From Candidatus Endomicrobium neocapritermitis (GTDB taxonomy: Bacteria; Elusimicrobiota; Endomicrobiia; Endomicrobiales; Endomicrobiaceae): a stretch of DNA of 64,000 nucleotides. Positions within the stretch are counted from its first letter, which is position 1; each line of letters starts with the position of its first letter. A model generated the notes under the pieces. It was not told where the DNA came from and searched no databases. It worked only from the letters and a program-made list of their open reading frames with translations. Shown piece by piece: positions 1 to 64,000 of this stretch. The stretch lies in the NCBI GenBank assembly GCA_009778325.1, contig WRJZ01000052.1:1-64000 (forward strand), in the 5' to 3' direction. Both the position numbers and the translations under genes were made by a program.

Positions 1-140
1 TAAATCCTCTCTTTTGTCATTGCGAGAAAGGACAAAGTCCTGACGTGGCAATCCGGCAGGTCTTAAATCCTCTCTTTTGTCATTGCGAGGAAGGACAAAG
101 TCCTGACGTGGCAATCCGGCAGGTTTTAAATCCTCTCTTT
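1..140. repeat. 63-bp tandem repeat, about 2.3 copies
   Basis: A unit beginning taaatcctctcttttgtcat starts at 1, 64 and 127, an exact 63-bp period. The first two copies differ at only a few bases. The third copy breaks off after tttgtcat, where the palindromic element at 141 takes over. The unit contains the tcattgcgag...ggcaatccgg type of sequence seen as dispersed repeats in many bacterial genomes. No gene is visible here, and the array may continue upstream of the window. Confidence 0.9.
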
Positions 141-252
141 TGTCATCCCCGAAATTTGTAATCGGGGATCCATGTTGGTATTTAAAGGCATAAGGTAAAA
201 AATAAATTATTAGTAAAAATGGATTCCCGATAAAGACATTCGGGAATGACAC
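141..252. repeat. Palindromic dispersed element (family 2, intergenic copy)
   Basis: The element begins tgtcatccccgaa and ends ttcgggaatgaca, which are inverted copies with one mismatch. A second inner inverted pair is atcggggatccat near 163 and atggattcccgat near 221. The two nested arms enclose an AT-rich middle. The same ends and inner arms recur in frame inside the giant protein at 12100-12182, with a shorter middle. It lies directly upstream of cinA and may form a long hairpin in the transcript. Confidence 0.85.
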
Positions 253-277
253 TGTGAGAGGCTTCCTTAACAAAAAA

Positions 278-1615
278 ATGAAAATAGAACTTATATGTAC
301 GGGCAGTGAGCTTTTGACCGGAAAGGTTAATACCGATGCGGTTTATATCGGTTCCAAGCTGCAGGAACTCGGGCTTAACTTGTCGTGTATTACAAGCATC
401 GGAGACAGAAAAGATGAGCTTAGCTGCGAATTTAAAAGAGCGTTTGAAAGAAGCAGCGTTATTTTAGTTACCGGCGGGCTTGGGCCTACTTTTGACGATA
501 TAACGGTAGAAACGGCCGCAGAATGTCTCGGGCTTGAAATTTACAATGACGAGAAGGTTTTGAGTTCAATAAAAGAGCGTTTCGCGAAACGCGGCATTAC
601 CGAAATTCCAAAAAATAACGAAAGACAGGCGAATATAATTAAGGGAGCGAAAGTGCTTGAAAACCGTTTCGGCACGGCTCCTGGGCAGATGATTCACTTT
701 GAATATAAAGACAGCGACAGAAAAATAAGAAAAACTTTGTTTTTGTTTCCCGGCCCTCCCAGAGAGATGCAGCCTATGTTTGATGAAAACGCCGGACCTT
801 TTTTCAGAAGTTATCATTCCGGAATCAGAAAAAATCAATCTTTAAGAATATTCGGAGGCGCCGAATCCGTCATTGAAGCAATGATAAGACCTGTTATGGA
901 CGCCGCGGGCTTTGGAGAAAACAGAGCCGTTGAGTTCGGCATACTTGCAACCGACAGTATAATAACCGTAAAGTATTCGGTGTCCGGCAGTGACGAAATG
1001 CTGGTTGACGATATTTGCGGAAATTTAAAGTTTGAACTTGAAAAAGTTTTAGGCGACAGCGTTTTCGGATACGGAGACGACGAACTTTCCGACGTCGTAG
1101 GCAGGCTTTTAGCCGCAAATAAGAAAACCGTTACTTTCGCGGAATCATGTACCGGCGGACTTATAGCGGAGAAGATTACGGACATTGCCGGCAGTTCTGT
1201 ATACTTTAAAAGTTCCGTAGTGACTTATTCGGACGAGTCAAAAATAAAGTACCTTGGCGTTAAAGAAGAAACATTGCAAAATTTCGGCGCGGTAAGCGAA
1301 GAAACGGCAAAAGAGATGGCTGAAGGGGCAAGAAACGCGGCAGGATGCGATTATGCGGTTTCGGTAACAGGAATAGCCGGTCCGGGCGGAGGCTCAAAAG
1401 ATAAACCTGTAGGACTTGTCTATATCGGCATTGCGTCCGGAAAAGAAATGCAGGCTTTTAAATATATTTTTCCCGGAAGCAGAAAAGACGTAAGAAACAG
1501 AGCCGCCAATACGGCTTTGGATTTGCTGCGCAGAAAAATTTTAAACGACTCCGCGAAAAGGCAATTACGAATTACGAATTACAAATTACGAATCAAAGAC
1601 AAAACAAAAAAATAA
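278..1615 (+). CDS. cinA: CinA-like protein: MoCF domain plus nicotinamide-nucleotide amidase
   Basis: Cytoplasmic CinA family protein of 445 aa. The N-terminal half is a molybdopterin-binding-like (MoCF) domain, with the TGSELL motif near the start and a GGLGPTFDD motif. The C-terminal part is the CinA/PncC amidase domain, with TFAESCTGG and SVTGIAGPGGG. In the family this domain deamidates nicotinamide mononucleotide in NAD salvage. I prefer the ATG at 278 over the in-frame GTG at 254, because family members start directly before the IELICTGSELL-type strand. The last ~18 residues (QLRITNYKLRIK...) are not family sequence. They are encoded by the left arm of the heptad repeat at 1559-1672, and the stop codon lies in the repeat. 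Confidence 0.95.
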   Translation: MKIELICTGSELLTGKVNTDAVYIGSKLQELGLNLSCITSIGDRKDELSCEFKRAFERSSVILVTGGLGPTFDDITVETAAECLGLEIYNDEKVLSSIKERFAKRGITEIPKNNERQANIIKGAKVLENRFGTAPGQMIHFEYKDSDRKIRKTLFLFPGPPREMQPMFDENAGPFFRSYHSGIRKNQSLRIFGGAESVIEAMIRPVMDAAGFGENRAVEFGILATDSIITVKYSVSGSDEMLVDDICGNLKFELEKVLGDSVFGYGDDELSDVVGRLLAANKKTVTFAESCTGGLIAEKITDIAGSSVYFKSSVVTYSDESKIKYLGVKEETLQNFGAVSEETAKEMAEGARNAAGCDYAVSVTGIAGPGGGSKDKPVGLVYIGIASGKEMQAFKYIFPGSRKDVRNRAANTALDLLRRKILNDSAKRQLRITNYKLRIKDKTKK

Positions 1616-1672
1616 TTGTCTTTGTCGTTCGCTGTTGATTCGTAATTTGTAATTAGTAATTCGTAATTGTAG
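1559..1672. repeat. Heptad inverted-repeat element, word attacga; overlaps cinA 3' end
   Basis: The left arm (1561-1593) is built from degenerate attacga heptads. The right arm (1638-1671) is its inverted copy (gattcgtaatttgtaatt...). The loop carries the recurrent linker caaagacaaaac. The left arm is translated as the tail of CinA. The RNA could fold into a long hairpin just after the stop codon. Confidence 0.9.
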
Positions 1673-1783
1673 TTAAAAGGTTGCCTAGAGAGGAAATAAT
1701 ATATAAAATAAGTGACATGCTTGTTAAGAATGACAAAACAGTGGCGAAAGAAAAAATATAAAGGTAAAGGGGTCGTAATTGTA

Positions 1784-2641
1784 ATGAAGAAGCTGTTGAG
1801 TTTGGCGTTTATGGTTTTATTAGCCTGTACTTTTTCGTTTGCGCAAGATGAAAGTGGTTCAAAAGACGAGCCGGTTAAGGTTCAGACAGAACAGGCAGAG
1901 CAGAGCGAACAGCAGGCAGTTTCGCAGGCTCCCGTGTGGAGAACGTCAGGGATTTTGAGCTGGGCATACAATCAGAGCGCAGTGAGCAAAAATTGGACCG
2001 GCAGCGAAAGATTTTCAAGAGCATGGCAGATGATATTATTTTTAAGCTTGGAACGCGATTCTGAAAGATCAAACTGGCTTACGACATTTAGAGACGGCTT
2101 CGGCAAAAGCGATACGGAAGCAACTTCGGACGTAAGCCTGGACTACCTTGAGTTCAGCACGGTATATATTTATAGAATATACAGATTTTTGCAGCCTTAT
2201 GCTTCTTTGTTTATACAGACGCAGAATGATAAATTCTGGGATCCGGTAACTTACATAGAATCTGCCGGTTTAAGTTTTACAATGTTTGAAAATGAAATAA
2301 ACACTCTCAGGCTGAGGGCGGGCGGTGCTTTGAGACAAATTCATGATTCGGTAAGAGGCAATGAACAAGACGCCGGCGCCGAAGGAGTTTTAAATTATAG
2401 TCTGCTTTTTCATAAAGACGCTAAATTTGTTTCGGAAGCAAGAGTTTTCGAGTCATTTGATTACGGGCAAGATTTCAGATGGGATAATAAGCTGTTTTTG
2501 AAAACAGGTCCGTGGTTTACTACGGAGTTCGGTTACAGAGTATTTTTTGAAAAAGCCAGAATCGCGGCGCACAGCTGGCCGAATGATATTGAAACGATGC
2601 TGTATGTCGCTCTAGGACTGTCATTTAATATGTTTCAGTAA
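1784..2641 (+). CDS. Exported DUF3078-like outer-membrane barrel protein
   Basis: 285-aa protein with a clear Sec signal peptide (MKKLLSLAFMVLLACTFSFA) and a Gln/Glu-rich linker. A Trp/Tyr-rich domain with alternating polar and hydrophobic strands follows. The NWTGSERFSRAW segment and the overall pattern resemble DUF3078, a presumed outer-membrane beta-barrel, but I make that match by eye only. I chose the ATG at 1784, not the longer frame from 1712, because it gives a proper signal peptide and has aaggggt upstream. The function is unknown. It probably sits in the outer membrane. Confidence 0.7.
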   Translation: MKKLLSLAFMVLLACTFSFAQDESGSKDEPVKVQTEQAEQSEQQAVSQAPVWRTSGILSWAYNQSAVSKNWTGSERFSRAWQMILFLSLERDSERSNWLTTFRDGFGKSDTEATSDVSLDYLEFSTVYIYRIYRFLQPYASLFIQTQNDKFWDPVTYIESAGLSFTMFENEINTLRLRAGGALRQIHDSVRGNEQDAGAEGVLNYSLLFHKDAKFVSEARVFESFDYGQDFRWDNKLFLKTGPWFTTEFGYRVFFEKARIAAHSWPNDIETMLYVALGLSFNMFQ

Positions 2642-2658
2642 TAACACGGGATATTTAA

Positions 2659-3099
2659 ATGCTGAAAGAATATTCTTACGGCGCCGTAATATATAAAATC
2701 GACAATAATGAACTGTTGTTTCTTTTGATAAAATCAAAAAGAAGCGGACGATGGGGTTTCCCGAAAGGGCATATTGAAAAAGGCGAAACCGGCATTGAGG
2801 CCGCTAAAAGAGAGATTTTCGAAGAAACCGGCATAAAAAACATCAAGTTTATTGACGGCTTTAGAGAAGAAGACGTATATATAATTGACGGGACGCAGCC
2901 GGAAACCAAAGGAAGCTCCGCGGAAAAGCATTCGATTTACTTTTTAGCCGAAGCTTTATCAGAACCTGAAAATTACGATAAAAAAGAAATATCGGATTTA
3001 AGATGGGTAAATTTTGAAGATATGCAAAAACTTCTTTATTTTTTAAACCAGAAAAAAACGGCTAAACAAGCTTATGAAAAAATAAAAGAACTGCTCTGA
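2659..3099 (+). CDS. Nudix hydrolase
   Basis: 146-aa cytoplasmic Nudix protein. Residues 37-59 match the Nudix box GX5EX7REUXEEXGU (GHIEKGE...REIFEETGI) that binds Mg2+ and cleaves nucleoside diphosphates linked to another moiety. The short length and the N-terminal YGAVIYK segment resemble the bis(5'-nucleosyl)-tetraphosphatase (Ap4A) type, but the substrate cannot be fixed from sequence. It begins 17 bases after the barrel gene and is followed 31 bases later by a Bax1-I gene, so it may be cotranscribed with them. Confidence 0.92.
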   Translation: MLKEYSYGAVIYKIDNNELLFLLIKSKRSGRWGFPKGHIEKGETGIEAAKREIFEETGIKNIKFIDGFREEDVYIIDGTQPETKGSSAEKHSIYFLAEALSEPENYDKKEISDLRWVNFEDMQKLLYFLNQKKTAKQAYEKIKELL

Positions 3100-3130
3100 T
3101 TTATACGGACAGTTTATACGGAGGAAAAAA

Positions 3131-3844
3131 ATGGCAAATCCGCTTTTAAGAGATGATGTTTTCAGAAGTCAGGGAACAACGGAGGTAATGACGGTTTCGG
3201 GAGCAATTAACAAAAGTATAATTTTATGGCTGCTGCTCGCAGTGAGCGCGGTTTTGTCGTGGATGAACTCTCATGTAACAGGCCATCTTATATGGCCTTT
3301 ATTAATAGCGGGTTTTGTTTTGGCGATGATTATAATATTTAAAAAGACATCCGCGCCGTTTTTATCTCCGCTTTATGCAATAGTCGAAGGCTTGTTTTTG
3401 GGAGCTTTTTCTTTTATCTTTGAAAAAATGTATCCCGGCATAGTCATGAACGCAATTTTTCTGACAATTGCCGTATTGTTCTGCATGCTTGCCGCTTATA
3501 AAACCGGTTTGCTGAAAGCTACTCCCAGATTTAAGAAAGTGGTAATTCTTGCCACCTCAGCAATACTTTTTGTGTATATCATACATATATTAATGATGGT
3601 TTTTACCGGATCAGGAATGTATTTTCTTACTATTAACGATTCTTCATGGCTCGGAATAGGAGTAAGTTTGTTTGTTGTTACGATAGCGGCTTTCAATCTT
3701 GTTATAGATTTTGATTTGATTGAAAACGGCGCGAGGCAAGGAGCTCCTAAGTACATGGAATGGTTCGGCGCTTTTGCCCTTATGGTAACGCTTATATGGC
3801 TTTACGTTGAAATGCTCAGGCTTCTTGCGAGATTGAGAAACTGA
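3131..3844 (+). CDS. Bax inhibitor-1/YccA family membrane protein
   Basis: 237-aa integral membrane protein with about seven hydrophobic segments after a short soluble N-terminus (MANPLLRDDVF). The charged end of helix 6 (NLVIDFDLIENGARQGAPKYMEW) fits the UPF0005/Bax1-I family. Members are pH-sensitive calcium leak channels such as YetJ, or proteins of unknown role such as YccA. A strong ribosome site (ggagg at 3120) precedes the ATG. The stop overlaps the start of engB by one base, which implies translational coupling. Confidence 0.9.
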   Translation: MANPLLRDDVFRSQGTTEVMTVSGAINKSIILWLLLAVSAVLSWMNSHVTGHLIWPLLIAGFVLAMIIIFKKTSAPFLSPLYAIVEGLFLGAFSFIFEKMYPGIVMNAIFLTIAVLFCMLAAYKTGLLKATPRFKKVVILATSAILFVYIIHILMMVFTGSGMYFLTINDSSWLGIGVSLFVVTIAAFNLVIDFDLIENGARQGAPKYMEWFGAFALMVTLIWLYVEMLRLLARLRN

Positions 3845-4422
3845 TGCTTGAAAAAACGGTTTTTTTCAGAGCTACAACTGAGGCCCAAACGCTTCCGAAA
3901 AATATTTCCGAAGTTATTTTCTGCGGACGTTCCAACGTGGGAAAAAGCAGCGCGATAAACGCGCTTTGTTCGCAAAAAAATCTTGCGCGCACATCCAAAA
4001 CGCCGGGAAGAACCAGAACGATAAACGTTTACGGCGTTTCAATGGGACGGTGGATTGTTGATTTGCCCGGCTACGGTTTTGCCAGAGTCAGCCCGAAAGA
4101 AAAAGAATTGTGGCGGAAAATGATAGAAAGCTGCATAGCCGAAAGAAAATCAAAAAAGACCGTTTACATAATTGTTGACGCTTTTGTCGGACCTACCGAT
4201 TTGGACTATGATATGGCGTATTGGCTGAAGGAACACTCCGTTCCTTTTAAAATAGCGGCAAATAAGTGCGATAAAATTCCTCAGGTTAATATGCCTGAAG
4301 TTGAAAATAAAATAGCCGAGTATTTTGAAACGGACGTAAAAAATGTTTTTGCAATAAGCGCCAGAGACAAAGACGGAATTGACAGATTGAGAGCTGACAT
4401 AGAAAAGTTTTTAAAACAGTGA
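3844..4422 (+). CDS. engB: Ribosome biogenesis GTPase EngB/YsxC
   Basis: 192-aa TRAFAC-class GTPase needed for large ribosomal subunit assembly. All G motifs are visible: G1 GRSNVGKSS, the TPGRT switch I region, G3 DLPGYG, G4 NKCD and G5 ISA near the end. The N-terminus before the G domain is short, as usual for YsxC. Its ATG shares a base with the stop of the Bax1-I gene. Confidence 0.97.
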   Translation: MLEKTVFFRATTEAQTLPKNISEVIFCGRSNVGKSSAINALCSQKNLARTSKTPGRTRTINVYGVSMGRWIVDLPGYGFARVSPKEKELWRKMIESCIAERKSKKTVYIIVDAFVGPTDLDYDMAYWLKEHSVPFKIAANKCDKIPQVNMPEVENKIAEYFETDVKNVFAISARDKDGIDRLRADIEKFLKQ

Positions 4423-4429
4423 AAGACAA

Positions 4430-4578
4430 ATAACAATGAACAATATATGAGTTTCGCAAAAGCGAAACCGGATTAACAGATTTTTGCCCCCAATTACGAA
4501 TTTCGAGAATAAACTCCGCAAAAATACAATAATTGTTAACTGTTAATTATAAATTGTTAATTGTAATTAAAAAAAGGG
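4430..4578. repeat. Heptad inverted-repeat element, word aattgtt, with core hairpin
   Basis: Outer arms are made of aacaatg/aacaata words (left, from 4430) and aattgtt/aattata words (right, 4529-4570). The core has hairpin GTTTCGCAAAAGCGAAAC at 4451-4468. A second hairpin, tttttgc...gcaaaaa, has its loop enlarged by an insertion containing caattacgaattt. It lies between engB and the next signal-peptide gene. Confidence 0.85.
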
Positions 4579-4587
4579 GGATGTAAA

Positions 4588-5055
4588 ATGAAAAAAGTAT
4601 TGCTTGCAGTTTGTGCCGTAGTATTGTTTGCGGGAGCTTCTTTTGCGGCTACGCCCATTAAGCTTTCGCTGTGGGACAGAATTTCTCTTCCTCAGGATGA
4701 CGCTGTTCACGGTTTAGAACTCGGTATAGGTTCTTACACGCCTGAATTAAGAGGAGTGGCATGGAATTTTATTTTTACGAAAACCGATGACGCTGTCGGC
4801 TGGCAGGCCGGATTAGTAACGCTTTCAAAAGATGTTGTCGGTCTTCAGTCGGGTTTGGTAAATCTTAACCAAGGGAACGTCAAAGGCGTGCAGTGGGGAT
4901 TCGTAAATCAGGCTAAATCAGTAAACGGTTTGCAGCTCGGTTTTGTCAATATTGCGGATTCGGGATCTGATTTTGCTTTGCAGATAGGGCTTGTAAACTT
5001 CCTTGGAGATTCATCGATTTATAAAGTGTTTCCTTTTATAAATCTTAAACTGTAA
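4588..5055 (+). CDS. Exported LA_2272-like surface repeat protein
   Basis: 155-aa protein with a signal peptide (residues 1-20, ending SFA). The mature part carries at least four short repeats of the type VxGxQxGxVNxxxx (VGWQAGLVTLS, VVGLQSGLVNLN, VKGVQWGFVNQ, VNGLQLGFVNI). This pattern matches the LA_2272 family of surface repeat proteins first noted in Leptospira and probably forms a regular beta structure at the cell surface. The start is supported by aaaaggggg ahead of the ATG. The function is unknown. Confidence 0.8.
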   Translation: MKKVLLAVCAVVLFAGASFAATPIKLSLWDRISLPQDDAVHGLELGIGSYTPELRGVAWNFIFTKTDDAVGWQAGLVTLSKDVVGLQSGLVNLNQGNVKGVQWGFVNQAKSVNGLQLGFVNIADSGSDFALQIGLVNFLGDSSIYKVFPFINLKL

Positions 5056-5068
5056 TTCTCTTTTTTCA

Positions 5069-5551
5069 ATGAAAGTTTTAGCGACTATTGTAATCGGTTT
5101 TATAGCCGGTCTTGCAATCTCCGGAGTTTTGGGAGATATTATAGTCGCGGTAAATAATTCCGCCGGCAGAATATCATCGGCTTGGACAATATCCAGAGCC
5201 GAAAAATTCGCAGCCGGCGGAAATTTTGCGCAAGCCGCGGCAGAATACGAAAAAGCGTTAAAAAAAATAAAGCCTGAAAATAAAAAGCTTATCGCTAAAG
5301 TAAAGAATAACATGGCTTTGAGCATTTTTGCGGAGGCGGATAAAGAAGGAAACGCGGAAAGAATAAGAGAATCGCTTGAAATGTTTTCAGAGTCGCTTGC
5401 TTTGCACAAAGAATTGAACGACTCTGAAAGCATTAAGCAGGTTGAAACAAATATTGAAGAAGCCATAAAACGGCAGAAGCTCGGAAGTTTGGCAGCTCAG
5501 CAGCTCGGCAACGGCAAAGACAAAACGACCAGAGCTTCTCCGAACTTCTGA
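5069..5551 (+). CDS. Membrane-anchored TPR-like protein with repeat-derived tail
   Basis: 160-aa protein. Residues 1-28 form an uncleaved-looking hydrophobic anchor (MKVLATIVIGFIAGLAISGV). Residues 42-130 form two or three TPR-like helix pairs (FAQAAAEYEKALK, RIRESLEMFSESLALHKEL). The last ~28 residues starting KRQKLGSLAAQ are encoded by the left arm of the repeat element at 5470-5577 and are unlikely to be ancestral. There is no good ribosome site; it follows the previous gene by 13 bases. No specific role can be assigned. Confidence 0.75.
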   Translation: MKVLATIVIGFIAGLAISGVLGDIIVAVNNSAGRISSAWTISRAEKFAAGGNFAQAAAEYEKALKKIKPENKKLIAKVKNNMALSIFAEADKEGNAERIRESLEMFSESLALHKELNDSESIKQVETNIEEAIKRQKLGSLAAQQLGNGKDKTTRASPNF

Positions 5552-5577
5552 GCTGCCGGGCTTCTAAGCTTCTCAAT
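5470..5577. repeat. Inverted-repeat element, word gaagctcg; left arm coding
   Basis: The left arm (5472-5509) has gcagaagctcggaagtttgg words, and the linker is aacggcaaagacaaaac. The right arm (5536-5576) is the inverted copy (cttctccgaacttctgagct...). The left arm and part of the loop are translated in the upstream TPR gene, and the stop lies at the beginning of the right arm. Confidence 0.88.
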
Positions 5578-5600
5578 CATTGGCGTCAACGGAGAAATAA

Positions 5601-6482
5601 ATGTTTTTAGACTATGAAGGTACGGTAATAAGGCCTCCGAGCGAGGCTGACAGTTTAATTCTTCAAATTACGTTAGGATGTTCCGACAATTCGTGCGTTT
5701 TTTGCCCGGCCTATAAAGACAAACCGTTTAAAATCAAGCCTTTGGAAACAATATTTAAAGAAATTGATTTTGCGTCAAAAGAGTACCCAGAAGTAAGAAA
5801 AATATTTCTTGCCGACGGCGACGCTTTGATTATGCCGCAAAATCAGCTTATCGCGGTTTTTGACGGGATAATCGAAAAGTTTAAAGAAGTCAGGCGCATA
5901 TCTCTTTACGCTTCAAATAAAAGCGCCGCTGTTAAAAGCGCCGAAGAGCTTAAGGAGCTGAAAAAAAGAAAGATGTCGCTTGTGTATATAGGATTTGAAA
6001 CCGGCGATCCTCTTGTGTATAAAATGATTTCAAAATACGGTTCTCCCGAAGATAATATAAAATCGGTTAATAAATTCAGGGAAGCCGGCATTAAATCCAA
6101 TGTAACCGTGATTTTAGGATTGGGCGGCAGGAAGCATTCATACACCCACGCGGTAAATACTGCAAAAATACTTAATGATTCAAAGCCCGAGCAAATAGCG
6201 GCGCTTACGCTTATGGTCGCTAAAAACACGCCTCTTTTTGACATGATGGAAAGCGGAGAGTTTGAACCTCTGGATGATTTTGAATCTTTGGAAGAATTGA
6301 AAACTATTATTGAAAATCTTGAAGATTTTCCGTGCCTGTTTTTTTCGAATCATGCGTCCAACTATGTTCCGATTGAGGCTAGGCTGCCCAAAGATAAAGA
6401 AAAAATTTTAAAGCTTTTAAAAGATGTTCTCAAAAGAAAAGACAAAACGGATTTAAAACCTGATTTTTTGAGGGGATTGTAA
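5601..6482 (+). CDS. Radical SAM protein (CX4CX2C type)
   Basis: 293-aa radical SAM enzyme. The cluster-binding cysteines are C27, C32 and C35 in GCSDNSCVFC, a CX4CX2C spacing seen in a subgroup of small radical SAM proteins rather than the classical CX3CX2C. The rest has the expected partial TIM-barrel features (IFLADGDALIMP, YIGFETGDPLVYKMI, VILGLGG). No extra cluster or B12 domain is apparent, and the substrate is unknown. The ATG is preceded by ggag. Confidence 0.9.
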   Translation: MFLDYEGTVIRPPSEADSLILQITLGCSDNSCVFCPAYKDKPFKIKPLETIFKEIDFASKEYPEVRKIFLADGDALIMPQNQLIAVFDGIIEKFKEVRRISLYASNKSAAVKSAEELKELKKRKMSLVYIGFETGDPLVYKMISKYGSPEDNIKSVNKFREAGIKSNVTVILGLGGRKHSYTHAVNTAKILNDSKPEQIAALTLMVAKNTPLFDMMESGEFEPLDDFESLEELKTIIENLEDFPCLFFSNHASNYVPIEARLPKDKEKILKLLKDVLKRKDKTDLKPDFLRGL

Positions 6483-6483
6483 A

Positions 6484-6584
6484 AACGGCGGAAGCTGAGA
6501 AGTTGGGAAGATTGGAAGTTGGGCAGAGACTAAAACGGCCACAGCTTATCTCAGCTTCTCAACTTCCCAGCTCTCTCAGCTTCT
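6484..6584. repeat. Inverted-repeat element, word gaagttgg
   Basis: Left arm: gaagctgagaagttgggaag and following words (6489-6523). Right arm: the inverted copy (tctcagcttctcaacttccc, 6552-6583). It lacks the core hairpin pair. It fills the gap between the radical SAM gene and xthA. Confidence 0.88.
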
Positions 6585-6599
6585 AAAAAAGGAATATCG

Positions 6600-7358
6600 G
6601 TGAAAATAGTGTCATGGAACGTTAACGGGATAAGAGCCGTTTATAAGAAAAATTTTCTTGGATGGTTTAAAAACGAAGATGCGGACATAGTTTGCGTTCA
6701 GGAAACAAAAGCCGTAAAAGAACAGTTTCCGAAAGAGCTTGCCGAAGCTTCGGAATATCATTTTTACTGTTCTTCGGCTCAAAAGAAAGGTTACAGCGGC
6801 GTTGCCGTATGGTCAAAAATAAAACCTCTTTCGGTAAGCGCAGGCATAGAAAATGAAAAATTTGACGGTGAAGGCCGCGTTTTGAAACTTGAGTTTGAAA
6901 AATTCGTATTATTTAATATTTATTTTCCCAACGGCGGCGCGTCTGAAGAAAGGCTGGAATATAAATTAGAGTTTTATGATTATTTTATTGAATATTTAAA
7001 AAAGTATCAGAAAAAAACAGTGATTATATGCGGCGATTTTAATACGGCCCATCATCCGATAGATTTGGCAAGACCCAAGCAGAATGAAGGCGTATCCGGA
7101 TTTATGCCGGCTGAAAGGGAAAGGCTGGACGAACTTGAGAAAATCGGGTTTAAAGATTCTTTCAGGCATTTTAACAAAGAGCCAGGCAATTACACTTGGT
7201 GGGATTATAAAACGGCAGCGCGTTCCAGAAACACAGGCTGGAGGATAGATTATTTTTATGTTTCGCAAGACGCTGTTAAATATTTAAAATCCGCGGATAT
7301 CCATAATTCTGTGCATGGTTCGGACCACTGTCCGGTTAGTATTACAATTAACAATTAA
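6600..7358 (+). CDS. xthA: Exodeoxyribonuclease III (AP endonuclease)
   Basis: 252-aa exonuclease III/ExoA family enzyme for base excision repair; it cuts abasic sites and has 3' exonuclease activity. Family motifs are present: VSWNVNGIRA at the start, CVQETK (metal-binding Glu), CGDFNTAH, a WWDY segment, WRIDYF and the final GSDHCPV with catalytic Asp and His. A GTG start at 6600 is used, with aagga upstream. The last few residues (ITINN) run into the attaac words of the next repeat element, so the extreme C-terminus may have been rewritten by it. Confidence 0.96.
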   Translation: MKIVSWNVNGIRAVYKKNFLGWFKNEDADIVCVQETKAVKEQFPKELAEASEYHFYCSSAQKKGYSGVAVWSKIKPLSVSAGIENEKFDGEGRVLKLEFEKFVLFNIYFPNGGASEERLEYKLEFYDYFIEYLKKYQKKTVIICGDFNTAHHPIDLARPKQNEGVSGFMPAERERLDELEKIGFKDSFRHFNKEPGNYTWWDYKTAARSRNTGWRIDYFYVSQDAVKYLKSADIHNSVHGSDHCPVSITINN

Positions 7359-7472
7359 CAAATAATAATGAATAATGTCTGAGTTTCGCAAAAGCGAAAC
7401 CTAATTAATAGATTTTTGCGAAGCAAAAATACAATAATTGTTAATTATTAATTATTCATTGTTAATTATTTT
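7342..7472. repeat. Heptad inverted-repeat element, word aattatt, with paired core hairpins
   Basis: The left arm of aattaac/aataatg words starts inside the xthA 3' end. The right arm (7434-7470) is aattgttaattattaattat. The core has two perfect hairpins: GTTTCGCAAAAGCGAAAC at 7383-7400 and TTTTTGCGAAGCAAAAA at 7413-7429, followed by acaata. This is a clean example of the two-hairpin core. Confidence 0.9.
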
Positions 7473-7483
7473 CGGGGGATTTT

Positions 7484-8917
7484 ATGAAAAACGCATTTTT
7501 ATTTTTTATTTCTTTTGCGTTTTGTACGGCAGGATTATTTTCCGGATGCGCAAAAGAGATTTCTTCCGAACCGCGCGATGCCGCAAAAGAAAGAGCTAAT
7601 ACGGTGCGGATTGCAAAAGACGCCTATGTTTACGGTTTTCCTCTGGTCCTGGCGGAAATTTCAAAAAGGCAGATGACAAATCCTCTTGCCGGCACGGACA
7701 ATGTTCCGGTAAACCAGCTCAGGCATAACCGTTTATTTGCGGATGATAAACTTAAACATTTCGTTAAGCCGAGCGCGGATGTGCTTTATTCTTTAGCATG
7801 GCTTGATTTGGCGAAAGAGCCTATGCTGCTCGAAATTCCTGATACCGGCGAAAGATACGCTTTTTTTACCGCGGTAAACTCATGGGGTAATATTTTTGCG
7901 TCTGACGGAAAACGCACTGCGGGAACGCAGCGCCAAAAAATTGCTTTTACAGGGCCGGGATGGGCAGGCAGTCTTCCGGATGATTTTGATGAACGCAGGT
8001 CCGCGACAAACATGGTATGGCTGGTCGGAAGAGTACAGGTAAACGGGAAGCAGGACGCGGAAACGGCCGTAAGAAAAATACAGGATGAAATAAAACTTTA
8101 TCCATTAAGCGCTTACGGTAAAAAATATAATGCTCCCAAAGGCAGAGCAGATGAAACAATAACCGTCAAACCTCATCTTGAACAGGTAATAACGATGAAT
8201 ATAAACGATTTTTTTAATATTATGAACCAGCTTATGATAAATAATCCGCCGTATCATGCCGACGCGGATATTATGGATAAGATGCTCGATATGGGAGTTG
8301 CTCCCGGAATGCGGTTTGATATTACTACATTTGATTTTGATACACAGGAAGCATTTAAAGAAATACCGAAATGGTTTAACGGATATATGGAAAGTTTAAA
8401 GAACGACGGTATTGATAACGGATGGGTTCGCCAATCAGGTTTGGGAAATTATAAAACCGACTATCTTGCAAGAGCAAAAGCCGCTTACTTCGGCACGAGC
8501 GCGAATCTTGGCTACGATGTGATTTATATGTCTTCGCATATTGACTCAGACGGCAAAAAATACGACGGCTCTAAGAAATATATTCTGCATTTTGATAAAG
8601 ATAATATCCCCGCCGTCAATGCTTTTTGGAGCGTCAGCGTATACGACGTCAGCGGTTTTTTTGTAAAAAATACTTTGAACCGCTTTTCTCTCGGAAGCAG
8701 AGATAAGCTGAAATTCAATAAAGACGATTCGTTAGATATTTATATCCAGAAAGACAATCCCGGAAAAGACAGGCAGAGCAACTGGCTTGCGTCTCCGGAC
8801 GGCGGGTTTTATATAATTCTAAGCTCTTACTGGCCGAAAGAAATAATGCTTGAAGGCAAATGGAAAACGCCGAATGGAAAGGCAGAGGATAGAGAACAGA
8901 GAATAGATAATAGATAA
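7484..8917 (+). CDS. DUF1254/DUF1214 lipoprotein
   Basis: 477-aa protein with a lipoprotein signal (LFSGC lipobox, Cys near residue 21). The first half is a DUF1254 domain (KDAYVYGFPLVL, SADVLYSLAWLDL, RYAFFTAVNSWGN). The second half is a DUF1214 domain (FWSVSVYD, FSLGSRDKL, DGGFYIILSSYWPK). This two-domain family is widespread, and its biochemical role is not established. The last ~12 residues (AEDREQRIDNR) are encoded by the left arm of the adjoining repeat element and replace or extend the native end. Confidence 0.9.
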   Translation: MKNAFLFFISFAFCTAGLFSGCAKEISSEPRDAAKERANTVRIAKDAYVYGFPLVLAEISKRQMTNPLAGTDNVPVNQLRHNRLFADDKLKHFVKPSADVLYSLAWLDLAKEPMLLEIPDTGERYAFFTAVNSWGNIFASDGKRTAGTQRQKIAFTGPGWAGSLPDDFDERRSATNMVWLVGRVQVNGKQDAETAVRKIQDEIKLYPLSAYGKKYNAPKGRADETITVKPHLEQVITMNINDFFNIMNQLMINNPPYHADADIMDKMLDMGVAPGMRFDITTFDFDTQEAFKEIPKWFNGYMESLKNDGIDNGWVRQSGLGNYKTDYLARAKAAYFGTSANLGYDVIYMSSHIDSDGKKYDGSKKYILHFDKDNIPAVNAFWSVSVYDVSGFFVKNTLNRFSLGSRDKLKFNKDDSLDIYIQKDNPGKDRQSNWLASPDGGFYIILSSYWPKEIMLEGKWKTPNGKAEDREQRIDNR

Positions 8918-8974
8918 GGCAACAACTGATTTTTTATCTATTCTCTATTATCTCTTCTCTGTCTTTATTGTTTT
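8877..8974. repeat. Heptad inverted-repeat element, word agagaat; left arm coding
   Basis: Left arm gatagagaacagagaatagataatag (8888-8916) and right arm tatctattctctattatctc (8935-8962) are inverted copies. The left arm contains the last codons and the stop of the DUF1254 gene. The right arm forms the leader of comF. Confidence 0.88.
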
Positions 8975-8977
8975 GTT

Positions 8978-9694
8978 ATGAAAAATCTTCTTTTAAAATT
9001 ATCAGCTTTTATTTATCCCGTCACCTGTTCATGCTGCGGGAAGGATATTTCCGCTGTATCAAAGCGGAGAGTATGCGCGTCATGCAAAAACGATTTAAAA
9101 CTTATTGAAGGACTTATCTGCCAAAAATGCGGGCTTCCTTTGTATGACGGAGGCGAGCATTGTTATACGTGCCGCAAACATCCGAAAGAGTTTTATTTTG
9201 ACAAAATGAGATCGGCTTATGCGTACAAAGGTTACATAAGAAAACTTATATTAAAATTTAAATATTCGGACAGAATGTTTCTGGCAGGCGAGCTTGCCGA
9301 AGGTATGATTTCGGTAATGCGCAATAATGTTTTCTTTAATGAAGCCGATATAATTGTTCCCGTGCCTTTGAGCATTGTCAGAAGTATAAAAAGGGGATAT
9401 AACCAGGCTGAACTGCTTGCTAACGAGATAAGCGAAAAAATTTCCAAGCCTGTGGTTAAAAATGCGCTTGTAAGAAAGAAGATAACAAAACCTCAGTTCA
9501 AACTTTCCAAACAGGAAAGATTTGATAATATCAAAGATTCTTTCGCGGTAAAAAATAAAGATTTGATAAAAAACAAAAACATTTTACTTGTTGACGATAT
9601 AGCGACTACTTCGGCAACGGCTTCGGCATGCACAAAAGCTTTGAAAGCCGCCGGAAGCGGCAAAGTATATGTAATAACATTAGCAAGAGATTAG
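8978..9694 (+). CDS. comF: ComF family phosphoribosyltransferase-like protein
   Basis: 238-aa ComF family protein. The N-terminus has a double zinc ribbon (CSCCGKD, CASCKND, CQKCGLP, CYTC). A type I phosphoribosyltransferase domain follows, with the conserved VPVPLS, RGYNQAELLA and PRPP loop LLVDDIATTSAT. ComF proteins are linked to DNA uptake in transformable bacteria, though many carriers are not known to be competent. No ribosome site is obvious because the leader is the right arm of a repeat. The TAG stop lies in the first bases of the inverted-repeat element at 9691. Confidence 0.92.
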   Translation: MKNLLLKLSAFIYPVTCSCCGKDISAVSKRRVCASCKNDLKLIEGLICQKCGLPLYDGGEHCYTCRKHPKEFYFDKMRSAYAYKGYIRKLILKFKYSDRMFLAGELAEGMISVMRNNVFFNEADIIVPVPLSIVRSIKRGYNQAELLANEISEKISKPVVKNALVRKKITKPQFKLSKQERFDNIKDSFAVKNKDLIKNKNILLVDDIATTSATASACTKALKAAGSGKVYVITLARD

Positions 9695-9965
9695 AGTGTG
9701 TTCACACATATTACGCACATGCGCTGCTAGGATTTTTGAGGAAATTTTCATTTTTTTGCGACAAAGATACACAGACGTATCTGCGAAGCAAAAAAAAGGA
9801 AAATTTACCAAAAAGCTGCCGCAGCCATTCGGGTTTGGCCAAAACAAGCCCAACTGCGTTGTTGCGGCTCCTATCAATAGTCTCGCTATTGCTTCGTCGC
9901 CGCGCCTAGCATTTGAGCTTGTTTTGACCAAACGCATGCGCGTAATATGTGTGAACACACTCTAA
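9691..9965. mobile_element. MITE-like 275-bp element with perfect 26-bp terminal inverted repeats
   Basis: The terminal repeats at 9691-9716 and 9940-9965 (ttagagtgtgttcacacata...) are perfect inverted copies. Nested hairpins lie inside: 9742-9759 with 9788-9806, enclosing GATAC/GTATC at 9766-9781; GCTGC/GCAGC at 9815-9825; GTTTGGCCAAAACAAGC at 9833-9849 with 9917-9933; GCGGC/GCCGC at 9864/9899; CAATAG/CTATTG at 9875/9886. No credible ORF is present. It supplies the stop codon of comF. It could be a non-autonomous transposon relic or a structured RNA. No target duplication can be read with confidence. Together with the following 122 bases it fills the 393-bp gap before the next gene. Confidence 0.85.
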
Positions 9966-10023
9966 GCCTCCCAACTTCCTGTCGACCCCTTGACCGAAAT
10001 GCGTAATATTGTAGACAATTTTA

Positions 10024-10063
10024 CAAATATTTCACTGTGGAGAGAAATATTTGTTGGTATAAT
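10024..10063 (+). promoter_or_regulatory. Extended -10 promoter with perfect palindromic operator
   Basis: CAAATATTTC (10024-10033) and GAAATATTTG (10044-10053) are perfect 10-bp inverted repeats with a 10-bp spacer. They end two bases before an extended -10 sequence TGGTATAAT (10055-10063). No good -35 hexamer exists at the right distance; the palindrome occupies that place. This suggests a regulated promoter for the small membrane protein and giant protein genes. The regulator is unknown. Confidence 0.65.
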
Positions 10064-10087
10064 GTAGTATAGCTTAAACGGATATTT

Positions 10088-10600
10088 ATGAATAAAACAA
10101 AAATCAGGATTATTTCCCATGTTATTTTATTAGGCATACTGTTAAATGCTTCTCTTTGCCATATAACTTTAAACTGTAAAACAAATTTCTTTATAGCGTT
10201 TTCTTCCGTGGCGGGAGCGCTGACATACTGTTATAACCCCATTCAATTTGCCGAAGGTTTAGAAGATAAAATATCGGATTGTTTTTATAAAAAGCCGGAT
10301 AAACAAGATAAAAAGAAAAATGGAAGCAATAATCCCGTTGGTAATAAAAAGAACGATTTTATGATTTCCGTTTTTTCTCATCCGCAAATCAAAAATTTTA
10401 AACAGCTTAATAAATTTTATATTGATAAATCAGCCGTAAATATAAACAGTTTCTTAATATACAGCTTATACGGCAAATTTTTAGAAGGGAATTCTTCCGT
10501 ATTTGCTTTTAGTTTTATGCTGCTGGCGTGGTTTGCTGTAATTTTCAGAAAGGAACGTAACTTTTTTAAAAATATAAGATTTGTAATAAAAAACATATAA
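10088..10600 (+). CDS. Small membrane protein upstream of the giant protein
   Basis: 170-aa protein not recognised as any family. It has an N-terminal hydrophobic segment (residues 8-26), a possible second near 33-50 (FIAFSSVAGALTY), a Lys/Asp/Asn-rich loop (residues 70-95) and a C-terminal hydrophobic segment (about 137-155, SVFAFSFMLLAWFAVIF) followed by a basic tail. It starts 25 bases downstream of an extended -10 element. It lies 42 bases before the giant gene on the same strand, so the two are probably one operon and it may be a membrane partner. That link is inference. Confidence 0.65.
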   Translation: MNKTKIRIISHVILLGILLNASLCHITLNCKTNFFIAFSSVAGALTYCYNPIQFAEGLEDKISDCFYKKPDKQDKKKNGSNNPVGNKKNDFMISVFSHPQIKNFKQLNKFYIDKSAVNINSFLIYSLYGKFLEGNSSVFAFSFMLLAWFAVIFRKERNFFKNIRFVIKNI

Positions 10601-10628
10601 TTCGGCAATTTAGGGTTATATGTTTTTT
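10588..10628 (+). terminator. AT-rich hairpin between small protein and giant gene (attenuator-like)
   Basis: AAAAAACATATAA (10588-10600) pairs perfectly with TTATATGTTTTTT (10616-10628) around a 15-base loop, and the 3' arm ends in a T run. The giant gene's ribosome site (ggagg at 10633) follows at once. The hairpin could attenuate transcription into the giant gene or shape translation. The stem is weak because it is AT-rich. Confidence 0.5.
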
Positions 10629-10642
10629 TATTGGAGGAATTT

Positions 10643-13600
10643 GTGAAAAAACCATTAATTAAAAAAATCTTGGCGAGTTTTATAGCCGTAATTTTTACGG
10701 TTACGACTTTGTCACAGAGTGTATCTGCGACCGGCATAATTGGAGTACCCCCCCTACCTGCTAGTTTCGCGGCGGAAAATACGCTGCGGCTGCAGAGCGT
10801 TTTACCTTTAACGCTCGGCAAAATAACAAACCTTCATGTAAAACAGTCTCCGCAAGTAATAATAAATATTCAAGACCTGCACAGCCATGCCCAAACTCAA
10901 AGAAATATCAATCAGATAATAAACCTGATTGTTTCAAACTATAAAGTGTCGGCAATATACGCCGAAGGCGGCGTCGGCGATATCAGCGTTGATTGGATAA
11001 AACAAATACAAGATGAGGAACTCCGCTCCCGCGTTATAGAACAGCTTTTGGAAGACGGCATACTTACGGCTGCCGAATATTACGCCATGACTAGTAGAGG
11101 CAATTACGAATTACGAATGACGAATTACGAATCAACGGCAAAGATGAAAGGCAATTACGAATCAACTGCAACAGCTGCCTATATTCCGTTAAAAGGAATA
11201 GAAGACCGCGAGATTCATCAAATAAATTTAAAAAGGCTGGCGGCAATACAAGATAACAAAAAAAGGTACGAAAGCAGTATTGCGAAAATAGAAAAAGAAA
11301 TAAAAGTTCTCAATAAACTTTATACCAACAGGCGCAATGTTAAATTCAACAAAATATTGTCTGATTATGAAAACAAGGAAATTGCAGACGCGAAATTTTA
11401 CAGAGTGATCGCGAAATACGTAGAGGCAATAAACAAAAACCCGGAAAGGTATAACAATTTTACAAAAATATCGCTGGAAAATTACCCGAATGTCAACGCT
11501 TATACCGAAATACTTTACAACAGCCGTGAAATAGACAATAAAGCCGCGTCAATGGAATTGCAAAGAGTTGTAAACGATTTAAAGTCGTCGCTTTCATACG
11601 TAGATTATAAATATATTCTTGATGAAACAATCAATTTTCAGGATACCGACAAAACGATAGAAATTTTGTCCCTGGTTATCGGGCAAGACCCATCGGCGCT
11701 GCGTAAGCTTCCAAACCTTGAGAGGCTGATAAAGTTAAACAAGCTTGCCAAAGAGTTAAACCCGATAGATTTGATTACGGAGCAGAGAAACCTTACCGAA
11801 AGAATAAAATTCGCGCTTGCGTATGACGACACCGAAGCGGAAATAAGTTTTATAACTGACTTTTTCAAATATTTCAAAGATTATATGTCGGCAAATTTAA
11901 CGCAGGATGACTGGATATATGTAAAAGACAATCTGCCGCAGTTTATAGAAATATTTAACAAATACGCAGCCGGAAACTATTTGGCGGAAATATCAGATGA
12001 TTTTGCGGAAATAACCGCATACTACGACTTAAACACCAAAAGAAACGAAATATTTTTGCAACAGTTGGGAGTTTCTTCTTCGTCGTCATTATCTGTATCT
12101 GTCATCTCCGAAGACAGTAATAGGGGATCCGCGTTAAAAAACCAAAATGGATTCCCGATAGAGGCGCTTGGGAATGACACTACAATGACAGCTCTCGAAT
12201 TATTGAAACAAGCTCAAGATGTCAAAATACTGATTACCGGCGGCTACCACAGCGAGGGATTAAAAAATCTCTTATCCGATAAAAACATATCGTTAATCCA
12301 AATAACGCCGAACGTCACCGCAGACATAACGGAAGCACAAAAAGCATATGAAAACATAATAAAAGAGCAGTCAAAACTCCCCAAAAATGCGTTATCTTAT
12401 ATTTTATTGTCAAGCTCAATTCCGCCATATCAAAAAGCTGTAATAATAAAAACATTAGTTGCAATAAATTTAGACGAAGCGGCTATAGCTAAAGCCATAG
12501 AAGCTGACAAAGCTTCAATTAGCGAAGACAAAACTAAAATTGTTATTGACGGGCAAGAATTTGAAATTACAGCCGCGCAAATTAATGTTATTGACGCAGA
12601 CAAAAAAGGCAAACTACAAGAAATAGTTGATGCTTTTGCGGGAACATTTTCAAAACAGACTTTTTTTGATTTTGTAAGTTTATTTGGCAAAGACGAACCG
12701 GGTCCTATTACCGAAATAGAAAGAGAGGCTTTGCAAAATAAAGAAAAGTTAGCTGGCATTTCAAATTGGCAAAGATATCCTAGATTTTTACAAATGTTTT
12801 TATTGGAAATAGAAACAGGTCTAAAAGTAAAAGCTCGTGGAAAAATAAAATCTGTTTTCGATGTTTCATCGGAAGAAGTTAAAGCTTTAATAAGAGGACA
12901 TGAGAAAGACATAAAAACTTATATCAAGGCTCCGACATTCGGATTACAAATTCCAAAGTTTTCAGCAATGGAGGATGCGCAAAAGTGGATGTCGGATATT
13001 GACAAAAAGTTTAACGGCAGACTGATAAGCGCTATCGGTTCCGTTGACGGAATGAAATGGTTTTCCGTTTTACGTTCAAACAAGGAATTAGCTGACGAAT
13101 ATGCGTTGATATCCGAGGCAAATGCGGCATTGGAGCAAGCTATAAAAGATAATGATGAATCAGCTGCAAAAAGCGCGCGCGAAACATTAAAAGGTTTTGA
13201 AAATTTCAGATTCAAAGTTTTATCCGCGGAAATTATGGCAAAATCCGGAGGTTATATAGCTGTACAGACTGCGGACAAAGTTGATAAAGACGGCAAAAAA
13301 ATTGAGGTTTTAGACTGTTATATTATAGGCTTGGACGGGTTGGAGAAATATAAAGTTAACGATAAAGTTCCGCACATATCAAGAGACGAGGTAAATAAAA
13401 GAAATACCGATGCCCAAGGCAAATCTTTGGAGAGCAGGCTGGCAGGTTTGTTCGGCACGGGAACAACTTTGCCACAAATAGAAGGTTTAACCGGACTTCA
13501 CAAACAAGTTTCGGAAAAAATGATTAGAGCCGACATTTTGGGGCTAAACATACATACCATAAATAGCAATGGTCTTAGCCAAGAAGCTAAAAACAGCGCA

Positions 13601-16600
13601 TTTTTGGCTTTGACTTATGATAAAACCGGCGAACTGAAAAGCTATCACGTCGTGAATTCTCAAGGAACTTCCATAATGCCAATAATGTATGAATTTGCTG
13701 GGGAAGCGACCACAGATGTTTTAGCCGTTGCAAACAATCGTTGGGATGAAAACGGAGAGCAGGTTCCGGTAAGTTTTATGTCATCCGGTTTAACTTCAAA
13801 TATTTTGTGGAGATTAATAAAAGAATATAAGCCGCAAGCTTTTAACTATAAGAAAAAATCTTTATTCGGATATAAGATTTCAGCAGCGATAACAACTTTG
13901 CAAGAGGCGAAAGAGTTTGCCTCAACTCTTCCCGGAGGATTTTTAGAAAAGATAGGTTCAGTAGACAATGCGGTATATTTTGATATTTTGTCGGCTTATA
14001 TGGAATTAAACGAAGACGCAATAAACGCTATAAAATCATTCGCTTCGGAATATAAAGTAAAAATAAACGGTAAAGAAAAGGATGTGATAGAAGCAATAAA
14101 AGCCGCAAGATCCGATAAGGGTGCGATTGAGTCAAAAGTTAAAGAAAAAAAGCCGAAAGAGGCGAATTTCAAAAATAAAGAAGAATACGCTAAAGCCATG
14201 TCTAAATTTGATAAATGGAAATCGGGCGAGTATGATAAGTTTGCAAAAAAATATGGGGAACTGATTAATTTCGGCATACTGTATCAATTTAAACAAGATG
14301 CGGGTTCGGTGATAGCTCTGCAGACTTCTTCAGACGGAATCCTTGATGTTTACATAATAGGCAAAGGAACCTACAACAAAAAATACGACAAAAACATCGA
14401 TTGGAATGTAATAAATAAAAAAACTAAAATAGCGGGCAAAACGTTACAGGACAGACTGCTTGGAATGGGAATAGATATAGCGTCTTTGGGAACAGATGTG
14501 ATAGAAGGAATTGATAAACAGCAGCCCGAAACTATGATTCGCGCTCAAGACATAGGCCTTAATATTACAGTGGAAAGTTCGGCAGGCGCGCAGGAAACTC
14601 TTTCAGGCGCGTTTATTGCAATAAGCGAAGACGGTTCATGGCACATAGTTAATGCTGAAGCCTCGGAACTTGTTCCCATTCAATATGAACTTGCCGAACA
14701 GATAAAACCGACCGCAAGAGAAGCGTTGTTAGGATATGACGCTAAAACAATTTATAAAATTATCGGAGAACTTAACGGCTCTTTGTTAAGCGATTATAAT
14801 ATTGCCGGCAAGATTGCAGATGTTGCCAAAGGAATTGTTACCGTAAGAGTGGGAGCAGACGGCACTATTTCAATGATATATCAATATAATGGGGCTTTAG
14901 AGAAGTTGCTGATCCCGCTCATTGGGAACGAAGTATATTATGAGAAAAATGGAACAAGCGCAATGATTTCATTCGATAATGTTAATGTGCCAAAATATTT
15001 TAAAAATCTGTTGGATTTTGTTATGAAATCAGGCTTGTATAGTTTATGGAAAAAATCTAAAGGCGAATTGAAACTTTCCGATAAAGATGAAAAATATTTT
15101 AGAGATATTGAAAGAAAAGCAGAAGAAACTTACAGAGCAAAACAGGCAAAGATTGAAGAATTAGAAGGCTATGTGCTAAGGTTAAAACAGTATAGCAATA
15201 GCAGCTTTAACGACAATCAACGGAAACAATATGATGAAGCCGCTATAGCTTGGAGTAATGCAAAAAAAGTACTCTCAGAATATTATAAAGATAAGTCCAA
15301 CCCTGCGTTTCAAGAACTTATAGAGGTAGCTAACTTTTCAGAAAATGATATTTCAAGCGTCAAAAAATTAGAAAAACATATTAAGCGGCTGAAGGCTGTA
15401 CAGCAAGGCGCGGCGCTGGTTTCGGATTCTACGATAGAGTATTACACAAAAACTTTGGAAGGACTGCTGGAACTGTGGCAAGTCAAACAAGATAAAGCCA
15501 ACAAGGAGATAATCGGGGAGATAATAAAAAAGACAATGGAAGAAGTTGGATTCCAAGATCTTTCGGAAGAGAAAAAAGAAGAAGCAATAAATTATAGGAT
15601 CATCTCGCAGCTTCTTGCTCCTGAAAAGGAAGCGGGTATAATAGCTCAAATAGTTGAAGCGGTGCTTGTCGGTAAGATAACATTAGAACAAATTTTGTCG
15701 GGCACATTTCCGGCAGATTCGATTGTCGGTAAATTTTTATCCGGAGACCATTCAAAGTATCCTGATGCAAAAGAATTATATCATCAAGGATTATACGACA
15801 TAGTTAGTAAGACAATCGATGCTTTAAGTTATAGCATGCCGTTTACATTGCCATGGTTTGTGATACCTTTTTGTCAACCTGTGGCTGTACAAATTGCCGC
15901 GTTGTGGTTTAAGATTCCTTTTTTTCGACAAAAAGCTTTAGAAACAGCTGCGCGTGAAAGCATTGCTCCGCATATGCAGTGGAATGAAGAGCATCCCGAT
16001 CCGCTTACAACCGACGGAGGCAAAAATAGCGGTAATATAAAGGGGTTTGAGTGGTATATACTTAGTCATAAATTAGATGATTTATTATATGGCGGGGATA
16101 TTTTTCAAGAAGACATAAATATTTTTAAAGGGATCGTATGGCTGGTTTCCGGTAAAGATTATGATGCAGCAGAAAGCGTATACACATCTGATTTATCAAA
16201 GCAGGTAAAGAGTTTTATTAATGAAGATGTAACGTGGGATAAATTTGCTGAAAGATTAAAAACAAAAGCTAACAATCGGAAAGAGGCAGATTATTCTCAG
16301 GCCATTAAATGGCTGCTTTCAGCCGTGTCGCAGGCTTCAGAGACACCTAATAAAAAATATGAAGAAGATTATGAGAGCAGTCAGGTCAAAATCCCCGAAC
16401 ACCTGAAACCTTTTATGGAAAAATTGGAATTACTTCTTAAGCCTAAATCGGAACGCGAATATGATTATTATAAAGATTCGTTAAGATTGATTGCAGCAAT
16501 TTTGTTTAAAAATGCCGATTATGTTATAGGTAAAGGAGGAAAAAGATATCCTTTGCTTCTGAATAGAAACGAATTTATGAAAGCGCTGTCAGGGTTAAAT

Positions 16601-19600
16601 ATAACGCAAGAGAGTATAAATAAGTATGCCGCGGAATCGGCCAAGATGGAATATGAATATAGTAACGGACGCGTAGAAATAAGCAATGATGAGTGGCGAG
16701 TAAAAGGTTATACAAAATCAGGAGATTTGTTAAAGGGAATGTGGGATATGTCAACTCCGGATGCTGAAGGCAAAAGCATAGAAACAAAGGTTAAAACTAT
16801 TGCTGATTTAAGAAATGCCGTCACTAACGATGAAAAAACTTCAATTGCTTTTGTTTGTTCATATAATGAACTTCGAAGCGCTTCGGCAGAAGTTTTACTT
16901 AAATATTTATTGTACAAAAACGGCAAAGAAAAAGTAGAAGTTTTTTCAGCCGGCTTAAACAAAATGTTTGGCAGAGAATTATCAGGCCAAGTAAGGAAAA
17001 AATTAGACAATAAATACGAAAGAGATAATGAAGAAGATAAAAAAATGTTAAATGCAATATCAGACGATTTTGTGTCCGAGTTTATAGTTGCGATTTTATT
17101 AAATAAAATTCCTGATTTTATAATAACATTTGAAGAGTTCCAAAAGAAGGAATTATTAGAAATAGGAAAAATTTTGGGTGTCGAGTTGAATGTATTTTTG
17201 TTTAGCGAACTTGACCCTGGATCATTTCCGAGAGAGAATAAGGATATAGATGGCAGTAACTGGCATTTTGTAATTAATAATATGGAGAAAATTTTTGAAA
17301 GTAATTTTAAAAAAGTGAAGGCGCAGGGAACTGCGCTGACTTCGGATGGTAAAAAAGGCAAGAAGTTATATAGTTTTGCGCCGTTTGCTTTAATACCTTT
17401 TTTAGAAGCGCATTGGCTGCCGGTTTTGTTGGCTGCAGGCGGTGTTGCGGCAGCCGGCTGGCTGGTTTGGAAAGTTTGGACAAACTATAAAGCAAGTCAA
17501 ATCCAAAAAAACGAAAAAGCTGAGAAAGATTACATTCCTGACGGCGTAATTAAAGGGGAAGCCGAACTCGACAGATTGCTTAAAGATATATATGGCGATT
17601 CCCCTTCTGAAAGCGTAATTAAAATTGACGAGGCACAGCAAGCATATATAAATGCCACAATTGAAGACTGTGATGAGGAAGGATATAAATATGTCATATT
17701 TAATTATTCAAAGATAGCGGATAGACAAGAAGAACTAATGTCTTATATAAGACAATTTGAAAACATTCTTTATCTTCACAATGTGGATGGCAGAGACCCT
17801 GACAGCGAAACTATACTTATGGTTCCGACAGAAGAAGCAGAGGCTGTAAAAAATAAAATAAATGAACTTTCGCAACCTAAAACGGATGTAAACAAGAATG
17901 CCAGAATTGAAGACTGTGATGAGGAAGGATATAAATATGTCATATTTAATTATTCAGAGATAGCGGATAGGCAAGAAGAACTAATGTCTTATATAAGACA
18001 ATTTGAAAACATTCTTTATCTTCACAATGTGGATGGTAGAGACCCTGACAGCGAAACTATACTTATGGTTCCTACAGAAGAAGCAGAGGCTGTAAAAAAT
18101 AAAATAAATGAACTTAGCGCAATAATGGACAAAAACCGTGAAGAAGTTAATAGAAGAATAAGAGCAGGAGAGGCTGTGTGGAAGATTGCGGCTTGGATAG
18201 CGTTCAGCCGGAAAGAAGGCAAGTTAGAGGGTTCGAGAGGCGAACAGATGGATTCGTTTAAACCGCGTAGTTTCTTTGAAGCTCATAGAGACAAAAGAGG
18301 CGTACTTGCGCTATACGGCGGGACTTTGTTGATAGCGGCAATTACGGGATTTATGTTTGTTGGCGCGGGTATAGCCGCCGCAATAACGATAGGAATAGCA
18401 GGCGGCTTGCTGTCTCACAAACCATTGCATTTTATAATAGACTATGTGTATATTAAAAATTCGGATCTCTATAAAGCGCGGCAGGTTCTGCAAAAGCAGG
18501 AAGATCAAATTACGGTTTTAGTTGTAAATGACGCTATTGCAGGTAAAGCTACCGGTATAAAAGTAGAAGGCACAAATATACGTTATGAAAATGTCAACGG
18601 GCAAATAGTAATATATGCAAACGGAATTGAATATGATACTGCAGTTAAAGAAATACACGGTTCAAAAGCCTTAAAAAAAATAATTAAAGAACATACGGGA
18701 GCCGATCTTACAAATGTGTCTTTAGAGGGGATTGCAGCAGACAAGGATATTCAAGCCGGCGATATTGTAGTTGACGGCGATATTATAAAGGTCAATGCCC
18801 AAGAGTATGAGTCAGCATACTCTCAAGGTTTTGAAGCGCTAAGTTATTATTTGCATCATGCCAGAGAAATAGCGAGAAACTTAAAAGAAACAAAAACAGA
18901 TAAAGCTATAGCGGATTTTACTAATAAAAGCGTAAATGACGTTGTAAAAGCTTTACAAAACGTAAAAACTTATTCTTCTATGAAATTAGCTGTTTCGGCT
19001 AAAGATGCCAAGGATATTGCGCAAAAGGTTAATTTATCCGCATTAAGATTATTGGGCGTAGAAGTGTTTGTAGCGGGAAATGAAACGGCTGAAAACTATC
19101 AAAGCTTGGGTTTCTGCGGAGAAATAAACGGCAGTTTATTGATGGATTATTATACTGGACAGACAATAAAAGTTAACACTGCAGATGATGCCGGCGGTTT
19201 GGATGCAATAGGTTTTCAAAATCTGCTAAATCAAGCGGAAGGTTTTGTTTTAATAGATATAGATGTTATAAATAACAATTTTAAAAGCCGAAGAAATATT
19301 TTGCAATTAAACGATAACTTCGCGGCATTGACAGGCAGCTTAAAAGTAAAGTTCGGACTTACTGAAATAAATTTGAATGAAGCGATAAGCATGGCATATA
19401 GGCTGGATTTAAACAATATGCCTATTTTGGAAACAGAAGAAAATCTTAATGTAGAACATGCGCAGGGCTTGCTAGATTCATTGCCTTCAAATCACTCTGT
19501 AAAAACGTTGTTAAATACGGTAAAGAAATTTGATACTGATGGACAAGTAAACAACATAATAATAGAAAGAATTTTAATTGCAAATTTTCTTGCAAAAAAA

Positions 19601-19903
19601 GGATTAAAAACTTCCGGCAAAAAAACGGTGATAGATGACAAACAAATGGAAGTTTTACTAGGGAAAGCGCTATTTCAGTTGGACGGAACAGATATTAGCC
19701 CCAATATAGAATTTGGCGATATACAGCATTACAATGACTATATAATACAAGAGTCAAAAAAGAATACTAAACAGGCAGCGGCAAATGTTGTAGAAATGAT
19801 ATTTCTGTATCATGGCATAGCTATAGACATAAATAAGTATAAAGAACAGCTTTATAATTCCAACAGACAAACCGGATATAAAGCAATTTTAGCCGCAGCA
19901 TAA
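10643..19903 (+). CDS. Giant exported multidomain protein with ChaN/TIKI-like N-terminus and LMW-PTP-like domain
   Basis: 3,086-aa protein. I chose the GTG at 10643 because ggagg lies 5 bases upstream; an in-frame TTG at 10631 is less likely. Signal peptide at residues 1-30. Residues ~70-560 have motifs INIQDLHSHAQTQRNI, IYAEGG and LITGGYHSEGL, resembling the ChaN/TIKI-like haem-binding or protease fold seen in giant proteins of Elusimicrobiota and Omnitrophota (my recollection). Residues ~773-1034 and ~1082-1376 are a diverged duplication. Hydrophobic segments lie near 1735-1757, 2246-2280 and 2553-2590. Residues ~2066-2225 match low-molecular-weight tyrosine phosphatase: FVCSYNELRS gives C2072 and R2078 of CX5R. 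An 82-aa tandem repeat follows (2337-2492). Two repeat-element peptides are inserted in frame (residues ~153-181 and ~486-513). It is probably surface or periplasmic; the function is unknown. Confidence 0.8.
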   Translation: MKKPLIKKILASFIAVIFTVTTLSQSVSATGIIGVPPLPASFAAENTLRLQSVLPLTLGKITNLHVKQSPQVIINIQDLHSHAQTQRNINQIINLIVSNYKVSAIYAEGGVGDISVDWIKQIQDEELRSRVIEQLLEDGILTAAEYYAMTSRGNYELRMTNYESTAKMKGNYESTATAAYIPLKGIEDREIHQINLKRLAAIQDNKKRYESSIAKIEKEIKVLNKLYTNRRNVKFNKILSDYENKEIADAKFYRVIAKYVEAINKNPERYNNFTKISLENYPNVNAYTEILYNSREIDNKAASMELQRVVNDLKSSLSYVDYKYILDETINFQDTDKTIEILSLVIGQDPSALRKLPNLERLIKLNKLAKELNPIDLITEQRNLTERIKFALAYDDTEAEISFITDFFKYFKDYMSANLTQDDWIYVKDNLPQFIEIFNKYAAGNYLAEISDDFAEITAYYDLNTKRNEIFLQQLGVSSSSSLSVSVISEDSNRGSALKNQNGFPIEALGNDTTMTALELLKQAQDVKILITGGYHSEGLKNLLSDKNISLIQITPNVTADITEAQKAYENIIKEQSKLPKNALSYILLSSSIPPYQKAVIIKTLVAINLDEAAIAKAIEADKASISEDKTKIVIDGQEFEITAAQINVIDADKKGKLQEIVDAFAGTFSKQTFFDFVSLFGKDEPGPITEIEREALQNKEKLAGISNWQRYPRFLQMFLLEIETGLKVKARGKIKSVFDVSSEEVKALIRGHEKDIKTYIKAPTFGLQIPKFSAMEDAQKWMSDIDKKFNGRLISAIGSVDGMKWFSVLRSNKELADEYALISEANAALEQAIKDNDESAAKSARETLKGFENFRFKVLSAEIMAKSGGYIAVQTADKVDKDGKKIEVLDCYIIGLDGLEKYKVNDKVPHISRDEVNKRNTDAQGKSLESRLAGLFGTGTTLPQIEGLTGLHKQVSEKMIRADILGLNIHTINSNGLSQEAKNSAFLALTYDKTGELKSYHVVNSQGTSIMPIMYEFAGEATTDVLAVANNRWDENGEQVPVSFMSSGLTSNILWRLIKEYKPQAFNYKKKSLFGYKISAAITTLQEAKEFASTLPGGFLEKIGSVDNAVYFDILSAYMELNEDAINAIKSFASEYKVKINGKEKDVIEAIKAARSDKGAIESKVKEKKPKEANFKNKEEYAKAMSKFDKWKSGEYDKFAKKYGELINFGILYQFKQDAGSVIALQTSSDGILDVYIIGKGTYNKKYDKNIDWNVINKKTKIAGKTLQDRLLGMGIDIASLGTDVIEGIDKQQPETMIRAQDIGLNITVESSAGAQETLSGAFIAISEDGSWHIVNAEASELVPIQYELAEQIKPTAREALLGYDAKTIYKIIGELNGSLLSDYNIAGKIADVAKGIVTVRVGADGTISMIYQYNGALEKLLIPLIGNEVYYEKNGTSAMISFDNVNVPKYFKNLLDFVMKSGLYSLWKKSKGELKLSDKDEKYFRDIERKAEETYRAKQAKIEELEGYVLRLKQYSNSSFNDNQRKQYDEAAIAWSNAKKVLSEYYKDKSNPAFQELIEVANFSENDISSVKKLEKHIKRLKAVQQGAALVSDSTIEYYTKTLEGLLELWQVKQDKANKEIIGEIIKKTMEEVGFQDLSEEKKEEAINYRIISQLLAPEKEAGIIAQIVEAVLVGKITLEQILSGTFPADSIVGKFLSGDHSKYPDAKELYHQGLYDIVSKTIDALSYSMPFTLPWFVIPFCQPVAVQIAALWFKIPFFRQKALETAARESIAPHMQWNEEHPDPLTTDGGKNSGNIKGFEWYILSHKLDDLLYGGDIFQEDINIFKGIVWLVSGKDYDAAESVYTSDLSKQVKSFINEDVTWDKFAERLKTKANNRKEADYSQAIKWLLSAVSQASETPNKKYEEDYESSQVKIPEHLKPFMEKLELLLKPKSEREYDYYKDSLRLIAAILFKNADYVIGKGGKRYPLLLNRNEFMKALSGLNITQESINKYAAESAKMEYEYSNGRVEISNDEWRVKGYTKSGDLLKGMWDMSTPDAEGKSIETKVKTIADLRNAVTNDEKTSIAFVCSYNELRSASAEVLLKYLLYKNGKEKVEVFSAGLNKMFGRELSGQVRKKLDNKYERDNEEDKKMLNAISDDFVSEFIVAILLNKIPDFIITFEEFQKKELLEIGKILGVELNVFLFSELDPGSFPRENKDIDGSNWHFVINNMEKIFESNFKKVKAQGTALTSDGKKGKKLYSFAPFALIPFLEAHWLPVLLAAGGVAAAGWLVWKVWTNYKASQIQKNEKAEKDYIPDGVIKGEAELDRLLKDIYGDSPSESVIKIDEAQQAYINATIEDCDEEGYKYVIFNYSKIADRQEELMSYIRQFENILYLHNVDGRDPDSETILMVPTEEAEAVKNKINELSQPKTDVNKNARIEDCDEEGYKYVIFNYSEIADRQEELMSYIRQFENILYLHNVDGRDPDSETILMVPTEEAEAVKNKINELSAIMDKNREEVNRRIRAGEAVWKIAAWIAFSRKEGKLEGSRGEQMDSFKPRSFFEAHRDKRGVLALYGGTLLIAAITGFMFVGAGIAAAITIGIAGGLLSHKPLHFIIDYVYIKNSDLYKARQVLQKQEDQITVLVVNDAIAGKATGIKVEGTNIRYENVNGQIVIYANGIEYDTAVKEIHGSKALKKIIKEHTGADLTNVSLEGIAADKDIQAGDIVVDGDIIKVNAQEYESAYSQGFEALSYYLHHAREIARNLKETKTDKAIADFTNKSVNDVVKALQNVKTYSSMKLAVSAKDAKDIAQKVNLSALRLLGVEVFVAGNETAENYQSLGFCGEINGSLLMDYYTGQTIKVNTADDAGGLDAIGFQNLLNQAEGFVLIDIDVINNNFKSRRNILQLNDNFAALTGSLKVKFGLTEINLNEAISMAYRLDLNNMPILETEENLNVEHAQGLLDSLPSNHSVKTLLNTVKKFDTDGQVNNIIIERILIANFLAKKGLKTSGKKTVIDDKQMEVLLGKALFQLDGTDISPNIEFGDIQHYNDYIIQESKKNTKQAAANVVEMIFLYHGIAIDINKYKEQLYNSNRQTGYKAILAAA
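11098..11182 (+). repeat. attacga heptad repeat inserted in frame in the giant gene
   Basis: Sequence ggcaattacgaattacgaat and its continuation through caacggcaaagatgaaaggc and a second partial word run matches the intergenic elements at 26283 and 38203. It is read as GNYELRMTNYESTAK plus a second NYESTATA unit. No inverted right arm is present. Reading continues in frame into AAYIPLKGIED on the far side. Confidence 0.9.
12100..12182 (+). repeat. Family-2 palindromic element inserted in frame in the giant gene
   Basis: It begins tgtcatctccgaa, contains taggggatcc and atggattcccgata, and ends gggaatgacac. These are the same ends and inner arms as the intergenic copy at 141-252, with a shorter middle. 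It is translated as a low-complexity peptide starting VISEDSNRG and ending ALGNDT, just upstream of the ITGGYHSEGL motif. Confidence 0.88.
17651..18116 (+). repeat. 246-bp-period tandem duplication inside the giant gene
   Basis: Copies at 17651-17870 and 17897-18116 are nearly identical at the DNA level, including third codon positions; the few differences include K/E in NYSKIAD versus NYSEIAD. The encoded ~74-aa unit begins ATIEDCDEEGYKYVIF and ends EAVKNKINEL. The near-identity points to a recent duplication. The unit predicts alpha/beta secondary structure and I recognise no family. Confidence 0.93.
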
Positions 19904-19940
19904 AAACGGCATATAAAATATAAAAAGTAAAATGTAAAAA

Positions 19941-19980
19941 ATCTCCCACGGACAGTAATCATGCTTCCGCGGGGGATTTG
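19941..19980 (+). terminator. Putative terminator after the giant gene
   Basis: ATCTCCCACGG (19941-19951) pairs with CCGCGGGGGAT (19967-19977) with a few G-T or mismatched positions. Only a short T run follows. It lies 38 bases after the stop codon. It is plausible but not strong. Confidence 0.55.
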
Positions 19981-20004
19981 TCGTGATCCGGCGAGAGATG
20001 TTTA

Positions 20005-20033
20005 TTGACAATATATCTATTTATGGATATAAT
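20005..20033 (+). promoter_or_regulatory. Consensus sigma-70 promoter with palindrome, toxin-antitoxin operon
   Basis: TTGACA at 20005-20010, a 17-bp spacer, and TATAAT at 20028-20033 form a perfect consensus promoter. TATATC (20012-20017) and GATATA (20026-20031) are inverted repeats with an 8-bp spacer overlapping the -10. This would suit autorepression by the Phd/YefM-like antitoxin. Binding is inference. Confidence 0.8.
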
Positions 20034-20130
20034 AATGATATATAAAAAATGTTATAATAAAAAAAGTGAAATTTGAAGAAACTTTTACCTTTTATTTATT
20101 ACATATTTTCTGTCGTTAAAAGGAGGGCTT

Positions 20131-20397
20131 ATGCCTATAATAAAAAAAAGCGCTGATTTGCGTAATAATTATTCCGAAGTCTCCGATATTTGTCACAAAT
20201 ATAACGAGCCTGTTTTTGTTACAAGAAACGGCGAGGGCGATCTTGCTGTAATGAGTATAGAAGCATATGAAGAACTGGCAAGCAGAAAAGAGTTATATGA
20301 AGCTATAGACTTGGGGCTTTCAGATATTAAAAATAAGAAGAACATTTCTGAAGATAAGTTTAAACGCAAGCTTAACGCTTTGCGTATGAGGAAATAA
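20131..20397 (+). CDS. Phd/YefM family antitoxin
   Basis: 88-aa antitoxin. Residues 1-50 fit the Phd/YefM DNA-binding fold (IIKKSADLRNNYSEVSDI, PVFVTRNGEGDLAVMSIEAYEEL). The charged C-terminus (SEDKFKRKLNALRMRK) would be the disordered toxin-binding part. Ribosome site aaaaggagg precedes the ATG. Its stop TAA overlaps the toxin ATG by one base, giving coupled translation. A palindrome over the promoter supports autoregulation. Confidence 0.93.
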   Translation: MPIIKKSADLRNNYSEVSDICHKYNEPVFVTRNGEGDLAVMSIEAYEELASRKELYEAIDLGLSDIKNKKNISEDKFKRKLNALRMRK

Positions 20398-20711
20398 TGT
20401 ATAAAATCATCGTATCAGAGAAAACGGTTGGAGATATAGAAGCGGCAATTGATTATATTTCCAACAATTTAAAAAACTCACAAGCAGCGGATAAGCTTAT
20501 TGATGAAATAGAAAAGACATTAGAACTGTTAAAAATAAATCCTTTAATATGTCCGATATTAAACGATATATATTTGTCGGCATTCGAAATCAGAGCGGCA
20601 ATAATCAAAAATTATATGGCGTTTTATATAGTTAATAAAAAAGGAAAAAAGATTTATATAGTTAGATTTTTATACGCTAAAAGGAATTGGCAGCAAATTC
20701 TGTCTAATTGA
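20397..20711 (+). CDS. RelE/ParE family toxin
   Basis: 104-aa protein of the RelE/ParE superfamily: VSEKTVGDIEAAIDYISNNL at the N-terminus, the conserved IRAAIIKNYMAFYIV strand region and IYIVRFLYAKRNWQQIL at the end. The C-terminal RFLYAKRNWQ motif is closer to ParE-type toxins, which poison gyrase, than to mRNA-cleaving RelE, but the target is not certain. It overlaps the antitoxin by one base. Confidence 0.92.
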   Translation: MYKIIVSEKTVGDIEAAIDYISNNLKNSQAADKLIDEIEKTLELLKINPLICPILNDIYLSAFEIRAAIIKNYMAFYIVNKKGKKIYIVRFLYAKRNWQQILSN

Positions 20712-20794
20712 CTATGTCAAAAAGGCAATCCGGCTCAATAGATCAAGTCGGTAATTAACTGAAACAGAGAAATAATTCCATTAAAATTTTCTAA

Positions 20795-20842
20795 AAGTGA
20801 AGCTCCCCCGACTCCTGCCGCGGGAGCTTCACTTATCTTTTC
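20795..20842 (+). terminator. Strong rho-independent terminator
   Basis: AAGTGAAGCTCCC (20795-20807) pairs perfectly with GGGAGCTTCACTT (20822-20834), followed by atctttt. It closes the toxin-antitoxin operon and insulates the PfkB kinase gene. Confidence 0.88.
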
Positions 20843-20860
20843 ACCGCGCGTTTTGCTTGG

Positions 20861-20888
20861 TTAACTTCCGGCTTTTCTTTGTTATAAT
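20861..20888 (+). promoter_or_regulatory. Putative promoter of the PfkB kinase gene
   Basis: TATAAT at 20883-20888 is preceded at 16 bp by the weak hexamer TTAACT (20861-20866). It is 36 bases from the ATG at 20924. The -10 is perfect, but the -35 is poor. Confidence 0.45.
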
Positions 20889-20923
20889 ATTAGAATTAGA
20901 TTCTTATTGATAAGGACAATAAA

Positions 20924-21721
20924 ATGAGGATATTGGCGATGACATGCTGCTGTGTTGATTTGTTTCCGGAAACGGGCAAAATATTGCCCGGAGGTAATTC
21001 TTTGAATCTTGCCGTAAGCTGTAAAAAGGCGGGAGCGGAAAACGTTTATGTTATGGGGAATATAGGTAAAGACGGTTACGGTGAAATTGTTAAAAAAGCG
21101 GCTGACAAATACGGGATTAACCGTGCGGGAATACGCGAAATTGAAGGGCAGACAGCGAACCATATGATACATATTGACGAAAAAGGCGACAGATATTTTA
21201 AGGAAAATTCATGGATAGGCGGCGTTTGGGCTGATTGGCGCATAAATGCCGATGACGAAAAGTTTATGAAAAGCATGGACGCCGTAGTTACAACTATCGG
21301 CGAGCCCGAATTTAAAAATATAATAAAAATAAAAAGAGACGCGCCTTTTCTGTTGTCCGTTGATTTTCACGATGAAAATATAAATCCGGAATGGGAAGAA
21401 TATTTTGACGCGGTGGATTTGTTTTTTATAAGCGGGAAAAATCAAAATCCCAAAAAGCTTGAAGAGTGGTCAAAAAATTTTAACGCGGTCTTTACCGCTA
21501 CTCTTGGGGAGTTTGGAAGCGTTTCTTTCAAAGACGGCTTAAAATACGAATGCAATGCGGCGAAAGTCGGTAAAGTTATTGATACGACCGGATGCGGAGA
21601 CAGCTATCAGGGCGGGTTTATCGTTGAATATTTGAAGAGTAAAAATATTGAAAATGCCATGCGTAAAGGTTCCGAATCAGCGGCTGAAACGCTGTCGTAC
21701 ATAGGGGGCTTTGAAATATAA
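20924..21721 (+). CDS. PfkB family carbohydrate kinase, FrlD-like
   Basis: 265-aa ribokinase-fold sugar kinase. It has the substrate-side motif PGGNSLNLAVSCKKAGA and the ATP/anion-hole motif DTTGCGDSYQGGF, with the catalytic Asp. The length and layout are close to FrlD-type (fructoselysine 6-kinase) proteins rather than ribokinases of ~310 aa. The usual GAGD is GCGD here. The substrate cannot be decided. Its stop overlaps the next start by one base. Confidence 0.88.
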   Translation: MRILAMTCCCVDLFPETGKILPGGNSLNLAVSCKKAGAENVYVMGNIGKDGYGEIVKKAADKYGINRAGIREIEGQTANHMIHIDEKGDRYFKENSWIGGVWADWRINADDEKFMKSMDAVVTTIGEPEFKNIIKIKRDAPFLLSVDFHDENINPEWEEYFDAVDLFFISGKNQNPKKLEEWSKNFNAVFTATLGEFGSVSFKDGLKYECNAAKVGKVIDTTGCGDSYQGGFIVEYLKSKNIENAMRKGSESAAETLSYIGGFEI

Positions 21722-22605
21722 TGAAAAAGATAATAGCGGCCTTATTTTTATTTTTTGCGCTAACCGCTGCGGCGGACGACGCAGTCAAAAGCATAGGAAA
21801 CGAATACTGGAGCTGGGATAACGGCAATTCCGGCGCTCTGGTTTTTAAAAATTATTTTTTTTCCGATGATAATACTTTTATTTTCAGCTGGGGTTATTCC
21901 GCAAGCGCCGCGTATTACGTAGGGTGGCACAGCGGGTCTTATTTTTATGACCCGGAAATGAAAAAAATTATTTTTAGCACCGTTAAAAGCGGAAGTACCG
22001 GAGATTTTTCAAAGAGTCCGAAAGTGCCTGCCCCTAAAGAGCTCAAAATCCTTGAGTTTACGGACAACGGCATGGTCAGAATAGACATTAATGCCGCGCA
22101 CGAAAAGCCGAATAAAAATGCCGGTAATGCTTTTGACGGCGTTATGAAAAGACATATCGGAAGGATAAAAGAACAAAAATGGACGCTTACGAATTATACG
22201 ACGGCTTATGAATTTTCTTTTGATCCGCAGGGTAATTGCTTTTACACGGAAAATAAGCAGGGGGTTGGCATAGATTCGCAGTATGAGTGCGAATATAATC
22301 TTATAGGCGATACGCTTTTTCTTCAGGTAAAAAGCGCGCGGATAAAGAATGAGAATGTGCAATACGATCCTCCTGTTAAAACTTATATAAGGCTCGGCAA
22401 ATCTTCCGCGGGAGAGATGCGGGTTGAAAAATTTGATTTCAGAAGTATTTTAGGCGCCAGCAGGAACTGGAATTATAATGACGGAAAATATACGACTGCG
22501 ATTAAGCTGCCTGCCGTAAAGGAAAAAGATTTTTATCTTTACAAGATTGAAAGAGGAGATTTGGGAAACGTGATAGTTGAAGACGCAGTTCCAGAATGGC
22601 AGTAA
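21721..22605 (+). CDS. Exported hypothetical protein
   Basis: 294-aa protein with a signal peptide (MKKIIAALFLFFALTAAADD). The mature part is rich in aromatic residues and beta-strand-like stretches (YWSWDNGNSGALVFKNYFF, TTAYEFSFDPQGNCFYTENK). I do not recognise the family. It is translationally coupled to the PfkB kinase by a one-base overlap, so it may belong to the same sugar-related operon, but nothing in its sequence shows an enzymatic role. Confidence 0.7.
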   Translation: MKKIIAALFLFFALTAAADDAVKSIGNEYWSWDNGNSGALVFKNYFFSDDNTFIFSWGYSASAAYYVGWHSGSYFYDPEMKKIIFSTVKSGSTGDFSKSPKVPAPKELKILEFTDNGMVRIDINAAHEKPNKNAGNAFDGVMKRHIGRIKEQKWTLTNYTTAYEFSFDPQGNCFYTENKQGVGIDSQYECEYNLIGDTLFLQVKSARIKNENVQYDPPVKTYIRLGKSSAGEMRVEKFDFRSILGASRNWNYNDGKYTTAIKLPAVKEKDFYLYKIERGDLGNVIVEDAVPEWQ

Positions 22606-22643
22606 GATTGCCTGTAGAATACCTTTAAAAGGCGGTATTTAAA

Positions 22644-23030
22644 ATGAGTAAAATTATCGGCGTTGAAAAAGTAAGTCGTTATAAATGGATTGATAAATAC
22701 TTTTTGGCAAAAAAGGGCGTGACAAAAAATTATCAGCCGGATTGGGAAGCATTCCAGTTTAAAATAAAAGATAAACTTGTGGCGTACACCGGAGATTATA
22801 AGGACAGGCCTATTATTACTTTAAAGGGAGAGCCTTTTCAAAATGAAATACTGCGCCAGAAATATGAAGATATAACTGCCGGATACCACATGAACAAAAA
22901 TTGGTGGAATACGGTTTATCTTGACGGAAAAGTCCCGGAAAAAGTCATAAAAGAGATGATAGATGTTTCGTATGAGCTTATTTTAGGCGCTTTTGCGAAA
23001 AAGATCAGGGAAGAAATAAGCAAGGCTTAA
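22644..23030 (+). CDS. MmcQ/YjbR family protein
   Basis: 128-aa protein of the MmcQ/YjbR family (CyaY-like fold, sometimes called DNA-binding). The diagnostic block is ITLKGEPFQNEILRQKYEDI followed by GYHMNKNWWNTVYLDG and a helix (EKVIKEMIDVSYELIL). The molecular function of the family is not well established. It follows the exported hypothetical gene by 38 bases. Confidence 0.85.
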   Translation: MSKIIGVEKVSRYKWIDKYFLAKKGVTKNYQPDWEAFQFKIKDKLVAYTGDYKDRPIITLKGEPFQNEILRQKYEDITAGYHMNKNWWNTVYLDGKVPEKVIKEMIDVSYELILGAFAKKIREEISKA

Positions 23031-23097
23031 CTTTTGCGTTCATAATACCTATAATATATACAGTTTTAATTTAAATTAGATTTCAAGGAGTAAAAAA

Positions 23098-26000
23098 ATG
23101 AAAAAGACGATTTTTTTTATTTTGATGTTTTTCGTATTTTCGCGCGGGGTTGTTTTTGCAAATGAGCTTGCCGCGTCGATAATTGCCGGAGAGACGGATA
23201 AGGCCGTGAGCTTAATAGAACGCGGCGAAGGCATTGATATAAATGCAAAAGACGAGCAGGGGTATACGCCTCTTATCATTGCCGCACAACATGGAGACGC
23301 TGCGGCGGTCAGGGCTCTTATAAATAAAAATGCAGATATTAACGCGAAAAGTTATAAAGGCATTACGGCATTAATGGCGGCGGTTGAAAAAGGAAGTATC
23401 GATATCGCGATTATGCTTGCAGACGCACGCGCTGAAATAGACGCTAAAGACAATGAAGGATGGACGGCTTTGCTTTTTGCCGCGCGTTCCGGCAATGCAG
23501 GTATGGCAAGGTTTTTGATAGACAGAAGGGCTGATGTAAACGCCAGAAACTATGCCGGCGAGACTCCTCTCACGCAGGCTGTTGAGAAAAGCCACAGAGA
23601 CATAGTAAAAATGCTGATTGAAAACGGCGCTAATGTAAATGCAAGGCAGAATAACGGATGGACGCCGTTAATGTTTGCGGCAAAAAACGGAAGCGATTTT
23701 ATCATGACGCTTTTAGTTGACGAGAAAGCCGACGTAAACGCAAAAAATAATTCATACTGGACTCCTTTAATGATCGCAATTAAAAGCGGACATCAGGCCT
23801 CGGCAAAACTTCTTATAGAATCAGGAGCGAATGTTAACGTTGAAAATGAAAATAAGTGGACGGCCCTGATGTTTGCCGCTGAAGCAGGCAGCGAGGAAAC
23901 CGTTAATCTTCTCATAGACAGAAATGCAGGAATTGACGCGAAAAACGATTCAAATTCAACCGCGCTTATCATTGCTTTGGACAATAAGCGTGCCGAAACG
24001 GCAAACCTCCTCATTAACGCCGGAGCAAACGTAGACATAAAAAATAATAACGGAATGACCGCTCTAATGCTTGCTCTGAGGAACGAATACGTTAAAGAAG
24101 CCCGTAAAATTATAAACAAAACCGCGAATGTCAATGCCACGGACGCTAAAGGCTGGAACGCTTTGATGTTTGCGGCAAGGTACGGCAATTCATCGGAAGT
24201 ATTTTCGGATCTTATAAATAAAAGAGCGCATGTTAACGCCAAGAATGATTCCGGCTGGACTGCCCTTATGCTCGCGGCTTACGCCGGCAACGGGGAGTTT
24301 ATTAAAATACTCATGGAAAATGGCGCTGATACCGAGATTAAAAATAATAACGGCAGGACTGCTCTTATGGAAGCGATTGAAAATAAGCATCCGGAAACGG
24401 CTGCTGTTCTTATCGCGGAAGGCGCGGACGTAAATGCGAAAGCCGGCGAAATATATATGACCGCGCTTATGTTTGCTTCAGCCGCAGGATACGACAGCCT
24501 TGTTTCTCTTTTGCTTTCAAAAGGCGCAAATGTTGACGATAAAAATAATGAAAATATGACGGCTTTGTTTTTCGCGGTAATAAATAACAGAATCGGCACC
24601 GTGAAAAAACTGATTGAATCCGGAGCTGATATAAACTTAAGCGACAATAAAGGAAAAAATGTTTTGGCTTATGCCGTAGAAAACGGACATAAAGAACTTG
24701 AAAAACTGCTCAGAGCCGAGATTGCCGATAATGCAAAAGGCGTTTTAGCCGAAATAAATAAAGGCGAAGGAATGGACACCCATGTCACTCCGGTTTTGCT
24801 TGCCGCTTATGACGGCGATATTGAAAAAGTAAAAGAAAAATTATCAGCAAGTAAAAAAGCCGCCGGAGAGAAAACACCGCTGGGAGTTACTCCGCTTATG
24901 ATAGCCGCGTCAAAAGATAATATTGAGATGGCAAAACTTTTGATTGAAAAAGGAGTGAAAGTCAACGTTTCCGCTAAAGACGGTTCTACGGCTTTGATTT
25001 TTGCGGCGCGCGGCGCATCGCCTGAAATGATAAATCTGCTTCTTGATAACGGCGCAAAAGTAAATTTGGCTGATAAAAAAGGGCTGACGCCTTTATCGGC
25101 GGCAATAAAAGCCGGAAGAATAGATGGAGTTCACGTTTTGATTGCGAGAGGAGCCGATGTAAATAAAAAAGATATTGAGGGGATGACTCCTCTGATGCAT
25201 GCCGCGAGAAACGGAAATGAGCGCATAATAAAAGAATTGATAAAAAGCGGAGCAAAAGTAAACGATAAGAATAAATCCGGACAGAGCGCGCTTATGATTG
25301 CCGCCGACGCAGAAAATAAAGAAGCGGTAAATATTTTAATTGAAAACGGCGCGGATATAAATATGAAAGACAATAACGGTTTTTCGGCTTTGGCTATGTC
25401 GGTATATAACGGCAAACCGGAAATGGTCGCTCTTCTTATAGAAAAAGGCGCGAATGTAAATATTAAAAACAACAAAGGCTGGACTCCGCTCATTATTGCG
25501 GCTTATCATGACAAAGCCGGCATTGTAAAAAAGCTGTACGAAGCCGGAGCGGATATAAACGCTGCAACGAAAGACGGCTGGACAGCTCTTATGGTTGCTG
25601 CAAAATACGGCAAAGACAAAATGGAAACTCTTAATCTGATTATAGAGCTTAAGCCGAATATCAATTTTAGAAATAAAAGCGGATGGAGCGCATTGATGCT
25701 TGCGGCTTATGAAGGAAATATTAAATCCGCGCAAGCGCTGATTTCCGCAGGCGCTGATGTCAACGCTTCAAAAAAAGACGGTTTTACGTCGCTCATGCTG
25801 GCCAGTGAGGCAAAAAACGCGGAAATGGCCAAACTTTTATTGTCTGCCGGCGCGAATATAAATATTGACAGTTCGTACTGGGGAACGGCTCTTAATGTCG
25901 CAGTTGCGAACGACGATGAAGAAATGGTCAGATTTTTGGTAAGGAGCGGGGCTGACAGAAACAAAACCGGAAAAAGCGGAAAGACGGCTTTGATGATAGC

Positions 26001-26283
26001 CGCGATGAGGGGCAATATCAAGATTGCGGAGTATTTGATTAATAACGGCGCTGACGTGAACGCGCAAGAAAAAAGAAGCGGATATACCGCTCTTGATTAT
26101 GCCTTCGGAAATGATGAAATGATAAATTTTCTTAAACAGCACGGTGCAGATAAAGCCAATGCTTTGAAGTACGACAAGATAATGGAAGAAAAACGCGAAT
26201 CTTTCTCCGTTCAGAAAGTTAATACGGCCGAAGGAAGCTCAACTTCTCCGTTTGATAATTCTGAGAAATGGATGCTGCAGTAA
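23098..26283 (+). CDS. Exported protein with 29 ankyrin repeats
   Basis: 1,061-aa protein. A signal peptide (residues 1-22, ending VVFA) is followed by ankyrin repeats of about 33 aa, each with the GxTALMxAAxxG and GADVNAKN pattern. I count 29 by hand: 15 in a first array (residues ~55-545), a short irregular linker (AEINKGEGMDTHV), then 14 more to about residue 1020, and a polar tail ending SEKWMLQ. It would form a long solenoid outside the cytoplasm, for binding partner proteins. Ribosome site caaggag precedes the ATG. An exported solenoid of this size hints at interaction with other cells, which is inference. Confidence 0.95.
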   Translation: MKKTIFFILMFFVFSRGVVFANELAASIIAGETDKAVSLIERGEGIDINAKDEQGYTPLIIAAQHGDAAAVRALINKNADINAKSYKGITALMAAVEKGSIDIAIMLADARAEIDAKDNEGWTALLFAARSGNAGMARFLIDRRADVNARNYAGETPLTQAVEKSHRDIVKMLIENGANVNARQNNGWTPLMFAAKNGSDFIMTLLVDEKADVNAKNNSYWTPLMIAIKSGHQASAKLLIESGANVNVENENKWTALMFAAEAGSEETVNLLIDRNAGIDAKNDSNSTALIIALDNKRAETANLLINAGANVDIKNNNGMTALMLALRNEYVKEARKIINKTANVNATDAKGWNALMFAARYGNSSEVFSDLINKRAHVNAKNDSGWTALMLAAYAGNGEFIKILMENGADTEIKNNNGRTALMEAIENKHPETAAVLIAEGADVNAKAGEIYMTALMFASAAGYDSLVSLLLSKGANVDDKNNENMTALFFAVINNRIGTVKKLIESGADINLSDNKGKNVLAYAVENGHKELEKLLRAEIADNAKGVLAEINKGEGMDTHVTPVLLAAYDGDIEKVKEKLSASKKAAGEKTPLGVTPLMIAASKDNIEMAKLLIEKGVKVNVSAKDGSTALIFAARGASPEMINLLLDNGAKVNLADKKGLTPLSAAIKAGRIDGVHVLIARGADVNKKDIEGMTPLMHAARNGNERIIKELIKSGAKVNDKNKSGQSALMIAADAENKEAVNILIENGADINMKDNNGFSALAMSVYNGKPEMVALLIEKGANVNIKNNKGWTPLIIAAYHDKAGIVKKLYEAGADINAATKDGWTALMVAAKYGKDKMETLNLIIELKPNINFRNKSGWSALMLAAYEGNIKSAQALISAGADVNASKKDGFTSLMLASEAKNAEMAKLLLSAGANINIDSSYWGTALNVAVANDDEEMVRFLVRSGADRNKTGKSGKTALMIAAMRGNIKIAEYLINNGADVNAQEKRSGYTALDYAFGNDEMINFLKQHGADKANALKYDKIMEEKRESFSVQKVNTAEGSSTSPFDNSEKWMLQ

Positions 26284-26348
26284 AGGCAATTACGAATTAC
26301 GAATGACGAATTACGAATCAATGGCAAGGGCAAAACGGCAATTGTGAA
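26283..26348. repeat. Half element, word attacga
   Basis: ggcaattacgaattacgaatg and its continuation through caatggcaagggcaaaacggcaatt is nearly identical to the coding copy at 11098 and the intergenic copy at 38203. No inverted right arm is present. It lies directly after the ankyrin gene stop, so here it did not extend the protein. Confidence 0.85.
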
Positions 26349-26384
26349 CAAACATATTTTTTATATTATAGAATATAAAACAAT

Positions 26385-26413
26385 TTGATTTATGTCTTTT
26401 TTTATATTATACT
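26385..26413 (+). promoter_or_regulatory. Sigma-70-like promoter of the DUF4143 ATPase gene
   Basis: TTGATT (26385-26390), 17-bp spacer, TATACT (26408-26413). The ATG is at 26438, with a gggggg ribosome-site-like run between. Confidence 0.65.
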
Positions 26414-26437
26414 ATATTTGCAATAGGGGGGTATAGT

Positions 26438-27634
26438 ATGATAAAAAGACCGGAATATTTAAAGAATTTATTTAGCTTTAAAGATAAACAATTAATAAAA
26501 ATTGTAACGGGCGTGCGCCGTTGCGGTAAATCAACTTTATTTGAATTATATCAGAAAGAACTGCTTAAAGATAAAATCCCGTCCAAACAAATCCAAAGTA
26601 TAAATATGGAAGACCCTGCTTATGCCGAGCTTATGGATTGGCGTAAACTTTACGATTATGTAAACAAACGCCTTGTTCCGGGAAAGAAAAACTATGTGTT
26701 TATTGACGAAATACAAAACGTTGCGGACTTTGAGAAAGCGGCAGACGGGCTTTTTATAAAAAAGAATGTTGATCTGTATTTAACCGGTTCCAACTCAAAA
26801 ATGCAATCCGGCGAGTGGGCTACTTTGCTTTCCGGACGCTATGTTGAAATACATATGCTGCCGTTATCTTTCAAAGAATATCATTCTGCGGCTTATACAG
26901 GAAATTTAGAAGAAACTTTCCGTAATTATTTAGAAAACAGCTCCTTCCCGTACGCCTTGCAGCTGGACGGCGATAAAAAACAAATAAGGGATTATTTGGG
27001 CGGGATATATAACACCGTAGTCCTTAAAGATATTGTTGAGAATAAAAAAATAAGAGATGTCAGCCGGCTTGAAAGCGTCATAAAATTTATGGCTGATAAT
27101 GTCGGAAATGTGACATCTATAAAAAAAATCAGCGACACAATGACTTCAGACGGCATAAAAATGCTGCCTATAACAATAGAAAATTATCTTGACGCTTTTC
27201 GCAATAGCTTTATACTTTATAAAATAAGCAGATATGACGTAAAAGGTAAAAAATATCTTCAAACGCTTGATAAATATTATTTAGTGGACATGGGATTGCG
27301 TTATTATCTTCTGGGCGACAGAAAGACTGACAGAGGGCATATACTTGAAAATATAGTATATCTTGAGCTTTTAAGGCGCGGCTATAAGGTTTATATAGGC
27401 AAAGTCGGCGATAAAGAAGTAGATTTTGCAGTTGAAGGCGCTGACGGCATAGAATATTACCAAGTTGCCGATACGCTTATCCAGGAAAAAACGCTTGAGC
27501 GCGAACTTGCCCCGCTTGACGCTATAAAAGACCATAATCCTAAATTTATTTTGACAAGGGATTTTGAACCTAAAACATCACATAACGGCATAAAGCAATT
27601 AAATATTTTTGATTGGTTATTGAGTGAAAAATAA
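26438..27634 (+). CDS. AAA ATPase with DUF4143 domain
   Basis: 398-aa protein of the AAA_14/DUF4143 group. Walker A is TGVRRCGKST (near residue 26), Walker B is YVFIDEIQ (about residue 90), followed by the LTGSNSKM sensor and LSGRYVEIHMLPLSFKEY. The C-terminal half is DUF4143, ending with the nuclease-like fold region (KVGDKEVDFAVE). These proteins are common mobile accessory genes in bacteria and archaea, with unknown role. It has its own promoter and is not clearly part of a neighbouring operon. Confidence 0.93.
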   Translation: MIKRPEYLKNLFSFKDKQLIKIVTGVRRCGKSTLFELYQKELLKDKIPSKQIQSINMEDPAYAELMDWRKLYDYVNKRLVPGKKNYVFIDEIQNVADFEKAADGLFIKKNVDLYLTGSNSKMQSGEWATLLSGRYVEIHMLPLSFKEYHSAAYTGNLEETFRNYLENSSFPYALQLDGDKKQIRDYLGGIYNTVVLKDIVENKKIRDVSRLESVIKFMADNVGNVTSIKKISDTMTSDGIKMLPITIENYLDAFRNSFILYKISRYDVKGKKYLQTLDKYYLVDMGLRYYLLGDRKTDRGHILENIVYLELLRRGYKVYIGKVGDKEVDFAVEGADGIEYYQVADTLIQEKTLERELAPLDAIKDHNPKFILTRDFEPKTSHNGIKQLNIFDWLLSEK

Positions 27635-27673
27635 GATAATATTCCTCCGTTTACGATATGGAAATAAACAAAA

Positions 27674-30193
27674 ATGAAAAATCAGAAAATTAACGAAATA
27701 CTAAGCCTTGTGCAAAGGCCGTCAAGATATATCAACAGCGAGCTCAACTCTCATCAGGCTGATATGTCTGCGGATTTTTCCGTATGCCTGTGCTTTCCGG
27801 ACATTTATGAAGTAGGAGCTTCAAATCTCGGGCTTGAGATTCTTTACCATTTAATAAATGAAAAAAAGCTGGCCAGGTGCGAGAGATGTTTTGCCCCTGA
27901 TACGGATTTGGAGCAAATACTGCGTGAAAGAAAAATAAGCCTTTTTTCGCTTGAATCCCAAAGCGGTTTAAATAGTTTTGATATCGTGGGATTTACCATT
28001 CAATGCGAACTTGTCGCGACAAATATTATTAATATGCTGGATTTAAGCGGTATGTCCGCTTTTGCAAAAGACAGAAAAGAAGAAGACCCTCTTATACTCG
28101 GCGGAGGCCCGGCTTTGACAAATCCCGAGCCTTTTGCCGATTTTTTTGACGCTTTTGTTATCGGCGACGGCGAAGTGGCGATGCCTCTTGTAATAAATTC
28201 ATGGAAAGAAACAAAAAACATGCCTAAAGCCGAAAGGCTTAAAAAACTTTCCGAAATAGAAGGCGTTTATATTCCTTCGCTTTATAATGTCGAGTACAAT
28301 GAAGACAATACGGTAAAATCAGTTTTGCCGGTAAGCGGCGAAGTTAAAGCTGTTGTGAATAAAACCGTTTTAAACCTTGAAAACGCATATTTTCCCAAGA
28401 AAAAAATAGTTCCTTTTGCCGAAACAGTGCACAACAGGCTCAATATTGAAGTTGCGCGCGGATGTCCCGGACAGTGCAGATTTTGCCAGGCTTCAAAATA
28501 CTATCGCCCGTGGAGGCAGCGCCCCCTTGAAAATCTTTTGGAGCTTGTAAAAGAAGGGTTAGCGTCTACCGGTTATGAGGAAGTGGCTTTTTCGTCGCTT
28601 TCATGCAGCGATTATAAAAATCTTGATAAGCTGCTGATGGAAACAAATAATTTGTACGGCAGTTCAAATTTGAGCATATCTTTGCCGTCTTTGCGCTGTA
28701 ATGAACATTCGCTGAAAGTCGCGCAGTATATAAACCGCAGCAAAAGGCCTACTTTGACTTTCGCGCCTGAAGCCGGCACTGACAGGCTAAGGAATGTTAT
28801 CGGAAAATATTTGTCCGAAAAACAGATTGTCAAAACGCTGCTTTCGGCAAACGCCATGGGCTGGAAAGTCATAAAACTTTATTTTATGATAGGGTTGCCC
28901 ACTGAAACTGATGAGGATTTAGCAGGTATAAATACTTTAGTGCGTTTTGTTAAAAAAGAGGCCAAAAAGGGCAATTACGAATTACGAATTACGAATTACG
29001 AATCAACGGCGAAAGGCAAAGGGCTCGATTTTAATATTACTGTTTCTCCGTTTGTGCCGAAAGCGCAGACTGCTTTCCAGTGGGCGCCTATGACGGCTCC
29101 CGAGAAAATAAAAGAGAAAATTGATTATTTAAATAAGATTCTTCCAGCAAAAATAAAAGCGCATAACTACAGAGCAAGCGTGCTGGAAGCTTTTATCGCA
29201 AAGGGAGACCGGCGCGTTTCCCGGGCGATTTACAAAGCGTGGCAAAAGGGCGCGCGGTTTGACCAGTGGGCCGATAAATTCGGCAATGATATTTGGAGCG
29301 AAGCGATTGCCGAAAGCGGGCTGAGTATTGATTTTTATGTTTACAGGGCAATAAAAGAGGGCGAAGTCCTCCCGTGGGATCATATTAATTTCGGAGTTAC
29401 AAAAGAATTTTTATATAAAGATTATATAAAAGGCATAAATGAAACTGCCGAAGCCGAAAGTGAAAAATTCGATAAAACGCAGTGCCTGCTGCCGGAAAAT
29501 TATGAAGAACCTAAAAATTCGGTTTTGCCGCCCGTAATGCGTATACGCCTTCGTTTTTCAAAAACGGGCATGGTTAAATATGTTTCGCATCTTGAACAGA
29601 TTGAAGTTTTAAGAAGGGCGGCAAGGCGTTCCGGGCTGCCTGTGGCATATACCGCGGGTTTTAGCCCGCAGGTAAAATCATCTTACGGACCTCCTCTTTC
29701 GGTAGGACATGAAAGTTTATGCGAATACATGGAGCTTTATTTTACGGAAAAAGTGAATGCCGGTGAAGTAATTGAAAAATTTAGCGCAAATCTTCCATAC
29801 GGATTCTCTATTTTGGACGCGAAAAGGGTGCCTCTTAACTTCCCTTCAATAGATGTTTTGGCAAATGTTGCTGAATTTTTAATAGAAAATGCGGATATAG
29901 CGCAGGAAAAGATAGATAATTTTATAAACCAAAGTTCAATACCGGTTGAAAAGTCCAAAAAAGGCAAAATTATCGAAATTGACGCTAAGCCTTTAATAAA
30001 AAAGATTCAAAATATTGAAGGTTCGCTGATAATGCAGTTAAGATTTGGCAGCGGAAAAACGGTAAAACCTGAAATGATTTTAAAAAAACTATTGGAAAAT
30101 AATGAAATTTATGCCAAAATATACAATATATACAGTATAAAAAAAATAAAATTATATATAGAGGTATCCAACGGGGAGATTTATGAGCCGTAG
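27674..30193 (+). CDS. TIGR03960-type radical SAM protein fused to DUF2344
   Basis: 839-aa protein. The N-terminal ~200 residues form a B12-binding-like Rossmann region (LCFPDIYEVGASNLGLEIL). The radical SAM core has the cluster motif CPGQCRFCQ (CX3CX2C). The C-terminal domain from about residue 615 is the TIGR03936/DUF2344 type (MRIRLRFSKTGMVKYVSHLEQ). This fusion is often found next to rng and ribosomal genes such as rplU, as here with RNase G two genes on. An in-frame repeat-element peptide (residues ~432-450, NYELRITNYESTAK) interrupts the core between EAKK and LDFNITVSPF. The gene overlaps the next by 11 bases. Confidence 0.92.
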   Translation: MKNQKINEILSLVQRPSRYINSELNSHQADMSADFSVCLCFPDIYEVGASNLGLEILYHLINEKKLARCERCFAPDTDLEQILRERKISLFSLESQSGLNSFDIVGFTIQCELVATNIINMLDLSGMSAFAKDRKEEDPLILGGGPALTNPEPFADFFDAFVIGDGEVAMPLVINSWKETKNMPKAERLKKLSEIEGVYIPSLYNVEYNEDNTVKSVLPVSGEVKAVVNKTVLNLENAYFPKKKIVPFAETVHNRLNIEVARGCPGQCRFCQASKYYRPWRQRPLENLLELVKEGLASTGYEEVAFSSLSCSDYKNLDKLLMETNNLYGSSNLSISLPSLRCNEHSLKVAQYINRSKRPTLTFAPEAGTDRLRNVIGKYLSEKQIVKTLLSANAMGWKVIKLYFMIGLPTETDEDLAGINTLVRFVKKEAKKGNYELRITNYESTAKGKGLDFNITVSPFVPKAQTAFQWAPMTAPEKIKEKIDYLNKILPAKIKAHNYRASVLEAFIAKGDRRVSRAIYKAWQKGARFDQWADKFGNDIWSEAIAESGLSIDFYVYRAIKEGEVLPWDHINFGVTKEFLYKDYIKGINETAEAESEKFDKTQCLLPENYEEPKNSVLPPVMRIRLRFSKTGMVKYVSHLEQIEVLRRAARRSGLPVAYTAGFSPQVKSSYGPPLSVGHESLCEYMELYFTEKVNAGEVIEKFSANLPYGFSILDAKRVPLNFPSIDVLANVAEFLIENADIAQEKIDNFINQSSIPVEKSKKGKIIEIDAKPLIKKIQNIEGSLIMQLRFGSGKTVKPEMILKKLLENNEIYAKIYNIYSIKKIKLYIEVSNGEIYEP
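28969..29022 (+). repeat. attacga heptad repeat inserted in frame in the radical SAM gene
   Basis: gggcaattacgaattacgaa and its continuation to caacggcgaaaggcaaag is nearly the same as the copies at 11098, 26283 and 38203. It is read as GNYELRITNYESTAKGKG, in the same frame as in the giant gene. The flanking protein sequence fits the family on both sides. Confidence 0.92.
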
Positions 30194-31436
30194 CTCTTTC
30201 AAGATTATGCTTTCGTGCGCTCTTACTGCGGTTTTTTTTTGTATTGTTTACGGAGCGGCAAACAAAAAAACTGAAATATTTTACGTAGGAGATACCATAG
30301 TTTTAGGCAACAGAGGGGCTTCTATATTTTCCGATAAGCTTCAGTTTTTTTTTGATAAAGAATACGGAACGGACAGAGTTTCGGTATATAATTATTCGTT
30401 TTTTGACATGAATACCGCCCAATGCCTCAGGCTTGTAACCGATCTTCTTTCAAAACCTGATAATAATACCGAATTTGTGGTAATTATGGCGGGAGAAGCT
30501 AATTATTATAATTTGGACGGTTTGACCGATTACCTTGCTTCTGCCGGGAGGTATCATCCTAAAAATGCTTTAATAAATGAAAATGATATTGATGCCGTAA
30601 AAAAACTTAATGAGGGAGTTGCCGGTATTTATAATTCGCCGGCGGCATTTTCAAACAAAGCTTTTCTTCAGTACCTTTTTGCCGCCGCTTATCGTTCAAT
30701 AGCGGGCTCTTCTCCAAAAAAAGTTGAAGGGTATGTTCCTAAAATAATACCGTCATTTTTGGTTCTTTCGGAAGATAATCCGCGTAATGACGGTGACGCT
30801 TCGTCAGCTTCAAGATACAGGCTTGCGTGGAATTTGATAAACGCCGGCAAGTTTAAAGAAGCCGAAACAGTGATTAAAGAAATGTTAAGAAATAATCCGT
30901 TTGATTCAGGGTTATACTACGCGCTCGGTTCTTTATATCTTGCGGAAAGCAATCCGAGAGTCAGCGAAGCCTTGAAGATGTTCAAAGACGGCATATTAAT
31001 AAATCCGTTTGATAAAGCAAATCAGTCTTACAAAGGTTTGGCCGTAATGTATATGTCTTATGACGGAAAAATAATATCGGAAATACTGTATTTTGCAAGA
31101 GCGATGAAAAGTTTCCTTGGAGAGTTAATCCCCGAAATTAACGCCATAACGGCGATTAATACGGCTGATTATCACGAAAAAACGCTTATTGTTAACGAAT
31201 GGATAGTAAGCGATATAAAAAGAATTGATTCTTTATGCAAAAGCAAAGGAGTCCAAATGCTGGCTGCGGAGTATCCTTTAGACGCGAAATCGGGCGCGTT
31301 TTTGAGAAACTCTTTGTCTTACGGCAATATTGTTTTTGTGGATAACGGATCCGTTTCAAAAAACACGGATTCTTCCGCGATTGCCGATGCCGCAAAGAAT
31401 GTCATGGAAGTTATAAATAATAAAATTAAAAAGTAG
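30183..31436 (+). CDS. Exported TPR protein with SGNH-hydrolase-like N-terminus lacking the Ser
   Basis: 417-aa protein with a signal peptide or anchor (residues 1-25). Residues 30-115 look like the start of an SGNH/GDSL hydrolase (FYVGDTIVLG, then VVIMAGEANYY in place of the GxND block), but the catalytic GDS is GDT. Residues ~205-290 form TPR-like helices (RLAWNLINAGKFKEAE, LYYALGSLYLAES). The end (MLAAEYPLDAK, FVDNGSV) resembles the last SGNH strands, without a clear DxxH. It may be a non-catalytic binding protein. It overlaps the radical SAM gene by 11 bases and precedes rng by 9. Confidence 0.7.
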   Translation: MSRSSFKIMLSCALTAVFFCIVYGAANKKTEIFYVGDTIVLGNRGASIFSDKLQFFFDKEYGTDRVSVYNYSFFDMNTAQCLRLVTDLLSKPDNNTEFVVIMAGEANYYNLDGLTDYLASAGRYHPKNALINENDIDAVKKLNEGVAGIYNSPAAFSNKAFLQYLFAAAYRSIAGSSPKKVEGYVPKIIPSFLVLSEDNPRNDGDASSASRYRLAWNLINAGKFKEAETVIKEMLRNNPFDSGLYYALGSLYLAESNPRVSEALKMFKDGILINPFDKANQSYKGLAVMYMSYDGKIISEILYFARAMKSFLGELIPEINAITAINTADYHEKTLIVNEWIVSDIKRIDSLCKSKGVQMLAAEYPLDAKSGAFLRNSLSYGNIVFVDNGSVSKNTDSSAIADAAKNVMEVINNKIKK

Positions 31437-31445
31437 GTTATTATA

Positions 31446-32873
31446 GTGAAAAAAGAAATAGTAGTTAACAGAACTTTGGAAGAAACCAAAGTAGCGGTTT
31501 TGGAAGACGGCAGGCTTTTCGATTTATTTATCGAAAGGCGCGAGTCTGAAAAAATCCTAAACAATATATATAAAGGAAAAGTGCAAAATATCGTGCCGGC
31601 GTTAAATTCGGCGTTTATTGATATCGGCTTTGGCAAAAGCGCGTATTTGGGCAAAGACGATATTGTAGCCCAAAAAAATGAGAAAAATATCGAAAATATG
31701 ATTAAGCCCGGACAGGATATAATGGTTCAGGTTTATAAAGAGCCCATAAGCACCAAGGGTCCTAAAGCCACAATGGAAATATCTCTTCCGGGAAGGCTTT
31801 TGGTTTATATGCCTTTCAGCAGCAATATAGGCGTATCGAAAAATATCGACGATAAGAAAGAGTATGACAGGCTTAAAAGAATAGTCGCAGATTTAAAAGT
31901 CGATATTCCGGGCGGCATTATAGTGCGCACCGAAGCGGAGGACGCCACAGAGGAAGAAATAAAAAGAGAGATAAAGTATCTTACGCGTTTATGGGCTTCG
32001 ATAGTGCACAGGTTTGAAGACGCTAAACCCATGAGCCTTATTCATAAAGATTTGGGCGTGGTGTTTCAGACTGTCAGGGATTATTTTACGGAAGACGTTG
32101 TTCTCATGCATATAGATTCTCCGAAAGAGCTTAAAGACGTTACTGAGTTTGTGAGAGTTATTTCTCCGGAGCTGCTTGACAGATTAGTTCTTTATGACGG
32201 CCGCCAGTCGATTTTTAAAGCTTACGGCATAGAAGAAGAGATAAAGAGGCTTCGTTCGAATAAGGCGAGGCTTAAATCCGGCGGATATTTGATAATACAG
32301 GAAGCGGAATCTCTTTGCGCGATAGACGTCAACAGCGGAAAATTTACTTCCAAAACTTCCCAGGAGGATACCGCGGCTATTACAAATCTTGAAGCCGCGC
32401 AAGAGATTGCAAGACAGCTCAGGCTCAGAAATATCGGCGGCATTATAGTTATAGATTTTATAGACATGAGAAAAGCCTCAAACAGACAAAAAGTGCTTGA
32501 AGCGCTGCGTGCGGCCGCAAGAGGTGATAAAGCTAAAATAAAAATTTGGCCTATAACAAGGCTCGGGCTTATTGAGATGACAAGAGAACGCAAGAGAGAA
32601 TCTCTTTTTTCCCTGCTCGGCGATACCTGCCCTACATGCCACGGGCTCGGGCTTGTGCTTTCAAAAGAATCTATTTTTATAAACGTATGCGACGATATAG
32701 AGCAGATGAACGTAGATATGCATCACGGAAAAGTGAAAATAAAACTTAATCCCGACGTTGTTGATTATTTTAAGGAACGCCGGGCCAGGCTCAAAGAGCT
32801 GTTTAAGATGGACTTTGACATTCATTCAAACGCCGACATAGACAGAGAAGACTACCAGATTATTTTTGAATAG
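31446..32873 (+). CDS. rng: Ribonuclease G/E family
   Basis: 475-aa endoribonuclease of the RNase E/G family, which processes rRNA and initiates mRNA decay. It has the S1-like N-terminal region (IYKGKVQNIVPALNSAFIDIG), the metal-binding IDVNSGKF and FIDMR of the DNase I-like domain, and the zinc-link CPTCHGLG. There is no long C-terminal scaffold arm, so RNase G is the better name. GTG start at 31446. It closes the operon with the TIGR03960 radical SAM and TPR genes. Confidence 0.95.
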   Translation: MKKEIVVNRTLEETKVAVLEDGRLFDLFIERRESEKILNNIYKGKVQNIVPALNSAFIDIGFGKSAYLGKDDIVAQKNEKNIENMIKPGQDIMVQVYKEPISTKGPKATMEISLPGRLLVYMPFSSNIGVSKNIDDKKEYDRLKRIVADLKVDIPGGIIVRTEAEDATEEEIKREIKYLTRLWASIVHRFEDAKPMSLIHKDLGVVFQTVRDYFTEDVVLMHIDSPKELKDVTEFVRVISPELLDRLVLYDGRQSIFKAYGIEEEIKRLRSNKARLKSGGYLIIQEAESLCAIDVNSGKFTSKTSQEDTAAITNLEAAQEIARQLRLRNIGGIIVIDFIDMRKASNRQKVLEALRAAARGDKAKIKIWPITRLGLIEMTRERKRESLFSLLGDTCPTCHGLGLVLSKESIFINVCDDIEQMNVDMHHGKVKIKLNPDVVDYFKERRARLKELFKMDFDIHSNADIDREDYQIIFE

Positions 32874-32926
32874 TAAAAAATATTACGGAAATATAAAAAT
32901 TTGCTGATAATCAGGAGGTATTGAAT

Positions 32927-35900
32927 ATGAAGGCAATAATTAAAACAGCGTTTTTTCTGTCAATATCTCTTGCGGCGGTTACCGCTGCGTTTGCCGCTCC
33001 CCAAAAACCTTCGGATGCGGGCGTGCCATGGAATCTTGGCAATTTTATGCCAAGCTCTAACCCTAATAACAGGATGCCGGATCCTGATTTAAGAATGTCT
33101 GCCCAGCCTTACGCGTATCCTACAAACAGATGGTGGGGGTCGGCATATATTACCAACCCGGATTTCGGCGCAGCCAACCCTCCGTATTCAACAATGATGT
33201 TTTTAGGCCCCGCTTCCATAAGATTTTTTAATGCCCAAAGCTCAGTAGTAGGCGTCAGATTGACTGCTCCGAATGTCGCCACGATACCGGATAGTAATGG
33301 GTATGGCAGAGTTAACGGCATTACTTCCGGTACCGGATTTATACAGTTGTCCGTCAGCTCAAATCCGGTTATGGATCCAACTAAGCCGTATACGCCTTAT
33401 TTCATAAATCCTTCTTCATTGACGGTAACAAACTTTTCGGATTGGGCTGTAACCGCGGAAATCCGCGATAAGGCAAATCCTGATTTAAAAATGACGGCGA
33501 CATTTGTTAAAGGCGGAGTTTTTACATACCTCAAATTTTCCAGCGGAACATATACGGATTTGCGTTTTGGATGGCAAACATGGAACTATACTGTTAATGA
33601 TGCTGCCAACGCCTCAGGTTCAATCAGATGGAAAAATGACGGAGCAATTATACGCCAAAACGGACAATGGTTTGCTATATATCTTCCCGCAAACACCTCA
33701 TATTCCTTTCCTTTGTATGGTGACTGCTATTGGGGGATGAGGTTAATTTTTCCTCCGGATGCCGAAACCGAAGAAGAACGATATGTGATCATAGCCTATC
33801 TCGGCAATCAGACAATGTATCCTACGGAAGCCGATGTTCTGCCTTTATTTTTAGAATACCGCAAATACGCATATAATTTCATAACTGACACGAAAGTTAC
33901 CTGGGAAAAAAATGACGATTCGTCAATTACAACTAAATTTCAATATGCAACAACTGTTCTCCCGAAAAGGCCGTCCGGAGATTTTGTTGAAGGGCAAACG
34001 CTTTTTGCATTGTATCCTCACCAATGGAGATATCTTGCGCCCGGCTCTCCGGCAGTTCCTCTTACAGTTCCCGGCAGTTCAAATCCCGAATACACGACCA
34101 TACGCGGCAAGCTTAAAGTTTATAAAGGCGATTCTTTTAAGACAAGATATGAGTTTCACGGAATACTGCCGAGTTTGACTTATGAAGTTCCGGAAGCAAA
34201 CCGCTCGGCGTTTGAAGATTATATTGCCGCCGATAATAATTTTAGCATAGCCGGAGCTGCAAATGATACTTACCGCAAGGGCAAAGCGCTGGCGAAAGCG
34301 GCAAATCTTATTCCTGTTTTTCATCAGGCGGGAAAAATAGCGGAACGGGACTTAATGAAAGAAAAGTTAAAAGAAGAGCTTAGACTGTGGTATGAAGGTT
34401 CCGGCGGACGCTCTTTCTCATACGATGCCGCTTGGGGAGGGATTATCGGCGCTCCCGGATCTTACGGAAGCCAGCTCTATAGCGATCATCACTTTCATTA
34501 CGGATATTTTGTTTACGCTTCGGCAATACTCGCGATGTATGATCCTGAATTTGCTTCAGCTTCACAGTATAAAGGAATGGTGGATTTGCTTATAAGAAAT
34601 TTTGCAAGCCCTTACAGGCATAATGACATTAAATTTCAGGAAAGAAGTTTTCCGTTTTTAAGGAATTTTGACGTTTACGCAGGACAAAGCTGGGCAAACG
34701 GAAGAGGGGCCAGCGCCGGTGATTGGGGAGGCGGCCTTGATGACGGCAACGATCAGGAGTCAATATCCGAAGCGATGAACGCGTGGGCGGGCATATATCT
34801 TTGGGGTATCATGACAAATAATACCGACTGGATAACGCTTGGCATGTACGGATATACTACGGAAAGCAAAGCCGCGGAAGAGTATTATTTTGATATACAT
34901 AACCAAACTTATCCGTCCGATTATAGCCACCGCGGAGGTATTTTATTTGACAACTCTTTAAGATACTATACTCATTGGGAGTATGAAGGCACGGTAAATC
35001 CGAAAGCGACTACGAAACAGGAAAGATACGGCATATGGATACTGCCGCTTACCCCTTCTATGTTATATATGGGGTACAATCCGTCAGCCGCACAAGATTA
35101 TTATAACAGAATGCTTAACGACACGACGGCAGCCAATGATCCTTCCATATGGAGAGACATTTTTCTCAGATATAAATCTTTATTTAACGCTTCGGAGGCA
35201 TTAACAGACTGGAGCTCTCAGCCGATTACAGCGGAAGAAGGCAGCAGCTTATCGTATTCCTATCATTTTATAAACTTTTTTAACGCTTTAGGATATGTGA
35301 GTACGGATTATTACGCTTTGGATGAATTTAATAATCCCGTTGCGTTTACCGTTATGGAAAAATCAAACGGCGAGCATACGTTTATAGCGTACAATAATTC
35401 CGATAACGAAAAAAAGATTAAATTCTTTCCGAGGTCAGGCTCTTCCCTTCCGAACAACGGCGAGATGACAATACCTCCGAAAGTACTCGCCCAGACAAAA
35501 GATTTTCAAAGCTTAAAATATGATCTTATTCCGTCGGAAATTACCATAACTCCGAGCACAAATACCGCGCTCAATACATATAGTATTTTCTCGGATAATT
35601 TTCTGGGAGCTGTTATCGACGGGCACATTTATAATGACCCTTATAATGACGCCCTTACGCTGGATTTATGGAAAGAAGGAAGCATAACTACCGTGGAAAT
35701 TACGTTTTCTTCTTCTTCGGCTTCTCCCGAAGGTATGGAAGGCGTAAATTATTTGTCGGCAAAAAGAACCTATGCCGGCTGGGGAGGATGGGGATTCAAG
35801 TTTGCGGACGGCGCGCTGGACATGTCTTCTTTTCATGACGGCAAAATAGAAGTCAGCATCAAAATAGATTCCGCTTCCAATGTCGCCGAAGATTTTGAAA

Positions 35901-36751
35901 TAGGCCTTGAAACGGCATTCGGCCCGGTTTGGTTTGCTCTGGGAAGTTTGGGATTTAATCAAAATTCAACCGATTGGCAGGTGATATCAATACCTTTAAG
36001 CGACCAATATATAACGGAAAGAAGCTTACGCTATGTTACGACTCCTTTCATGATGGCGCATAATGCCGGCTCGTCTTCAAGGTCGTCAAACGAGTGGGAT
36101 ATCCCGGTAAATATTTCTTCCGTTTTATGGAAAAAATCCGAATCACAGCTGCAGCTGTCCGCCTATTTTTCGGCTGAGTTAAAAAATCGCGCCGACAATG
36201 AGCCTGCATCGGTCATAGGGTGGACGCATTCGGATTTTAGGCAAAGATACGCGGTCGCGCAGCAGTATATTGAGATCGGTTTAAATAATTCCGAAGGAAA
36301 CAGCTGGTGTCTTCAAATTTATACTGATAATACCGGCGATGATCTTCAATACGGCGGAAATATATCTTCGGATACCGTTTCCGGTCTGGTAAATATCAGC
36401 AGTGCAAATACTGCGATGATTCCGATTATGTGGCGCGTTGACCATGGAATTTTTGATTTGAACGCGTCGAGTCAGACGCTCGTCAACGATGACGGCGGTT
36501 CAGGGCTTATGGTGTGGGGAGCTTTAAGGGATGTTGCCGCTTTTTCAAATACGCCCGGTTCTCTCGGCTACGGAAGCGATGAAATTATAATTTGGGACAG
36601 GCAGGGTTTTAAATGGGACCAATGGGGCATGACAAGGGGAGTTCCTATCGAAGATAAAAAAGTCAGGTTATATTTTCTCGCGGATTTCAGAAACGCGATA
36701 AAGGGTTATTCGTATAAGGCAAATATAGTGATTGAATATTTTAACGAGTAG
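32927..36751 (+). CDS. Exported GH81 endo-beta-1,3-glucanase with C-terminal binding domain
   Basis: 1,274-aa protein with a signal peptide (residues 1-23). An N-terminal beta-sandwich (NRWWGSAYITNPDFG) and an (alpha/alpha)6 domain match glycoside hydrolase family 81. Catalytic-region motifs are DHHFHYGYFVYAS (Asp near 520) and NDQESISEAMNAW (Glu near 611 and 615). GH81 enzymes hydrolyse beta-1,3-glucan such as callose, laminarin or curdlan. From about residue 900 there are beta-rich, probably carbohydrate-binding regions (AGWGGWGFKFADG). I chose the ATG at 32927, with aggagg 8 bases upstream, over TTG at 32921. Confidence 0.93.
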   Translation: MKAIIKTAFFLSISLAAVTAAFAAPQKPSDAGVPWNLGNFMPSSNPNNRMPDPDLRMSAQPYAYPTNRWWGSAYITNPDFGAANPPYSTMMFLGPASIRFFNAQSSVVGVRLTAPNVATIPDSNGYGRVNGITSGTGFIQLSVSSNPVMDPTKPYTPYFINPSSLTVTNFSDWAVTAEIRDKANPDLKMTATFVKGGVFTYLKFSSGTYTDLRFGWQTWNYTVNDAANASGSIRWKNDGAIIRQNGQWFAIYLPANTSYSFPLYGDCYWGMRLIFPPDAETEEERYVIIAYLGNQTMYPTEADVLPLFLEYRKYAYNFITDTKVTWEKNDDSSITTKFQYATTVLPKRPSGDFVEGQTLFALYPHQWRYLAPGSPAVPLTVPGSSNPEYTTIRGKLKVYKGDSFKTRYEFHGILPSLTYEVPEANRSAFEDYIAADNNFSIAGAANDTYRKGKALAKAANLIPVFHQAGKIAERDLMKEKLKEELRLWYEGSGGRSFSYDAAWGGIIGAPGSYGSQLYSDHHFHYGYFVYASAILAMYDPEFASASQYKGMVDLLIRNFASPYRHNDIKFQERSFPFLRNFDVYAGQSWANGRGASAGDWGGGLDDGNDQESISEAMNAWAGIYLWGIMTNNTDWITLGMYGYTTESKAAEEYYFDIHNQTYPSDYSHRGGILFDNSLRYYTHWEYEGTVNPKATTKQERYGIWILPLTPSMLYMGYNPSAAQDYYNRMLNDTTAANDPSIWRDIFLRYKSLFNASEALTDWSSQPITAEEGSSLSYSYHFINFFNALGYVSTDYYALDEFNNPVAFTVMEKSNGEHTFIAYNNSDNEKKIKFFPRSGSSLPNNGEMTIPPKVLAQTKDFQSLKYDLIPSEITITPSTNTALNTYSIFSDNFLGAVIDGHIYNDPYNDALTLDLWKEGSITTVEITFSSSSASPEGMEGVNYLSAKRTYAGWGGWGFKFADGALDMSSFHDGKIEVSIKIDSASNVAEDFEIGLETAFGPVWFALGSLGFNQNSTDWQVISIPLSDQYITERSLRYVTTPFMMAHNAGSSSRSSNEWDIPVNISSVLWKKSESQLQLSAYFSAELKNRADNEPASVIGWTHSDFRQRYAVAQQYIEIGLNNSEGNSWCLQIYTDNTGDDLQYGGNISSDTVSGLVNISSANTAMIPIMWRVDHGIFDLNASSQTLVNDDGGSGLMVWGALRDVAAFSNTPGSLGYGSDEIIIWDRQGFKWDQWGMTRGVPIEDKKVRLYFLADFRNAIKGYSYKANIVIEYFNE

Positions 36752-36767
36752 GGAAAGGATATTCAAA

Positions 36768-37901
36768 GTGGAAAACTTCACGGTATCTCCCGATAAGAAA
36801 ACTGTTTTTATAATGGGCGCAGGAGCAAGCAAAGACGACGGTATTGCCGTTCAGAATGAGATTTTGGATAAAATAATAAAAGGCAAGTTTTCATTTCCTC
36901 CTGAAAAAGACGATTCGGTAACTTTCAAAGAGTACACCAAAATATCATCCAATATTAACGAGCTGGTGAATATTGTTTTTGCCGACGGAGCTCAGAAAAA
37001 CCTCAGCCTTGAAAGTCTTTTTAATATTTTAGAAACGGCTCTGGACAAAAGAGAAAATATAGGCGGGCTTGAACTTAAAAAAATAAGACTTTATTATGCC
37101 GATTTGATAAAAGGCATAATGTACGCCACAAGAATAGACTCCAAACTTGAAGACCATAAAGTCGAAAACTTTCTTGACGGAAAAAAGCAGCCTAAGAGCC
37201 CGTATACCGAAATGGGCGCTAAACTGTACAAACAGTATAAATACGGCAAAATAAGTTTTTCATTCGTTAATTTCAATTATGACATATGTCTCGACAGAGT
37301 TTTGCTTTCAATGCACGATAAAAAAGAATCGGAATCTTTTGACCTGGATTACGGCATTGAACTCGGGAATTACGCTTTGGAGCCCGGGCGCAAACTGTGG
37401 TTCGGAAAACCGAGAAGCAGGAAGATGTATCTTCTGCGGCCTCACGGTTCGGTAAATTGGCTTTTTTGCCGTTCATGCGGAAATGTGTTTTCAAAACTTA
37501 CCAGGCAGAATAAAGTCGCCGATATAATACAGAGCACCAAATGTTATAACTGCAAGCTTTCAAATCTCGAGCCTTATATTATTTATCCCAGCTACAACAG
37601 GATTTATGAGAACAAACATCTGATTCAGATTTGGCTCCGTACGGAAAAACTTCTGATGGAGGCCGATAAATGGTGTTTCATAGGTTATTCTCTTCCCGAA
37701 GCCGACAGGTACTTTACGTATATTTTGACGCGGGCTTACAACTACAGAAAGGCGGTGGGCTGCAATACCGAAGTTTCCGTCGTAAATATAAACAGGGATG
37801 TATTCGCGAAATTCGGCACTTACTTTAATAAAGTCGTAAAGTACGAATGCACTTTCAAAGAGTTTACAAATAAATATTTTTCAGCCGGAGAGGGGGGCTG
37901 A
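36768..37901 (+). CDS. SIR2-like NAD-binding protein with zinc ribbon
   Basis: 377-aa sirtuin-fold protein. It has the NAD-binding FIMGAGASKDDG (residue ~15), VNFNYD in place of the sirtuin NID motif, PHGSVNW with the catalytic-type His, a CX2C...CX2C zinc site (FCRSCGNVF, KCYNCKL) and a late Rossmann strand FIGYSLPEAD. SIR2-like proteins include deacylases and NADases of phage defence; this sequence does not decide which. The GTG at 36768 has aaagga upstream; a frame open from 36732 overlaps the GH81 gene and is not needed. A small membrane protein follows after 2 bases. Confidence 0.85.
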   Translation: MENFTVSPDKKTVFIMGAGASKDDGIAVQNEILDKIIKGKFSFPPEKDDSVTFKEYTKISSNINELVNIVFADGAQKNLSLESLFNILETALDKRENIGGLELKKIRLYYADLIKGIMYATRIDSKLEDHKVENFLDGKKQPKSPYTEMGAKLYKQYKYGKISFSFVNFNYDICLDRVLLSMHDKKESESFDLDYGIELGNYALEPGRKLWFGKPRSRKMYLLRPHGSVNWLFCRSCGNVFSKLTRQNKVADIIQSTKCYNCKLSNLEPYIIYPSYNRIYENKHLIQIWLRTEKLLMEADKWCFIGYSLPEADRYFTYILTRAYNYRKAVGCNTEVSVVNINRDVFAKFGTYFNKVVKYECTFKEFTNKYFSAGEGG

Positions 37902-37903
37902 CA

Positions 37904-38200
37904 ATGAAAGCTTTGGCCGGAGCAATTTTAAAAATGCTGGGAGTGCTCTGCATTGGAATAGCGGCTTATGTCATCGTAAGATGGTATATATATTGGCTGG
38001 CTTACTATCTTATAGGAAACTTTAAAATATCCGTTGTTATCGGGCTTTTGACTTTTTTCATGGCTCCTCTTGCGGGAATTATTGATTTGTTCTGGCATTG
38101 GTTCGCCGCTCCTGCCGTTGAAATGTGGAAATATTTTCTGGCTTATTTTATCGGAGGAAAAATTTTGCTGTTCGTAGGCAAAATACTTAACGGAAGATAG
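37904..38200 (+). CDS. Small three-helix membrane protein
   Basis: 98-aa protein with about three hydrophobic segments (residues 5-35, 43-65, 72-95) rich in Trp and Tyr (VRWYIYWLAYYLIG, DLFWHWFAAP). No family is recognised. It starts 2 bases after the SIR2-like gene, so the two are very probably co-translated. This pairing is the only clue to its role. Confidence 0.7.
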   Translation: MKALAGAILKMLGVLCIGIAAYVIVRWYIYWLAYYLIGNFKISVVIGLLTFFMAPLAGIIDLFWHWFAAPAVEMWKYFLAYFIGGKILLFVGKILNGR

Positions 38201-38202
38201 AA

Positions 38203-38276
38203 CGGCAATTACGAATTACGAATGACGAATTACGAATCAACGGCAAACTGCAACGGCAATTACGAATCAGCAACAA
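38203..38276. repeat. Half element, word attacga
   Basis: acggcaattacgaattacgaa continues through gaatcaacggcaaactgcaacggcaattacgaatcagc. It is very similar to the coding insertion in the giant gene, including the second short word run. It lies between convergent genes. No inverted right arm is visible. Confidence 0.85.
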
Positions 38277-38314
38277 AGATAAGGCCGTACGGGCGGGCGT
38301 AGGTATAGGTCAAC

Positions 38315-40393
38315 TCACCTCCCTTTTTGACGGCCCTCTGATATGACTTTTATCTCAACCCGTCTGTTTTCTGGAGCAGCGGTATTTTTTTTGTCCGCAA
38401 AGTTTGACGCTCCTAATCCTTTAGGCTCAATTATCTCAAAATCCACATCGTTATTAGCGAGCTCATTGGCGACAAGAGCCGCCCTCCTGAGAGAATACTG
38501 TTTGTTAATCTCATCGCTTCCGGTTGAATCAGTGTAACCCTCAACCAAAACTTTGAATTTTTGCCCTTGATTCTCTGAAATATATTTATTTATTTCGGAT
38601 GCGACCTTCATAACTTCTTTTACTCCGTTTGCCGAAAGCTCAAATTTTGCGCTGCCGGTAAAAAGCTTATCCTGCGTCAAAACAAAACTAAGCTTTAACT
38701 GACCTGCCTGTTTCGTTTTGGGCACACCGGCCGCGCCGGCAGTTGTTTCTTTTTTTGTATCTTTCATATTCTGTTTTGGCTGAACAGACTTTTTTACATC
38801 GGCCGCTTTCCGGGTGACGGCTTCCTGTTCGGCTTTCCCGGCAGTTTTTGCGGCTCGGGCTTCTTCAGCGGCTTTTTTCTTTTGAGATTGTTCTTCTTCT
38901 CTTTTTGCTTTTAGTTCGGCTTCCTGCTTTGCTTTCTCAGCAGCTTTTGCGGCTTGGGCTTCTTCAACTGCTTTTTTCTTTTGATATTGCTCTTCTTCTC
39001 TTTTTGCTTTTAGCCCGGCTTCCTGCTTTGCTTTCAATTCTTTGGCAGCCTGTTTTTCTATTGTTACTCTGTTTTTTTCTTCCGCTTCAGCCTTCTTTAT
39101 CGCAAGCTCGGCGGCTTTCGCTTCCAGTTCAGCTTTTATTCTTGCCTGCATGGCGGCTTTTCTTTCGGCTTCTTCTTTTAACCTTATTTCTTCGGCTCTT
39201 TTTGCTTCATGCGCTTCGATTTCGGCGCGCCGTTTAGCTTCTTCCGCAGAGCGCTTTGCAGATTCTTTTTCATAGGCAATCCTTGCCTTTTCATCTTTTT
39301 TACGCTGCTCGGCCGCCAACTTCGCTTCAAACTCGGCAATTTCAGCTTCCATTTTCGCCTTTCTTATTCTTTCGGCTTCAAAAAACTTTTGCCTTTCTTC
39401 AATTTCCATCTGCTTTTTTTCTTCGGCGATACGCATGGCTTCTTCTTCAGCGCGAAGTTTCTCTTCCGCTTCTCTTTTTTTCTGCTGTTCAAACATTCTC
39501 GCTTCTTCTTCGGCTTTCAACTTTTCATCTATCTTTTTCAGCCTTTCTTCTTCTGCAGTCTTTTGAGCGGCTTCAAATTCCGCTTTTTGCATGGCGGCTT
39601 GTTCAGCCGCTTCTTTTTTCAATCTTTCCTGTTCCGCTTCAGCTTCTCTTATCGCTTTTAGTTCTGCCTCTTCACGCGCTTTTAATGCCGTCGCTTCTTC
39701 ATCTGCCTTCCGTTCTTCCTCCAGCCTCTGTTTTTCTATTTTTAAACGTTCTTCGTCAGCTCTTCTTTCTTCCAATTCTTTTTGCTTTTGTTCTACTGCA
39801 AGCCGATTTACTTCTTCTTCAGCGCGTCTCTGCTTTTCAATTTCCAGATTAGCTTCTATTTCAATTCTTCGTTTTTCTTCAACAGCGTCCTTTTGAGCGG
39901 CTTCAAACTCGGCTTTTTGCCTGGAGGCTTGTTCCGATGCTTCTCTTTTCGATATTTTCTGTTCTGCTTTTTCAGACGCGTTTCTTTCGCCTTCTTCGCG
40001 TTTTGCTGTTTTTTCAGCTTCTTTTCTCTCATTTTCAAGAAATTTCTGTTTTTCTTTTTCTGATTTGGCGTCTTCTGTCGCTTTTTTCTTTGCTTTAGCA
40101 GCTTCCGTTTTTTTGCGTTCGGCTTCTTTCCGCGCTATTTTTTTAGCCTCATCCGCTTCCAGTTTCTCTTTTTTCGCTGATGCGGCAGTTTTGGCTTTTT
40201 CATCTGCTCGTCTCTTGGCTTCCGCTTCTTCTCTAAGCCTCTTTTCAGCTTCCAATTCTCCGTCGGCAATAACTATTTTCCTCTTAACCCTGGAACCTTT
40301 TTGCGATTGGGAAACATTTTGGGCATACGCGGGAACTTCCGAAAAAATCGCAAAAATGAATGCTAAAAGTATTATAGAAATTATTTTTTTCAT
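38315..40393 (-). CDS. OmpA-family protein with very long charged helix
   Basis: 692-aa protein with a signal peptide (residues 1-24, ending AYAQ). Residues ~45-560 are almost wholly Ala, Glu, Lys and Arg, with heptad-like EEAERKAAEEA patterns, predicting a single long helix or coiled coil reminiscent of TolA. Residues ~570-690 are an OmpA C-terminal peptidoglycan-binding domain (LVEGYTDSTGSDEIN, SLRRAALVANEL, ENRRVEIKV). It would tether to peptidoglycan and span a long distance in the envelope. Ribosome site gagag precedes the ATG. The minus-strand coding explains several long plus-strand shadow frames here. Confidence 0.92.
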   Translation of the reverse strand: MKKIISIILLAFIFAIFSEVPAYAQNVSQSQKGSRVKRKIVIADGELEAEKRLREEAEAKRRADEKAKTAASAKKEKLEADEAKKIARKEAERKKTEAAKAKKKATEDAKSEKEKQKFLENERKEAEKTAKREEGERNASEKAEQKISKREASEQASRQKAEFEAAQKDAVEEKRRIEIEANLEIEKQRRAEEEVNRLAVEQKQKELEERRADEERLKIEKQRLEEERKADEEATALKAREEAELKAIREAEAEQERLKKEAAEQAAMQKAEFEAAQKTAEEERLKKIDEKLKAEEEARMFEQQKKREAEEKLRAEEEAMRIAEEKKQMEIEERQKFFEAERIRKAKMEAEIAEFEAKLAAEQRKKDEKARIAYEKESAKRSAEEAKRRAEIEAHEAKRAEEIRLKEEAERKAAMQARIKAELEAKAAELAIKKAEAEEKNRVTIEKQAAKELKAKQEAGLKAKREEEQYQKKKAVEEAQAAKAAEKAKQEAELKAKREEEQSQKKKAAEEARAAKTAGKAEQEAVTRKAADVKKSVQPKQNMKDTKKETTAGAAGVPKTKQAGQLKLSFVLTQDKLFTGSAKFELSANGVKEVMKVASEINKYISENQGQKFKVLVEGYTDSTGSDEINKQYSLRRAALVANELANNDVDFEIIEPKGLGASNFADKKNTAAPENRRVEIKVISEGRQKGR

Positions 40394-40537
40394 TTCATTT
40401 CTCTCAAATATATAATTGAGTTTCTCTAAAAAACCTATTATGGCTATTCATATAAAATATAGCAGAAAGTACCTAAAATTTGAAGGGAAAAATGAATAAA
40501 CGGCAATGCGGGGAGGCAGCGGTAGGGTAACAAACAA

Positions 40538-40568
40538 AAAAGCACGTTTAAAAATAAACGTGCTTTTT
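40538..40568 (-). terminator. Rho-independent terminator of aspartate aminotransferase gene
   Basis: AGCACGTTTA (40541-40550) pairs with TAAACGTGCT (40555-40564), flanked by A and T runs on both sides. It lies 19 bases beyond the aminotransferase stop on the minus strand. The rest of the 193-bp gap holds a fragment of a gcagcgg-type repeat and the OmpA gene leader. Confidence 0.88.
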
Positions 40569-40586
40569 GCCTTTAACTATTCTCTA

Positions 40587-41777
40587 TTATCTGTCTTCTA
40601 AAGCTTTTTCCAGTCTGTTCATTCCTTCTTCTATTGATTTTATTGAAGTGGCGTAAGAGAGCCTTATACAGCCTTCGGCTCCGAAAGCGGAACCGGGAAC
40701 AACGGCTATTTTTGCTTTTTCAAGCAGGTAATCGGCAAGATCCATATCATTTTTTATAACTTTTCCGCCTAAAGTTTTTCCTATAATCTTTGAAAAATTA
40801 GGGAAAACATAAAACGCTCCGTTCGGCTTTATGCAGGAAATTCCTTCCATTTTATTAAGCCTTTCAAGTATATAATCTCTTCTTTTTTCAAATTCGATTC
40901 TCATTTTTTCAACTTCGGCCTGCGGGCCGTTTAAAGCTTCAACCGCGGCTTTTATTGATATTGACGTCGGGTTTGACGTTGACTGGCTCTGTATTTTTGT
41001 CATTGCCGAAATAATGTCTTTAGGTCCTGCAGCGTAACCTATTCTCCAGCCCGTCATCGCGTACGCTTTGGAAACTCCGTTTACGACTATTGTCCAGGCT
41101 TTTGCTTCCGGCAATACCGACGCGGTCGAGCAAAATTTGAAATTATCGTACACTAAGTGTTCGTATATTTCATCGGATATTATCAAAATTTTGTTTTCCA
41201 CGCACACTTTGACGATTTCTTTGAGCTCATCGCATGAATACGTCACGCCCGTAGGATTTGACGGCGAATTTAAAACTATAGCTTTTGTTTTAGGCGTTAT
41301 CGCTTTTTTTACTTCGACAGGGTCAATTTTGAAATTATTTTTGTCGTCGGTATTGATTATTACGGGCACGGCTCCGGCAAGAATCGCCATATCGGGATAA
41401 GAAACCCAGTAGGGCTCGGGTATTATCACTTCGTCGCCGTCGTTAAATACCGCCATAAAAAGATTGTAAAGCGAATGTTTCGCGCCGCATGAAACAATAA
41501 TTTCATCCTGAGTATAATCAAGCCCGTTTTCTTTTTTAAGCTTATTGATAACGGCGTTTTTTATTTCAGGCGTTCCCGGCACCGCGCAATATTTAGTGAA
41601 GCCGGAGTTTATCGCTTTAACGGCGGCTTCCTTAATATTATCAGGGGTGTCAAAGTCCGGCTCTCCGGTTCCGAAACTTATTACGTCTACTCCCTGCTGC
41701 TGCAATGCCTTCGCTTTGGCGTCTATTGCCAAAGTCGGAGAAGGCTTAATTGCCTGAACTCTTTTTGAAAGATACAT
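40587..41777 (-). CDS. aspB: Aspartate aminotransferase, class I
   Basis: 396-aa PLP-dependent aminotransferase converting aspartate and 2-oxoglutarate to oxaloacetate and glutamate. Motifs: GTGEPDFDTP, SNPTGVTYS, ISDEIYEHLVYD, and the Schiff-base lysine in NGVSKAYAMTGWRIGYAAGP (about residue 235). The form is the Ib (AspB) type typical of bacteria. Ribosome site gggggaag lies just upstream of the ATG. It could feed the malate/fumarate genes elsewhere in the window with C4 acids. Confidence 0.95.
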   Translation of the reverse strand: MYLSKRVQAIKPSPTLAIDAKAKALQQQGVDVISFGTGEPDFDTPDNIKEAAVKAINSGFTKYCAVPGTPEIKNAVINKLKKENGLDYTQDEIIVSCGAKHSLYNLFMAVFNDGDEVIIPEPYWVSYPDMAILAGAVPVIINTDDKNNFKIDPVEVKKAITPKTKAIVLNSPSNPTGVTYSCDELKEIVKVCVENKILIISDEIYEHLVYDNFKFCSTASVLPEAKAWTIVVNGVSKAYAMTGWRIGYAAGPKDIISAMTKIQSQSTSNPTSISIKAAVEALNGPQAEVEKMRIEFEKRRDYILERLNKMEGISCIKPNGAFYVFPNFSKIIGKTLGGKVIKNDMDLADYLLEKAKIAVVPGSAFGAEGCIRLSYATSIKSIEEGMNRLEKALEDR

Positions 41778-41854
41778 TTTCTTCCCCCTAATAAAAGACG
41801 CCCCTTATAAATATATTGGGCGCCGTTTGATTTCAACTTGCTGAATGCCGGTGT

Positions 41855-41883
41855 TTGACATTTTTTTTAAATTTTTGTAGATT
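41855..41883 (+). promoter_or_regulatory. Putative promoter of rplU operon
   Basis: TTGACA (41855-41860) with a 17-bp T-rich spacer and TAGATT (41878-41883) as -10. An alternative -10, TTATAC, lies 4 bases further on. It precedes the rplU ATG at 41910 by 26 bases. The -35 is perfect and the -10 is imperfect. Confidence 0.6.
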
Positions 41884-41909
41884 ATACAGATTACAAAGGA
41901 GTATGTCAA

Positions 41910-42224
41910 ATGTATGCGATAATCAAGACGGGCGGAAAACAGTACAGAGTAGAAGAAGGAATTAATTTAGTAGTAGAGAAGCTTGGAGAAGCCGAAGTAG
42001 GTCAGGAAGTTGTTCTCGGCGAAGTTCTTATGCTTGCAGACGGCGAAAAAGCAACCGTAGGAAAACCTACCGTAGCTGGCGCCAGCGTTGTAGCTAAAGT
42101 GATAGCTCAGAAAAGAGCTCCTAAAATTTTGGTGTTCAAAAGAAAACCGAAAAAAGGCTACAAGAAAATGCAGGGACATCGTCAGTATGTAACAGAGCTG
42201 GAAATAACAAAGATTAAGGCTTAA
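41910..42224 (+). CDS. rplU: 50S ribosomal protein L21
   Basis: 104-aa L21 (MYAIIKTGGKQYRVEEG at the start, KRKPKKGYKKMQGHRQ near the end). The length is normal for the family. It binds 23S rRNA in the large subunit. It is first in the conserved order rplU-rpmA-obg, and an aaaggag ribosome site is present. Confidence 0.98.
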   Translation: MYAIIKTGGKQYRVEEGINLVVEKLGEAEVGQEVVLGEVLMLADGEKATVGKPTVAGASVVAKVIAQKRAPKILVFKRKPKKGYKKMQGHRQYVTELEITKIKA

Positions 42225-42255
42225 CCCTTAGCAAGATTAAATCAGGAGACACAAA

Positions 42256-42507
42256 ATGGCAACAGTTAAAGCGCAAGGATCGTCTAGTAACGGCCGCGAT
42301 TCGCATGGCCAGCGGCTAGGCGTAAAAATATACGGAGACCAAAAAGCTTCGGCAGGCGCGATTATAGTGCGTCAGCGCGGAACGAAGTTTTTTCCCGGAG
42401 TAAACGCGGGAATGGGAAAAGACAATACCATATTTGCTAAAGTCGCGGGGACCGTCAAATTTATAAGAAAGTCCGGCGACAGATGTTACGTAAATATTCT
42501 TCCGTAA
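42256..42507 (+). CDS. rpmA: 50S ribosomal protein L27
   Basis: 83-aa L27 with [20 protein letters not shown] and the GTKFFPG and [13 protein letters not shown] segments. The N-terminus reads [11 protein letters not shown] rather than the more usual AHKKGGGSS; this tail reaches the peptidyl-transferase centre. An aggaga ribosome site precedes it, 31 bases after rplU. Confidence 0.97.
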
Positions 42508-42518
42508 AATAAAAGCTA

Positions 42519-43778
42519 ATGTTTATAGACAAAGCAAATATTTTTCTTACAGCCGGGCGCGGTGGCGACGGCTGTATTTCTTTTAGAAGGGAAGCCGGCG
42601 TTCCTTACGGCGGGCCCAACGGCGGCAACGGCGGAAAGGGCGGCAATATCTATTTTGAAGCAGACCCTCATAAAACAACTCTTTTAGACCTTTCATACAG
42701 ACCTAAGTTTAAAGCCGATGACGGACAAAAAGGACAGCCGAGCGATAAATACGGAAAATACGGCAAAGATTTAATAATTAAAGTTCCGGCAGGCACGCTC
42801 GTTTTTAAAAACGGCGGATTATTCGCCGATTTAAAAACAGCCGGTGAAAAAATTTTAGCCGCAAAAGGCGGAAGAGGCGGAAGGGGAAACGCGTCTTTTA
42901 AAACGGCAAAAAACACCGCTCCTAGGATTGCGGAAAATGGCGAGCCCGGAGAAACCGCGGAGATAAATTTAGAACTGCGTCTTATTGCCGATGTGGGTTT
43001 TGTAGGTCTTCCAAATGCTGGAAAGTCAACTCTTCTTGCCAAAATTTCCGCCGCGAAACCTAAAATTGCTGATTATCCGTTTACAACTCTTGCTCCGAAC
43101 TTAGGAGTTGTTGACTATAAAGGCAGGCATTTTACAGCTGCCGACATTCCCGGAATAATTGAAGGCGCGCATGAAGGAAAAGGGCTGGGCTTAGAGTTTT
43201 TGAGGCATATACGCCGCACAAAAGTTCTTATACATTTAATAGATGTCAGCGGTTTTGACGAAAGCGACCCTTATGAAAACTATAAAACCATAAATAACGA
43301 GCTTAAAAAGTATTCAAAATATCTTGCTAAAAAACACATTATAATAGTATTGAATAAAATCGACCTGCCTGATTCCCAAAAACATATAAAAGCATTCAAA
43401 AAACATTTAAAAACAAAAAAATTCATAATGATTTCAGCGGCAACCGGCGAAGGCGTTGACAAACTTTTGGCGGAGACCGTAAAAATGCTTGATAAACCGT
43501 TGAAATTTAACGCCGAAGAAGAAATAGAAGTTGTTCCTGTAAAGAAATATGTTTATGAGCCGGAGTTTAAAATTCATATGGAAGACGGCGTTTTTGTAGT
43601 CACCGGCAAAAAAGTTGAAACTTTAACGGAAATGACAAAGTTCAGCGAAGAGGATGCTTTGAGACGTTATCAGAATATACTCAAAAAAATGGGTCTTGAA
43701 GATGAACTTGAAAGAATGGGCTGTAAGCCGGGCGATTTGGTAAGAATCGGCGGACTTGAATTTGAATATGAGAAATAG
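42519..43778 (+). CDS. obg: GTPase Obg
   Basis: 419-aa Obg family GTPase, acting in large-subunit maturation and stress control. The N-terminal glycine-rich Obg fold (residues 1-158, GRGGDGCISFRREAGVPYGG) is followed by the G domain (GLPNAGKSTLL, ADIPGIIEGAHEGKGLG, NKIDLPD, SAATGEG). A C-terminal OCT domain (about 345-415, RRYQNILKKMGLEDELERMG) ends the protein. It starts 12 bases after rpmA. Confidence 0.98.
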   Translation: MFIDKANIFLTAGRGGDGCISFRREAGVPYGGPNGGNGGKGGNIYFEADPHKTTLLDLSYRPKFKADDGQKGQPSDKYGKYGKDLIIKVPAGTLVFKNGGLFADLKTAGEKILAAKGGRGGRGNASFKTAKNTAPRIAENGEPGETAEINLELRLIADVGFVGLPNAGKSTLLAKISAAKPKIADYPFTTLAPNLGVVDYKGRHFTAADIPGIIEGAHEGKGLGLEFLRHIRRTKVLIHLIDVSGFDESDPYENYKTINNELKKYSKYLAKKHIIIVLNKIDLPDSQKHIKAFKKHLKTKKFIMISAATGEGVDKLLAETVKMLDKPLKFNAEEEIEVVPVKKYVYEPEFKIHMEDGVFVVTGKKVETLTEMTKFSEEDALRRYQNILKKMGLEDELERMGCKPGDLVRIGGLEFEYEK

Positions 43779-43790
43779 TAAAGAGGAAAT

Positions 43791-44888
43791 ATGAAACTTG
43801 GTATTGTCGGTCTTCCGAATGTTGGCAAATCAACATTGTTTAACGCTATTACTAAAGCCGGGGCGGAAGTAGCTAATTATCCTTTCTGTACCATAGACCC
43901 TAATGTGGGCGTTGTGGCCGTGCCGGATAAAAGGCTGGATTTTCTTGAAAAAGTTTATAATTCAAAAAAGAAAGTTCCGGCAGCCGTAGAGTTTGTCGAT
44001 ATTGCAGGGCTTGTTAAAGGCGCTTCGCAGGGCGAAGGTTTGGGCAACCAGTTTTTGGCGCATATAAGGGAAACAGCGGCTATAGTTCATGTTGTAAGAT
44101 GTTTTGAAAGCGGCGATATTACGCATGTTATGGGCGGAGTTGACCCTTTGAGAGATATTGAAATAATAGACACCGAGCTGATTTTAGCCGACATGGAAGC
44201 CATGGCAAAAAAACTTGAAAGGCTTGAAAAAGGCATAAGGTTAAATGACAAAAAAATTTTGGCTGAAAGAGAGCTTGCCGTAAAAGTTAAAGCGCATCTT
44301 GAATCAGGAAGTCCCGCGAGAACTTTGGACTTAACCGAAGATGAAAAAGTAATGCTGAAAGAGTTTTTTCTTATAACCGCAAAACCTGTATTGTACGCCT
44401 GCAATGTTTCTGAAAATGACATTCCCGGTCTTGAAAATAAATATACAAAAATTGTTGAAGATAAAGCTAAGGCCGAAGGCGCTCAGGCAATACCCATATG
44501 CGCGAAAATCGAAGCCGAGCTTTCAGAGCTTTCGGACAGCGATCAGGAAACTTTTTTAAAAGATTTGGGTCTTGAAGAACCCGGGCTAAACAGACTTGTA
44601 AGAGCAGGTTACTCTCTTTTGGGGCTTGCAACATTTTTAACGGCAGGCGAAACAGAAACACGCGCGTGGACGATAAAGAAGGGTTTTCTCGCTCCCCAGG
44701 CGGCAGGCGTTATACATTCGGATTTTGAAAGAGGATTTATCAGAGCGGAAGTTATGAGTTATGATGATTTGTACAGGCTTGGCAGCGAGAAAGCGGTTAA
44801 AGATGCCGGGCTTCTAAGGAGCGAAGGCAAAGATTATATTGTCAAAGACGGGGATATAATAGAATTCAGGTTTAATGTTACGAAATAG
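43791..44888 (+). CDS. ychF: Ribosome-binding ATPase YchF
   Basis: 365-aa Obg-related protein. G1 is [13 protein letters not shown], switch II is [20 protein letters not shown], and the NVSE sequence replaces the classical NKxD, which accounts for ATP preference in the family. A coiled-coil insertion follows (about 130-200). The C-terminal TGS domain ([28 protein letters not shown]) is complete. It starts 13 bases after obg and is probably cotranscribed. Confidence 0.97.
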
Positions 44889-44952
44889 ATGCAGGGATGC
44901 AGAGAGGCGGAGAGGCAGGGTAACGGCAAAGACAAAAATAACGGCAGAGGAT
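44887..44952. repeat. Half element, word agaggcgg/atgcagag
   Basis: gatgcagggatgcagagagg and following words, then the common linker ggtaacggcaaagacaaaaataacggcag. The same word family recurs at 63958-64000. No inverted arm is seen before the nitroreductase gene. Confidence 0.75.
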
Positions 44953-44965
44953 GGTTAAGAGGTAA

Positions 44966-45505
44966 ATGAAAACTCTTGATGAAATAATAAAAAACCGTAG
45001 AAGCACGAGAAGTTATAAAACAGCACCTGTAGAGAAAGAAAAAATTATGCAGATGCTTGAAGCTGCAAGACTCGCACCTTCGGCGTGCAACGCGCAGCCG
45101 TGGAAATTTATAGTTGTCGAAACTCCGGAACTGAAAAATGGCGTTTTTAAAGAGGGACTCAATAATCTTGTTGTTCCGAACAAATGGGCAGGCGACGCTC
45201 CGGTTATAATAGTTGTGTGCAGTCAGACAAAATTTTTTGTGCATAATATAGCGGAGAAAATTCAGGATGTCGATTATCATTTGATAGATTTGGGTATAGC
45301 CTGCGAGCATCTTGTTTTAAAAGCCGAAGAGTTGGGGCTTGGGACATGTTATATCGGATGGTTCAGAGGCAAAGAAATAAAAAAGATTTTAAATCTTCCG
45401 TCATCATATAAGGTTGAATGCTTAATTACTTTGGGATACGCTAAAGACTCGGACATAAAACCTACGCCGAGAAAGGCTTTGGAAGAAATCGCTGAGTTTA
45501 GGTGA
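44966..45505 (+). CDS. Nitroreductase family protein
   Basis: 179-aa FMN-dependent nitroreductase-fold protein. Phosphate-binding NRRSTRSYKTAPV, the AARLAPSACNAQPWKF segment and EELGLGTCYIGWF near the C-terminus are typical. The family reduces nitro compounds, quinones or flavins with NAD(P)H; the substrate is unknown. gagg lies 6 bases before the ATG. The GNAT gene follows after 4 bases. Confidence 0.93.
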   Translation: MKTLDEIIKNRRSTRSYKTAPVEKEKIMQMLEAARLAPSACNAQPWKFIVVETPELKNGVFKEGLNNLVVPNKWAGDAPVIIVVCSQTKFFVHNIAEKIQDVDYHLIDLGIACEHLVLKAEELGLGTCYIGWFRGKEIKKILNLPSSYKVECLITLGYAKDSDIKPTPRKALEEIAEFR

Positions 45506-45509
45506 AAAT

Positions 45510-46004
45510 ATGGAAATAGTATCCGTTGATAAAAAAGAATTGATTGAAATAACATCCAAGCTTGCTTTTGAAATATGGCGCGAGCATTACGCTTCCATAA
45601 TCACTTCGGAGCAAATTGAATACATGCTTGAAAAATTTCAGTCGGCCGAAGCCATTGCAGGGCAAATATCGGAAAATAATCATAAATATTTTCTCATAAA
45701 AGCTGACAGCGGCGAAATTGAAGGTTATTTTGCCGTTGTTTTTCTGAAAGAAGACGCTTTTTTAAGTAAATTTTATATTCGTAAAAACAGCCGCGGCAAA
45801 GGGTATGGGAAAGCTTCGCTTTCATTTATAAAAAAGATTGCGGAAAATAACAACTCCGAATATATTTGGCTGACGGTCAATAAAAATAATTTAAATTCAA
45901 TAGAAGCTTATAAAAAAATGGGATTTTATATTGACAGCGAAATAAAACAGGACATAGGCAACGGTTTTGTTATGGACGATTATAAGATGGTTTTGAAGAT
46001 ATAA
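45510..46004 (+). CDS. GNAT family N-acetyltransferase
   Basis: 164-aa GNAT protein. Motif A for acetyl-CoA is FYIRKNSRGKGYGKASLSFI, and motif B is LTVNKNNLNSIEAYKKMGF. The ending IGNGFVMDDYKMVLKI is common in the RimI-like/YhhY-like group. The substrate is unknown. It lies 4 bases after the nitroreductase gene, so cotranscription is likely. Confidence 0.93.
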   Translation: MEIVSVDKKELIEITSKLAFEIWREHYASIITSEQIEYMLEKFQSAEAIAGQISENNHKYFLIKADSGEIEGYFAVVFLKEDAFLSKFYIRKNSRGKGYGKASLSFIKKIAENNNSEYIWLTVNKNNLNSIEAYKKMGFYIDSEIKQDIGNGFVMDDYKMVLKI

Positions 46005-46005
46005 T

Positions 46006-46132
46006 AAAGGAAAGAGTGAAGAGTGAAAAGTGAAGATAACGAGTTTTCGCGAAGCGAAAACCTATTAACGGGTTTCGGCAGAGCCGAAACACAATATCTT
46101 CACTCTCCACTCTTCAATCTTCACTCTGTAGT
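46006..46132. repeat. Heptad inverted-repeat element, word agagtga, with paired core hairpins
   Basis: The left arm is agagtgaagagtgaaaagtg (46013-46035). The right arm is the inverted copy cttcactctccactcttcaa (46099-46128). The core has GTTTTCGCGAAGCGAAAAC at 46043-46061 and GTTTCGGCAGAGCCGAAAC at 46072-46090, followed by acaata. It has the same layout as the elements at 7342, 53756 and 62175, but with a different word. Confidence 0.92.
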
Positions 46133-46141
46133 GGGGATTTA

Positions 46142-47047
46142 ATGGACATTCATTTTACAATGTGGGCTACTTTTTGGGTCATTGTAATTACGGCTTTATT
46201 TATAGATTTGGTAATTTTAAACAAACATCACGGCAATGTGACGATGAAAGGGGCCGCGGTGATGGTATGCGTTTGGGTGGGGCTTGCGCTGTCTTTCGGC
46301 GCGGCAATATACTTTGTTTTTACTCCGGAAAGAGCTTTGGAATATGCTGCGGCTTATGTTGTGGAATATTCTCTTTCCATAGACAATATGTTTGTGTTTT
46401 TGATGATTTTTTCTTATTTCGCGGTCCCGAAACACCATCAGCCCAAAGTTTTAATGTACGGCATAATTGGCGCGGTGCTCTTGAGATTTTTATTCATTTT
46501 TGTAGGCGTTCAGCTGATAAACGCTTTTGCGTGGCTGATATATATTTTCGGTGCGGTTCTTATATTTACCGCGGTTAAAATGGTTGTCAAAAAAGATAAA
46601 AAAATGGATCCGTCCAAAAACATAGCTTATAAAATGCTGAAAAAAATATATCCGTTTAAGCCGGATCACGGTACGGATAAATTCTTTTTAAGGGAAAACG
46701 GCGTTTTGTATGCCACTCCCATGCTTGCGGCAGTTGTTGTAGTAGAGATGAGCGATATAGTTTTTGCCATAGATTCCATTCCCGCGGTGCTGTCAATTTC
46801 AAGAGATACTTTTATCATTTATACTTCAAATATTTTCGCGATTATAGGCTTAAGATCATTGTATTTTTTACTTTCAAATTTGGCCGAGCAGTTCAGGTTT
46901 TTACAGTACGGAGTTGCCGTGATACTGTTTTTTGTCGGAATAAAGATGCTTGTTTCCCATTTTTATCACTTTCCTACGGCGGCGTCGCTTGCCGTCCTAA
47001 TAAGCATACTTGCCGCTTCTATAATCATTTCAAAAGTAAGAAGATAG
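46142..47047 (+). CDS. TerC family membrane protein
   Basis: 301-aa integral membrane protein with about nine helices. TerC signatures are EYSLSIDNMFVFLMIFSYF and VVVEMSDIVFAIDSIPAVLSISRD, with acidic residues in the membrane. TerC/Alx proteins export Mn2+ or help metalate secreted enzymes, and the name comes from tellurite resistance. Ribosome site gtgggg precedes the ATG. No manganese riboswitch is visible, because the leader is the repeat element. Confidence 0.95.
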   Translation: MDIHFTMWATFWVIVITALFIDLVILNKHHGNVTMKGAAVMVCVWVGLALSFGAAIYFVFTPERALEYAAAYVVEYSLSIDNMFVFLMIFSYFAVPKHHQPKVLMYGIIGAVLLRFLFIFVGVQLINAFAWLIYIFGAVLIFTAVKMVVKKDKKMDPSKNIAYKMLKKIYPFKPDHGTDKFFLRENGVLYATPMLAAVVVVEMSDIVFAIDSIPAVLSISRDTFIIYTSNIFAIIGLRSLYFLLSNLAEQFRFLQYGVAVILFFVGIKMLVSHFYHFPTAASLAVLISILAASIIISKVRR

Positions 47048-47140
47048 GAGGGTAGGAAGATAAGAAGGTAAGCGGCAAGTAATAATTAACAACTGTTGTG
47101 TTTACTTATCATCCTATCATCTAATCTTCTTATCTTCAAA
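47044..47140. repeat. Inverted-repeat element, word aggaagat
   Basis: Left arm gataggagggtaggaagata (47044-47070) and right arm tatcatcctatcatctaatc (47107-47136) are inverted word arrays around a spacer with aataattaacaactgttg. It overlaps the terC stop codon region. Confidence 0.85.
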
Positions 47141-47190
47141 ACAAAAAAAGACAGGCTGAATTTTAAAGTTCAGCCTGTCTTTTTTTGTTT
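47141..47190. terminator. Bidirectional rho-independent terminator
   Basis: GACAGGCTGAA (47150-47160) pairs perfectly with TTCAGCCTGTC (47169-47179), with an A run before and a T run after. It serves the convergent terC (plus) and XRE regulator (minus) genes. Confidence 0.95.
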
Positions 47191-47198
47191 TGTAAGAA

Positions 47199-48017
47199 TT
47201 AATTATCTTTTGAAAAATATCCCAAAACTTTTCCTATAATTTCAAGTTTATTTGTTTTTATCTGCTTGTCTTTTGAATCTATATGCGCGGCCGTTATATT
47301 GCCTTTTTGTACTGAAATTTTTGCTATCGTGTAACCGAAGTCGGTTTTAATCAGCATATTTTTGTCATTTAAAGGAGTTATCATTTTCTTTATTACGCAA
47401 AACGAATCTTTTGGAATTTCCGGAGACATATTTTCGTTTGTATATCTGATAACGAATGTCGCGTCGGAAAAGAGACTGATGGGAAGTTCCACAAAATCTT
47501 CGTATTCGTTATCGGAATATTTGAAAAAGCCGGCTTTTTTCCCTTCATGAACGCTCATAAGCGGAACATTGACTATTTTTGTCGGAATCGGCATGCTGTA
47601 AGTTGCTTCAAAGCTTTCAATTATATTAATGCCGGCTTCTTTTATCGCGCTGATAATTCTGTCAATCTGAAGTCTGCTTAAAGGATATTTTCCTTCAAGC
47701 CAGCTTTCAATCGATGAGGCCGGAAGTTTCAGTTTTTCAGAAAGCCATTTGGCGTTTTTGTCGAGATCTTTTAAAGCAAGCGCGGCGTTTTTTCTTACGA
47801 TAGCTTCATTACTTTTTGAATCATATATAAGCTGCTCTTCGCTTACGTTAAAAAATTTCGCGAGTTTGGAAACTTCATAAACATTCGGGGTTCGCTTTTC
47901 ATTTTCCCAGTAATTTACCGTCACTCTGGAAATGTCAAGTTCTTTGGCAAGTTCATCCTGCGTAAGATGGCGCTCCCTTCTCATCAGTTCGAGCTTTTTT
48001 GAATTAAACTTTTTCAT
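47199..48017 (-). CDS. XRE regulator with S24/LexA-like domain lacking the catalytic Ser
   Basis: 272-aa regulator. Residues ~5-60 form an XRE helix-turn-helix (RRERHLTQDELAKELDISRVTVNYWENEKR). A second HTH-like segment lies near 80-125 (WLSEKLKLPASSIESWLEGKYPLSRLQI). The C-terminal ~125 residues resemble the S24 domain of LexA/cI repressors: VPLMSVHEGKKAGFF has an Ala-Gly where such proteins are cleaved. The nucleophile motif GDSM is replaced by NENM, while a Lys remains in TIAKIS. It may dimerise without self-cleavage. I prefer the inner ATG at 48017 (ggag 6 bases upstream) over 48035. It is divergent from the SpoVG/GGDEF operon, a likely target. Confidence 0.85.
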   Translation of the reverse strand: MKKFNSKKLELMRRERHLTQDELAKELDISRVTVNYWENEKRTPNVYEVSKLAKFFNVSEEQLIYDSKSNEAIVRKNAALALKDLDKNAKWLSEKLKLPASSIESWLEGKYPLSRLQIDRIISAIKEAGINIIESFEATYSMPIPTKIVNVPLMSVHEGKKAGFFKYSDNEYEDFVELPISLFSDATFVIRYTNENMSPEIPKDSFCVIKKMITPLNDKNMLIKTDFGYTIAKISVQKGNITAAHIDSKDKQIKTNKLEIIGKVLGYFSKDN

Positions 48018-48116
48018 GATTGTCTCCGTTGACATAGTTCAATGCTTATGATAACTTATATATACCGTACGCATTGTAGTATTCCTGAATCTAAACAATA
48101 TGTTTTTTAAAAAATT

Positions 48117-48133
48117 AAGTCAACAGCTGACTT
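48117..48133. promoter_or_regulatory. Inverted repeat AAGTCA-N5-TGACTT in divergent promoter region
   Basis: A perfect 6-bp inverted repeat with a 5-base spacer, followed by a T run. It lies 100 bases from the XRE start and 72 bases from the plus-strand -35. It could be the operator of the XRE protein or a weak minor terminator. The rest of the 224-bp gap is AT-rich and shows nothing else clear. Confidence 0.4.
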
Positions 48134-48205
48134 TTTTATTTATTACACACATTATTATGTTTTTTATACTAGCACAAATATAAAATATTTTCAACTTTAA
48201 TTTTA

Positions 48206-48234
48206 TTGAACTTAAGCCGTAGTTAAACTATACT
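48206..48234 (+). promoter_or_regulatory. Promoter of the SpoVG-like/GGDEF operon (leaderless)
   Basis: TTGAAC (48206-48211), 17-bp spacer, TATACT (48229-48234). The ATG at 48242 is only 7 bases after the -10, at the expected transcription start, and no ribosome site is present. The mRNA is therefore probably leaderless. Confidence 0.75.
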
Positions 48235-48241
48235 ATTTAAA

Positions 48242-48814
48242 ATGAAAAACATAATAATCACTGCGCTGTGTGTTATATCATTGTTTTTGTGTTATTTTAA
48301 GTTTTCTTTTGCCGGCGAACTTAAAATTACGCGGATTGAGACGGTAAATAATTCCGATTATGACATAACAATAAATAACTCGATTTCCGTTCATAACGTT
48401 GTTTTAAAAAACAAAGACGGAAAAAATGCCGTTGAATTTCCGGTTTATGAGGCAGGCGGAAAAATATACAAACAGTTTTCCGTTTTGAGAAGGGATTATA
48501 ACGAATATTTGATTTCTTCTTTAAAAGAAAATAAAAAATCCGATTATGCGGCCGCTCCGGATTTTAAGATAAATAAATTTTCCAAATTAAAAAAAGAAGG
48601 AAATATAAAAGCTTTCGCTTCCGTTATTTTTGAAGACCGATTAGAAGTTGAATGCAGGATAATGGACGGTAAAAACGGACTCTGGGTTGCCTGGCCCGCA
48701 AATAAAAAAGAAGGCGTCTGGAAGCCTGATTTTTCTTTTAGCGACAAAGATTTAAAAAAACGCGTTGAAGACGCTTTAATAATGAAATATAATAAAAAAG
48801 ATGAAAGAAAATAA
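48242..48814 (+). CDS. Exported protein with two SpoVG-like domains
   Basis: 190-aa protein with a signal peptide (residues 1-24, ending FSFA). Residues ~108-180 match SpoVG: KINKFSKLKKEGNIKAFASVIF, then ECRIMDGKNGLWVAWPA. Residues ~26-95 look like a diverged first copy (LKITRIETVNNSDYD, HNVVLKNKDGKNAVEFPV). Known SpoVG proteins are small cytoplasmic nucleic-acid-binding regulators, so an exported tandem form is unusual. It is first in an operon with two diguanylate cyclases (14-base overlap) and probably has a leaderless mRNA. The domain match is by eye. Confidence 0.75.
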   Translation: MKNIIITALCVISLFLCYFKFSFAGELKITRIETVNNSDYDITINNSISVHNVVLKNKDGKNAVEFPVYEAGGKIYKQFSVLRRDYNEYLISSLKENKKSDYAAAPDFKINKFSKLKKEGNIKAFASVIFEDRLEVECRIMDGKNGLWVAWPANKKEGVWKPDFSFSDKDLKKRVEDALIMKYNKKDERK

Positions 48815-50177
48815 AATAAGAAAAACCGTTCTTGATATATTATCGTCAATAGGACTGCCCGTGATATCGGGAGGTCTTTTTATTGTCTGGATAATTTATT
48901 TTTTTAAAAATCCGGTATTTATATTTCCTCTTGCAGCAATCCTTGTAATCAGCTTATATTATTTTTCAGGCCCGATTTACGGCGGGGTGATGGCTGCTTT
49001 TGCCGTTGGTTCGGCTATGTTCGGAATGAGGTTTATCGGCGATACGTTTTCCGCGCTTTTGGTGATTCTTGAAATTGTATGGCTGATTTCTTTTTATTTC
49101 ATCCTCGAAATGTACAGAAACCAATATGTTTTGATGAAAAACAGAATGAAGGAAGAGTATGAAATTCTCGACAGAGACATAACGTTTAAAGACTCTGAAA
49201 TAATTGAAAACAATAAGAGGACAAACGCCGTTATACAGCAGATTGAAAGCTTTCAGACAATGGGAAGAATGCTTCAGACATTTGAAGCTTCTCTGGACGA
49301 GTCTGAAATAATAGAAAAATCCGGAGAGCTTGCGTCTAAGTTTATAGGAAGCGGAAACTGGAAGCTTAAGAAAAACGCGCAAGGGGATGTTTTCGCCAGA
49401 TATATTAAAACGACCGGCTTGCCGCTGATTATTACCGATTTGTCGGCCGACAGGCGTTTTTCCATGACGCAAAACAGGTATTTTTCCGTGATCGCCGTGC
49501 CGGTTGAAGTTAACGGCGCGTTTTGGGGCATTCTCAGGGGCACTTCTCCTAAGAAAAATGCGTTTGACGATGCTGACTTAAGGCTTCTTTCGATTCTTGC
49601 GGGAATAGTCAGCGCGGTTTTAAATAACGCCTCTCTTTACCAAAAAATACAGAGCCTTGCCATTACGGACGGGCTTACCGGTTTATACACGCAAAGCTAT
49701 TTTAAAGAAAGAATCAAAGGAGAAATAAAACGCGCGAAAAGCAACAAAGTTCCGCTTTCCGTAGCGTTAATCGACATAGATTTTTTCAAGAAAATTAACG
49801 ATACGTACGGACATCAGGCGGGCGATGTTATTTTAAGCCAGGTTGCCAATCTTCTTCGCGGACGCTTCAGGGAAACGGATTTTATTTCAAGGTACGGCGG
49901 AGAGGAATTCGGGGTAATAATGCTTCACACTAATGAAGAAGAAGCTAAAAAAGTGCTGGAAGAAGTAAGAGCAAGCATAGAAAAAGAACGTTTTTTTCTT
50001 CCGGTAGAAAGCTATCATCCGGTGCAGGTGAGAATAACGGTCAGCATAGGATTTGTCGAACTTGGGAAAGGCGTCTCCGCGGCTATTGAAGACGAACTTA
50101 TAAAAAAAGCCGACAAAGCGCTTTATAAGGCAAAAGAATCCGGAAGAAACTGTATTGTGAGATATGAAAATGAATAA
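48801..50177 (+). CDS. Membrane diguanylate cyclase with GAF domain
   Basis: 458-aa protein. It has N-terminal membrane helices (about residues 12-110), a coiled coil (~112-155), a GAF-like domain (~160-280, GRMLQTFEASLDESEI, FSVIAVPVEVNGAFWGIL) and a GGDEF domain (~290-455). The active motif is RYGGEEF (GGEEF at ~366), with the inhibitory I-site RETD five residues before it, so it should make c-di-GMP under product inhibition. It overlaps the SpoVG-like gene and the next GGDEF gene by 14 bases each. Confidence 0.93.
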   Translation: MKENKIRKTVLDILSSIGLPVISGGLFIVWIIYFFKNPVFIFPLAAILVISLYYFSGPIYGGVMAAFAVGSAMFGMRFIGDTFSALLVILEIVWLISFYFILEMYRNQYVLMKNRMKEEYEILDRDITFKDSEIIENNKRTNAVIQQIESFQTMGRMLQTFEASLDESEIIEKSGELASKFIGSGNWKLKKNAQGDVFARYIKTTGLPLIITDLSADRRFSMTQNRYFSVIAVPVEVNGAFWGILRGTSPKKNAFDDADLRLLSILAGIVSAVLNNASLYQKIQSLAITDGLTGLYTQSYFKERIKGEIKRAKSNKVPLSVALIDIDFFKKINDTYGHQAGDVILSQVANLLRGRFRETDFISRYGGEEFGVIMLHTNEEEAKKVLEEVRASIEKERFFLPVESYHPVQVRITVSIGFVELGKGVSAAIEDELIKKADKALYKAKESGRNCIVRYENE

Positions 50178-51519
50178 TAAAATTTTTCCTTCACTTGTAA
50201 TTGCGGCCGTTCTCGGAGCGCTTGGCTATTTTATACCGAAAGGCATAGGCACGATAGTATTGTCATATTTCATAATGCTTTCCGGATTATATTACGGCAG
50301 GTGGATAAAAGAATCCGTGATAGTCGGCAGTCTTTTGGCGTCTTTTGTAATTTTCAACCATATGAACGAATATCCTTTTGCGTGTATAGCTTCAATCATA
50401 TTTTTTATTTCGGTTATTCCCATACCGTATTACTTTATTTACAAAACCGAAAAAGAAGAAAAAGAACTGTCCGCAAAAAATTCTAAGCTTAAAGAGAAAT
50501 ATACCGATATTCTTGCCGAGCATTCTTTTGCTTTGGAAGAAAGGCAAAAATATGAAGATAATATTGAGCGCATTATGCAGCTTTATATTATAGGAAGAGA
50601 TTTGTCAAAAAATGTTTTTATTGAAGATTATACCGAGACAATTTTGAGGGCCATTACAAGGCGCGCGGGAGTTGTCAGCGTCAGTATGTTTAAAAGGGGC
50701 AAAGGCGAATGGATGCCTCTGGCTTTTTCTAAACCTTATCAGAAAAACGACTGGGTAAAATATATGTCTGACAATAAACAGCTTGCAAATGAACGCAGGT
50801 ATGCCGTAGTTAACAGCTCTTCTTTCTGCACTTTTCAGGAAAGCGTTGTTTTTTGGCCTTTGAAAATAGAAAACGAACTTTTGGGATGCATGCTTATAGT
50901 TGTCGAGAGGGCGTATGCGTCCCGTTATGTTGAAGAAGGTTCAATTTTCGGACCGCAGATATCTCTAGGGGCAAAAAGAGCCAATCTTTTTGCGGAAGTC
51001 AGCGAGCGTTCAAGAAATGACGGTTTAACAGGGCTGTACCTTAAAAGATATTTCATGGAAAGGCTTCAGTCCGAACTTCAAAGGGAAAAACGCTATTCGG
51101 GCGGTTTCTTTATAATTATGCTTGATATTGACCATTTTAAAGACGTAAACGATAAATACGGGCATCTTGCAGGCGATAAAGTTTTGTGCGCCATTGCCAG
51201 AATTCTTACGGATTGCGCCCGTCCGGGGGATTTAATATGCAGGTACGGCGGCGAGGAGTTTACTATTTTTATGTCTATGGCGACGAAATATGAGGCAAGG
51301 TCGGTCGCACAGGAAATAAATACCATGGTTAATAATAAAAAGTTCCATGAAAACGGAGAAACTTTTAGTGTTACAATAAGCGCCGGAATAAGCTGTTATC
51401 CGAAAGGCGGCAAAACGGTGCATGAGATAATCAATGCCGCGGATAAAGCTTTATACAAAGCCAAAAATGACGGAAGAAACCGCGTAGTTCTTTTCACTGA
51501 GTGCGGAGTTTCAAGTTAA
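50164..51519 (+). CDS. Second membrane diguanylate cyclase
   Basis: 451-aa protein with the same plan as its upstream neighbour: N-terminal helices (~8-95), coiled coil, a diverged GAF-like region (~140-270) and a GGDEF domain (RYGGEEF, GGEEF near residue 362). RPGD is present as I-site. The GAF part differs markedly from the first cyclase, so the two probably sense different inputs. An alternative start is the Met two codons later. It is last in the operon. Confidence 0.93.
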   Translation: MKMNNKIFPSLVIAAVLGALGYFIPKGIGTIVLSYFIMLSGLYYGRWIKESVIVGSLLASFVIFNHMNEYPFACIASIIFFISVIPIPYYFIYKTEKEEKELSAKNSKLKEKYTDILAEHSFALEERQKYEDNIERIMQLYIIGRDLSKNVFIEDYTETILRAITRRAGVVSVSMFKRGKGEWMPLAFSKPYQKNDWVKYMSDNKQLANERRYAVVNSSSFCTFQESVVFWPLKIENELLGCMLIVVERAYASRYVEEGSIFGPQISLGAKRANLFAEVSERSRNDGLTGLYLKRYFMERLQSELQREKRYSGGFFIIMLDIDHFKDVNDKYGHLAGDKVLCAIARILTDCARPGDLICRYGGEEFTIFMSMATKYEARSVAQEINTMVNNKKFHENGETFSVTISAGISCYPKGGKTVHEIINAADKALYKAKNDGRNRVVLFTECGVSS

Positions 51520-51525
51520 AGGCAA

Positions 51526-51638
51526 GAACGGCAGAAGCTCGGAAGTTTGGCAGCTCGGCGGCTCAGCAAAGACAAAAGATTTGTTGTTGCCGTTACCGGG
51601 CTTCTGAACTGCCGAGCTTCTGAACTTCTGCCTTTTCT
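51526..51638. repeat. Inverted-repeat element, word gaagctcg
   Basis: Left arm gcagaagctcggaagtttgg and following words (51531-51568). Right arm gggcttctgaactgccgagc and following words (51598-51632). The linker includes caaagacaaaag. It has the same word as the element at 5470 but is not coding here. Confidence 0.9.
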
Positions 51639-51644
51639 TTTTAT

Positions 51645-51673
51645 TTGACTTGAATATACTAAAAGTATATAAT
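51645..51673 (+). promoter_or_regulatory. Near-consensus sigma-70 promoter of sugar ABC ATPase gene
   Basis: TTGACT (51645-51650), 17-bp spacer, TATAAT (51668-51673). It lies directly after the repeat element. The ATG is 50 bases downstream, with gggggaaag as ribosome site. Confidence 0.82.
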
Positions 51674-51723
51674 AAATAATCTGTTTTATATTAAAAAATC
51701 AATAATTTTTGCTTGGGGGAAAG

Positions 51724-52827
51724 ATGGCTAGCATTGTCCTGAAAAATGTCTGGAAACGATATGGAAGTCTGGATATTGTAAAAAACTTTAATCTCGAAAT
51801 CCCGGAAAAATCATTTTGCATACTTGTAGGCCCTTCAGGATGCGGAAAAACGACTACTCTGCGCATGATTGCCGGTCTTGAAGAAATATCCGAAGGCGAA
51901 ATATATATTGACGATGTAAAAGTTAACGATATTCCTCCGAAAAACCGCGATATAGCCATGGTATTCCAGAGTTACGCTTTATATCCTCATATGACGGTTT
52001 ACGATAATATGGCTTTCGGATTGAAACTCAGAGGTTACAGCAAAAAAGAGATACAGCAGCGCGTAAACGAAGCGGCTGAAATTTTGGGCATAGGACATCT
52101 TCTTGAAAGACGCCCTAAGCAGCTTTCCGGCGGACAGAGGCAGAGAGTTGCCGTAGGAAGAGCTATAGTAAGAAAACCTAAAGTGTTTTTATTTGACGAG
52201 CCTCTTTCAAACCTTGACGCCAAACTCAGAATTCAGATGAGAGCGGAGCTTAAAAAACTTCACGAAAAGCTGCAAAGCACAATGATATACGTAACCCATG
52301 ATCAGACAGAAGCCATGACCATGGGCGATATGATATGCGTTATGAAAGAGGGAGTTATACAGCAGGTTGCGGGGCCGCTGGAGCTTTACGATGAGCCGGC
52401 AAATAAATTTGTCGCTGGTTTTATAGGAAGCCCGCCTATGAACTTTTTTGAAGTTGACGTTATAAATAAAAACGGCGAAATATTTTTAAACGAAGGCACT
52501 TTTGAGATATCTTTGCCTAAACAGCATAAAGATAAAGTTATGCCCTACGCCGGAAAAAAAATGGTTATGGGCGTAAGGCCGGAAGATATATACGATAAAT
52601 TATTCTATAACCGTGTAAATAAAGATGTCGGAAGTTTCGGCGCTACCGTAGAATTGGTAGAGCCGCTCGGAAGCGAAATATATCTTCATTTAAATACCGG
52701 TAAAAATACGCTTGTGGCAAAAGTTGACGCGCATAATCAGGCTAAAACGAATCAGCTCATTGAGCTTGTATTTAATTTGAACAAAAGCCACTTATATGAA
52801 CTTAAAGACGGTTCTAAGGTTATCTAG
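51724..52827 (+). CDS. Sugar ABC transporter ATPase, UgpC/MsmX type
   Basis: 367-aa ATP-binding subunit of the carbohydrate uptake family CUT1. Walker A GPSGCGKTT, Q-loop, signature LSGGQRQRV, Walker B VFLFDEP and switch His in YVTHDQTEAM are all present. The C-terminal regulatory OB-fold (MGVRPEDIYD) is complete. No permease or binding protein lies nearby, so it may be a shared ATPase serving several sugar importers, as MsmX does. The ATG at 51724 is chosen over an in-frame TTG at 51709. Confidence 0.95.
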   Translation: MASIVLKNVWKRYGSLDIVKNFNLEIPEKSFCILVGPSGCGKTTTLRMIAGLEEISEGEIYIDDVKVNDIPPKNRDIAMVFQSYALYPHMTVYDNMAFGLKLRGYSKKEIQQRVNEAAEILGIGHLLERRPKQLSGGQRQRVAVGRAIVRKPKVFLFDEPLSNLDAKLRIQMRAELKKLHEKLQSTMIYVTHDQTEAMTMGDMICVMKEGVIQQVAGPLELYDEPANKFVAGFIGSPPMNFFEVDVINKNGEIFLNEGTFEISLPKQHKDKVMPYAGKKMVMGVRPEDIYDKLFYNRVNKDVGSFGATVELVEPLGSEIYLHLNTGKNTLVAKVDAHNQAKTNQLIELVFNLNKSHLYELKDGSKVI

Positions 52828-52831
52828 TTGC

Positions 52832-53752
52832 ATGAAGAAAATTTTATTTGTTTTCACTGTTATTGTTTTCGCGTTTACCGCATATGCCTGCTCAAATAAT
52901 CCTGCGTCAAGCAAAGAGGTTCCTCCCGCTCCAAAGCCGGACAATTTTATTGACGCCGTAGCAGTGGCGGCAAAGAAAGCGGATTTTTATGTGCGCCTAT
53001 CTTTTGATTTGGCCGACGGCTATCTTTCCGATAACAGCGTTGTAAGAAGAAGATACGGCAGAGATAATAAATATGTGAATAGTTTGGAGTTTGGGCAGGC
53101 GTCTATAACAGGAAAAGTATTTACTTCCCACATAAGCGGTCCTATATTTTGGTATTTGTATTATGATGTATCTAGCAGTTCCTCCCAAGTAATGATACCT
53201 GATTCAACGATTAATAACTTTTATAGCAGTGAACTCAAAAGACAGTATTTTATAGGGCTGGCTGAAACATCATTTGAAACATACCAGTATAATATTGACT
53301 TTACCCGCACTGATATTTTGGGAGAATTATTATCTTTTTCAGTTGTTTTTTCCAGTGCCGGTCATTTGACCGCAAAAGGCGCAGACATAAATATTGCAGT
53401 TCCTTTTGATATTGATGTTCATATGGCTTCAGGCGACACTCGTCGTTTTGGGGTTACCGTAAATGTACAGGGTTCAATAAAAGGGATTTTAGGAAATTTT
53501 GTTCCAAGCCCGGCGGCAGAGTTTGTTATAGAAAGCGGGCAGATAGTTGTCACTGGTACAGACCCGGATTTTCCTAATCCTTCTTATGAAATAACATTGA
53601 ATTATTCAAGCGATGCGGCAGCTGGTATTTTTAAGGCTTTGCCTCCGGGTACTTTTACAGCCGATTATACATTAACCAAAGACGAAGCGTATTATATAAG
53701 AAGCGATGATCCGACAAGAAGGAGTTATATTTATTGGGATTACCCTTTATAA
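52832..53752 (+). CDS. Lipoprotein of unknown function
   Basis: 306-aa protein with a lipoprotein signal (FAFTAYAC lipobox) and a Ser/Pro-rich linker (SNNPASSKEVPPAPKP). The mature part looks beta-rich (DADINIAVPFDI-like stretches, YEITLNYSSDAAAGIFKAL) and has no recognised family. The ATG at 52832 is chosen because the longer frame from 52796 overlaps the ABC gene and spoils the signal peptide. It is only 4 bases from the ABC gene, so it is probably cotranscribed; whether it binds sugar is unknown. Confidence 0.78.
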   Translation: MKKILFVFTVIVFAFTAYACSNNPASSKEVPPAPKPDNFIDAVAVAAKKADFYVRLSFDLADGYLSDNSVVRRRYGRDNKYVNSLEFGQASITGKVFTSHISGPIFWYLYYDVSSSSSQVMIPDSTINNFYSSELKRQYFIGLAETSFETYQYNIDFTRTDILGELLSFSVVFSSAGHLTAKGADINIAVPFDIDVHMASGDTRRFGVTVNVQGSIKGILGNFVPSPAAEFVIESGQIVVTGTDPDFPNPSYEITLNYSSDAAAGIFKALPPGTFTADYTLTKDEAYYIRSDDPTRRSYIYWDYPL

Positions 53753-53753
53753 A

Positions 53754-53893
53754 AGATAAGAACGGCAGAGTTCAGAGTTCAAAGTTCAAATATTGTGTTT
53801 CGACAGAGTCGAAACTTATTTATACGTTTTCGCTTCGTGAAAACACCAAAATTGCACTTTGAACTCTGAACTCTGAACTTTGCCGTTGAAAAG
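53754..53893. repeat. Heptad inverted-repeat element, word agttcaa, core in opposite orientation
   Basis: The left arm is agagttcagagttcaaagtt (53767-53790). The right arm is the inverted copy actttgaactctgaactctg (53857-53881). The core has GTTTCGACAGAGTCGAAAC at 53797-53815 and GTTTTCGCTTCGTGAAAAC at 53826-53844, preceded by tattgt. Relative to the elements at 46006 and 62175 the core is reversed. Confidence 0.92.
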
Positions 53894-53901
53894 GATTTAT
53901 A

Positions 53902-55236
53902 ATGAAAAAAGATGTAAAAAAACTTTTAAAAGCCGCGCATGAACCTTCAAATCTTGCAAGAAAAATGCATCCTTTTTATAAAGGTAAAATTGAAGTTGTT
54001 CCAAAGTGCAGAATTAAGGATTTTAACGATTTTTCGGTTTGGTACAGTCCCGGAGTAGCCGCTGTTTGCACTGACATCCACAAAAATCCGGAACTTGTTT
54101 ATGAATATACAAATAAATGGAACAGCGTTGCGGTTGTAAGCGACGGTACAAGAGTTTTGGGGCTCGGAGACATCGGCCCCGAAGCAGGAATGCCCGTAAT
54201 GGAAGGGAAAGCCCTTCTTTATAAATATCTCGGCGGAGTTGACGCTTATCCGATTTGTCTTGACACAAAAGATGAAAATAAAATTATTGAAACCGTTAAA
54301 ATTCTCCAGCCTTCATTCGGCGGGGTGAATTTGGAAGATATTGAGCAGCCAAAATGCTTTCCGGTTCTTCAAACGCTCAGAAAAGAATGCCGTATACCCG
54401 TATGGCACGATGACCAGCAGGGAACCGCTCTTGTAACGCTTGCGGGATTTATTAATGCGTTGAAAGTTGTCGGTAAAAAAGTCGGCAAAGTTAAAGTCGC
54501 ATTAATCGGAGCCGGTTCGGCTAACATATGCATAGCAAGGCTTTTGATGCTTTACGGAGTAAAACCCGGCAGTATAATCATGACAGACTCAAAAGGCACT
54601 TTGCATAAAGGCAGGACAGAACTTAAGAATTCATACCCTGAAAAATGGGAAATGTGTCAGGAAACTAATGAAAACGGAGTGCAGGGATATATTAAAGAAG
54701 CAATGGAAAACGCGGATGCGGTGATAGCGCTTTCAACTCCCGGGCCGGATATTATTAAGAAAGAATGGATAAAGGCAATGGCGAAAAATCCTATAGTTTT
54801 CGTCTGCGCAAATCCGGTTCCCGAAATATGGCCGTGGGAAGCAAAAGAAGCTGGCGCGGCTGTTGTAGCAACCGGCAGAAGCGATTTTGAAAATCAGGTT
54901 AACAATTCTCTGGGATTTCCCGGTGTATTTCGCGGAGTTTTAGACGTAAGAGCTTCAACAATAAGCGATACAATGGCGATAACCGCCGCGGTTGAGCTTG
55001 CCGCGTGTATTGCAGATAATAAAATAAGGGCAAACAAAATTCTTCCGACAATGGACGACTGGAAAATATTTCCGCAGGTTGCGGCTGCTGTAGGCATGAG
55101 AGCCATAAAAGAAAAGCTTGCCGGAAAAAAGATGAGCAGGGACGCTATTTTTAATCAGGCTGCGGAAATGATAAAGAGAAGCCGCGGCATTACGGAAACA
55201 ATGATGTCTAAAGGCTATATAAAAAAATTTAGATGA
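53902..55236 (+). CDS. Malic enzyme (oxaloacetate-decarboxylating)
   Basis: 444-aa malic enzyme, converting malate to pyruvate and CO2 with NAD(P)+ reduction. [12 protein letters not shown] carries the catalytic Tyr, [11 protein letters not shown] the Lys, and the Rossmann motif is [14 protein letters not shown]. The MaeB phosphotransacetylase extension is absent. It overlaps the fumarase alpha gene by 4 bases, so malate and fumarate interconversion and decarboxylation are encoded together. aaagg precedes the ATG. Confidence 0.95.
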
Positions 55237-56075
55237 TGAGAACAATAAAATCAATCGAAATATCAAATGCAGTTGAGAAACTTTGCGCCGATGCGAATTA
55301 TTCGCTTCCTTCGGACGTTTTGGAATCTTTGAAAAAGAATTCCGAAAAAGAGACGGGAATCGCAAAAGACATTTTTAACCAAATAATAAAAAATGCCGAA
55401 ATCGCGGAAAATGAGAAAATTCCTTTATGTCAGGATACCGGAACCGCTAATTTTTTCATAAAGCTCGGCAGAGACGCGCAAATTAGCGGCGGCAATATTT
55501 ATGACGCGGTAAACAAAGGCGTTGTTGCCGGATATGAAAAGAATTATCTGAGAAAATCAATAGTTTCAGACCCGCTGGAAAGAAAAAATACCGGCGATAA
55601 TACGCCCGCGAATATATATGTTGATATTGTTGAAGGCGATAAAATCGAAATAACATTTATGCCTAAAGGCGGCGGAAGTGAAAACGCAGGCGCTTTGAAA
55701 ATGCTTGAACCTTCAGCCGGATGGGAAGGCGTAAAAGATTTTGTTCTTAAAGTTGTTAAAGATAAGAGCGCAAATGCGTGTCCGCCTTTAGTAGTCGGAG
55801 TCGGAATAGGCGGCGATTTTGCATCCGTAGGACTGTCGGCGAAAAAAGCTTTGCTTAGAGAATTGGATTCTCATAATCAGGATGATTCGTATGCCGCTAA
55901 AGAGCAGGAACTCCTTAAAGAAATAAACAACCTCAAAATAGGCCCGATGGGAATGGGCGGCAGGACAACCGCATTGGCAGTGTTTATTGAAGTAAAGCCG
56001 GCACATATTGCGTCTCTTCCTGTTGCGGTAAGCATACAATGTCATTCGTGCAGAAGAAAGAAGATAGTGTTATGA
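55233..56075 (+). CDS. Fumarate hydratase class I, alpha subunit
   Basis: 280-aa N-terminal half of a two-subunit Fe-S hydro-lyase, most likely fumarase; tartrate dehydratase is a close relative. Cluster cysteines are seen in PLCQDTGT, NACPPLVVG and IQCHSCR. The segments MPKGGGSENAGALKML and GPMGMGGRTTALAV are typical. It overlaps both neighbours by 4 bases (ATGA), so malic enzyme and the two fumarase subunits are translated together. The assignment to fumarate rests on the malic enzyme context. Confidence 0.93.
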   Translation: MMRTIKSIEISNAVEKLCADANYSLPSDVLESLKKNSEKETGIAKDIFNQIIKNAEIAENEKIPLCQDTGTANFFIKLGRDAQISGGNIYDAVNKGVVAGYEKNYLRKSIVSDPLERKNTGDNTPANIYVDIVEGDKIEITFMPKGGGSENAGALKMLEPSAGWEGVKDFVLKVVKDKSANACPPLVVGVGIGGDFASVGLSAKKALLRELDSHNQDDSYAAKEQELLKEINNLKIGPMGMGGRTTALAVFIEVKPAHIASLPVAVSIQCHSCRRKKIVL

Positions 56076-56608
56076 AAATAAATGTTCAGGATTTAGCTTG
56101 TAATACAGGTATTCTTAAAGCAGGACAACAAATTTATTTGTCCGGAACAATTTTTACAGCCAGAGACACTGCCCACGCCAGAATTGTTAATATTATAAAC
56201 AGCGGCGGTAAATCACATTTTGAGCTTGAAGGCTCGGCAATATATTATTGCGGCCCGTCGCCGGCTAAACCCGGGCAAGCGATAGGCGCGTGCGGTCCGA
56301 CAACGTCAGCAAGAATGGATGTTTTTACTCCAAAAATATTGGAAAAAGGCGTTAAGATTTTGATAGGGAAAGGCGCAAGGAAAGATTTTGTCGTAGATTC
56401 AATAAAGAAGCATAAAGCTGTTTATCTTGCTGCAACAGGCGGAGTCGCGGCATTGTTATCTAAAACAGTTAAAAAAGCCGAGACTATAGCTTTTGAAGAT
56501 TTAGGTCCGGAAGCAGTATATAAATTGGAAGTTGAAGATATACCGCTTATTGTGGCAGTTGACAGTGAAGGGAATGATATTTTTAAACGGCAGAAGCTGG
56601 GAAGTTGA
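56072..56608 (+). CDS. Fumarate hydratase class I, beta subunit
   Basis: 178-aa C-terminal half of class I fumarase (YYCGPSPAKPGQAIGACGPTTSARMD, GKGARKDF, LAATGGVAALL, FEDLGPEAVYKLEVED). The ATG at 56072 overlaps the alpha stop as ATGA; a longer frame from 56039 is not needed. The final residues KRQKLGS come from the left arm of the following repeat element. The same KRQKLGS run appears where the TPR gene at 5069 enters its own repeat. Confidence 0.93.
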   Translation: MKINVQDLACNTGILKAGQQIYLSGTIFTARDTAHARIVNIINSGGKSHFELEGSAIYYCGPSPAKPGQAIGACGPTTSARMDVFTPKILEKGVKILIGKGARKDFVVDSIKKHKAVYLAATGGVAALLSKTVKKAETIAFEDLGPEAVYKLEVEDIPLIVAVDSEGNDIFKRQKLGS

Positions 56609-56757
56609 GAAGCTGAGAAGTTGAGCAAAAACAAAAACGGCAGAAGATGGGAAGACAGGAAGTTGGGAAGTTTAGCAGCGGCAAGGACTTTAACGACCAA
56701 AGCTCCTCTCCGCATCTCAACTTCTCAGCTCTCTCAGCTTCTGCGAAGCGGAGCGGA
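56585..56757. repeat. Inverted-repeat element, word gaagttga; left arm coding
   Basis: The left side has two word runs (aacggcagaagctgggaagt from 56585, and cggcagaagatgggaagaca from 56637). The right arm is tctcaacttctcagctctct (56715-56742). The loop includes caaggac. It ends fumarase beta and supplies the leader and ribosome site (gcggagcggagc) of coaX. Confidence 0.88.
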
Positions 56758-56759
56758 GC

Positions 56760-57557
56760 ATGTTTCTAGCATTTGACATCGGAAATACAAACATAACAAT
56801 AGGGCTTTTTGTGTTTGAAAACGGAAAAGTAAAAAAAAGTCCGGTAAAAGTATGGAGAATAGCTACTGCTAAAGGCAGGACATCAGACGAATACGGTATA
56901 ATTTTGATGGATATGTTCTATTATTCGGGGTTTAACGCCAAAGATGTTTCCCATATTGCGGCGGCAAGCGTGGTTCCGTCTTTAAATACTGTTTTTGAAG
57001 AGTTTGTAAAAAAATATTTCAATAAAAAGATATTTTTTATTAACCATATAAACAGCGGCGGATTGAAGTTTGCGGGTAATCCTAAGGAAGCCGGCGCTGA
57101 CAGAATAGCAGACGCGGTTGCTGCCTATTCAGATTATGGCGGCGGTACAATCGTTATAGATTTCGGCACGGCAACAACTTTTGACTGCATAGATTTAAAA
57201 GGAAAATATTTAGGCGGAGCAATTGCTCCGGGGCCGGCTATATCGGCGCAGTCTTTAAGCTTAAAAACAGCGCAGCTTCCGCAGGTTGAGATGAAGAAAC
57301 CTTTGAGGGCAATAGGAAATAATACGGTTGAATGCATACAGTCAGGGCTTTATTTCGGTTATGTCGGGCTTATAAAAGAAATAATAACAAGAATAAAAAA
57401 AGAGATGAAAGTTAATCATATTATAGCTACAGGCGGACTTGCGGAGTTAATGTCAGGAGAGATAAAAGATATTGAAGCTGTGTGCCCTGATCTGACTCTT
57501 GAAGGTATAAAAATTATTTGGGAGAAATCTCAAAAAAGCGGAAAACGCAAAAAATGA
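56760..57557 (+). CDS. coaX: Type III pantothenate kinase
   Basis: 265-aa CoaX, which phosphorylates pantothenate in coenzyme A synthesis. Motifs: FDIGNTNITIGLF (phosphate 1), AGADRIADAVAAY, VIDFGTATTFDCI and IATGGLAELM. The length is normal. The stop overlaps the next ATG by 4 bases (ATGA). Its leader lies in the right end of the repeat element. Confidence 0.97.
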   Translation: MFLAFDIGNTNITIGLFVFENGKVKKSPVKVWRIATAKGRTSDEYGIILMDMFYYSGFNAKDVSHIAAASVVPSLNTVFEEFVKKYFNKKIFFINHINSGGLKFAGNPKEAGADRIADAVAAYSDYGGGTIVIDFGTATTFDCIDLKGKYLGGAIAPGPAISAQSLSLKTAQLPQVEMKKPLRAIGNNTVECIQSGLYFGYVGLIKEIITRIKKEMKVNHIIATGGLAELMSGEIKDIEAVCPDLTLEGIKIIWEKSQKSGKRKK

Positions 57558-58306
57558 AAAAAATACTTTTTTCAGCTTTTATATGTTTATTTTGTTCATC
57601 AGCTTTGTTTGCCAATCCGTTTGGAGAGTTTAATAATGTTTTGGACAAAAATAAAATTTCAAAGCCGCAAGCCCAAGAGTATCTTGATGCTTTGGCAGGA
57701 GATGTCGGTCAGGCAATTTCAGGCGGCTCTTACGGCATAGGCGAAAGCATTGGGTTTTTCGGCATATATGCGGGTTTGAATTTATCAATACGGCAGGTTT
57801 CGGGCGGCAATAAAATTGTCGATAAAGCCGGCTACAATTATCTTATGTATCCGGTATTTCAGTTTGAGTTCGGACTTCCGTACGGATTAGACGCAATAAT
57901 CAGAGGCACTCATTTCTATAATTCGACTGTTTTGGGCGGCGGTTTGAGGTGGGAAGTACTGAAAGGGCATGATTTGATAATACCTGCAATAAGCGTTCAG
58001 TCCGTATATAATCATGTTCAGGTTAACGATAACGGGAACAAATTTAACGCGTGGAATTTGAAAACTTCCGGAATGTTTTATTTTAACGAAATTCCTATTG
58101 TAAAACCTTATATGTTTGTAAGTTTTGACACAACGGACTTGAAAGCCAAATCTTCGGATTATTCAAATCTTTCCTCAAGCGTACAGGGCGCGGGGTACGG
58201 ACTTGGGGTAAATGTCAAACTTTTGGCAATTGGTTTTAGCGGCAGTATTACTATGTACAGAGATGTGCCTAATTACAATATTAGCGTGTTTTTGGAGATG
58301 TTATAA
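57554..58306 (+). CDS. Exported barrel-like protein, paralogue A
   Basis: 250-aa protein with a signal peptide (residues 1-20, ending LFA). The mature N-terminus NPFGEFNNVLDK is followed by EYLDALAGDVGQAISGGSYG, then alternating strands rich in Tyr, Gly and Ser, as in outer-membrane barrels (DUF6588-like by impression only). It is clearly paralogous to 58432-59214, sharing the VGQAISGGSYG, IPxxSVQSVYxH and KFNAWNLKT blocks. The ATG at 57554 overlaps coaX as ATGA. The role is unknown. Confidence 0.8.
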   Translation: MKKILFSAFICLFCSSALFANPFGEFNNVLDKNKISKPQAQEYLDALAGDVGQAISGGSYGIGESIGFFGIYAGLNLSIRQVSGGNKIVDKAGYNYLMYPVFQFEFGLPYGLDAIIRGTHFYNSTVLGGGLRWEVLKGHDLIIPAISVQSVYNHVQVNDNGNKFNAWNLKTSGMFYFNEIPIVKPYMFVSFDTTDLKAKSSDYSNLSSSVQGAGYGLGVNVKLLAIGFSGSITMYRDVPNYNISVFLEML

Positions 58307-58308
58307 TA

Positions 58309-58422
58309 AAAAGAGTGAAGTTTGGAAGCTTGGAGAGCTTAGAAGTTTGGCAACTGCAAAGACGAAACGTACACAGCTCCTCCAATCATCTAAACTTCCA
58401 AGCTCTCTAAACTTCTTATAAA
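58309..58422. repeat. Inverted-repeat element, word gaagtttg
   Basis: Left arm gtgaagtttggaagcttgga and following words (58314-58352). Right arm catctaaacttccaagctct and following words (58387-58416). The linker has caaagacgaaac. It separates the two barrel paralogues. Confidence 0.88.
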
Positions 58423-58431
58423 GGTGGTATA

Positions 58432-59214
58432 ATGAAAAAATTATTATTATCGGCTTTTTTAATCACATTTTGCGCGGGTTTTGCAAAGGCAGGCCCGTTT
58501 GATGCTTTTAATCATGTTTTAAATTTAATAGCTTATAATTCCGGCGGTTCAAAAGATGGTGAAAGACTTGCTCAAAGATATCTTGACGTACTTGCAAAAG
58601 ACGTCGGACAGGCAATATCCGGAGGCTCTTACGGCGTAGGCGGAAATCTCCGGATCAGCGATTTAAACCTTATGCTCAGTCTAAAAGTATCTTATCAGGA
58701 CGTTGCAACTGACAATTTTATAGTAAGAACAAGCGGCGAGACATCAATCACTTATCCTATCATTCATGCCGAATACGCATTTGCGGAAAGGTATGATGCC
58801 ATCGCGAGAGCCTCATATTTTAACAGTTCTGCTCTTTTCGGCGGCGGTTTAAGATATAAGATTTTAGTAAGCGAAGACGAAATTTATATCCCTACGCTTT
58901 CGGTTCAGTCGGTATATACTCATATTTTTTACAGCGACGGCGAATTAGGGAAATTTAACGCATGGAATTTAAAAACAGGAACAACCGCGTTTTTCGGGCT
59001 TATTCCGTATATTCAGCCATATGTTTTTCTCACATACGATTTCATGGGTTTAAACCCCGGTTCATCATATTATTCTCATCTTTCCGCGCGGGCTCAAGGT
59101 TTCGGATACGGAGCGGGCGCGAATATCAAAATGGATATGTTAAATATAAGCGTTTCAGTTTCAATGTACGATAACCTGCCGAATATAAGCTTCGGAGTTT
59201 TTGTAGGTATATAA
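58432..59214 (+). CDS. Exported barrel-like protein, paralogue B
   Basis: 260-aa protein with a signal peptide (residues 1-20, ending AKA). It shares with the upstream gene GPFDAFNHVL, QRYLDVLAKDVGQAISGGSYG, FNSSALFGGGLRYKIL, YIPTLSVQSVYTHI, KFNAWNLKT and an ending in alternating hydrophobic residues. Protein identity looks moderate while DNA identity is low, so the duplication is old. It is probably an outer-membrane barrel. aaggtgg precedes the ATG. Confidence 0.8.
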   Translation: MKKLLLSAFLITFCAGFAKAGPFDAFNHVLNLIAYNSGGSKDGERLAQRYLDVLAKDVGQAISGGSYGVGGNLRISDLNLMLSLKVSYQDVATDNFIVRTSGETSITYPIIHAEYAFAERYDAIARASYFNSSALFGGGLRYKILVSEDEIYIPTLSVQSVYTHIFYSDGELGKFNAWNLKTGTTAFFGLIPYIQPYVFLTYDFMGLNPGSSYYSHLSARAQGFGYGAGANIKMDMLNISVSVSMYDNLPNISFGVFVGI

Positions 59215-59292
59215 CATTTGTAGGTATATAACAAAAGTGAAGCAATAGTTTGCCGAACAATAAGCTATTAATTTTACGCTAAAGAGAATAAA

Positions 59293-61746
59293 ATGTTTAA
59301 AAAATTTATTATGACATCAGGTGTATTTTTCATATTTACATGTTATATTTATTCCGCGCCTTTGGTTCAAGATAAATTTCAAAGTATTGTTTTGACGGAA
59401 TATGGAATTGACACAAATAATTTATTTAGAGGATTAAATGAAATTGTTCAAATCGGAACAACTTCATATCTTGTAGCTTTAAATAAAGATAACAGAATTG
59501 CGATAAATAAAATAAACGATATGAAGCTTGAAGAATATATGCTTGTTAATGAAGAAATTGTTTGTTCCACATATTCCGTAAATACGTTAGTTTTACGCGG
59601 TATAGGAAGTGTTTGTGTTGACGACAGTCAAAATATTTATATTACATACTTATATTCAGACGGCTCAATAAAAACCGCAAAAATTTACATGCCAAGTAAG
59701 AGTATATTTTGGAATGTGCCTTATAAACCAAACAGCGCGTCAACATATGTGCCTTTGGATTCTGTGTATTATAAGGGTAATTTATATCTTTTGGTATCTG
59801 AAAGTGGCGATCAAGCAAAATTTCACATTGTAAAAATACCGTCAGATGGTCAAAGCGTATCAAATTTTGCATCTCAAATACCTAGTGGTAATGGTACTAA
59901 TGAACCATATTTTAATGCAATAGTTGCTTTAAAAGATTATATTTATATTTATGGCGGCAGGCTTAGGATGGCTAACCCCATGATAGTTGCATATATTGTC
60001 AAATATGATCTTAACGGAGTAAACAAGGGGAGCAGAGACCATACTTTCGGAACCAACAATGGTGGTTTCGTTTCAATAGTAAGGGCTACAAGTTATAACG
60101 ATGAAGATGTCTATGCTTTATACAATCAATCCAACAGTACAAGATACAAAATAATAAAAATGAACGACTTAGACTACTTTTGGTATAAAGATTTTAACAG
60201 TTTAAACTTTAGCTCATTATACGCCAATCAAGACGGTGTTTATGCCGGATACTCTTCCGAAAATAAGTCAGGTTATCAAAGATATGACCCTTCAGGAAAT
60301 TTAAAAGAAGATAAGTTTGTTATTGTTTCCTCAACCGGAACCACGCAAAATGACGCCGTATTTGTCCATTCGCCTTCTTCCGCGGTATTTGTACTTACTT
60401 CATTAAGCAATAAAAACGCGCAGTTTACAAGTATTCCTTCAGGCGAAAGAACTTCTTATCTGTATAATCCCGACGGCACGGATAACGCCGTTTCTCCGGC
60501 TGTCACATTTAATTCAAGCGATACATTTACGTACAGAGTAAAATATGTAAATTATAAAAATGAAGCGCCTGCGTCAGGGTATCCGAAATTATCTGTTTAC
60601 GATAACGGAATTTTCATAAGCTCCGGCATTATGAGCATTGAAAGCAGTACTAACAATTATACAGACGGCAGAGTTTATTCTTTCAAAAAAGATTTAGTTA
60701 TGAAACCAAGGTATTCTTATAAGATAGAACTAAGTTACGGGACTGATTATTTTACATCGGATGAGTATTTCTTTCCAAGATTCGGAGACGCGCCTGTAAT
60801 AGAATATTTTGAAGGCAGCTCATATATTTTTCCTGATACTGACAACAAAAATATAAATACTGTACTTACGGTAAAGATGAAGTTTTCTGACCCGGGAGGA
60901 TTTGCAATACACGGAGATTCCCCGGTTTTTACTTTGTACAGCAGTACTAATGGCGTGATTCAAAACATCAAAATGATATTTTCCGGAAACTCCTCATATT
61001 ATTTTGATATAGGCACATTGGCAGTTGGCAGCTACAGCTATAAAATAGAAGCTAAAAACACGTTTGGAGTAGAAGCACAGCCCGCAACAGGAAGTTTTGA
61101 AGTAAAAGCGTTTACTGCAGACGAGTTGCCACAAATATTATATTTTGAAGGCAATACCCATATATTGCCTAAAGGTAAATATGCAGATACTTCATTAATT
61201 GCGAAAGTGAGGGTAAAAGACCCAAACAACCATGCTTTATCGGACGGCTATCCTATTTTATCATTGTATAGCTTAAGCAACGGCAGTCTGATATATAGCG
61301 GCGTGTGGATGTCACATGTGTCCGAAGGAGTGCATCAATATAATATAGGAATGCTTGCGGTGGGAGAATACAAATATAAAATAGAAGCAAAGAACATACA
61401 TAATATGGAAGCTGTGCCAGCTGAAGGAACATTTGAAGTGTTTGATTCTGCAAACAGCATATCGGCAGGGAAAGTTTTTAATGCGCCAAATCCGTTTAAC
61501 CCCGCAAGAGGTCAAACAACAAAGATAGTGTTTTCGGCAAAAGGAAATGAGAATGTAAAAATAAAGATATATTCGCTTTACGGGGATAAAGTATTTGAAG
61601 ACAGCTTCAATGCCGTAGCAGGTACAAATGAGTACGAGTACAGAGGCAGAGATAATCAGGGAAAGATGTTATATAATGGCGCGTATCTTTGTTATGTGGA
61701 AAAACCAAGCGGAAACGGCAAATTTAAAATGCTTATAATAAAGTGA
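59293..61746 (+). CDS. Large secreted protein with Ig-like repeats and FlgD-like tail
   Basis: 817-aa protein with a signal peptide (residues 1-22). Residues ~25-400 look like a beta-propeller-type region (VALKDYIYIYGGRLRM, YNQSNSTRYKIIKM). Then come three related Ig-like domains, two of them very alike (PVIEYFEGSSYIFPD / PQILYFEGNTHILPK, ending YKIEAKNTFGVEAQPA / YKIEAKNIHNMEAVPA). The last ~90 residues (NAPNPFNPARGQTTKIVF, YRGRDNQGKMLYNGAYLCYV) are an FlgD-Ig/T9SS-tail-like module. Such tails are common on secreted proteins of Elusimicrobiota and related groups. Its ligand is unknown. Confidence 0.85.
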   Translation: MFKKFIMTSGVFFIFTCYIYSAPLVQDKFQSIVLTEYGIDTNNLFRGLNEIVQIGTTSYLVALNKDNRIAINKINDMKLEEYMLVNEEIVCSTYSVNTLVLRGIGSVCVDDSQNIYITYLYSDGSIKTAKIYMPSKSIFWNVPYKPNSASTYVPLDSVYYKGNLYLLVSESGDQAKFHIVKIPSDGQSVSNFASQIPSGNGTNEPYFNAIVALKDYIYIYGGRLRMANPMIVAYIVKYDLNGVNKGSRDHTFGTNNGGFVSIVRATSYNDEDVYALYNQSNSTRYKIIKMNDLDYFWYKDFNSLNFSSLYANQDGVYAGYSSENKSGYQRYDPSGNLKEDKFVIVSSTGTTQNDAVFVHSPSSAVFVLTSLSNKNAQFTSIPSGERTSYLYNPDGTDNAVSPAVTFNSSDTFTYRVKYVNYKNEAPASGYPKLSVYDNGIFISSGIMSIESSTNNYTDGRVYSFKKDLVMKPRYSYKIELSYGTDYFTSDEYFFPRFGDAPVIEYFEGSSYIFPDTDNKNINTVLTVKMKFSDPGGFAIHGDSPVFTLYSSTNGVIQNIKMIFSGNSSYYFDIGTLAVGSYSYKIEAKNTFGVEAQPATGSFEVKAFTADELPQILYFEGNTHILPKGKYADTSLIAKVRVKDPNNHALSDGYPILSLYSLSNGSLIYSGVWMSHVSEGVHQYNIGMLAVGEYKYKIEAKNIHNMEAVPAEGTFEVFDSANSISAGKVFNAPNPFNPARGQTTKIVFSAKGNENVKIKIYSLYGDKVFEDSFNAVAGTNEYEYRGRDNQGKMLYNGAYLCYVEKPSGNGKFKMLIIK

Positions 61747-61770
61747 CAATAAATCTTTTTGTAATAGGTA

Positions 61771-61799
61771 TTGACAAAACTAATTCTAATTTATATACT
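61771..61799 (+). promoter_or_regulatory. Sigma-70 promoter of groESL
   Basis: TTGACA (61771-61776), 17-bp spacer, TATACT (61794-61799). Transcription would start near 61806. The leader runs to the groES ATG at 61887. Confidence 0.85.
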
Positions 61800-61818
61800 T
61801 GGCAGTCGTGTTGTGTAA

Positions 61819-61839
61819 GTGCTAGTATGTTTTGAGCAC
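61819..61839 (+). promoter_or_regulatory. GTGCT-N11-AGCAC inverted repeat in groES leader
   Basis: GTGCT (61819-61823) and AGCAC (61835-61839) are inverted with 11 bases between, just downstream of the expected start of transcription. The core letters recall the CIRCE half-sites (GCACTC/GAGTGC), but the order and spacer do not fit CIRCE. It could be an operator of a heat-shock repressor. Confidence 0.4.
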
Positions 61840-61886
61840 CATAACCACAAACAACAAGAAATAAAAAAATAAGGAGGAAGTTGAAG

Positions 61887-62171
61887 ATGATCAGACCATT
61901 AGGCGACAAAATTTTAGTTAAGCCGGCGGAGGCTAAAGAAGTAAAAAAAGGCGGTATTATCATTCCCGATACGGCGAAAGAAAAGCCGCAGGAAGGCGAA
62001 ATTATAGCCGTAGGCAAAGGTAAAACAACGGATGACGGAAAAGTTATTGCCCTTGACGTTAAAGCGGGCGATAAAGTTCTTTTCGGAAAATATTCCGGAA
62101 CGGAAGTAAAAATTGATGATGCGGAATATCTTATAATGACTCAGGATGATATTTTGGGAATAATTGAATAA
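61887..62171 (+). CDS. groES: Co-chaperonin GroES
   Basis: 94-aa GroES, the lid of the chaperonin ([22 protein letters not shown], mobile loop [16 protein letters not shown], ending ILGIIE). The ATG at 61887 is chosen over TTG at 61881 because GroES normally starts one or two residues before IRPLGD and aaggaggaag lies upstream. It is followed by a repeat element and groEL. Confidence 0.98.
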
Positions 62172-62172
62172 A

Positions 62173-63953
<1,781 letters not shown>

Positions 63954-63957
63954 AAAG

Positions 63958-64000
63958 AAGAGGCAGTGATGCGCAGACGCAGAGAGGCAGAGTAACAGCA
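63958..64000. repeat. Start of a repeat element, word cagagagg, cut by the window end
   Basis: agaggcagtgatgcgcagac followed by gcagagaggcagagtaacag resembles the half element at 44887. It runs off the end of the window, so the presence of a right arm cannot be judged. Confidence 0.7.

Follow-up and report, generated by a model that had tools for sequence, protein, structure and literature searches.

The giant gene and its two in-frame repeats

The stretch of DNA analysed here (the window, 64,000 nucleotides) belongs to a 54-contig draft genome placed in the family Endomicrobiaceae (Elusimicrobiota), and the relatives with which it was compared are metagenome-assembled genomes. Its forward strand carries a giant ORF (10631-19903, 3090 aa), of which residues 1 to ~610 form an N-terminal module with 39 matches in the same genome and matches in 35 of the 60 relatives. 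No significant Pfam or PDB match was obtained for this module, and a fold search against solved structures returned nothing significant (best E 0.34). When compared with its closest homologue (L265, contig C2 of relative G031), the protein matches over residues 5-726 (60% identity) and weakly over residues 2602-3090 (26%), with nothing between, i.e. the two genes carry a common N-terminal module on different bodies. Two tandem copies of 219 bp (17651-17869 and 17897-18115, 98% identical, spacing 246 bp or 82 codons) lie further along the giant gene, and positions 23098-26283 of the window encode a 1061-aa protein rich in ankyrin repeats.

Two unrelated repeats are inserted in frame in the module. 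The first (about 11099-11176, forward strand, residues 157-182; GGCAATTACGAATTACGAATGACGAATTACGAATCAACGGC) is a heptamer-array repeat of the form GGC(AATTACGA..)n..GAATCAACGGC, specific to the window gene among the homologues. The second (12100-12179, forward strand, 80 bp, TGTCATCTCCGA...GGGAATGACA) is bounded by TGTCAT and AATGACA and encodes residues 491-516 (VISEDSNRGSALKNQNGFPIEALGND). The first-pass annotation, made from the sequence alone, had placed in the giant gene two different palindromic families, one of them a repeat at 12100-12182 matching an intergenic element at 141-252, across which the frame stayed open and which preceded a conserved GGYHSEGL motif. Most of this description stands: the two families are distinct, ORF 10631-19903 runs uninterrupted across the second insert, the motif lies ~30 residues downstream, and the match to 141-252 is borne out below. 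Two points have to be amended, i.e. the second repeat starts as described and ends at 12179, 3 bp earlier, and the heptamer-array family gives no hairpin signal (fold z -0.55), so that it is not clearly palindromic. A further copy of this first family forms a third in-frame repeat in the window (28971-29012, forward strand, peptide GNYELRITNYESTA), just past the radical SAM domain of a radical SAM/DUF2344 gene (27674-30193). At another locus (L215, position 3082), a CGTC-type hairpin is nested within a heptamer-array copy, indicating that the two families combine.

In an alignment of 113 modules, residues 491-516 correspond to a variable linker between an RNxIF and a TGG(Y/F)H motif, and the peptide is absent or different in the 112 homologous modules. 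The peptide is thus not conserved in distant homologues, in agreement with the insertion originally proposed. AlphaFold prediction on 60 modules gave a mean pLDDT of 86.5. Inside the model, pLDDT drops below 50 in just two places, residues 97-117 and 428-455 of the model. Since model residue 1 is residue 63 of the window protein, these are residues 159-179 and 490-517, i.e. the two inserts. This is consistent with both inserts occupying predicted disordered loops and does not amount to proof, low pLDDT partly reflecting the sparse aligned sequence there.

A hairpin family shared with the intergenic element

The element at 141-252 (forward strand), located upstream of cinA, is a complete intergenic REP dimer and belongs to the family of the in-gene repeat. 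It is directly preceded (1-140) by an array of ~61-bp units (TGTCATTGCGAG..GTGGCAATCCGGCAGGTCTTAAATCCTCTCTTT), and related units adjoin other hairpin sites. The repeat unit of the family is a 36-nt hairpin made of an unpaired TGTC tag and an 8-bp stem (ATYCCCGA/TCGGGRAT) enclosing a 9-nt loop, followed by CCA and a short tail. The stem pairs alignment columns 5-12 with 22-29 (97% of cells paired), and one stem pair has both its bases changed in 10 of 22 copies, as against none of 500 shuffles, the aligned rows being repeats of one genome and hence non-independent lineages. Such two-sided changes indicate that the symmetry of the stem is maintained. All 19 aligned family sequences, chosen by their similarity to 141-252, start with TGTC. 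Full elements consist of two units facing each other with their tags outward, and single units are also common.

A covariance model was built from 19 hairpins, the in-gene copy being left out, and then run on the window. Both halves of the in-gene element were recovered: the left hairpin (12100-12135, forward strand) with 27.5 bits (E 4e-6) and the right hairpin, in opposite orientation (12144-12179, reverse strand), with 41.4 bits (E 1e-10), values that exclude a chance resemblance. BLAST with 141-252 alone as query against the whole genome also found 12144-12180 (E 5.4e-6), the reverse search from the in-gene element matched 216-253 (E 1.3e-6), and the right-half pattern common to both elements had no match in 100 shuffles. 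In the left hairpin, the tag is TGTC, the stem ATCTCCGA / TAGGGGAT contains a single mismatch plus a single G-T wobble, and CCG replaces the family tail consensus ATCCA; the right hairpin has one broken stem pair. With one stem pair lost per half and a fold barely better than that of shuffles (z-score -1.1, versus -3.8 for 141-252), the in-gene copy is a decayed element.

Distribution among genomes and genes

The census of the own genome covered the searches and the stretches around their matches, with a unit threshold of E up to 0.01. It confirmed that the 141-252 element has further copies genome-wide, with 51 hairpins at 36 sites. A tag-outward pair occurs at 13 sites, i.e. at 13 of the 14 multi-hairpin sites. 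The relative G031 harbours 77 hairpins at 58 sites, 19 of which are paired, all tag-outward, and single hairpins make up the majority of sites in both genomes. Many copies were also found in G001, G002, G003, G018, G023, G028 and the more distant G037, almost none in G004 and G005, and none in G010 and G015, which were searched for the family. Most copies are intergenic: only 4 of the 36 sites in the own genome and 5 of the 58 in G031 lie inside genes, far below the coding share of the genome (assumed to be 85%), a deficit that would follow from the loss of most insertions into genes.

Within the giant module, generic inverted-repeat counts were noisy, since they included terminator-like hairpins in the flanks, and were replaced by a scan for tag plus stem. 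Five hairpins, forming three elements (in the window, G031 and G003), were detected in 11.4 kb of linker and none in the remaining 148.6 kb of module; the probability that three of three elements fall in the linker by chance is 4e-4, the linker having been chosen after the alignment was seen. The G031 and G003 linker elements are REP dimers with 4-nt GAAA loops and other stems, and thus of a different REP type. Other linkers encode peptides resembling further repeat families, e.g. SPLAGEGRGEG, FIPSRLEVND, VIASEAKQS and LSSRTERSE, recognised by eye, the repeat search covering part of them.

In-frame copies are not confined to this module. The mutL gene of the own genome carries one unit, with a CGTC tag, in the region that separates the N-terminal domain (ending at residue 325) from MutL_C (starting at residue 422), directly following a copy of the first repeat family. 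Both inserts recur in G001, the congeneric G002 and G004 lack them, and in G023 MutL this position is occupied by another TGTCAT element. An ORF of 3471 aa or more, for which Pfam gave no match, contains two further units. In G031, in-frame units occur in a UvrD-type helicase gene, in murJ and folK, in polA, where the linker following the 5'-3' exonuclease domain is hit, and in prmC, whose insert (35-40 aa) is missing in six relatives. Conserved enzymes, i.e. MutL, PolA, PrmC, FolK, MurJ and a UvrD-type helicase, are affected by in-frame palindromic insertions in termite-gut bacteria of a phylum distant from Rickettsia. In the giant module, the sites of insertion are also the places of predicted disorder, so natural insertions may map permissive loops. 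This repeatedly hit, multi-copy module may allow the birth of new protein segments from selfish DNA to be followed in a naturally replicated setting.

Relation to known repeats and origin of the in-gene copy

The first in-frame palindromic insertions to be described came from Rickettsia. Pseudomonas REPINs, which are of the GTAG type, are linked to RAYTs. The closest match of the present family is with CGTC REPs, which have a CGTC or TGTC tag, an 8-9 bp stem starting with AT, a 4-5 nt loop, a CCA tail and head-to-head dimers, and are grouped as families CGTC-1 to CGTC-4 (Di Nocera et al. 2013, PMC3733652). According to the same study, two of these families correspond to RPE-6 and RPE-4 of R. 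conorii, and copies occur inside genes, frequently ones for replication and repair, where they may occupy flexible linkers; its main text names neither Elusimicrobiota nor Endomicrobium. The window family shares the TGTC/CGTC tag, the 8-bp stem starting with AT, the CCA tail, the tag-outward dimers and some intragenic copies, including in DNA repair genes. It differs by its 9-nt loop, whereas the G031 and G003 linker copies have the published loop length. Because of the longer loop, and because single units outnumber dimers, we file the 141-252 family, on these sequence features, as a variant of the CGTC-tagged REP class rather than as a member of a named family. The analogy with Rickettsia palindromic elements drawn in the first-pass annotation is apt, as the hairpin fits the class that includes RPE-4 and RPE-6 (PMC3733652). 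These elements and RPE-1 are likewise palindromic repeats found in frame in unrelated protein genes, but, compared through their published description, they belong to another host phylum, and the Endomicrobium copies are mostly intergenic. Pseudomonas REPINs (cf. PMC3116915) resemble the present elements in combining inverted pairs of REP hairpins with singlets; they differ in their RAYT link, none having been found for the Endomicrobiaceae hairpins. Among openly accessible papers, we found no report of intragenic REPs in Endomicrobium.

What lies at 12100-12179 is a dispersed repeat that most homologous genes lack; it leaves the reading frame open and falls in a predicted disordered linker. 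We interpret it, with a probability of about 0.87, as a CGTC-type (REP/REPIN-like, RPE-like) palindrome dimer inserted in coding sequence and tolerated in frame in that linker. Copies of the family would spread as non-autonomous mobile DNA, and those landing in genes would persist only if free of stops, without effect on the frame and located in a surface loop or an inter-domain linker. The survivors, to go by their open frame, would be translated as a neutral linker peptide and would slowly lose their palindrome. No target-site duplication was seen at the sites compared, and the exact empty site is unreadable because linkers diverge too fast.

A single ancestral insertion could also underlie the window and G031 elements, gene conversion having later replaced its hairpins with those of another REP type. 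The right junction is indeed at the same codon in the two genes, and at one MutL position the own genome and G023 have TGTCAT elements that differ from each other. But the loops differ in both halves (9 versus 4 nt), as do the stems, the left junctions lie several codons apart, and independent insertions into a permissive loop explain the window/G031 pattern equally well; we consider such a conversion rather unlikely. More speculative is the proposal that certain Endomicrobiaceae coding loops act as reusable docking sites, in which TGTCAT-ended families would be inserted or exchanged at the same codons (giant-module, MutL and PolA linkers) and peptides swapped as cassettes, with a bias to replication and repair genes; we hold it to be improbable.

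Mobilisation in the manner of Pseudomonas REPINs, with a RAYT (Y1 tyrosine) transposase as the mover, would account for the same dimer architecture, and the own genome has three Y1 transposase genes. Yet no Y1/RAYT gene was found in the element-rich G002 and G023 (drafts, 93% and 99% complete), in line with the published lack of a dedicated transposase for CGTC repeats (PMC3733652), and the Y1 gene read in detail carries its own unrelated terminal repeats. The RAYT link of the family is thus not supported, and we give this route little credence.

Selection for the insert, its translated peptide or mRNA hairpin tuning folding, pausing or domain spacing, would fit its presence in both the window gene and the closest homologue, as well as the mutL copy, which is common to two species with intact stem arms in both. 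Against such a function, the linker peptide is unconserved between the window and G031 genes, whose modules otherwise share 60-73% identity, the palindrome in the giant gene has decayed, and many homologues lack the insert. In the mutL arms, moreover, four 4-fold sites are conserved, a number not above expectation at 35% divergence, i.e. no extra conservation of these arms was detected. A selected role thus appears very improbable. An ordinary coding sequence resembling the repeat by chance, or an assembly chimera (the genomes being a draft and metagenome assemblies), can be practically dismissed given the E-values of the leave-out model (1e-10 and 4e-6) and the recurrence of in-frame cases in the separately assembled G001, G003 and G031. 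Insertion of a mobile palindrome dimer, tolerated in the linker, remains our preferred reading.

Finally, a Y1 gene of the own genome (L226, contig C52, position 83368) is flanked by inverted repeats (ATGTCAAGGGGACGGAGGAATTGACAT / ATGTCAATTCCTCCGTCCCTATGACAT) and corresponds to a terminal-repeat-associated tyrosine transposase.

Follow-up and report, generated by a model that had tools for sequence, protein, structure and literature searches.

What does a tyrosine-phosphatase-like domain do within a predicted-exported protein of 3,086 residues, and does it define the system to which that protein belongs? We addressed this question for one reading frame in the window, that is, the whole 64,000-nucleotide stretch of the Candidatus Endomicrobium neocapritermitis genome (Elusimicrobiota, Endomicrobiaceae) analysed here. 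Comparison with relatives indicates that the protein is a member of a large, apparently unnamed giant-protein family in termite-gut and rumen Endomicrobia, in which the phosphatase is one among many interchangeable cargo enzymes and not the defining feature.

Layout of the giant and its LMW-PTP-like domain

The frame runs from 10643 to 19903 on the forward strand, as do all features of the giant given below, and indeed comprises the 3,086 codons from a GTG start at 10643 that the initial annotation had assigned to it. An in-frame TTG at 10631 is an alternative start adding four residues, and the opposite strand is closed across 10643–19903, with no open frame. The N-terminus, KKILASFIAVIFTVTTLSQSVSA (10643–10732), resembles a signal peptide by hydropathy and by eye, in agreement with the annotation, and a comparable basic and hydrophobic beginning recurs in those own-genome giants whose start is visible. 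Two diverged copies of about 300 residues and a recent tandem duplication had likewise been proposed, and both were recovered. Copy A (residues ~760–1019, 12920–13699) and copy B (residues ~1069–1351, 13847–14695) are 29% identical, with a pairwise E of 4e-21 and a z-score of 25.8 against shuffles. The in-frame tandem duplication at 17651–18115 has a period of 246 bp (82 residues) and comprises 1.9 copies with 97% matches. As to the internal membrane-like segments, hydropathy left two convincing ones, at residues 2258–2276 (17414–17470; a possible stop-transfer segment) and 2563–2581 (18329–18385). The stretch around residue 1736 was borderline, and that at 2143 sits within the LMW-PTP-like domain. 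The protein is predicted to span the membrane.

Not recorded in the initial annotation, a copy of an interspersed AATTACG repeat has been inserted in frame at residues ~154–181 (11102–11185); the paralogues lack it, and it lies in a low-confidence loop in the model of the N-terminal module. Copies of the repeat are interspersed in the window at 1563–1668, 11102–11130, 26288–26316, 28973–29001, and 38207–38235. Those at 1563–1591 and 1640–1668 form an inverted pair resembling a small palindromic mobile element, and the repeat also lies in frame within a radical-SAM-like gene (27674–30193).

Both neighbours described for the giant, a small membrane protein and a palindrome, exist. The former is a hydrophobic protein of 170 residues in the list of open reading frames (10088–10600, forward strand), and the latter, upstream of it at 10023–10054, has 14-bp arms (93% complementary) and a 4-bp loop. 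The term "dedicated" has to be reduced, however: the small protein is local to two loci of its own genome, its sole other copy there (36% identical) lying beside a sister giant at 77.6 kb. Further upstream, at 9691–9965, an element-like 33-nt inverted repeat (97% complementary) encloses another inverted repeat. Downstream of the giant, two small genes at 20131–20711 resemble those for a Phd/YefM antitoxin and a RelE/ParE toxin, and a 1,061-residue protein with a signal-peptide-like start and, by eye, ankyrin-like repeats is encoded at 23098–26283.

The LMW-PTP-like domain was delimited by profile comparison to residues ~2050–2230 (16790–17332). Its homologues lie inside giant reading frames of many relatives, and stand-alone LMW-PTPs match it too. 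In the translation and alignment, the P-loop C2072-SYNEL-R2078-S2079 (FVC-SYNEL-RS, 16856–16879) has the Cys and Arg at exactly the positions claimed for the CX5R motif; C2072, N2075, R2078, and S2079 conform to C-X5-R-[ST] with the conserved Asn. Among 11 giant-embedded copies, the P-loop Cys, Asn, Arg, and Ser and an SAG motif were invariant, which contradicts a loss of Cys and Arg in all homologues, the outcome that the initial annotation had named as telling against a phosphatase. The fold proposed for residues 2060–2230 was supported by a profile of these 11 copies, which matched 48 PDB sequences, solved LMW-PTPs among them, with a best E of 4.9e-17; almost all of the 48 are named LMW-PTP or arsenate reductase. 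The Pfam LMW-PTP score of the window domain alone was borderline (20.6 and 24 bits in two runs; cut-off 23.2), and LMWPc exceeds the cut-off in other giants. At the general-acid position, the majority of embedded homologues carry DP, whereas the window copy carries PR (Pro-Arg). An LDP near the aligned PR, in the same stretch of the domain, might replace the missing Asp.

With LMW-PTPs (PF01451) the window copy thus shares the C-x2-N-x2-R-S P-loop, the SAG motif, and the profile match to PDB structures; it differs in being embedded in a predicted-exported giant and in lacking the aligned general-acid Asp. Judged from these alignments, we regard the domain as a true homologue of LMW-PTP. Its catalytic activity is doubtful because the general-acid Asp is absent at the aligned position. 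Since PR replaces DP and the substitution by LDP is only possible, we call the domain LMW-PTP-like rather than a proven enzyme. A copy of it was found neither in the sister giant nor in the two nearest orthologues, G001:C12 and G023:C5.

Constant ends of the giant family

The N-terminal module (N-module; residues 52–600, 10796–12442) was delimited with profiles and a structure model and is common to the whole family. In a profile search, the own genome yielded 18 N-module matches, mostly in reading frames of 1.6–9 kaa. By our own arithmetic, the open frames of the mapped members, some of which end at contig ends, sum to ~61 kaa, or ~7–8% of the genome. Across the phylum, 25 of 80 sampled genomes contained matches, and many relatives have 10–20 each. 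The order is broadly positive, and three further families carry more divergent N-modules, with 19–23 matches each. A small-genome genus (g8) has 0–4 matches, and the profile search found no giants in some close relatives, namely G009 (2.2 Mb) and G014 (a single contig of 1.6 Mb). In named genomes we found 214 N-module relatives; the best 80 of these 214 all belong to Endomicrobia/Elusimicrobia, sampled in termite guts, in the rumen, and elsewhere. Because many giant frames run into contig ends in the draft genomes, the giants are probably more numerous and longer than these drafts show. Endomicrobia comprise free-living and flagellate-endosymbiotic lineages (PMC11257099); a text search of that article found no mention of giant proteins. 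The literature available to our search contained no earlier description of this giant family. We consider it very probable that the family-level claims drawn from these sequences hold.

The initial annotation had assigned a ChaN/TIKI-like region to residues 70–560. A relationship of the N-module to the ChaN/TIKI superfamily is supported for residues ~52–600 by a link to PF04187 (ChaN), a profile bridge, and a set of acidic and His residues. A distant giant of 4,034 residues passes the PF04187 cut-off and matches the N-module profile with E-values of 2.7e-41 for the whole sequence and 7.8e-29 for the best segment. A tandem-array family from another Elusimicrobiota family bridges the N-module to ChaN in hhalign, with E-values of 3.8e-4 and 7.8e-9 that refer to single comparisons; only this bridge works, as the direct hhalign comparison of N-module and ChaN was not significant. 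Arrays of adjoining ChaN-like reading frames of 350–500 residues were observed in another family of the phylum (G096:C19:3453-16213, G087:C6:115594-124789, and G078:C2:281346-291423). For the TIKI superfamily, whose members include ChaN/PF04187, erythromycin esterase, Tiki, and RRSP of MARTX toxins, a 2His/2Glu active-site set has been defined (PMC6254334). Residues D78, H80, E108, and H536 of the N-module correspond to this set, with Asp in place of the first Glu. The first half, D78-L-H80 (10874–10882), is present in 41 of 42 alignment rows, the other row being a gap; the second acid, E108 (10964–10966), is found in 41 of 42 rows, and the second His, H536 (12248–12250), lies in a GG[FY]H motif invariant in all 42. 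The N-module thereby shares the order Acid-x-His … Glu … GG[FY]H and the profile bridge with the superfamily. It differs in the Asp, in a large helical insertion between the core halves, in its N-terminal position in a giant, and in the lack of a significant Foldseek match.

In Pfam searches, PF04187 had no match in the window protein itself, and no Pfam family was matched consistently by the N-module. TraB/GumN (PF01963) was considered as its identity and rejected, with nothing above the cut-off across the phylum sample. The AF2 model of the N-module is a confidently predicted alpha/beta structure (pLDDT 85.8, pTM 0.83); Foldseek against the PDB gave no match at E ≤ 0.001, with EreC appearing at E = 1.2. 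This silence is probably due to the large helical insertion.

The opposite end of the giants is constant as well. The window protein terminates in YKAILAAA-COOH (19877–19900), a family-wide tag that the initial annotation had not recorded; wherever the stop of an own-genome giant is visible, the last residues follow [ILMF][LM]x[AS]A. The pattern [ILMFV][LMI]x[AST]A-COOH occurred in 46 of 48 Endomicrobiaceae giants (26/28, 16/16, and 4/4 in the three sets) and in none of the background reading frames (0/310 and 0/497); it was written after the own-genome ends were known, so that the relatives test it independently. In the order's other families, the tag was exact in 6 of 13 giants and close in several others, and it was absent from nine giants of three distant families. 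tmRNA tagging was rejected as the origin of the tag: the one well-formed tmRNA tag ends in LALAA, which is similar but not identical, with Leu at −3 and not at −4 as in the giants. The remaining tmRNA tags reported by ARAGORN appear misparsed. S41 peptidases do not mark giant-bearing genomes, being equally frequent in genomes without giants and present nearly everywhere, and hence their distribution does not pinpoint a tag reader.

The tag closes a C-terminal module (C-module; residues 2564–3086, 18332–19900) of ~550 residues in the family. With a profile built from BLAST seeds, it was detected in seven giants of the own genome and in the genomes of 17 relatives. Nothing convincing was found for it in Pfam or among PDB sequences, and Foldseek of its AF2 model (pLDDT 78.7, pTM 0.79) against the PDB gave no significant match.

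Swapped middles and their cargo enzymes

Between the constant ends, the chains are exchanged. The orthologues L300 (5,242 residues) and L301 (4,513 residues) are 61% and 63% identical at their ends, and BLAST found no similarity between their middles of ~3–4 kaa. L300 carries PEP-utiliser and PPDK domains and L301 carries NDK and GNAT. The sister giant contains GNAT and a sub-threshold HD domain, and the recognised cargo of the window giant is the LMW-PTP-like domain. Across the family, in the retrieved stretches for which domains were mapped, we found PGK, PGI, PGM, the adenylate kinase ADK, the nucleoside-diphosphate kinase NDK, PPDK_N, ADA, and LMWPc, and additionally NUDIX and trypsin-like domains. 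By these assignments, the cargo is mostly concerned with sugar-phosphate, nucleotide, and phosphate chemistry; most of each giant chain has no recognisable domain. One frame of 5,862 residues combines PGK, ADK, a methyltransferase, and PGI, and a relative's frame of 4,446 residues (G024:C97) contains ADK-PGM-PGM-PGK-PGI in this order, with intact motifs. In L089 and L246, the PEP-utiliser domain precedes PPDK_N, the reverse of the order in PEP synthase. A giant of 6,027 residues (L076, G000:C37:1-19500) has several AAA_5 (dynein-related) domains and a VWA-like domain, with the family tag at its end.

The own genome encodes an embedded PGK and a separate housekeeping PGK. Embedded PGKs retain 104–128 of the 138 residues invariant in housekeeping PGKs. 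In a quick tree with a provisional branch order, they fall into separate deep branches, which suggests that the captures were old and probably several. The dN/dS ratios were 0.09 for embedded PGK, 0.07–0.20 for embedded LMW-PTP, 0.15–0.19 for the N-module, and 0.22 for the C-module, with some of the underlying dS values near saturation. In the pairs tested, cargo enzymes and end modules are under purifying selection.

The side of the membrane on which the cargo resides can be predicted clearly in simple cases only. In the window giant (P0001), L073, L081, and L301, a recognised enzyme follows the signal peptide and comes ahead of any convincing internal hydrophobic segment. Multiple internal hydrophobic segments occur next to the cargo in L078, L238, L239, and L246, and in L078 and L238 such segments leave its side ambiguous.

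Possible functions and comparison with known systems

We see an about even chance that the window giant belongs to an Endomicrobiia family of Sec-exported carriers with constant ends and interchangeable cargo. The chain would be exported through Sec. In the envelope, the candidate reader of its C-terminal tag would be a factor for sorting or attachment, or else a C-terminal processing protease of the PDZ type, for instance S41/CtpA. Anchoring or processing of the chain would fall to the N-module, acting as a hydrolase or as a binding domain. Once folded, the cargo may work on the trans side, where its substrates would be phosphorylated metabolites from cells that have lysed or been contacted; alternatively, it may work within a recipient cell. 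Export, tag function, and enzyme activity of the giants are what we infer from sequence. More tentatively, the carriers, routed by the five-residue tag, might bring active chains of glycolytic and phosphotransfer enzymes, ADK-PGM-PGM-PGK-PGI among them, out of Endomicrobia as an undescribed class of secretion, serving as a swappable external metabolism toolkit or an effector set. Against the carrier reading stand the missing general acid of the window phosphatase and the ambiguous cargo side in L078 and L238, as well as the blank Foldseek searches for both end modules and the silence of PF04187 on the window protein. ATP and sugar phosphates, on which glycolytic kinases depend, are scarce in the extracellular space. 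Further counterpoints are that S41 peptidases do not track the giants, that the C-module was found in only seven own-genome giants, that the tag is weaker beyond Endomicrobiaceae, and that some close relatives are free of giants.

The proposal that the Omnitrophota giant reading frames are adhesins or coats, made in PMC10066038, suggests that the present giants could be adhesins or a surface coat too, that is, long scaffolds that reuse old enzyme folds as binding or spacer bricks, catalysis being irrelevant. The bulk of each chain without a recognisable domain and the general acid missing from the window phosphatase would fit such scaffolds. We nevertheless consider them unlikely, given that embedded PGK, PGI, PGM, and ADK keep their catalytic motifs, that purifying selection was strong in the pairs tested, and that the cargo is biased toward phosphate chemistry rather than binding folds. 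Enzymes of this kind normally require cytosolic substrates, and several glycolytic enzymes can share one chain (G024:C97); together with the multiple hydrophobic segments beside the cargo of L078, L238, L239, and L246, this would suit membrane-tethered cytosolic metabolons, in which the internal hydrophobic segments would lead the chain back into the cytosol, where the enzymes would work, leaving just the end modules outside. Such an arrangement appears improbable: the cargo of the window giant, L073, L081, and L301 precedes any convincing stop-transfer segment, and a housekeeping PGK is present regardless.

The initial annotation had envisaged an undescribed envelope or host-interaction system, in which a dedicated small membrane protein and a palindromic operator adjoin the giant with its phosphatase-like domain. 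The homology to LMW-PTP, the intact P-loop, and the relative of the small protein that adjoins the sister giant speak for it. A dedicated phosphatase system is very improbable, though, because cargo is swapped between orthologues: the sister giant and the nearest orthologues carry other enzymes in place of a detectable phosphatase. In addition, the aligned general acid is lost, and the small protein occurs at just two loci, both in its own genome. What may survive of that proposal is the broader exported-carrier family with constant ends, in which the phosphatase is not central. That the giants are artefacts, produced by mis-assembly or by neighbouring genes whose fusions are decaying, is scarcely credible. 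Many of them do stop at contig ends, but unbroken frames recur in tens of independent assemblies, a conserved tag sits at the stop codon, and dN/dS is well under 1.

If export by such carriers holds true, the giants would represent a novel modular system of secreted enzymes. Two questions become testable, namely what reads the tag and which role intact glycolytic enzymes play outside the cytosol of a gut symbiont. With polymorphic toxins and MARTX-type multi-effectors, the giants share a constant trafficking part and exchangeable enzymatic cargo. Unlike these, both ends are constant, and the cargo lies in the middle and consists of housekeeping-type metabolic enzymes; the variable toxin at the C-terminus of polymorphic toxins and MARTX has its counterpart in a conserved C-terminus and a varying middle. 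Large polyvalent proteins of mobile elements resemble the giants in having many enzyme domains per very long chain. A Pfam search found no LPD domain in the window protein and LPD3 in a single paralogue, and the giants differ from these proteins by their signal peptide and by forming a multi-copy family within one genome.

Giant genes of these phyla have been catalogued before, for Omnitrophota in PMC10066038 and for Elusimicrobia in the preprint by West-Roberts et al. (cited in PMC12057145); according to these descriptions, they contain few annotated domains and show little conservation. The present giants share with them the very long exported reading frames, the scarcity of annotated domains, the related phyla, and a suspected role in cell–cell interaction. 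As far as those descriptions go, the family is set apart by its homologous, constant ends, its C-terminal tag, and its swapped enzymes. New for giant genes are the definition of a family, a constant front end, a searchable C-terminal tag, and recognisable cargo.

Follow-up and report, generated by a model that had tools for sequence, protein, structure and literature searches.

A conserved B12/radical SAM gene in the window (the whole stretch of DNA analysed here, 64,000 nucleotides from the genome of an Endomicrobium, a bacterium of the termite gut) contains 18 additional codons that very probably represent a single arm of a non-autonomous palindromic repeat, present in many copies and made up of four heptamers, carried in frame as a tolerated loop. 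The observation is real, it is derived from a repeat, and it is general within the lineage. The host gene and its insert are arranged as follows:

27674-30193, forward strand: host gene of 839 aa, two-domain B12/radical SAM protein (TIGR03960 plus TIGR03936/DUF2344), from the ORF and profile search
28964-29017, forward strand: insert of 54 nt (18 codons) without counterpart in relatives, from the alignment; its ends can slide by a few nt
28970-29006, forward strand: repeat arm GGC-[AATTACG]x4-AATCAA with four T-type units, inside the insert

The original prediction had described the peptide GNYELRITNYESTAK at 28969-29022 as lying between segments of the TIGR03960 family, and it is indeed read in frame within the 839-aa ORF. 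TIGR03960 matches this ORF with 659.9 bits against a cut-off of 462.3, covering profile positions 2-585 of 605, its C-terminal part matches TIGR03936 (181.3 bits, cut-off 71.9), and the Pfam domains are Radical_SAM_N2, Radical_SAM and DUF2344. The insert, KKGNYELRITNYESTAKG, comprises residues 431-448. Family-wide presence had been named beforehand as the observation that would speak against an acquired peptide; when the window protein was aligned with proteins of related genomes, the insert was seen in none of the 56 rows for relatives (57 including the window protein itself, representing 45 distinct proteins; some genomes appear twice from two collections). The named relatives are Endomicrobium or Endomicrobia, for the most part metagenome-assembled genomes and several with termite names. 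Their DNA is continuous across the insert site, and comparison with it revealed no clean target-site duplication. An AlphaFold2 model (window protein plus 23 relatives) shows a helix at 413-431 before the insert, a strand at 454-460 after it, and pLDDT below 50 at residues 433-452; as the model is of moderate quality (mean pLDDT 67.9, pTM 0.69), only the local topology at the insert was used. The insert is thus located in a predicted loop between helix and strand, in agreement with the surface loop that had been proposed.

The radical SAM ORF of a sister species, G003 (Cu122P5bin43; L027, L040), carries another repeat peptide of 32 residues, SHFCRHCEEGQSPDAAIQSLKTLDCRAPSALA, in frame at a different position, its source being a GTCATTGCGAG...CAATCC repeat. 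In the loop where the window protein has its insert, the G003 protein has the six residues GLGAGD.

The repeat arm has the architecture ACGGC-[AATTACG]x4-AATCAACGGC, with the consensus AACGG-CAATTAC-GAATTAC-GAATKAC-GAATTAC-GAAT-CAACGGC-AA. The 36-nt pattern GGCAATTACGAATTACGAATKACGAATTACGAATCA, allowing up to 3 mismatches, occurs 125 times in the source genome G000 (2,380,768 nt or ~2.38 Mb in 54 contigs), 64 times forward and 61 times reverse, and the reversed pattern, at the same threshold, was found nowhere in the whole genome. The 23-nt core (up to 3 mismatches) has 12 matches in the window and none in 100 shuffles of it; on these two comparisons a chance origin is excluded, and the derivation of the peptide from a repeat, as first suggested, is borne out. 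A gapped search of G000 gave 104 matches; among the 100 matches listed, the spacing of the ends was by eye always a whole number of 7-nt units, and four units formed the commonest class. Arrays of four units make up 106 of 154 in a sample from G000, a share inflated by the use of four-unit patterns to pick the sample.

Many intergenic copies are inverted pairs able to form a long hairpin. Among 123 arms collected from 71 flank stretches of listed copies and the window, 46 form 23 strict inverted pairs and a further 18 have a weaker inverted partner; the complete palindrome at 1555-1678 folds as RNA with -49.1 kcal/mol. The intergenic arm pairs possess the terminal inverted repeats by which MITEs are recognised. 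Direct repeats of ACGGC stand at the ends of the element, and these are probably part of the element itself, since they are largely conserved among copies. The copies in the window, together with two palindromes from other heptamer families, are:

1560-1596, forward strand: first (left) arm of a complete palindrome, which lies at the 3' end of ORF 254-1615
1638-1669, reverse strand: right inverted arm of the palindrome begun at 1560, 108 nt from arm to arm
10631-19903, forward strand: giant ORF of 3090 aa, with the second in-frame copy, belonging to a paralogous family in the genus
11099-11135, forward strand: arm in the giant ORF (GNYELRMTNYESTAK), missing from the best G002 relatives in the homologue comparison
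11150-11165, forward strand: single-unit copy GGCAATTACGAATCAA, in frame (GNYEST), just past the giant-ORF arm
26285-26321, forward strand: single arm immediately past the stop codon of ORF 23098-26283
38204-38240, forward strand: intergenic single arm
46006-46123, no strand assigned: palindromic element of the AGTGAAR heptamer family, arms at 46006 and 46096
53762-53876, no strand assigned: palindrome built on a third heptamer, GAGTTCA, with left end ACGGCA and arms at 53762 and 53849

Heptamer arrays are an odd feature of this genome. The window holds 15 period-7 arrays of 4 copies, while all 5 local shuffles gave 0, and no arrays of periods 6 and 9-12 were found in it; nor were heptamer arrays found in the radical SAM gene and flanks of the relatives (27 loci, 136 kb). 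By eye, the heptamer families of the window are AATTACG, AATTAAC, AGTGAAR, GAGTTCA and GAGAATA, some of them as inverted pairs. Another type of repeat is seen at 1-146 of the window, where copies of a tandem 63-bp unit contain GTCATTGCGAG...GTGGCAATCC; the same general type is also encountered in loops of ValS and PyrK, where it gives VIARS..-type peptides. The giant-ORF family is large, reaching open frames of up to 10988 aa in the genus (G004), its members share an IQDLHSH-like motif, and one paralogue of the giant ORF (L121) has an arm at another position. Many arms abut or supply stop codons, either by T joined to AACGG (giving TAA) or by a stop within the arm (26285 and 1560 in the window; L087, L106, L112, L117, L122, L133), and give the neighbouring ORFs short C-terminal tails such as AITNYE.

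The first reading of the sequence had recognised two in-frame cases, the radical SAM gene and the giant ORF, and had described their peptides as nearly the same. Both cases are real, and the giant-ORF peptide, GNYELRMTNYESTAK, differs by one residue and is read in the same phase; the count is higher, at least 13 arms in 12 ORFs. When the 123 arms of G000 were screened, 19 rows satisfied the ORF criterion, 14 of them sense and 5 antisense. One sense row (L105) was left out as an arm between two ORFs without homologue, and the five antisense rows, each separated by 37-57 codons from the upstream stop of its long ORF, were kept out of the count of 13. The host ORFs encode valine-tRNA ligase (ValS), a FabF-like synthase (below cut-off), MutL, MiaA, LigA, NADPH-dependent glutamate synthase (labelled GltD), a TPR protein, the giant-protein paralogue, a PyrK-like subunit (217.7 bits, cut-off 219), a second B12/radical SAM protein with two arms (labelled rSAM2), and the two window genes. 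Matches to NCBIfam with E <=1e-10 were obtained for 9 of 10 sampled host ORFs, and ValS, MutL, MiaA, LigA and the glutamate synthase passed the NCBIfam cut-offs.

For all 13 arms the repeat peptide is missing from the homologues in G002 and/or G004 (for rSAM2 a homologue was available from G004 only), and all 13 are situated where relatives free of the repeat have a short loop. The LigA arm coincides with a gap in the alignment with the solved DNA ligase structure 2owo, that of E. coli LigA, and the MiaA arm with a gap against 2qgn. All 13 are in sense orientation (two-sided binomial p 2e-4), and none has an inverted partner within 250 nt downstream, compared with 64 of the 110 other arms (Fisher p 3e-5). 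The count of arms "in frame" is partly built in, because in-gene arms were recognised by their open frame; a crude scan for frame-breaking arms gave 25 candidate pairings, which by eye look like neighbouring rather than split genes. The antisense arms, IRNSSFVIRNCR, stand close to where long ORFs have their N-terminus (L070, L091, L112, L119, L134), some of them directly preceding a stretch that resembles a signal peptide; they may be fused to the N-terminus or belong to the upstream DNA.

The arithmetic of the repeat bears directly on this pattern. As 7 is coprime to 3, the array encodes the cyclic peptide NYELRIT whichever of the three sense frames is read. The sense strand of [AATTACG] has no stop in any of the three frames, and an array of T-type units read antisense has a stop in every frame, which accounts for the sense-only bias. 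The 13 in-gene arms use all three phases (7, 3 and 3). The common G-type third unit creates TGA in one sense frame, and T-type units alone make up the three arms that are read in it.

We suggest that palindromic heptamer elements have spread through Endomicrobium genomes, chiefly between genes, and that survival within genes would be restricted to copies that keep the frame and sit in tolerant loops. The 7-nt period would ease such survival, in that a stop-free sense array yields one cyclic peptide from any phase. Most probably the additional peptide is translated and persists as a surface loop that is neutral or only slightly costly. It is highly improbable that the insert is instead cut from the transcript or skipped in translation, although a precedent for the latter exists in the translationally bypassed palindromic elements of Magnusiomyces mitochondria (in the part of PMC6649704 available to us): the frame is open in 13 of 13 arms, the phase that can contain a stop is used by stop-free arrays only, the solo arm in the radical SAM gene is barely structured (-1.5 kcal/mol), and no Rfam family matches within the 64-kb window. 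Still harder to credit is an artefact of metagenome assembly. Arms stand at the ends of several contigs (C15, C34, C45, C10, C42, C48), so the repeat does disturb assembly, but the frames run on through the 13 arms, and arms in the same loops are present in the independent assemblies G001, G003, G023, G028 and G031.

The distribution of the repeat is patchy. Within the genus of G000, the 36-nt pattern (up to 3 mismatches) is found 16 times in G001, 14 times in G003 and not at all in G002 and G004. A 32-nt pattern with up to 2 mismatches was found in 7 of 198 genomes of the phylum (Elusimicrobiota, according to the available part of PMC11257099), belonging to two genera of one family, with counts of 132 in G000, 30 in G023, 14 in G003, 13 in G001, 3 in G031, 2 in G028 and 1 in G014. 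In a tree of the radical SAM protein, a single gene, G002 and G004 group with G000 (support 92/90), and the 32-nt pattern is absent from both. A screen of sampled relatives covered 64 arms (63 genomic and one from a viral contig) and returned 12 ORF rows; after the two rows of L220 had been set aside as an inverted pair whose ORF is doubtful, ten in-gene arms remained (G001 2, G003 1, G023 6, G031 1). In IMG/VR, one contig has an exact arm, L187 (IMGVR_UViG_3300042991_000775) at 13376-13407, outside a long ORF; this contig may be host DNA.

The loops themselves are shared between species. Nine loops were compared in nine genomes, the classes other than AATTACG being judged by eye and the FabF hits in G003 and G014 being left out as paralogues. 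AATTACR-type arrays occupy the ValS, MiaA and GltD loops in G000 and G001, the MutL loop in G000 and G001 (with a diverged copy in G028), the FabF loop in G000 and G023, the PyrK loop in G000, G023 and G031, the rSAM2-C loop in G000 and G003 (diverged in G023 and G028), and the LigA loop in G000, G023 (twice) and G028, with a single unit in G031. By eye, other heptamers are found in some of these loops: AGTGAAR in ValS of G028 and G031, an AATTAGG-like array in FabF and rSAM2-C of G031, and AATAACA in MiaA of G023; one in-frame insert, in FabF of G031, appears palindrome-like. Where a homologue was found in G002 or G004, the loops in this comparison are short and have no heptamer array.

Arms in shared loops are identical at 31-32 of 32 positions (29/32 for MiaA; 31/32 by eye for rSAM2-C). 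Between G000 and G023, the LigA arm is identical at 32/32 positions and fourfold sites at 68/150; between G000 and G031, the PyrK arm is again 32/32 and fourfold sites 22/62 (21/61 for G000/G023, 41/84 for G023/G031). Fourfold sites between G000 and G001 are identical at 100/200 in ValS and 45/74 in MiaA. Plain vertical descent is hard to reconcile with arms of 31-32/32 beside fourfold identities of ~35-60%, and judging from these comparisons, near-identical arms between diverged species are not explained by simple insertion and vertical descent. They would reflect either separate arrival at the same codons or homogenisation, with the graded unit numbers in LigA favouring turnover of an old insert, and the clean loops of G002 and G004 favouring separate gains.

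Two histories of the loops can be considered. The loops could have been colonised once in the ancestor of the two genera, lost in G002 and G004, and their arrays homogenised by gene conversion or turnover, a history that we regard as possible, if short of probable. Loop and phase are identical in several species (ValS, MiaA, PyrK, LigA), LigA is graded from one unit in G031 through four in G000 to two arms in G023 (with neither G002 nor G004 having any), the single-gene tree places the pair G002 and G004 next to G000 and within the repeat-bearing species, and the FabF inserts of G000 and G031 are by eye alike at both ends with differing heptamers. However, loss would be required from every examined loop of G002 and G004, and conversion would have to hold 31-32 of 32 nt while fourfold sites fell to ~35-50%. 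Alternatively, a mobilising enzyme or replication process could reuse short sites (e.g., A-rich or ACGGC-like), the loops being hot spots; this, too, we can support only tentatively, as a real contender with less than an even chance. The array starts at the same nucleotide in PyrK of G000, G023 and G031 and in LigA of G000, G023, G028 and G031, the 32/32 arms of LigA and PyrK persist despite their diverged fourfold sites, and the ACGGC direct repeats at the element ends would fit such a process, but Y1_Tnp genes fail to track copy number and just one of the three in G000 lies next to an arm pair. Both histories are compatible with the insert being a solo arm of the four-heptamer repeat. A stronger claim, that an active heptamer system repeatedly rewrites the same loops (ValS, LigA, PyrK, FabF, MiaA and others) across species, by independent site-directed insertion or array replacement with near-identical arms or another heptamer family and a frame-independent peptide, seems to us rather unlikely.

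A Y1 transposase, as in REP/RAYT systems, was considered as the mobiliser and rejected in that simple form, although it is still of interest as a lead. In a survey of 76 genomes the presence of the gene fails to match copy number: G023 combines 30 copies with the lack of any Y1, and G018 has Y1 and no copies, so the tie between copy number and a cognate transposase that marks REP/RAYT is not seen. RAYT-like Y1_Tnp genes number three in G000 and two in G001, with none in G002-G004. The one Y1 gene of G000 with an arm-pair neighbour (G000:C47:75497-75832) adjoins an inverted pair at 75322-75416 (L117, L139).

Among known systems, Rickettsia palindromic elements (RPEs) comprise ten families, and the cyanobacterial short tandemly repeated repetitive (STRR) heptamers are degenerate heptanucleotide arrays. 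As described in the accessible parts of two papers, RPEs are palindromes of 105-150 nt with their own ORF, form several families and lie in frame in conserved genes, and a guanylate kinase carrying one is translated and active (PMC10969869, PMC2229807). The repeat described here resembles them, so far as those parts go, in forming high-copy palindromic families, several per genome, both between genes and in frame inside conserved genes. It is set apart from RPEs, by the descriptions, in belonging to another phylum and in its in-gene copies, which are solo arms of ~45-54 nt with four 7-nt units and a frame-independent peptide; the long stem-loop palindrome of RPEs is found here in complete intergenic copies (the 23 strict pairs) and not within genes, where none of the 13 G000 arms has an inverted partner. 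Geobacter metallireducens has the Gmet_H4 elements, 49 in number, which lie both inside genes and in the intervals separating them and have been interpreted as predicted regulatory RNA or as elements of global regulation (PMC2700814, available part). Four tandem heptamers are common to both, whereas the Gmet_H4 consensus in that text, GGACCGG / GGGACCG, is GC-rich and unlike AATTACG; reading frame, loops and peptides receive no mention there. The TAACTGA arrays of Beggiatoaceae, Cyanobacteria and Bacteroidetes, proposed as sites of translational regulation, are likewise dispersed arrays of a 7-nt unit, and the accessible portion of that study discusses coding limits per orientation; in contrast to the arms described here, they are mainly intergenic, immediately upstream of start codons, with the forward sense closed by stops (PMC4679880).

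Repeats read in frame within proteins have been described before (Rickettsia RPEs), as have intragenic elements of four heptamers (Geobacter). In the open-licence literature, no paper was found with AATTACGAATTACG or CGTAATTCGTAATT, nothing on heptamer repeats of Endomicrobium (including the available part of PMC11257099), and no system combining four heptamers, a frame-independent peptide, solo in-gene arms and reuse of loops.

Rickettsia is the best-known source of repeats lying in frame within conserved genes, and the present examples place them in another phylum. The setting is one of symbionts whose sequenced relatives include both repeat-bearing and repeat-free genomes, so that the cost of a loop of 10-30 residues becomes measurable from natural pairs with and without it (LigA, ValS, MiaA, FabF, radical SAM). 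If it is true that the same loops are hit repeatedly, this would show short repeats supplying loops to proteins, and how peptides derived from repeats can pass for conserved protein.
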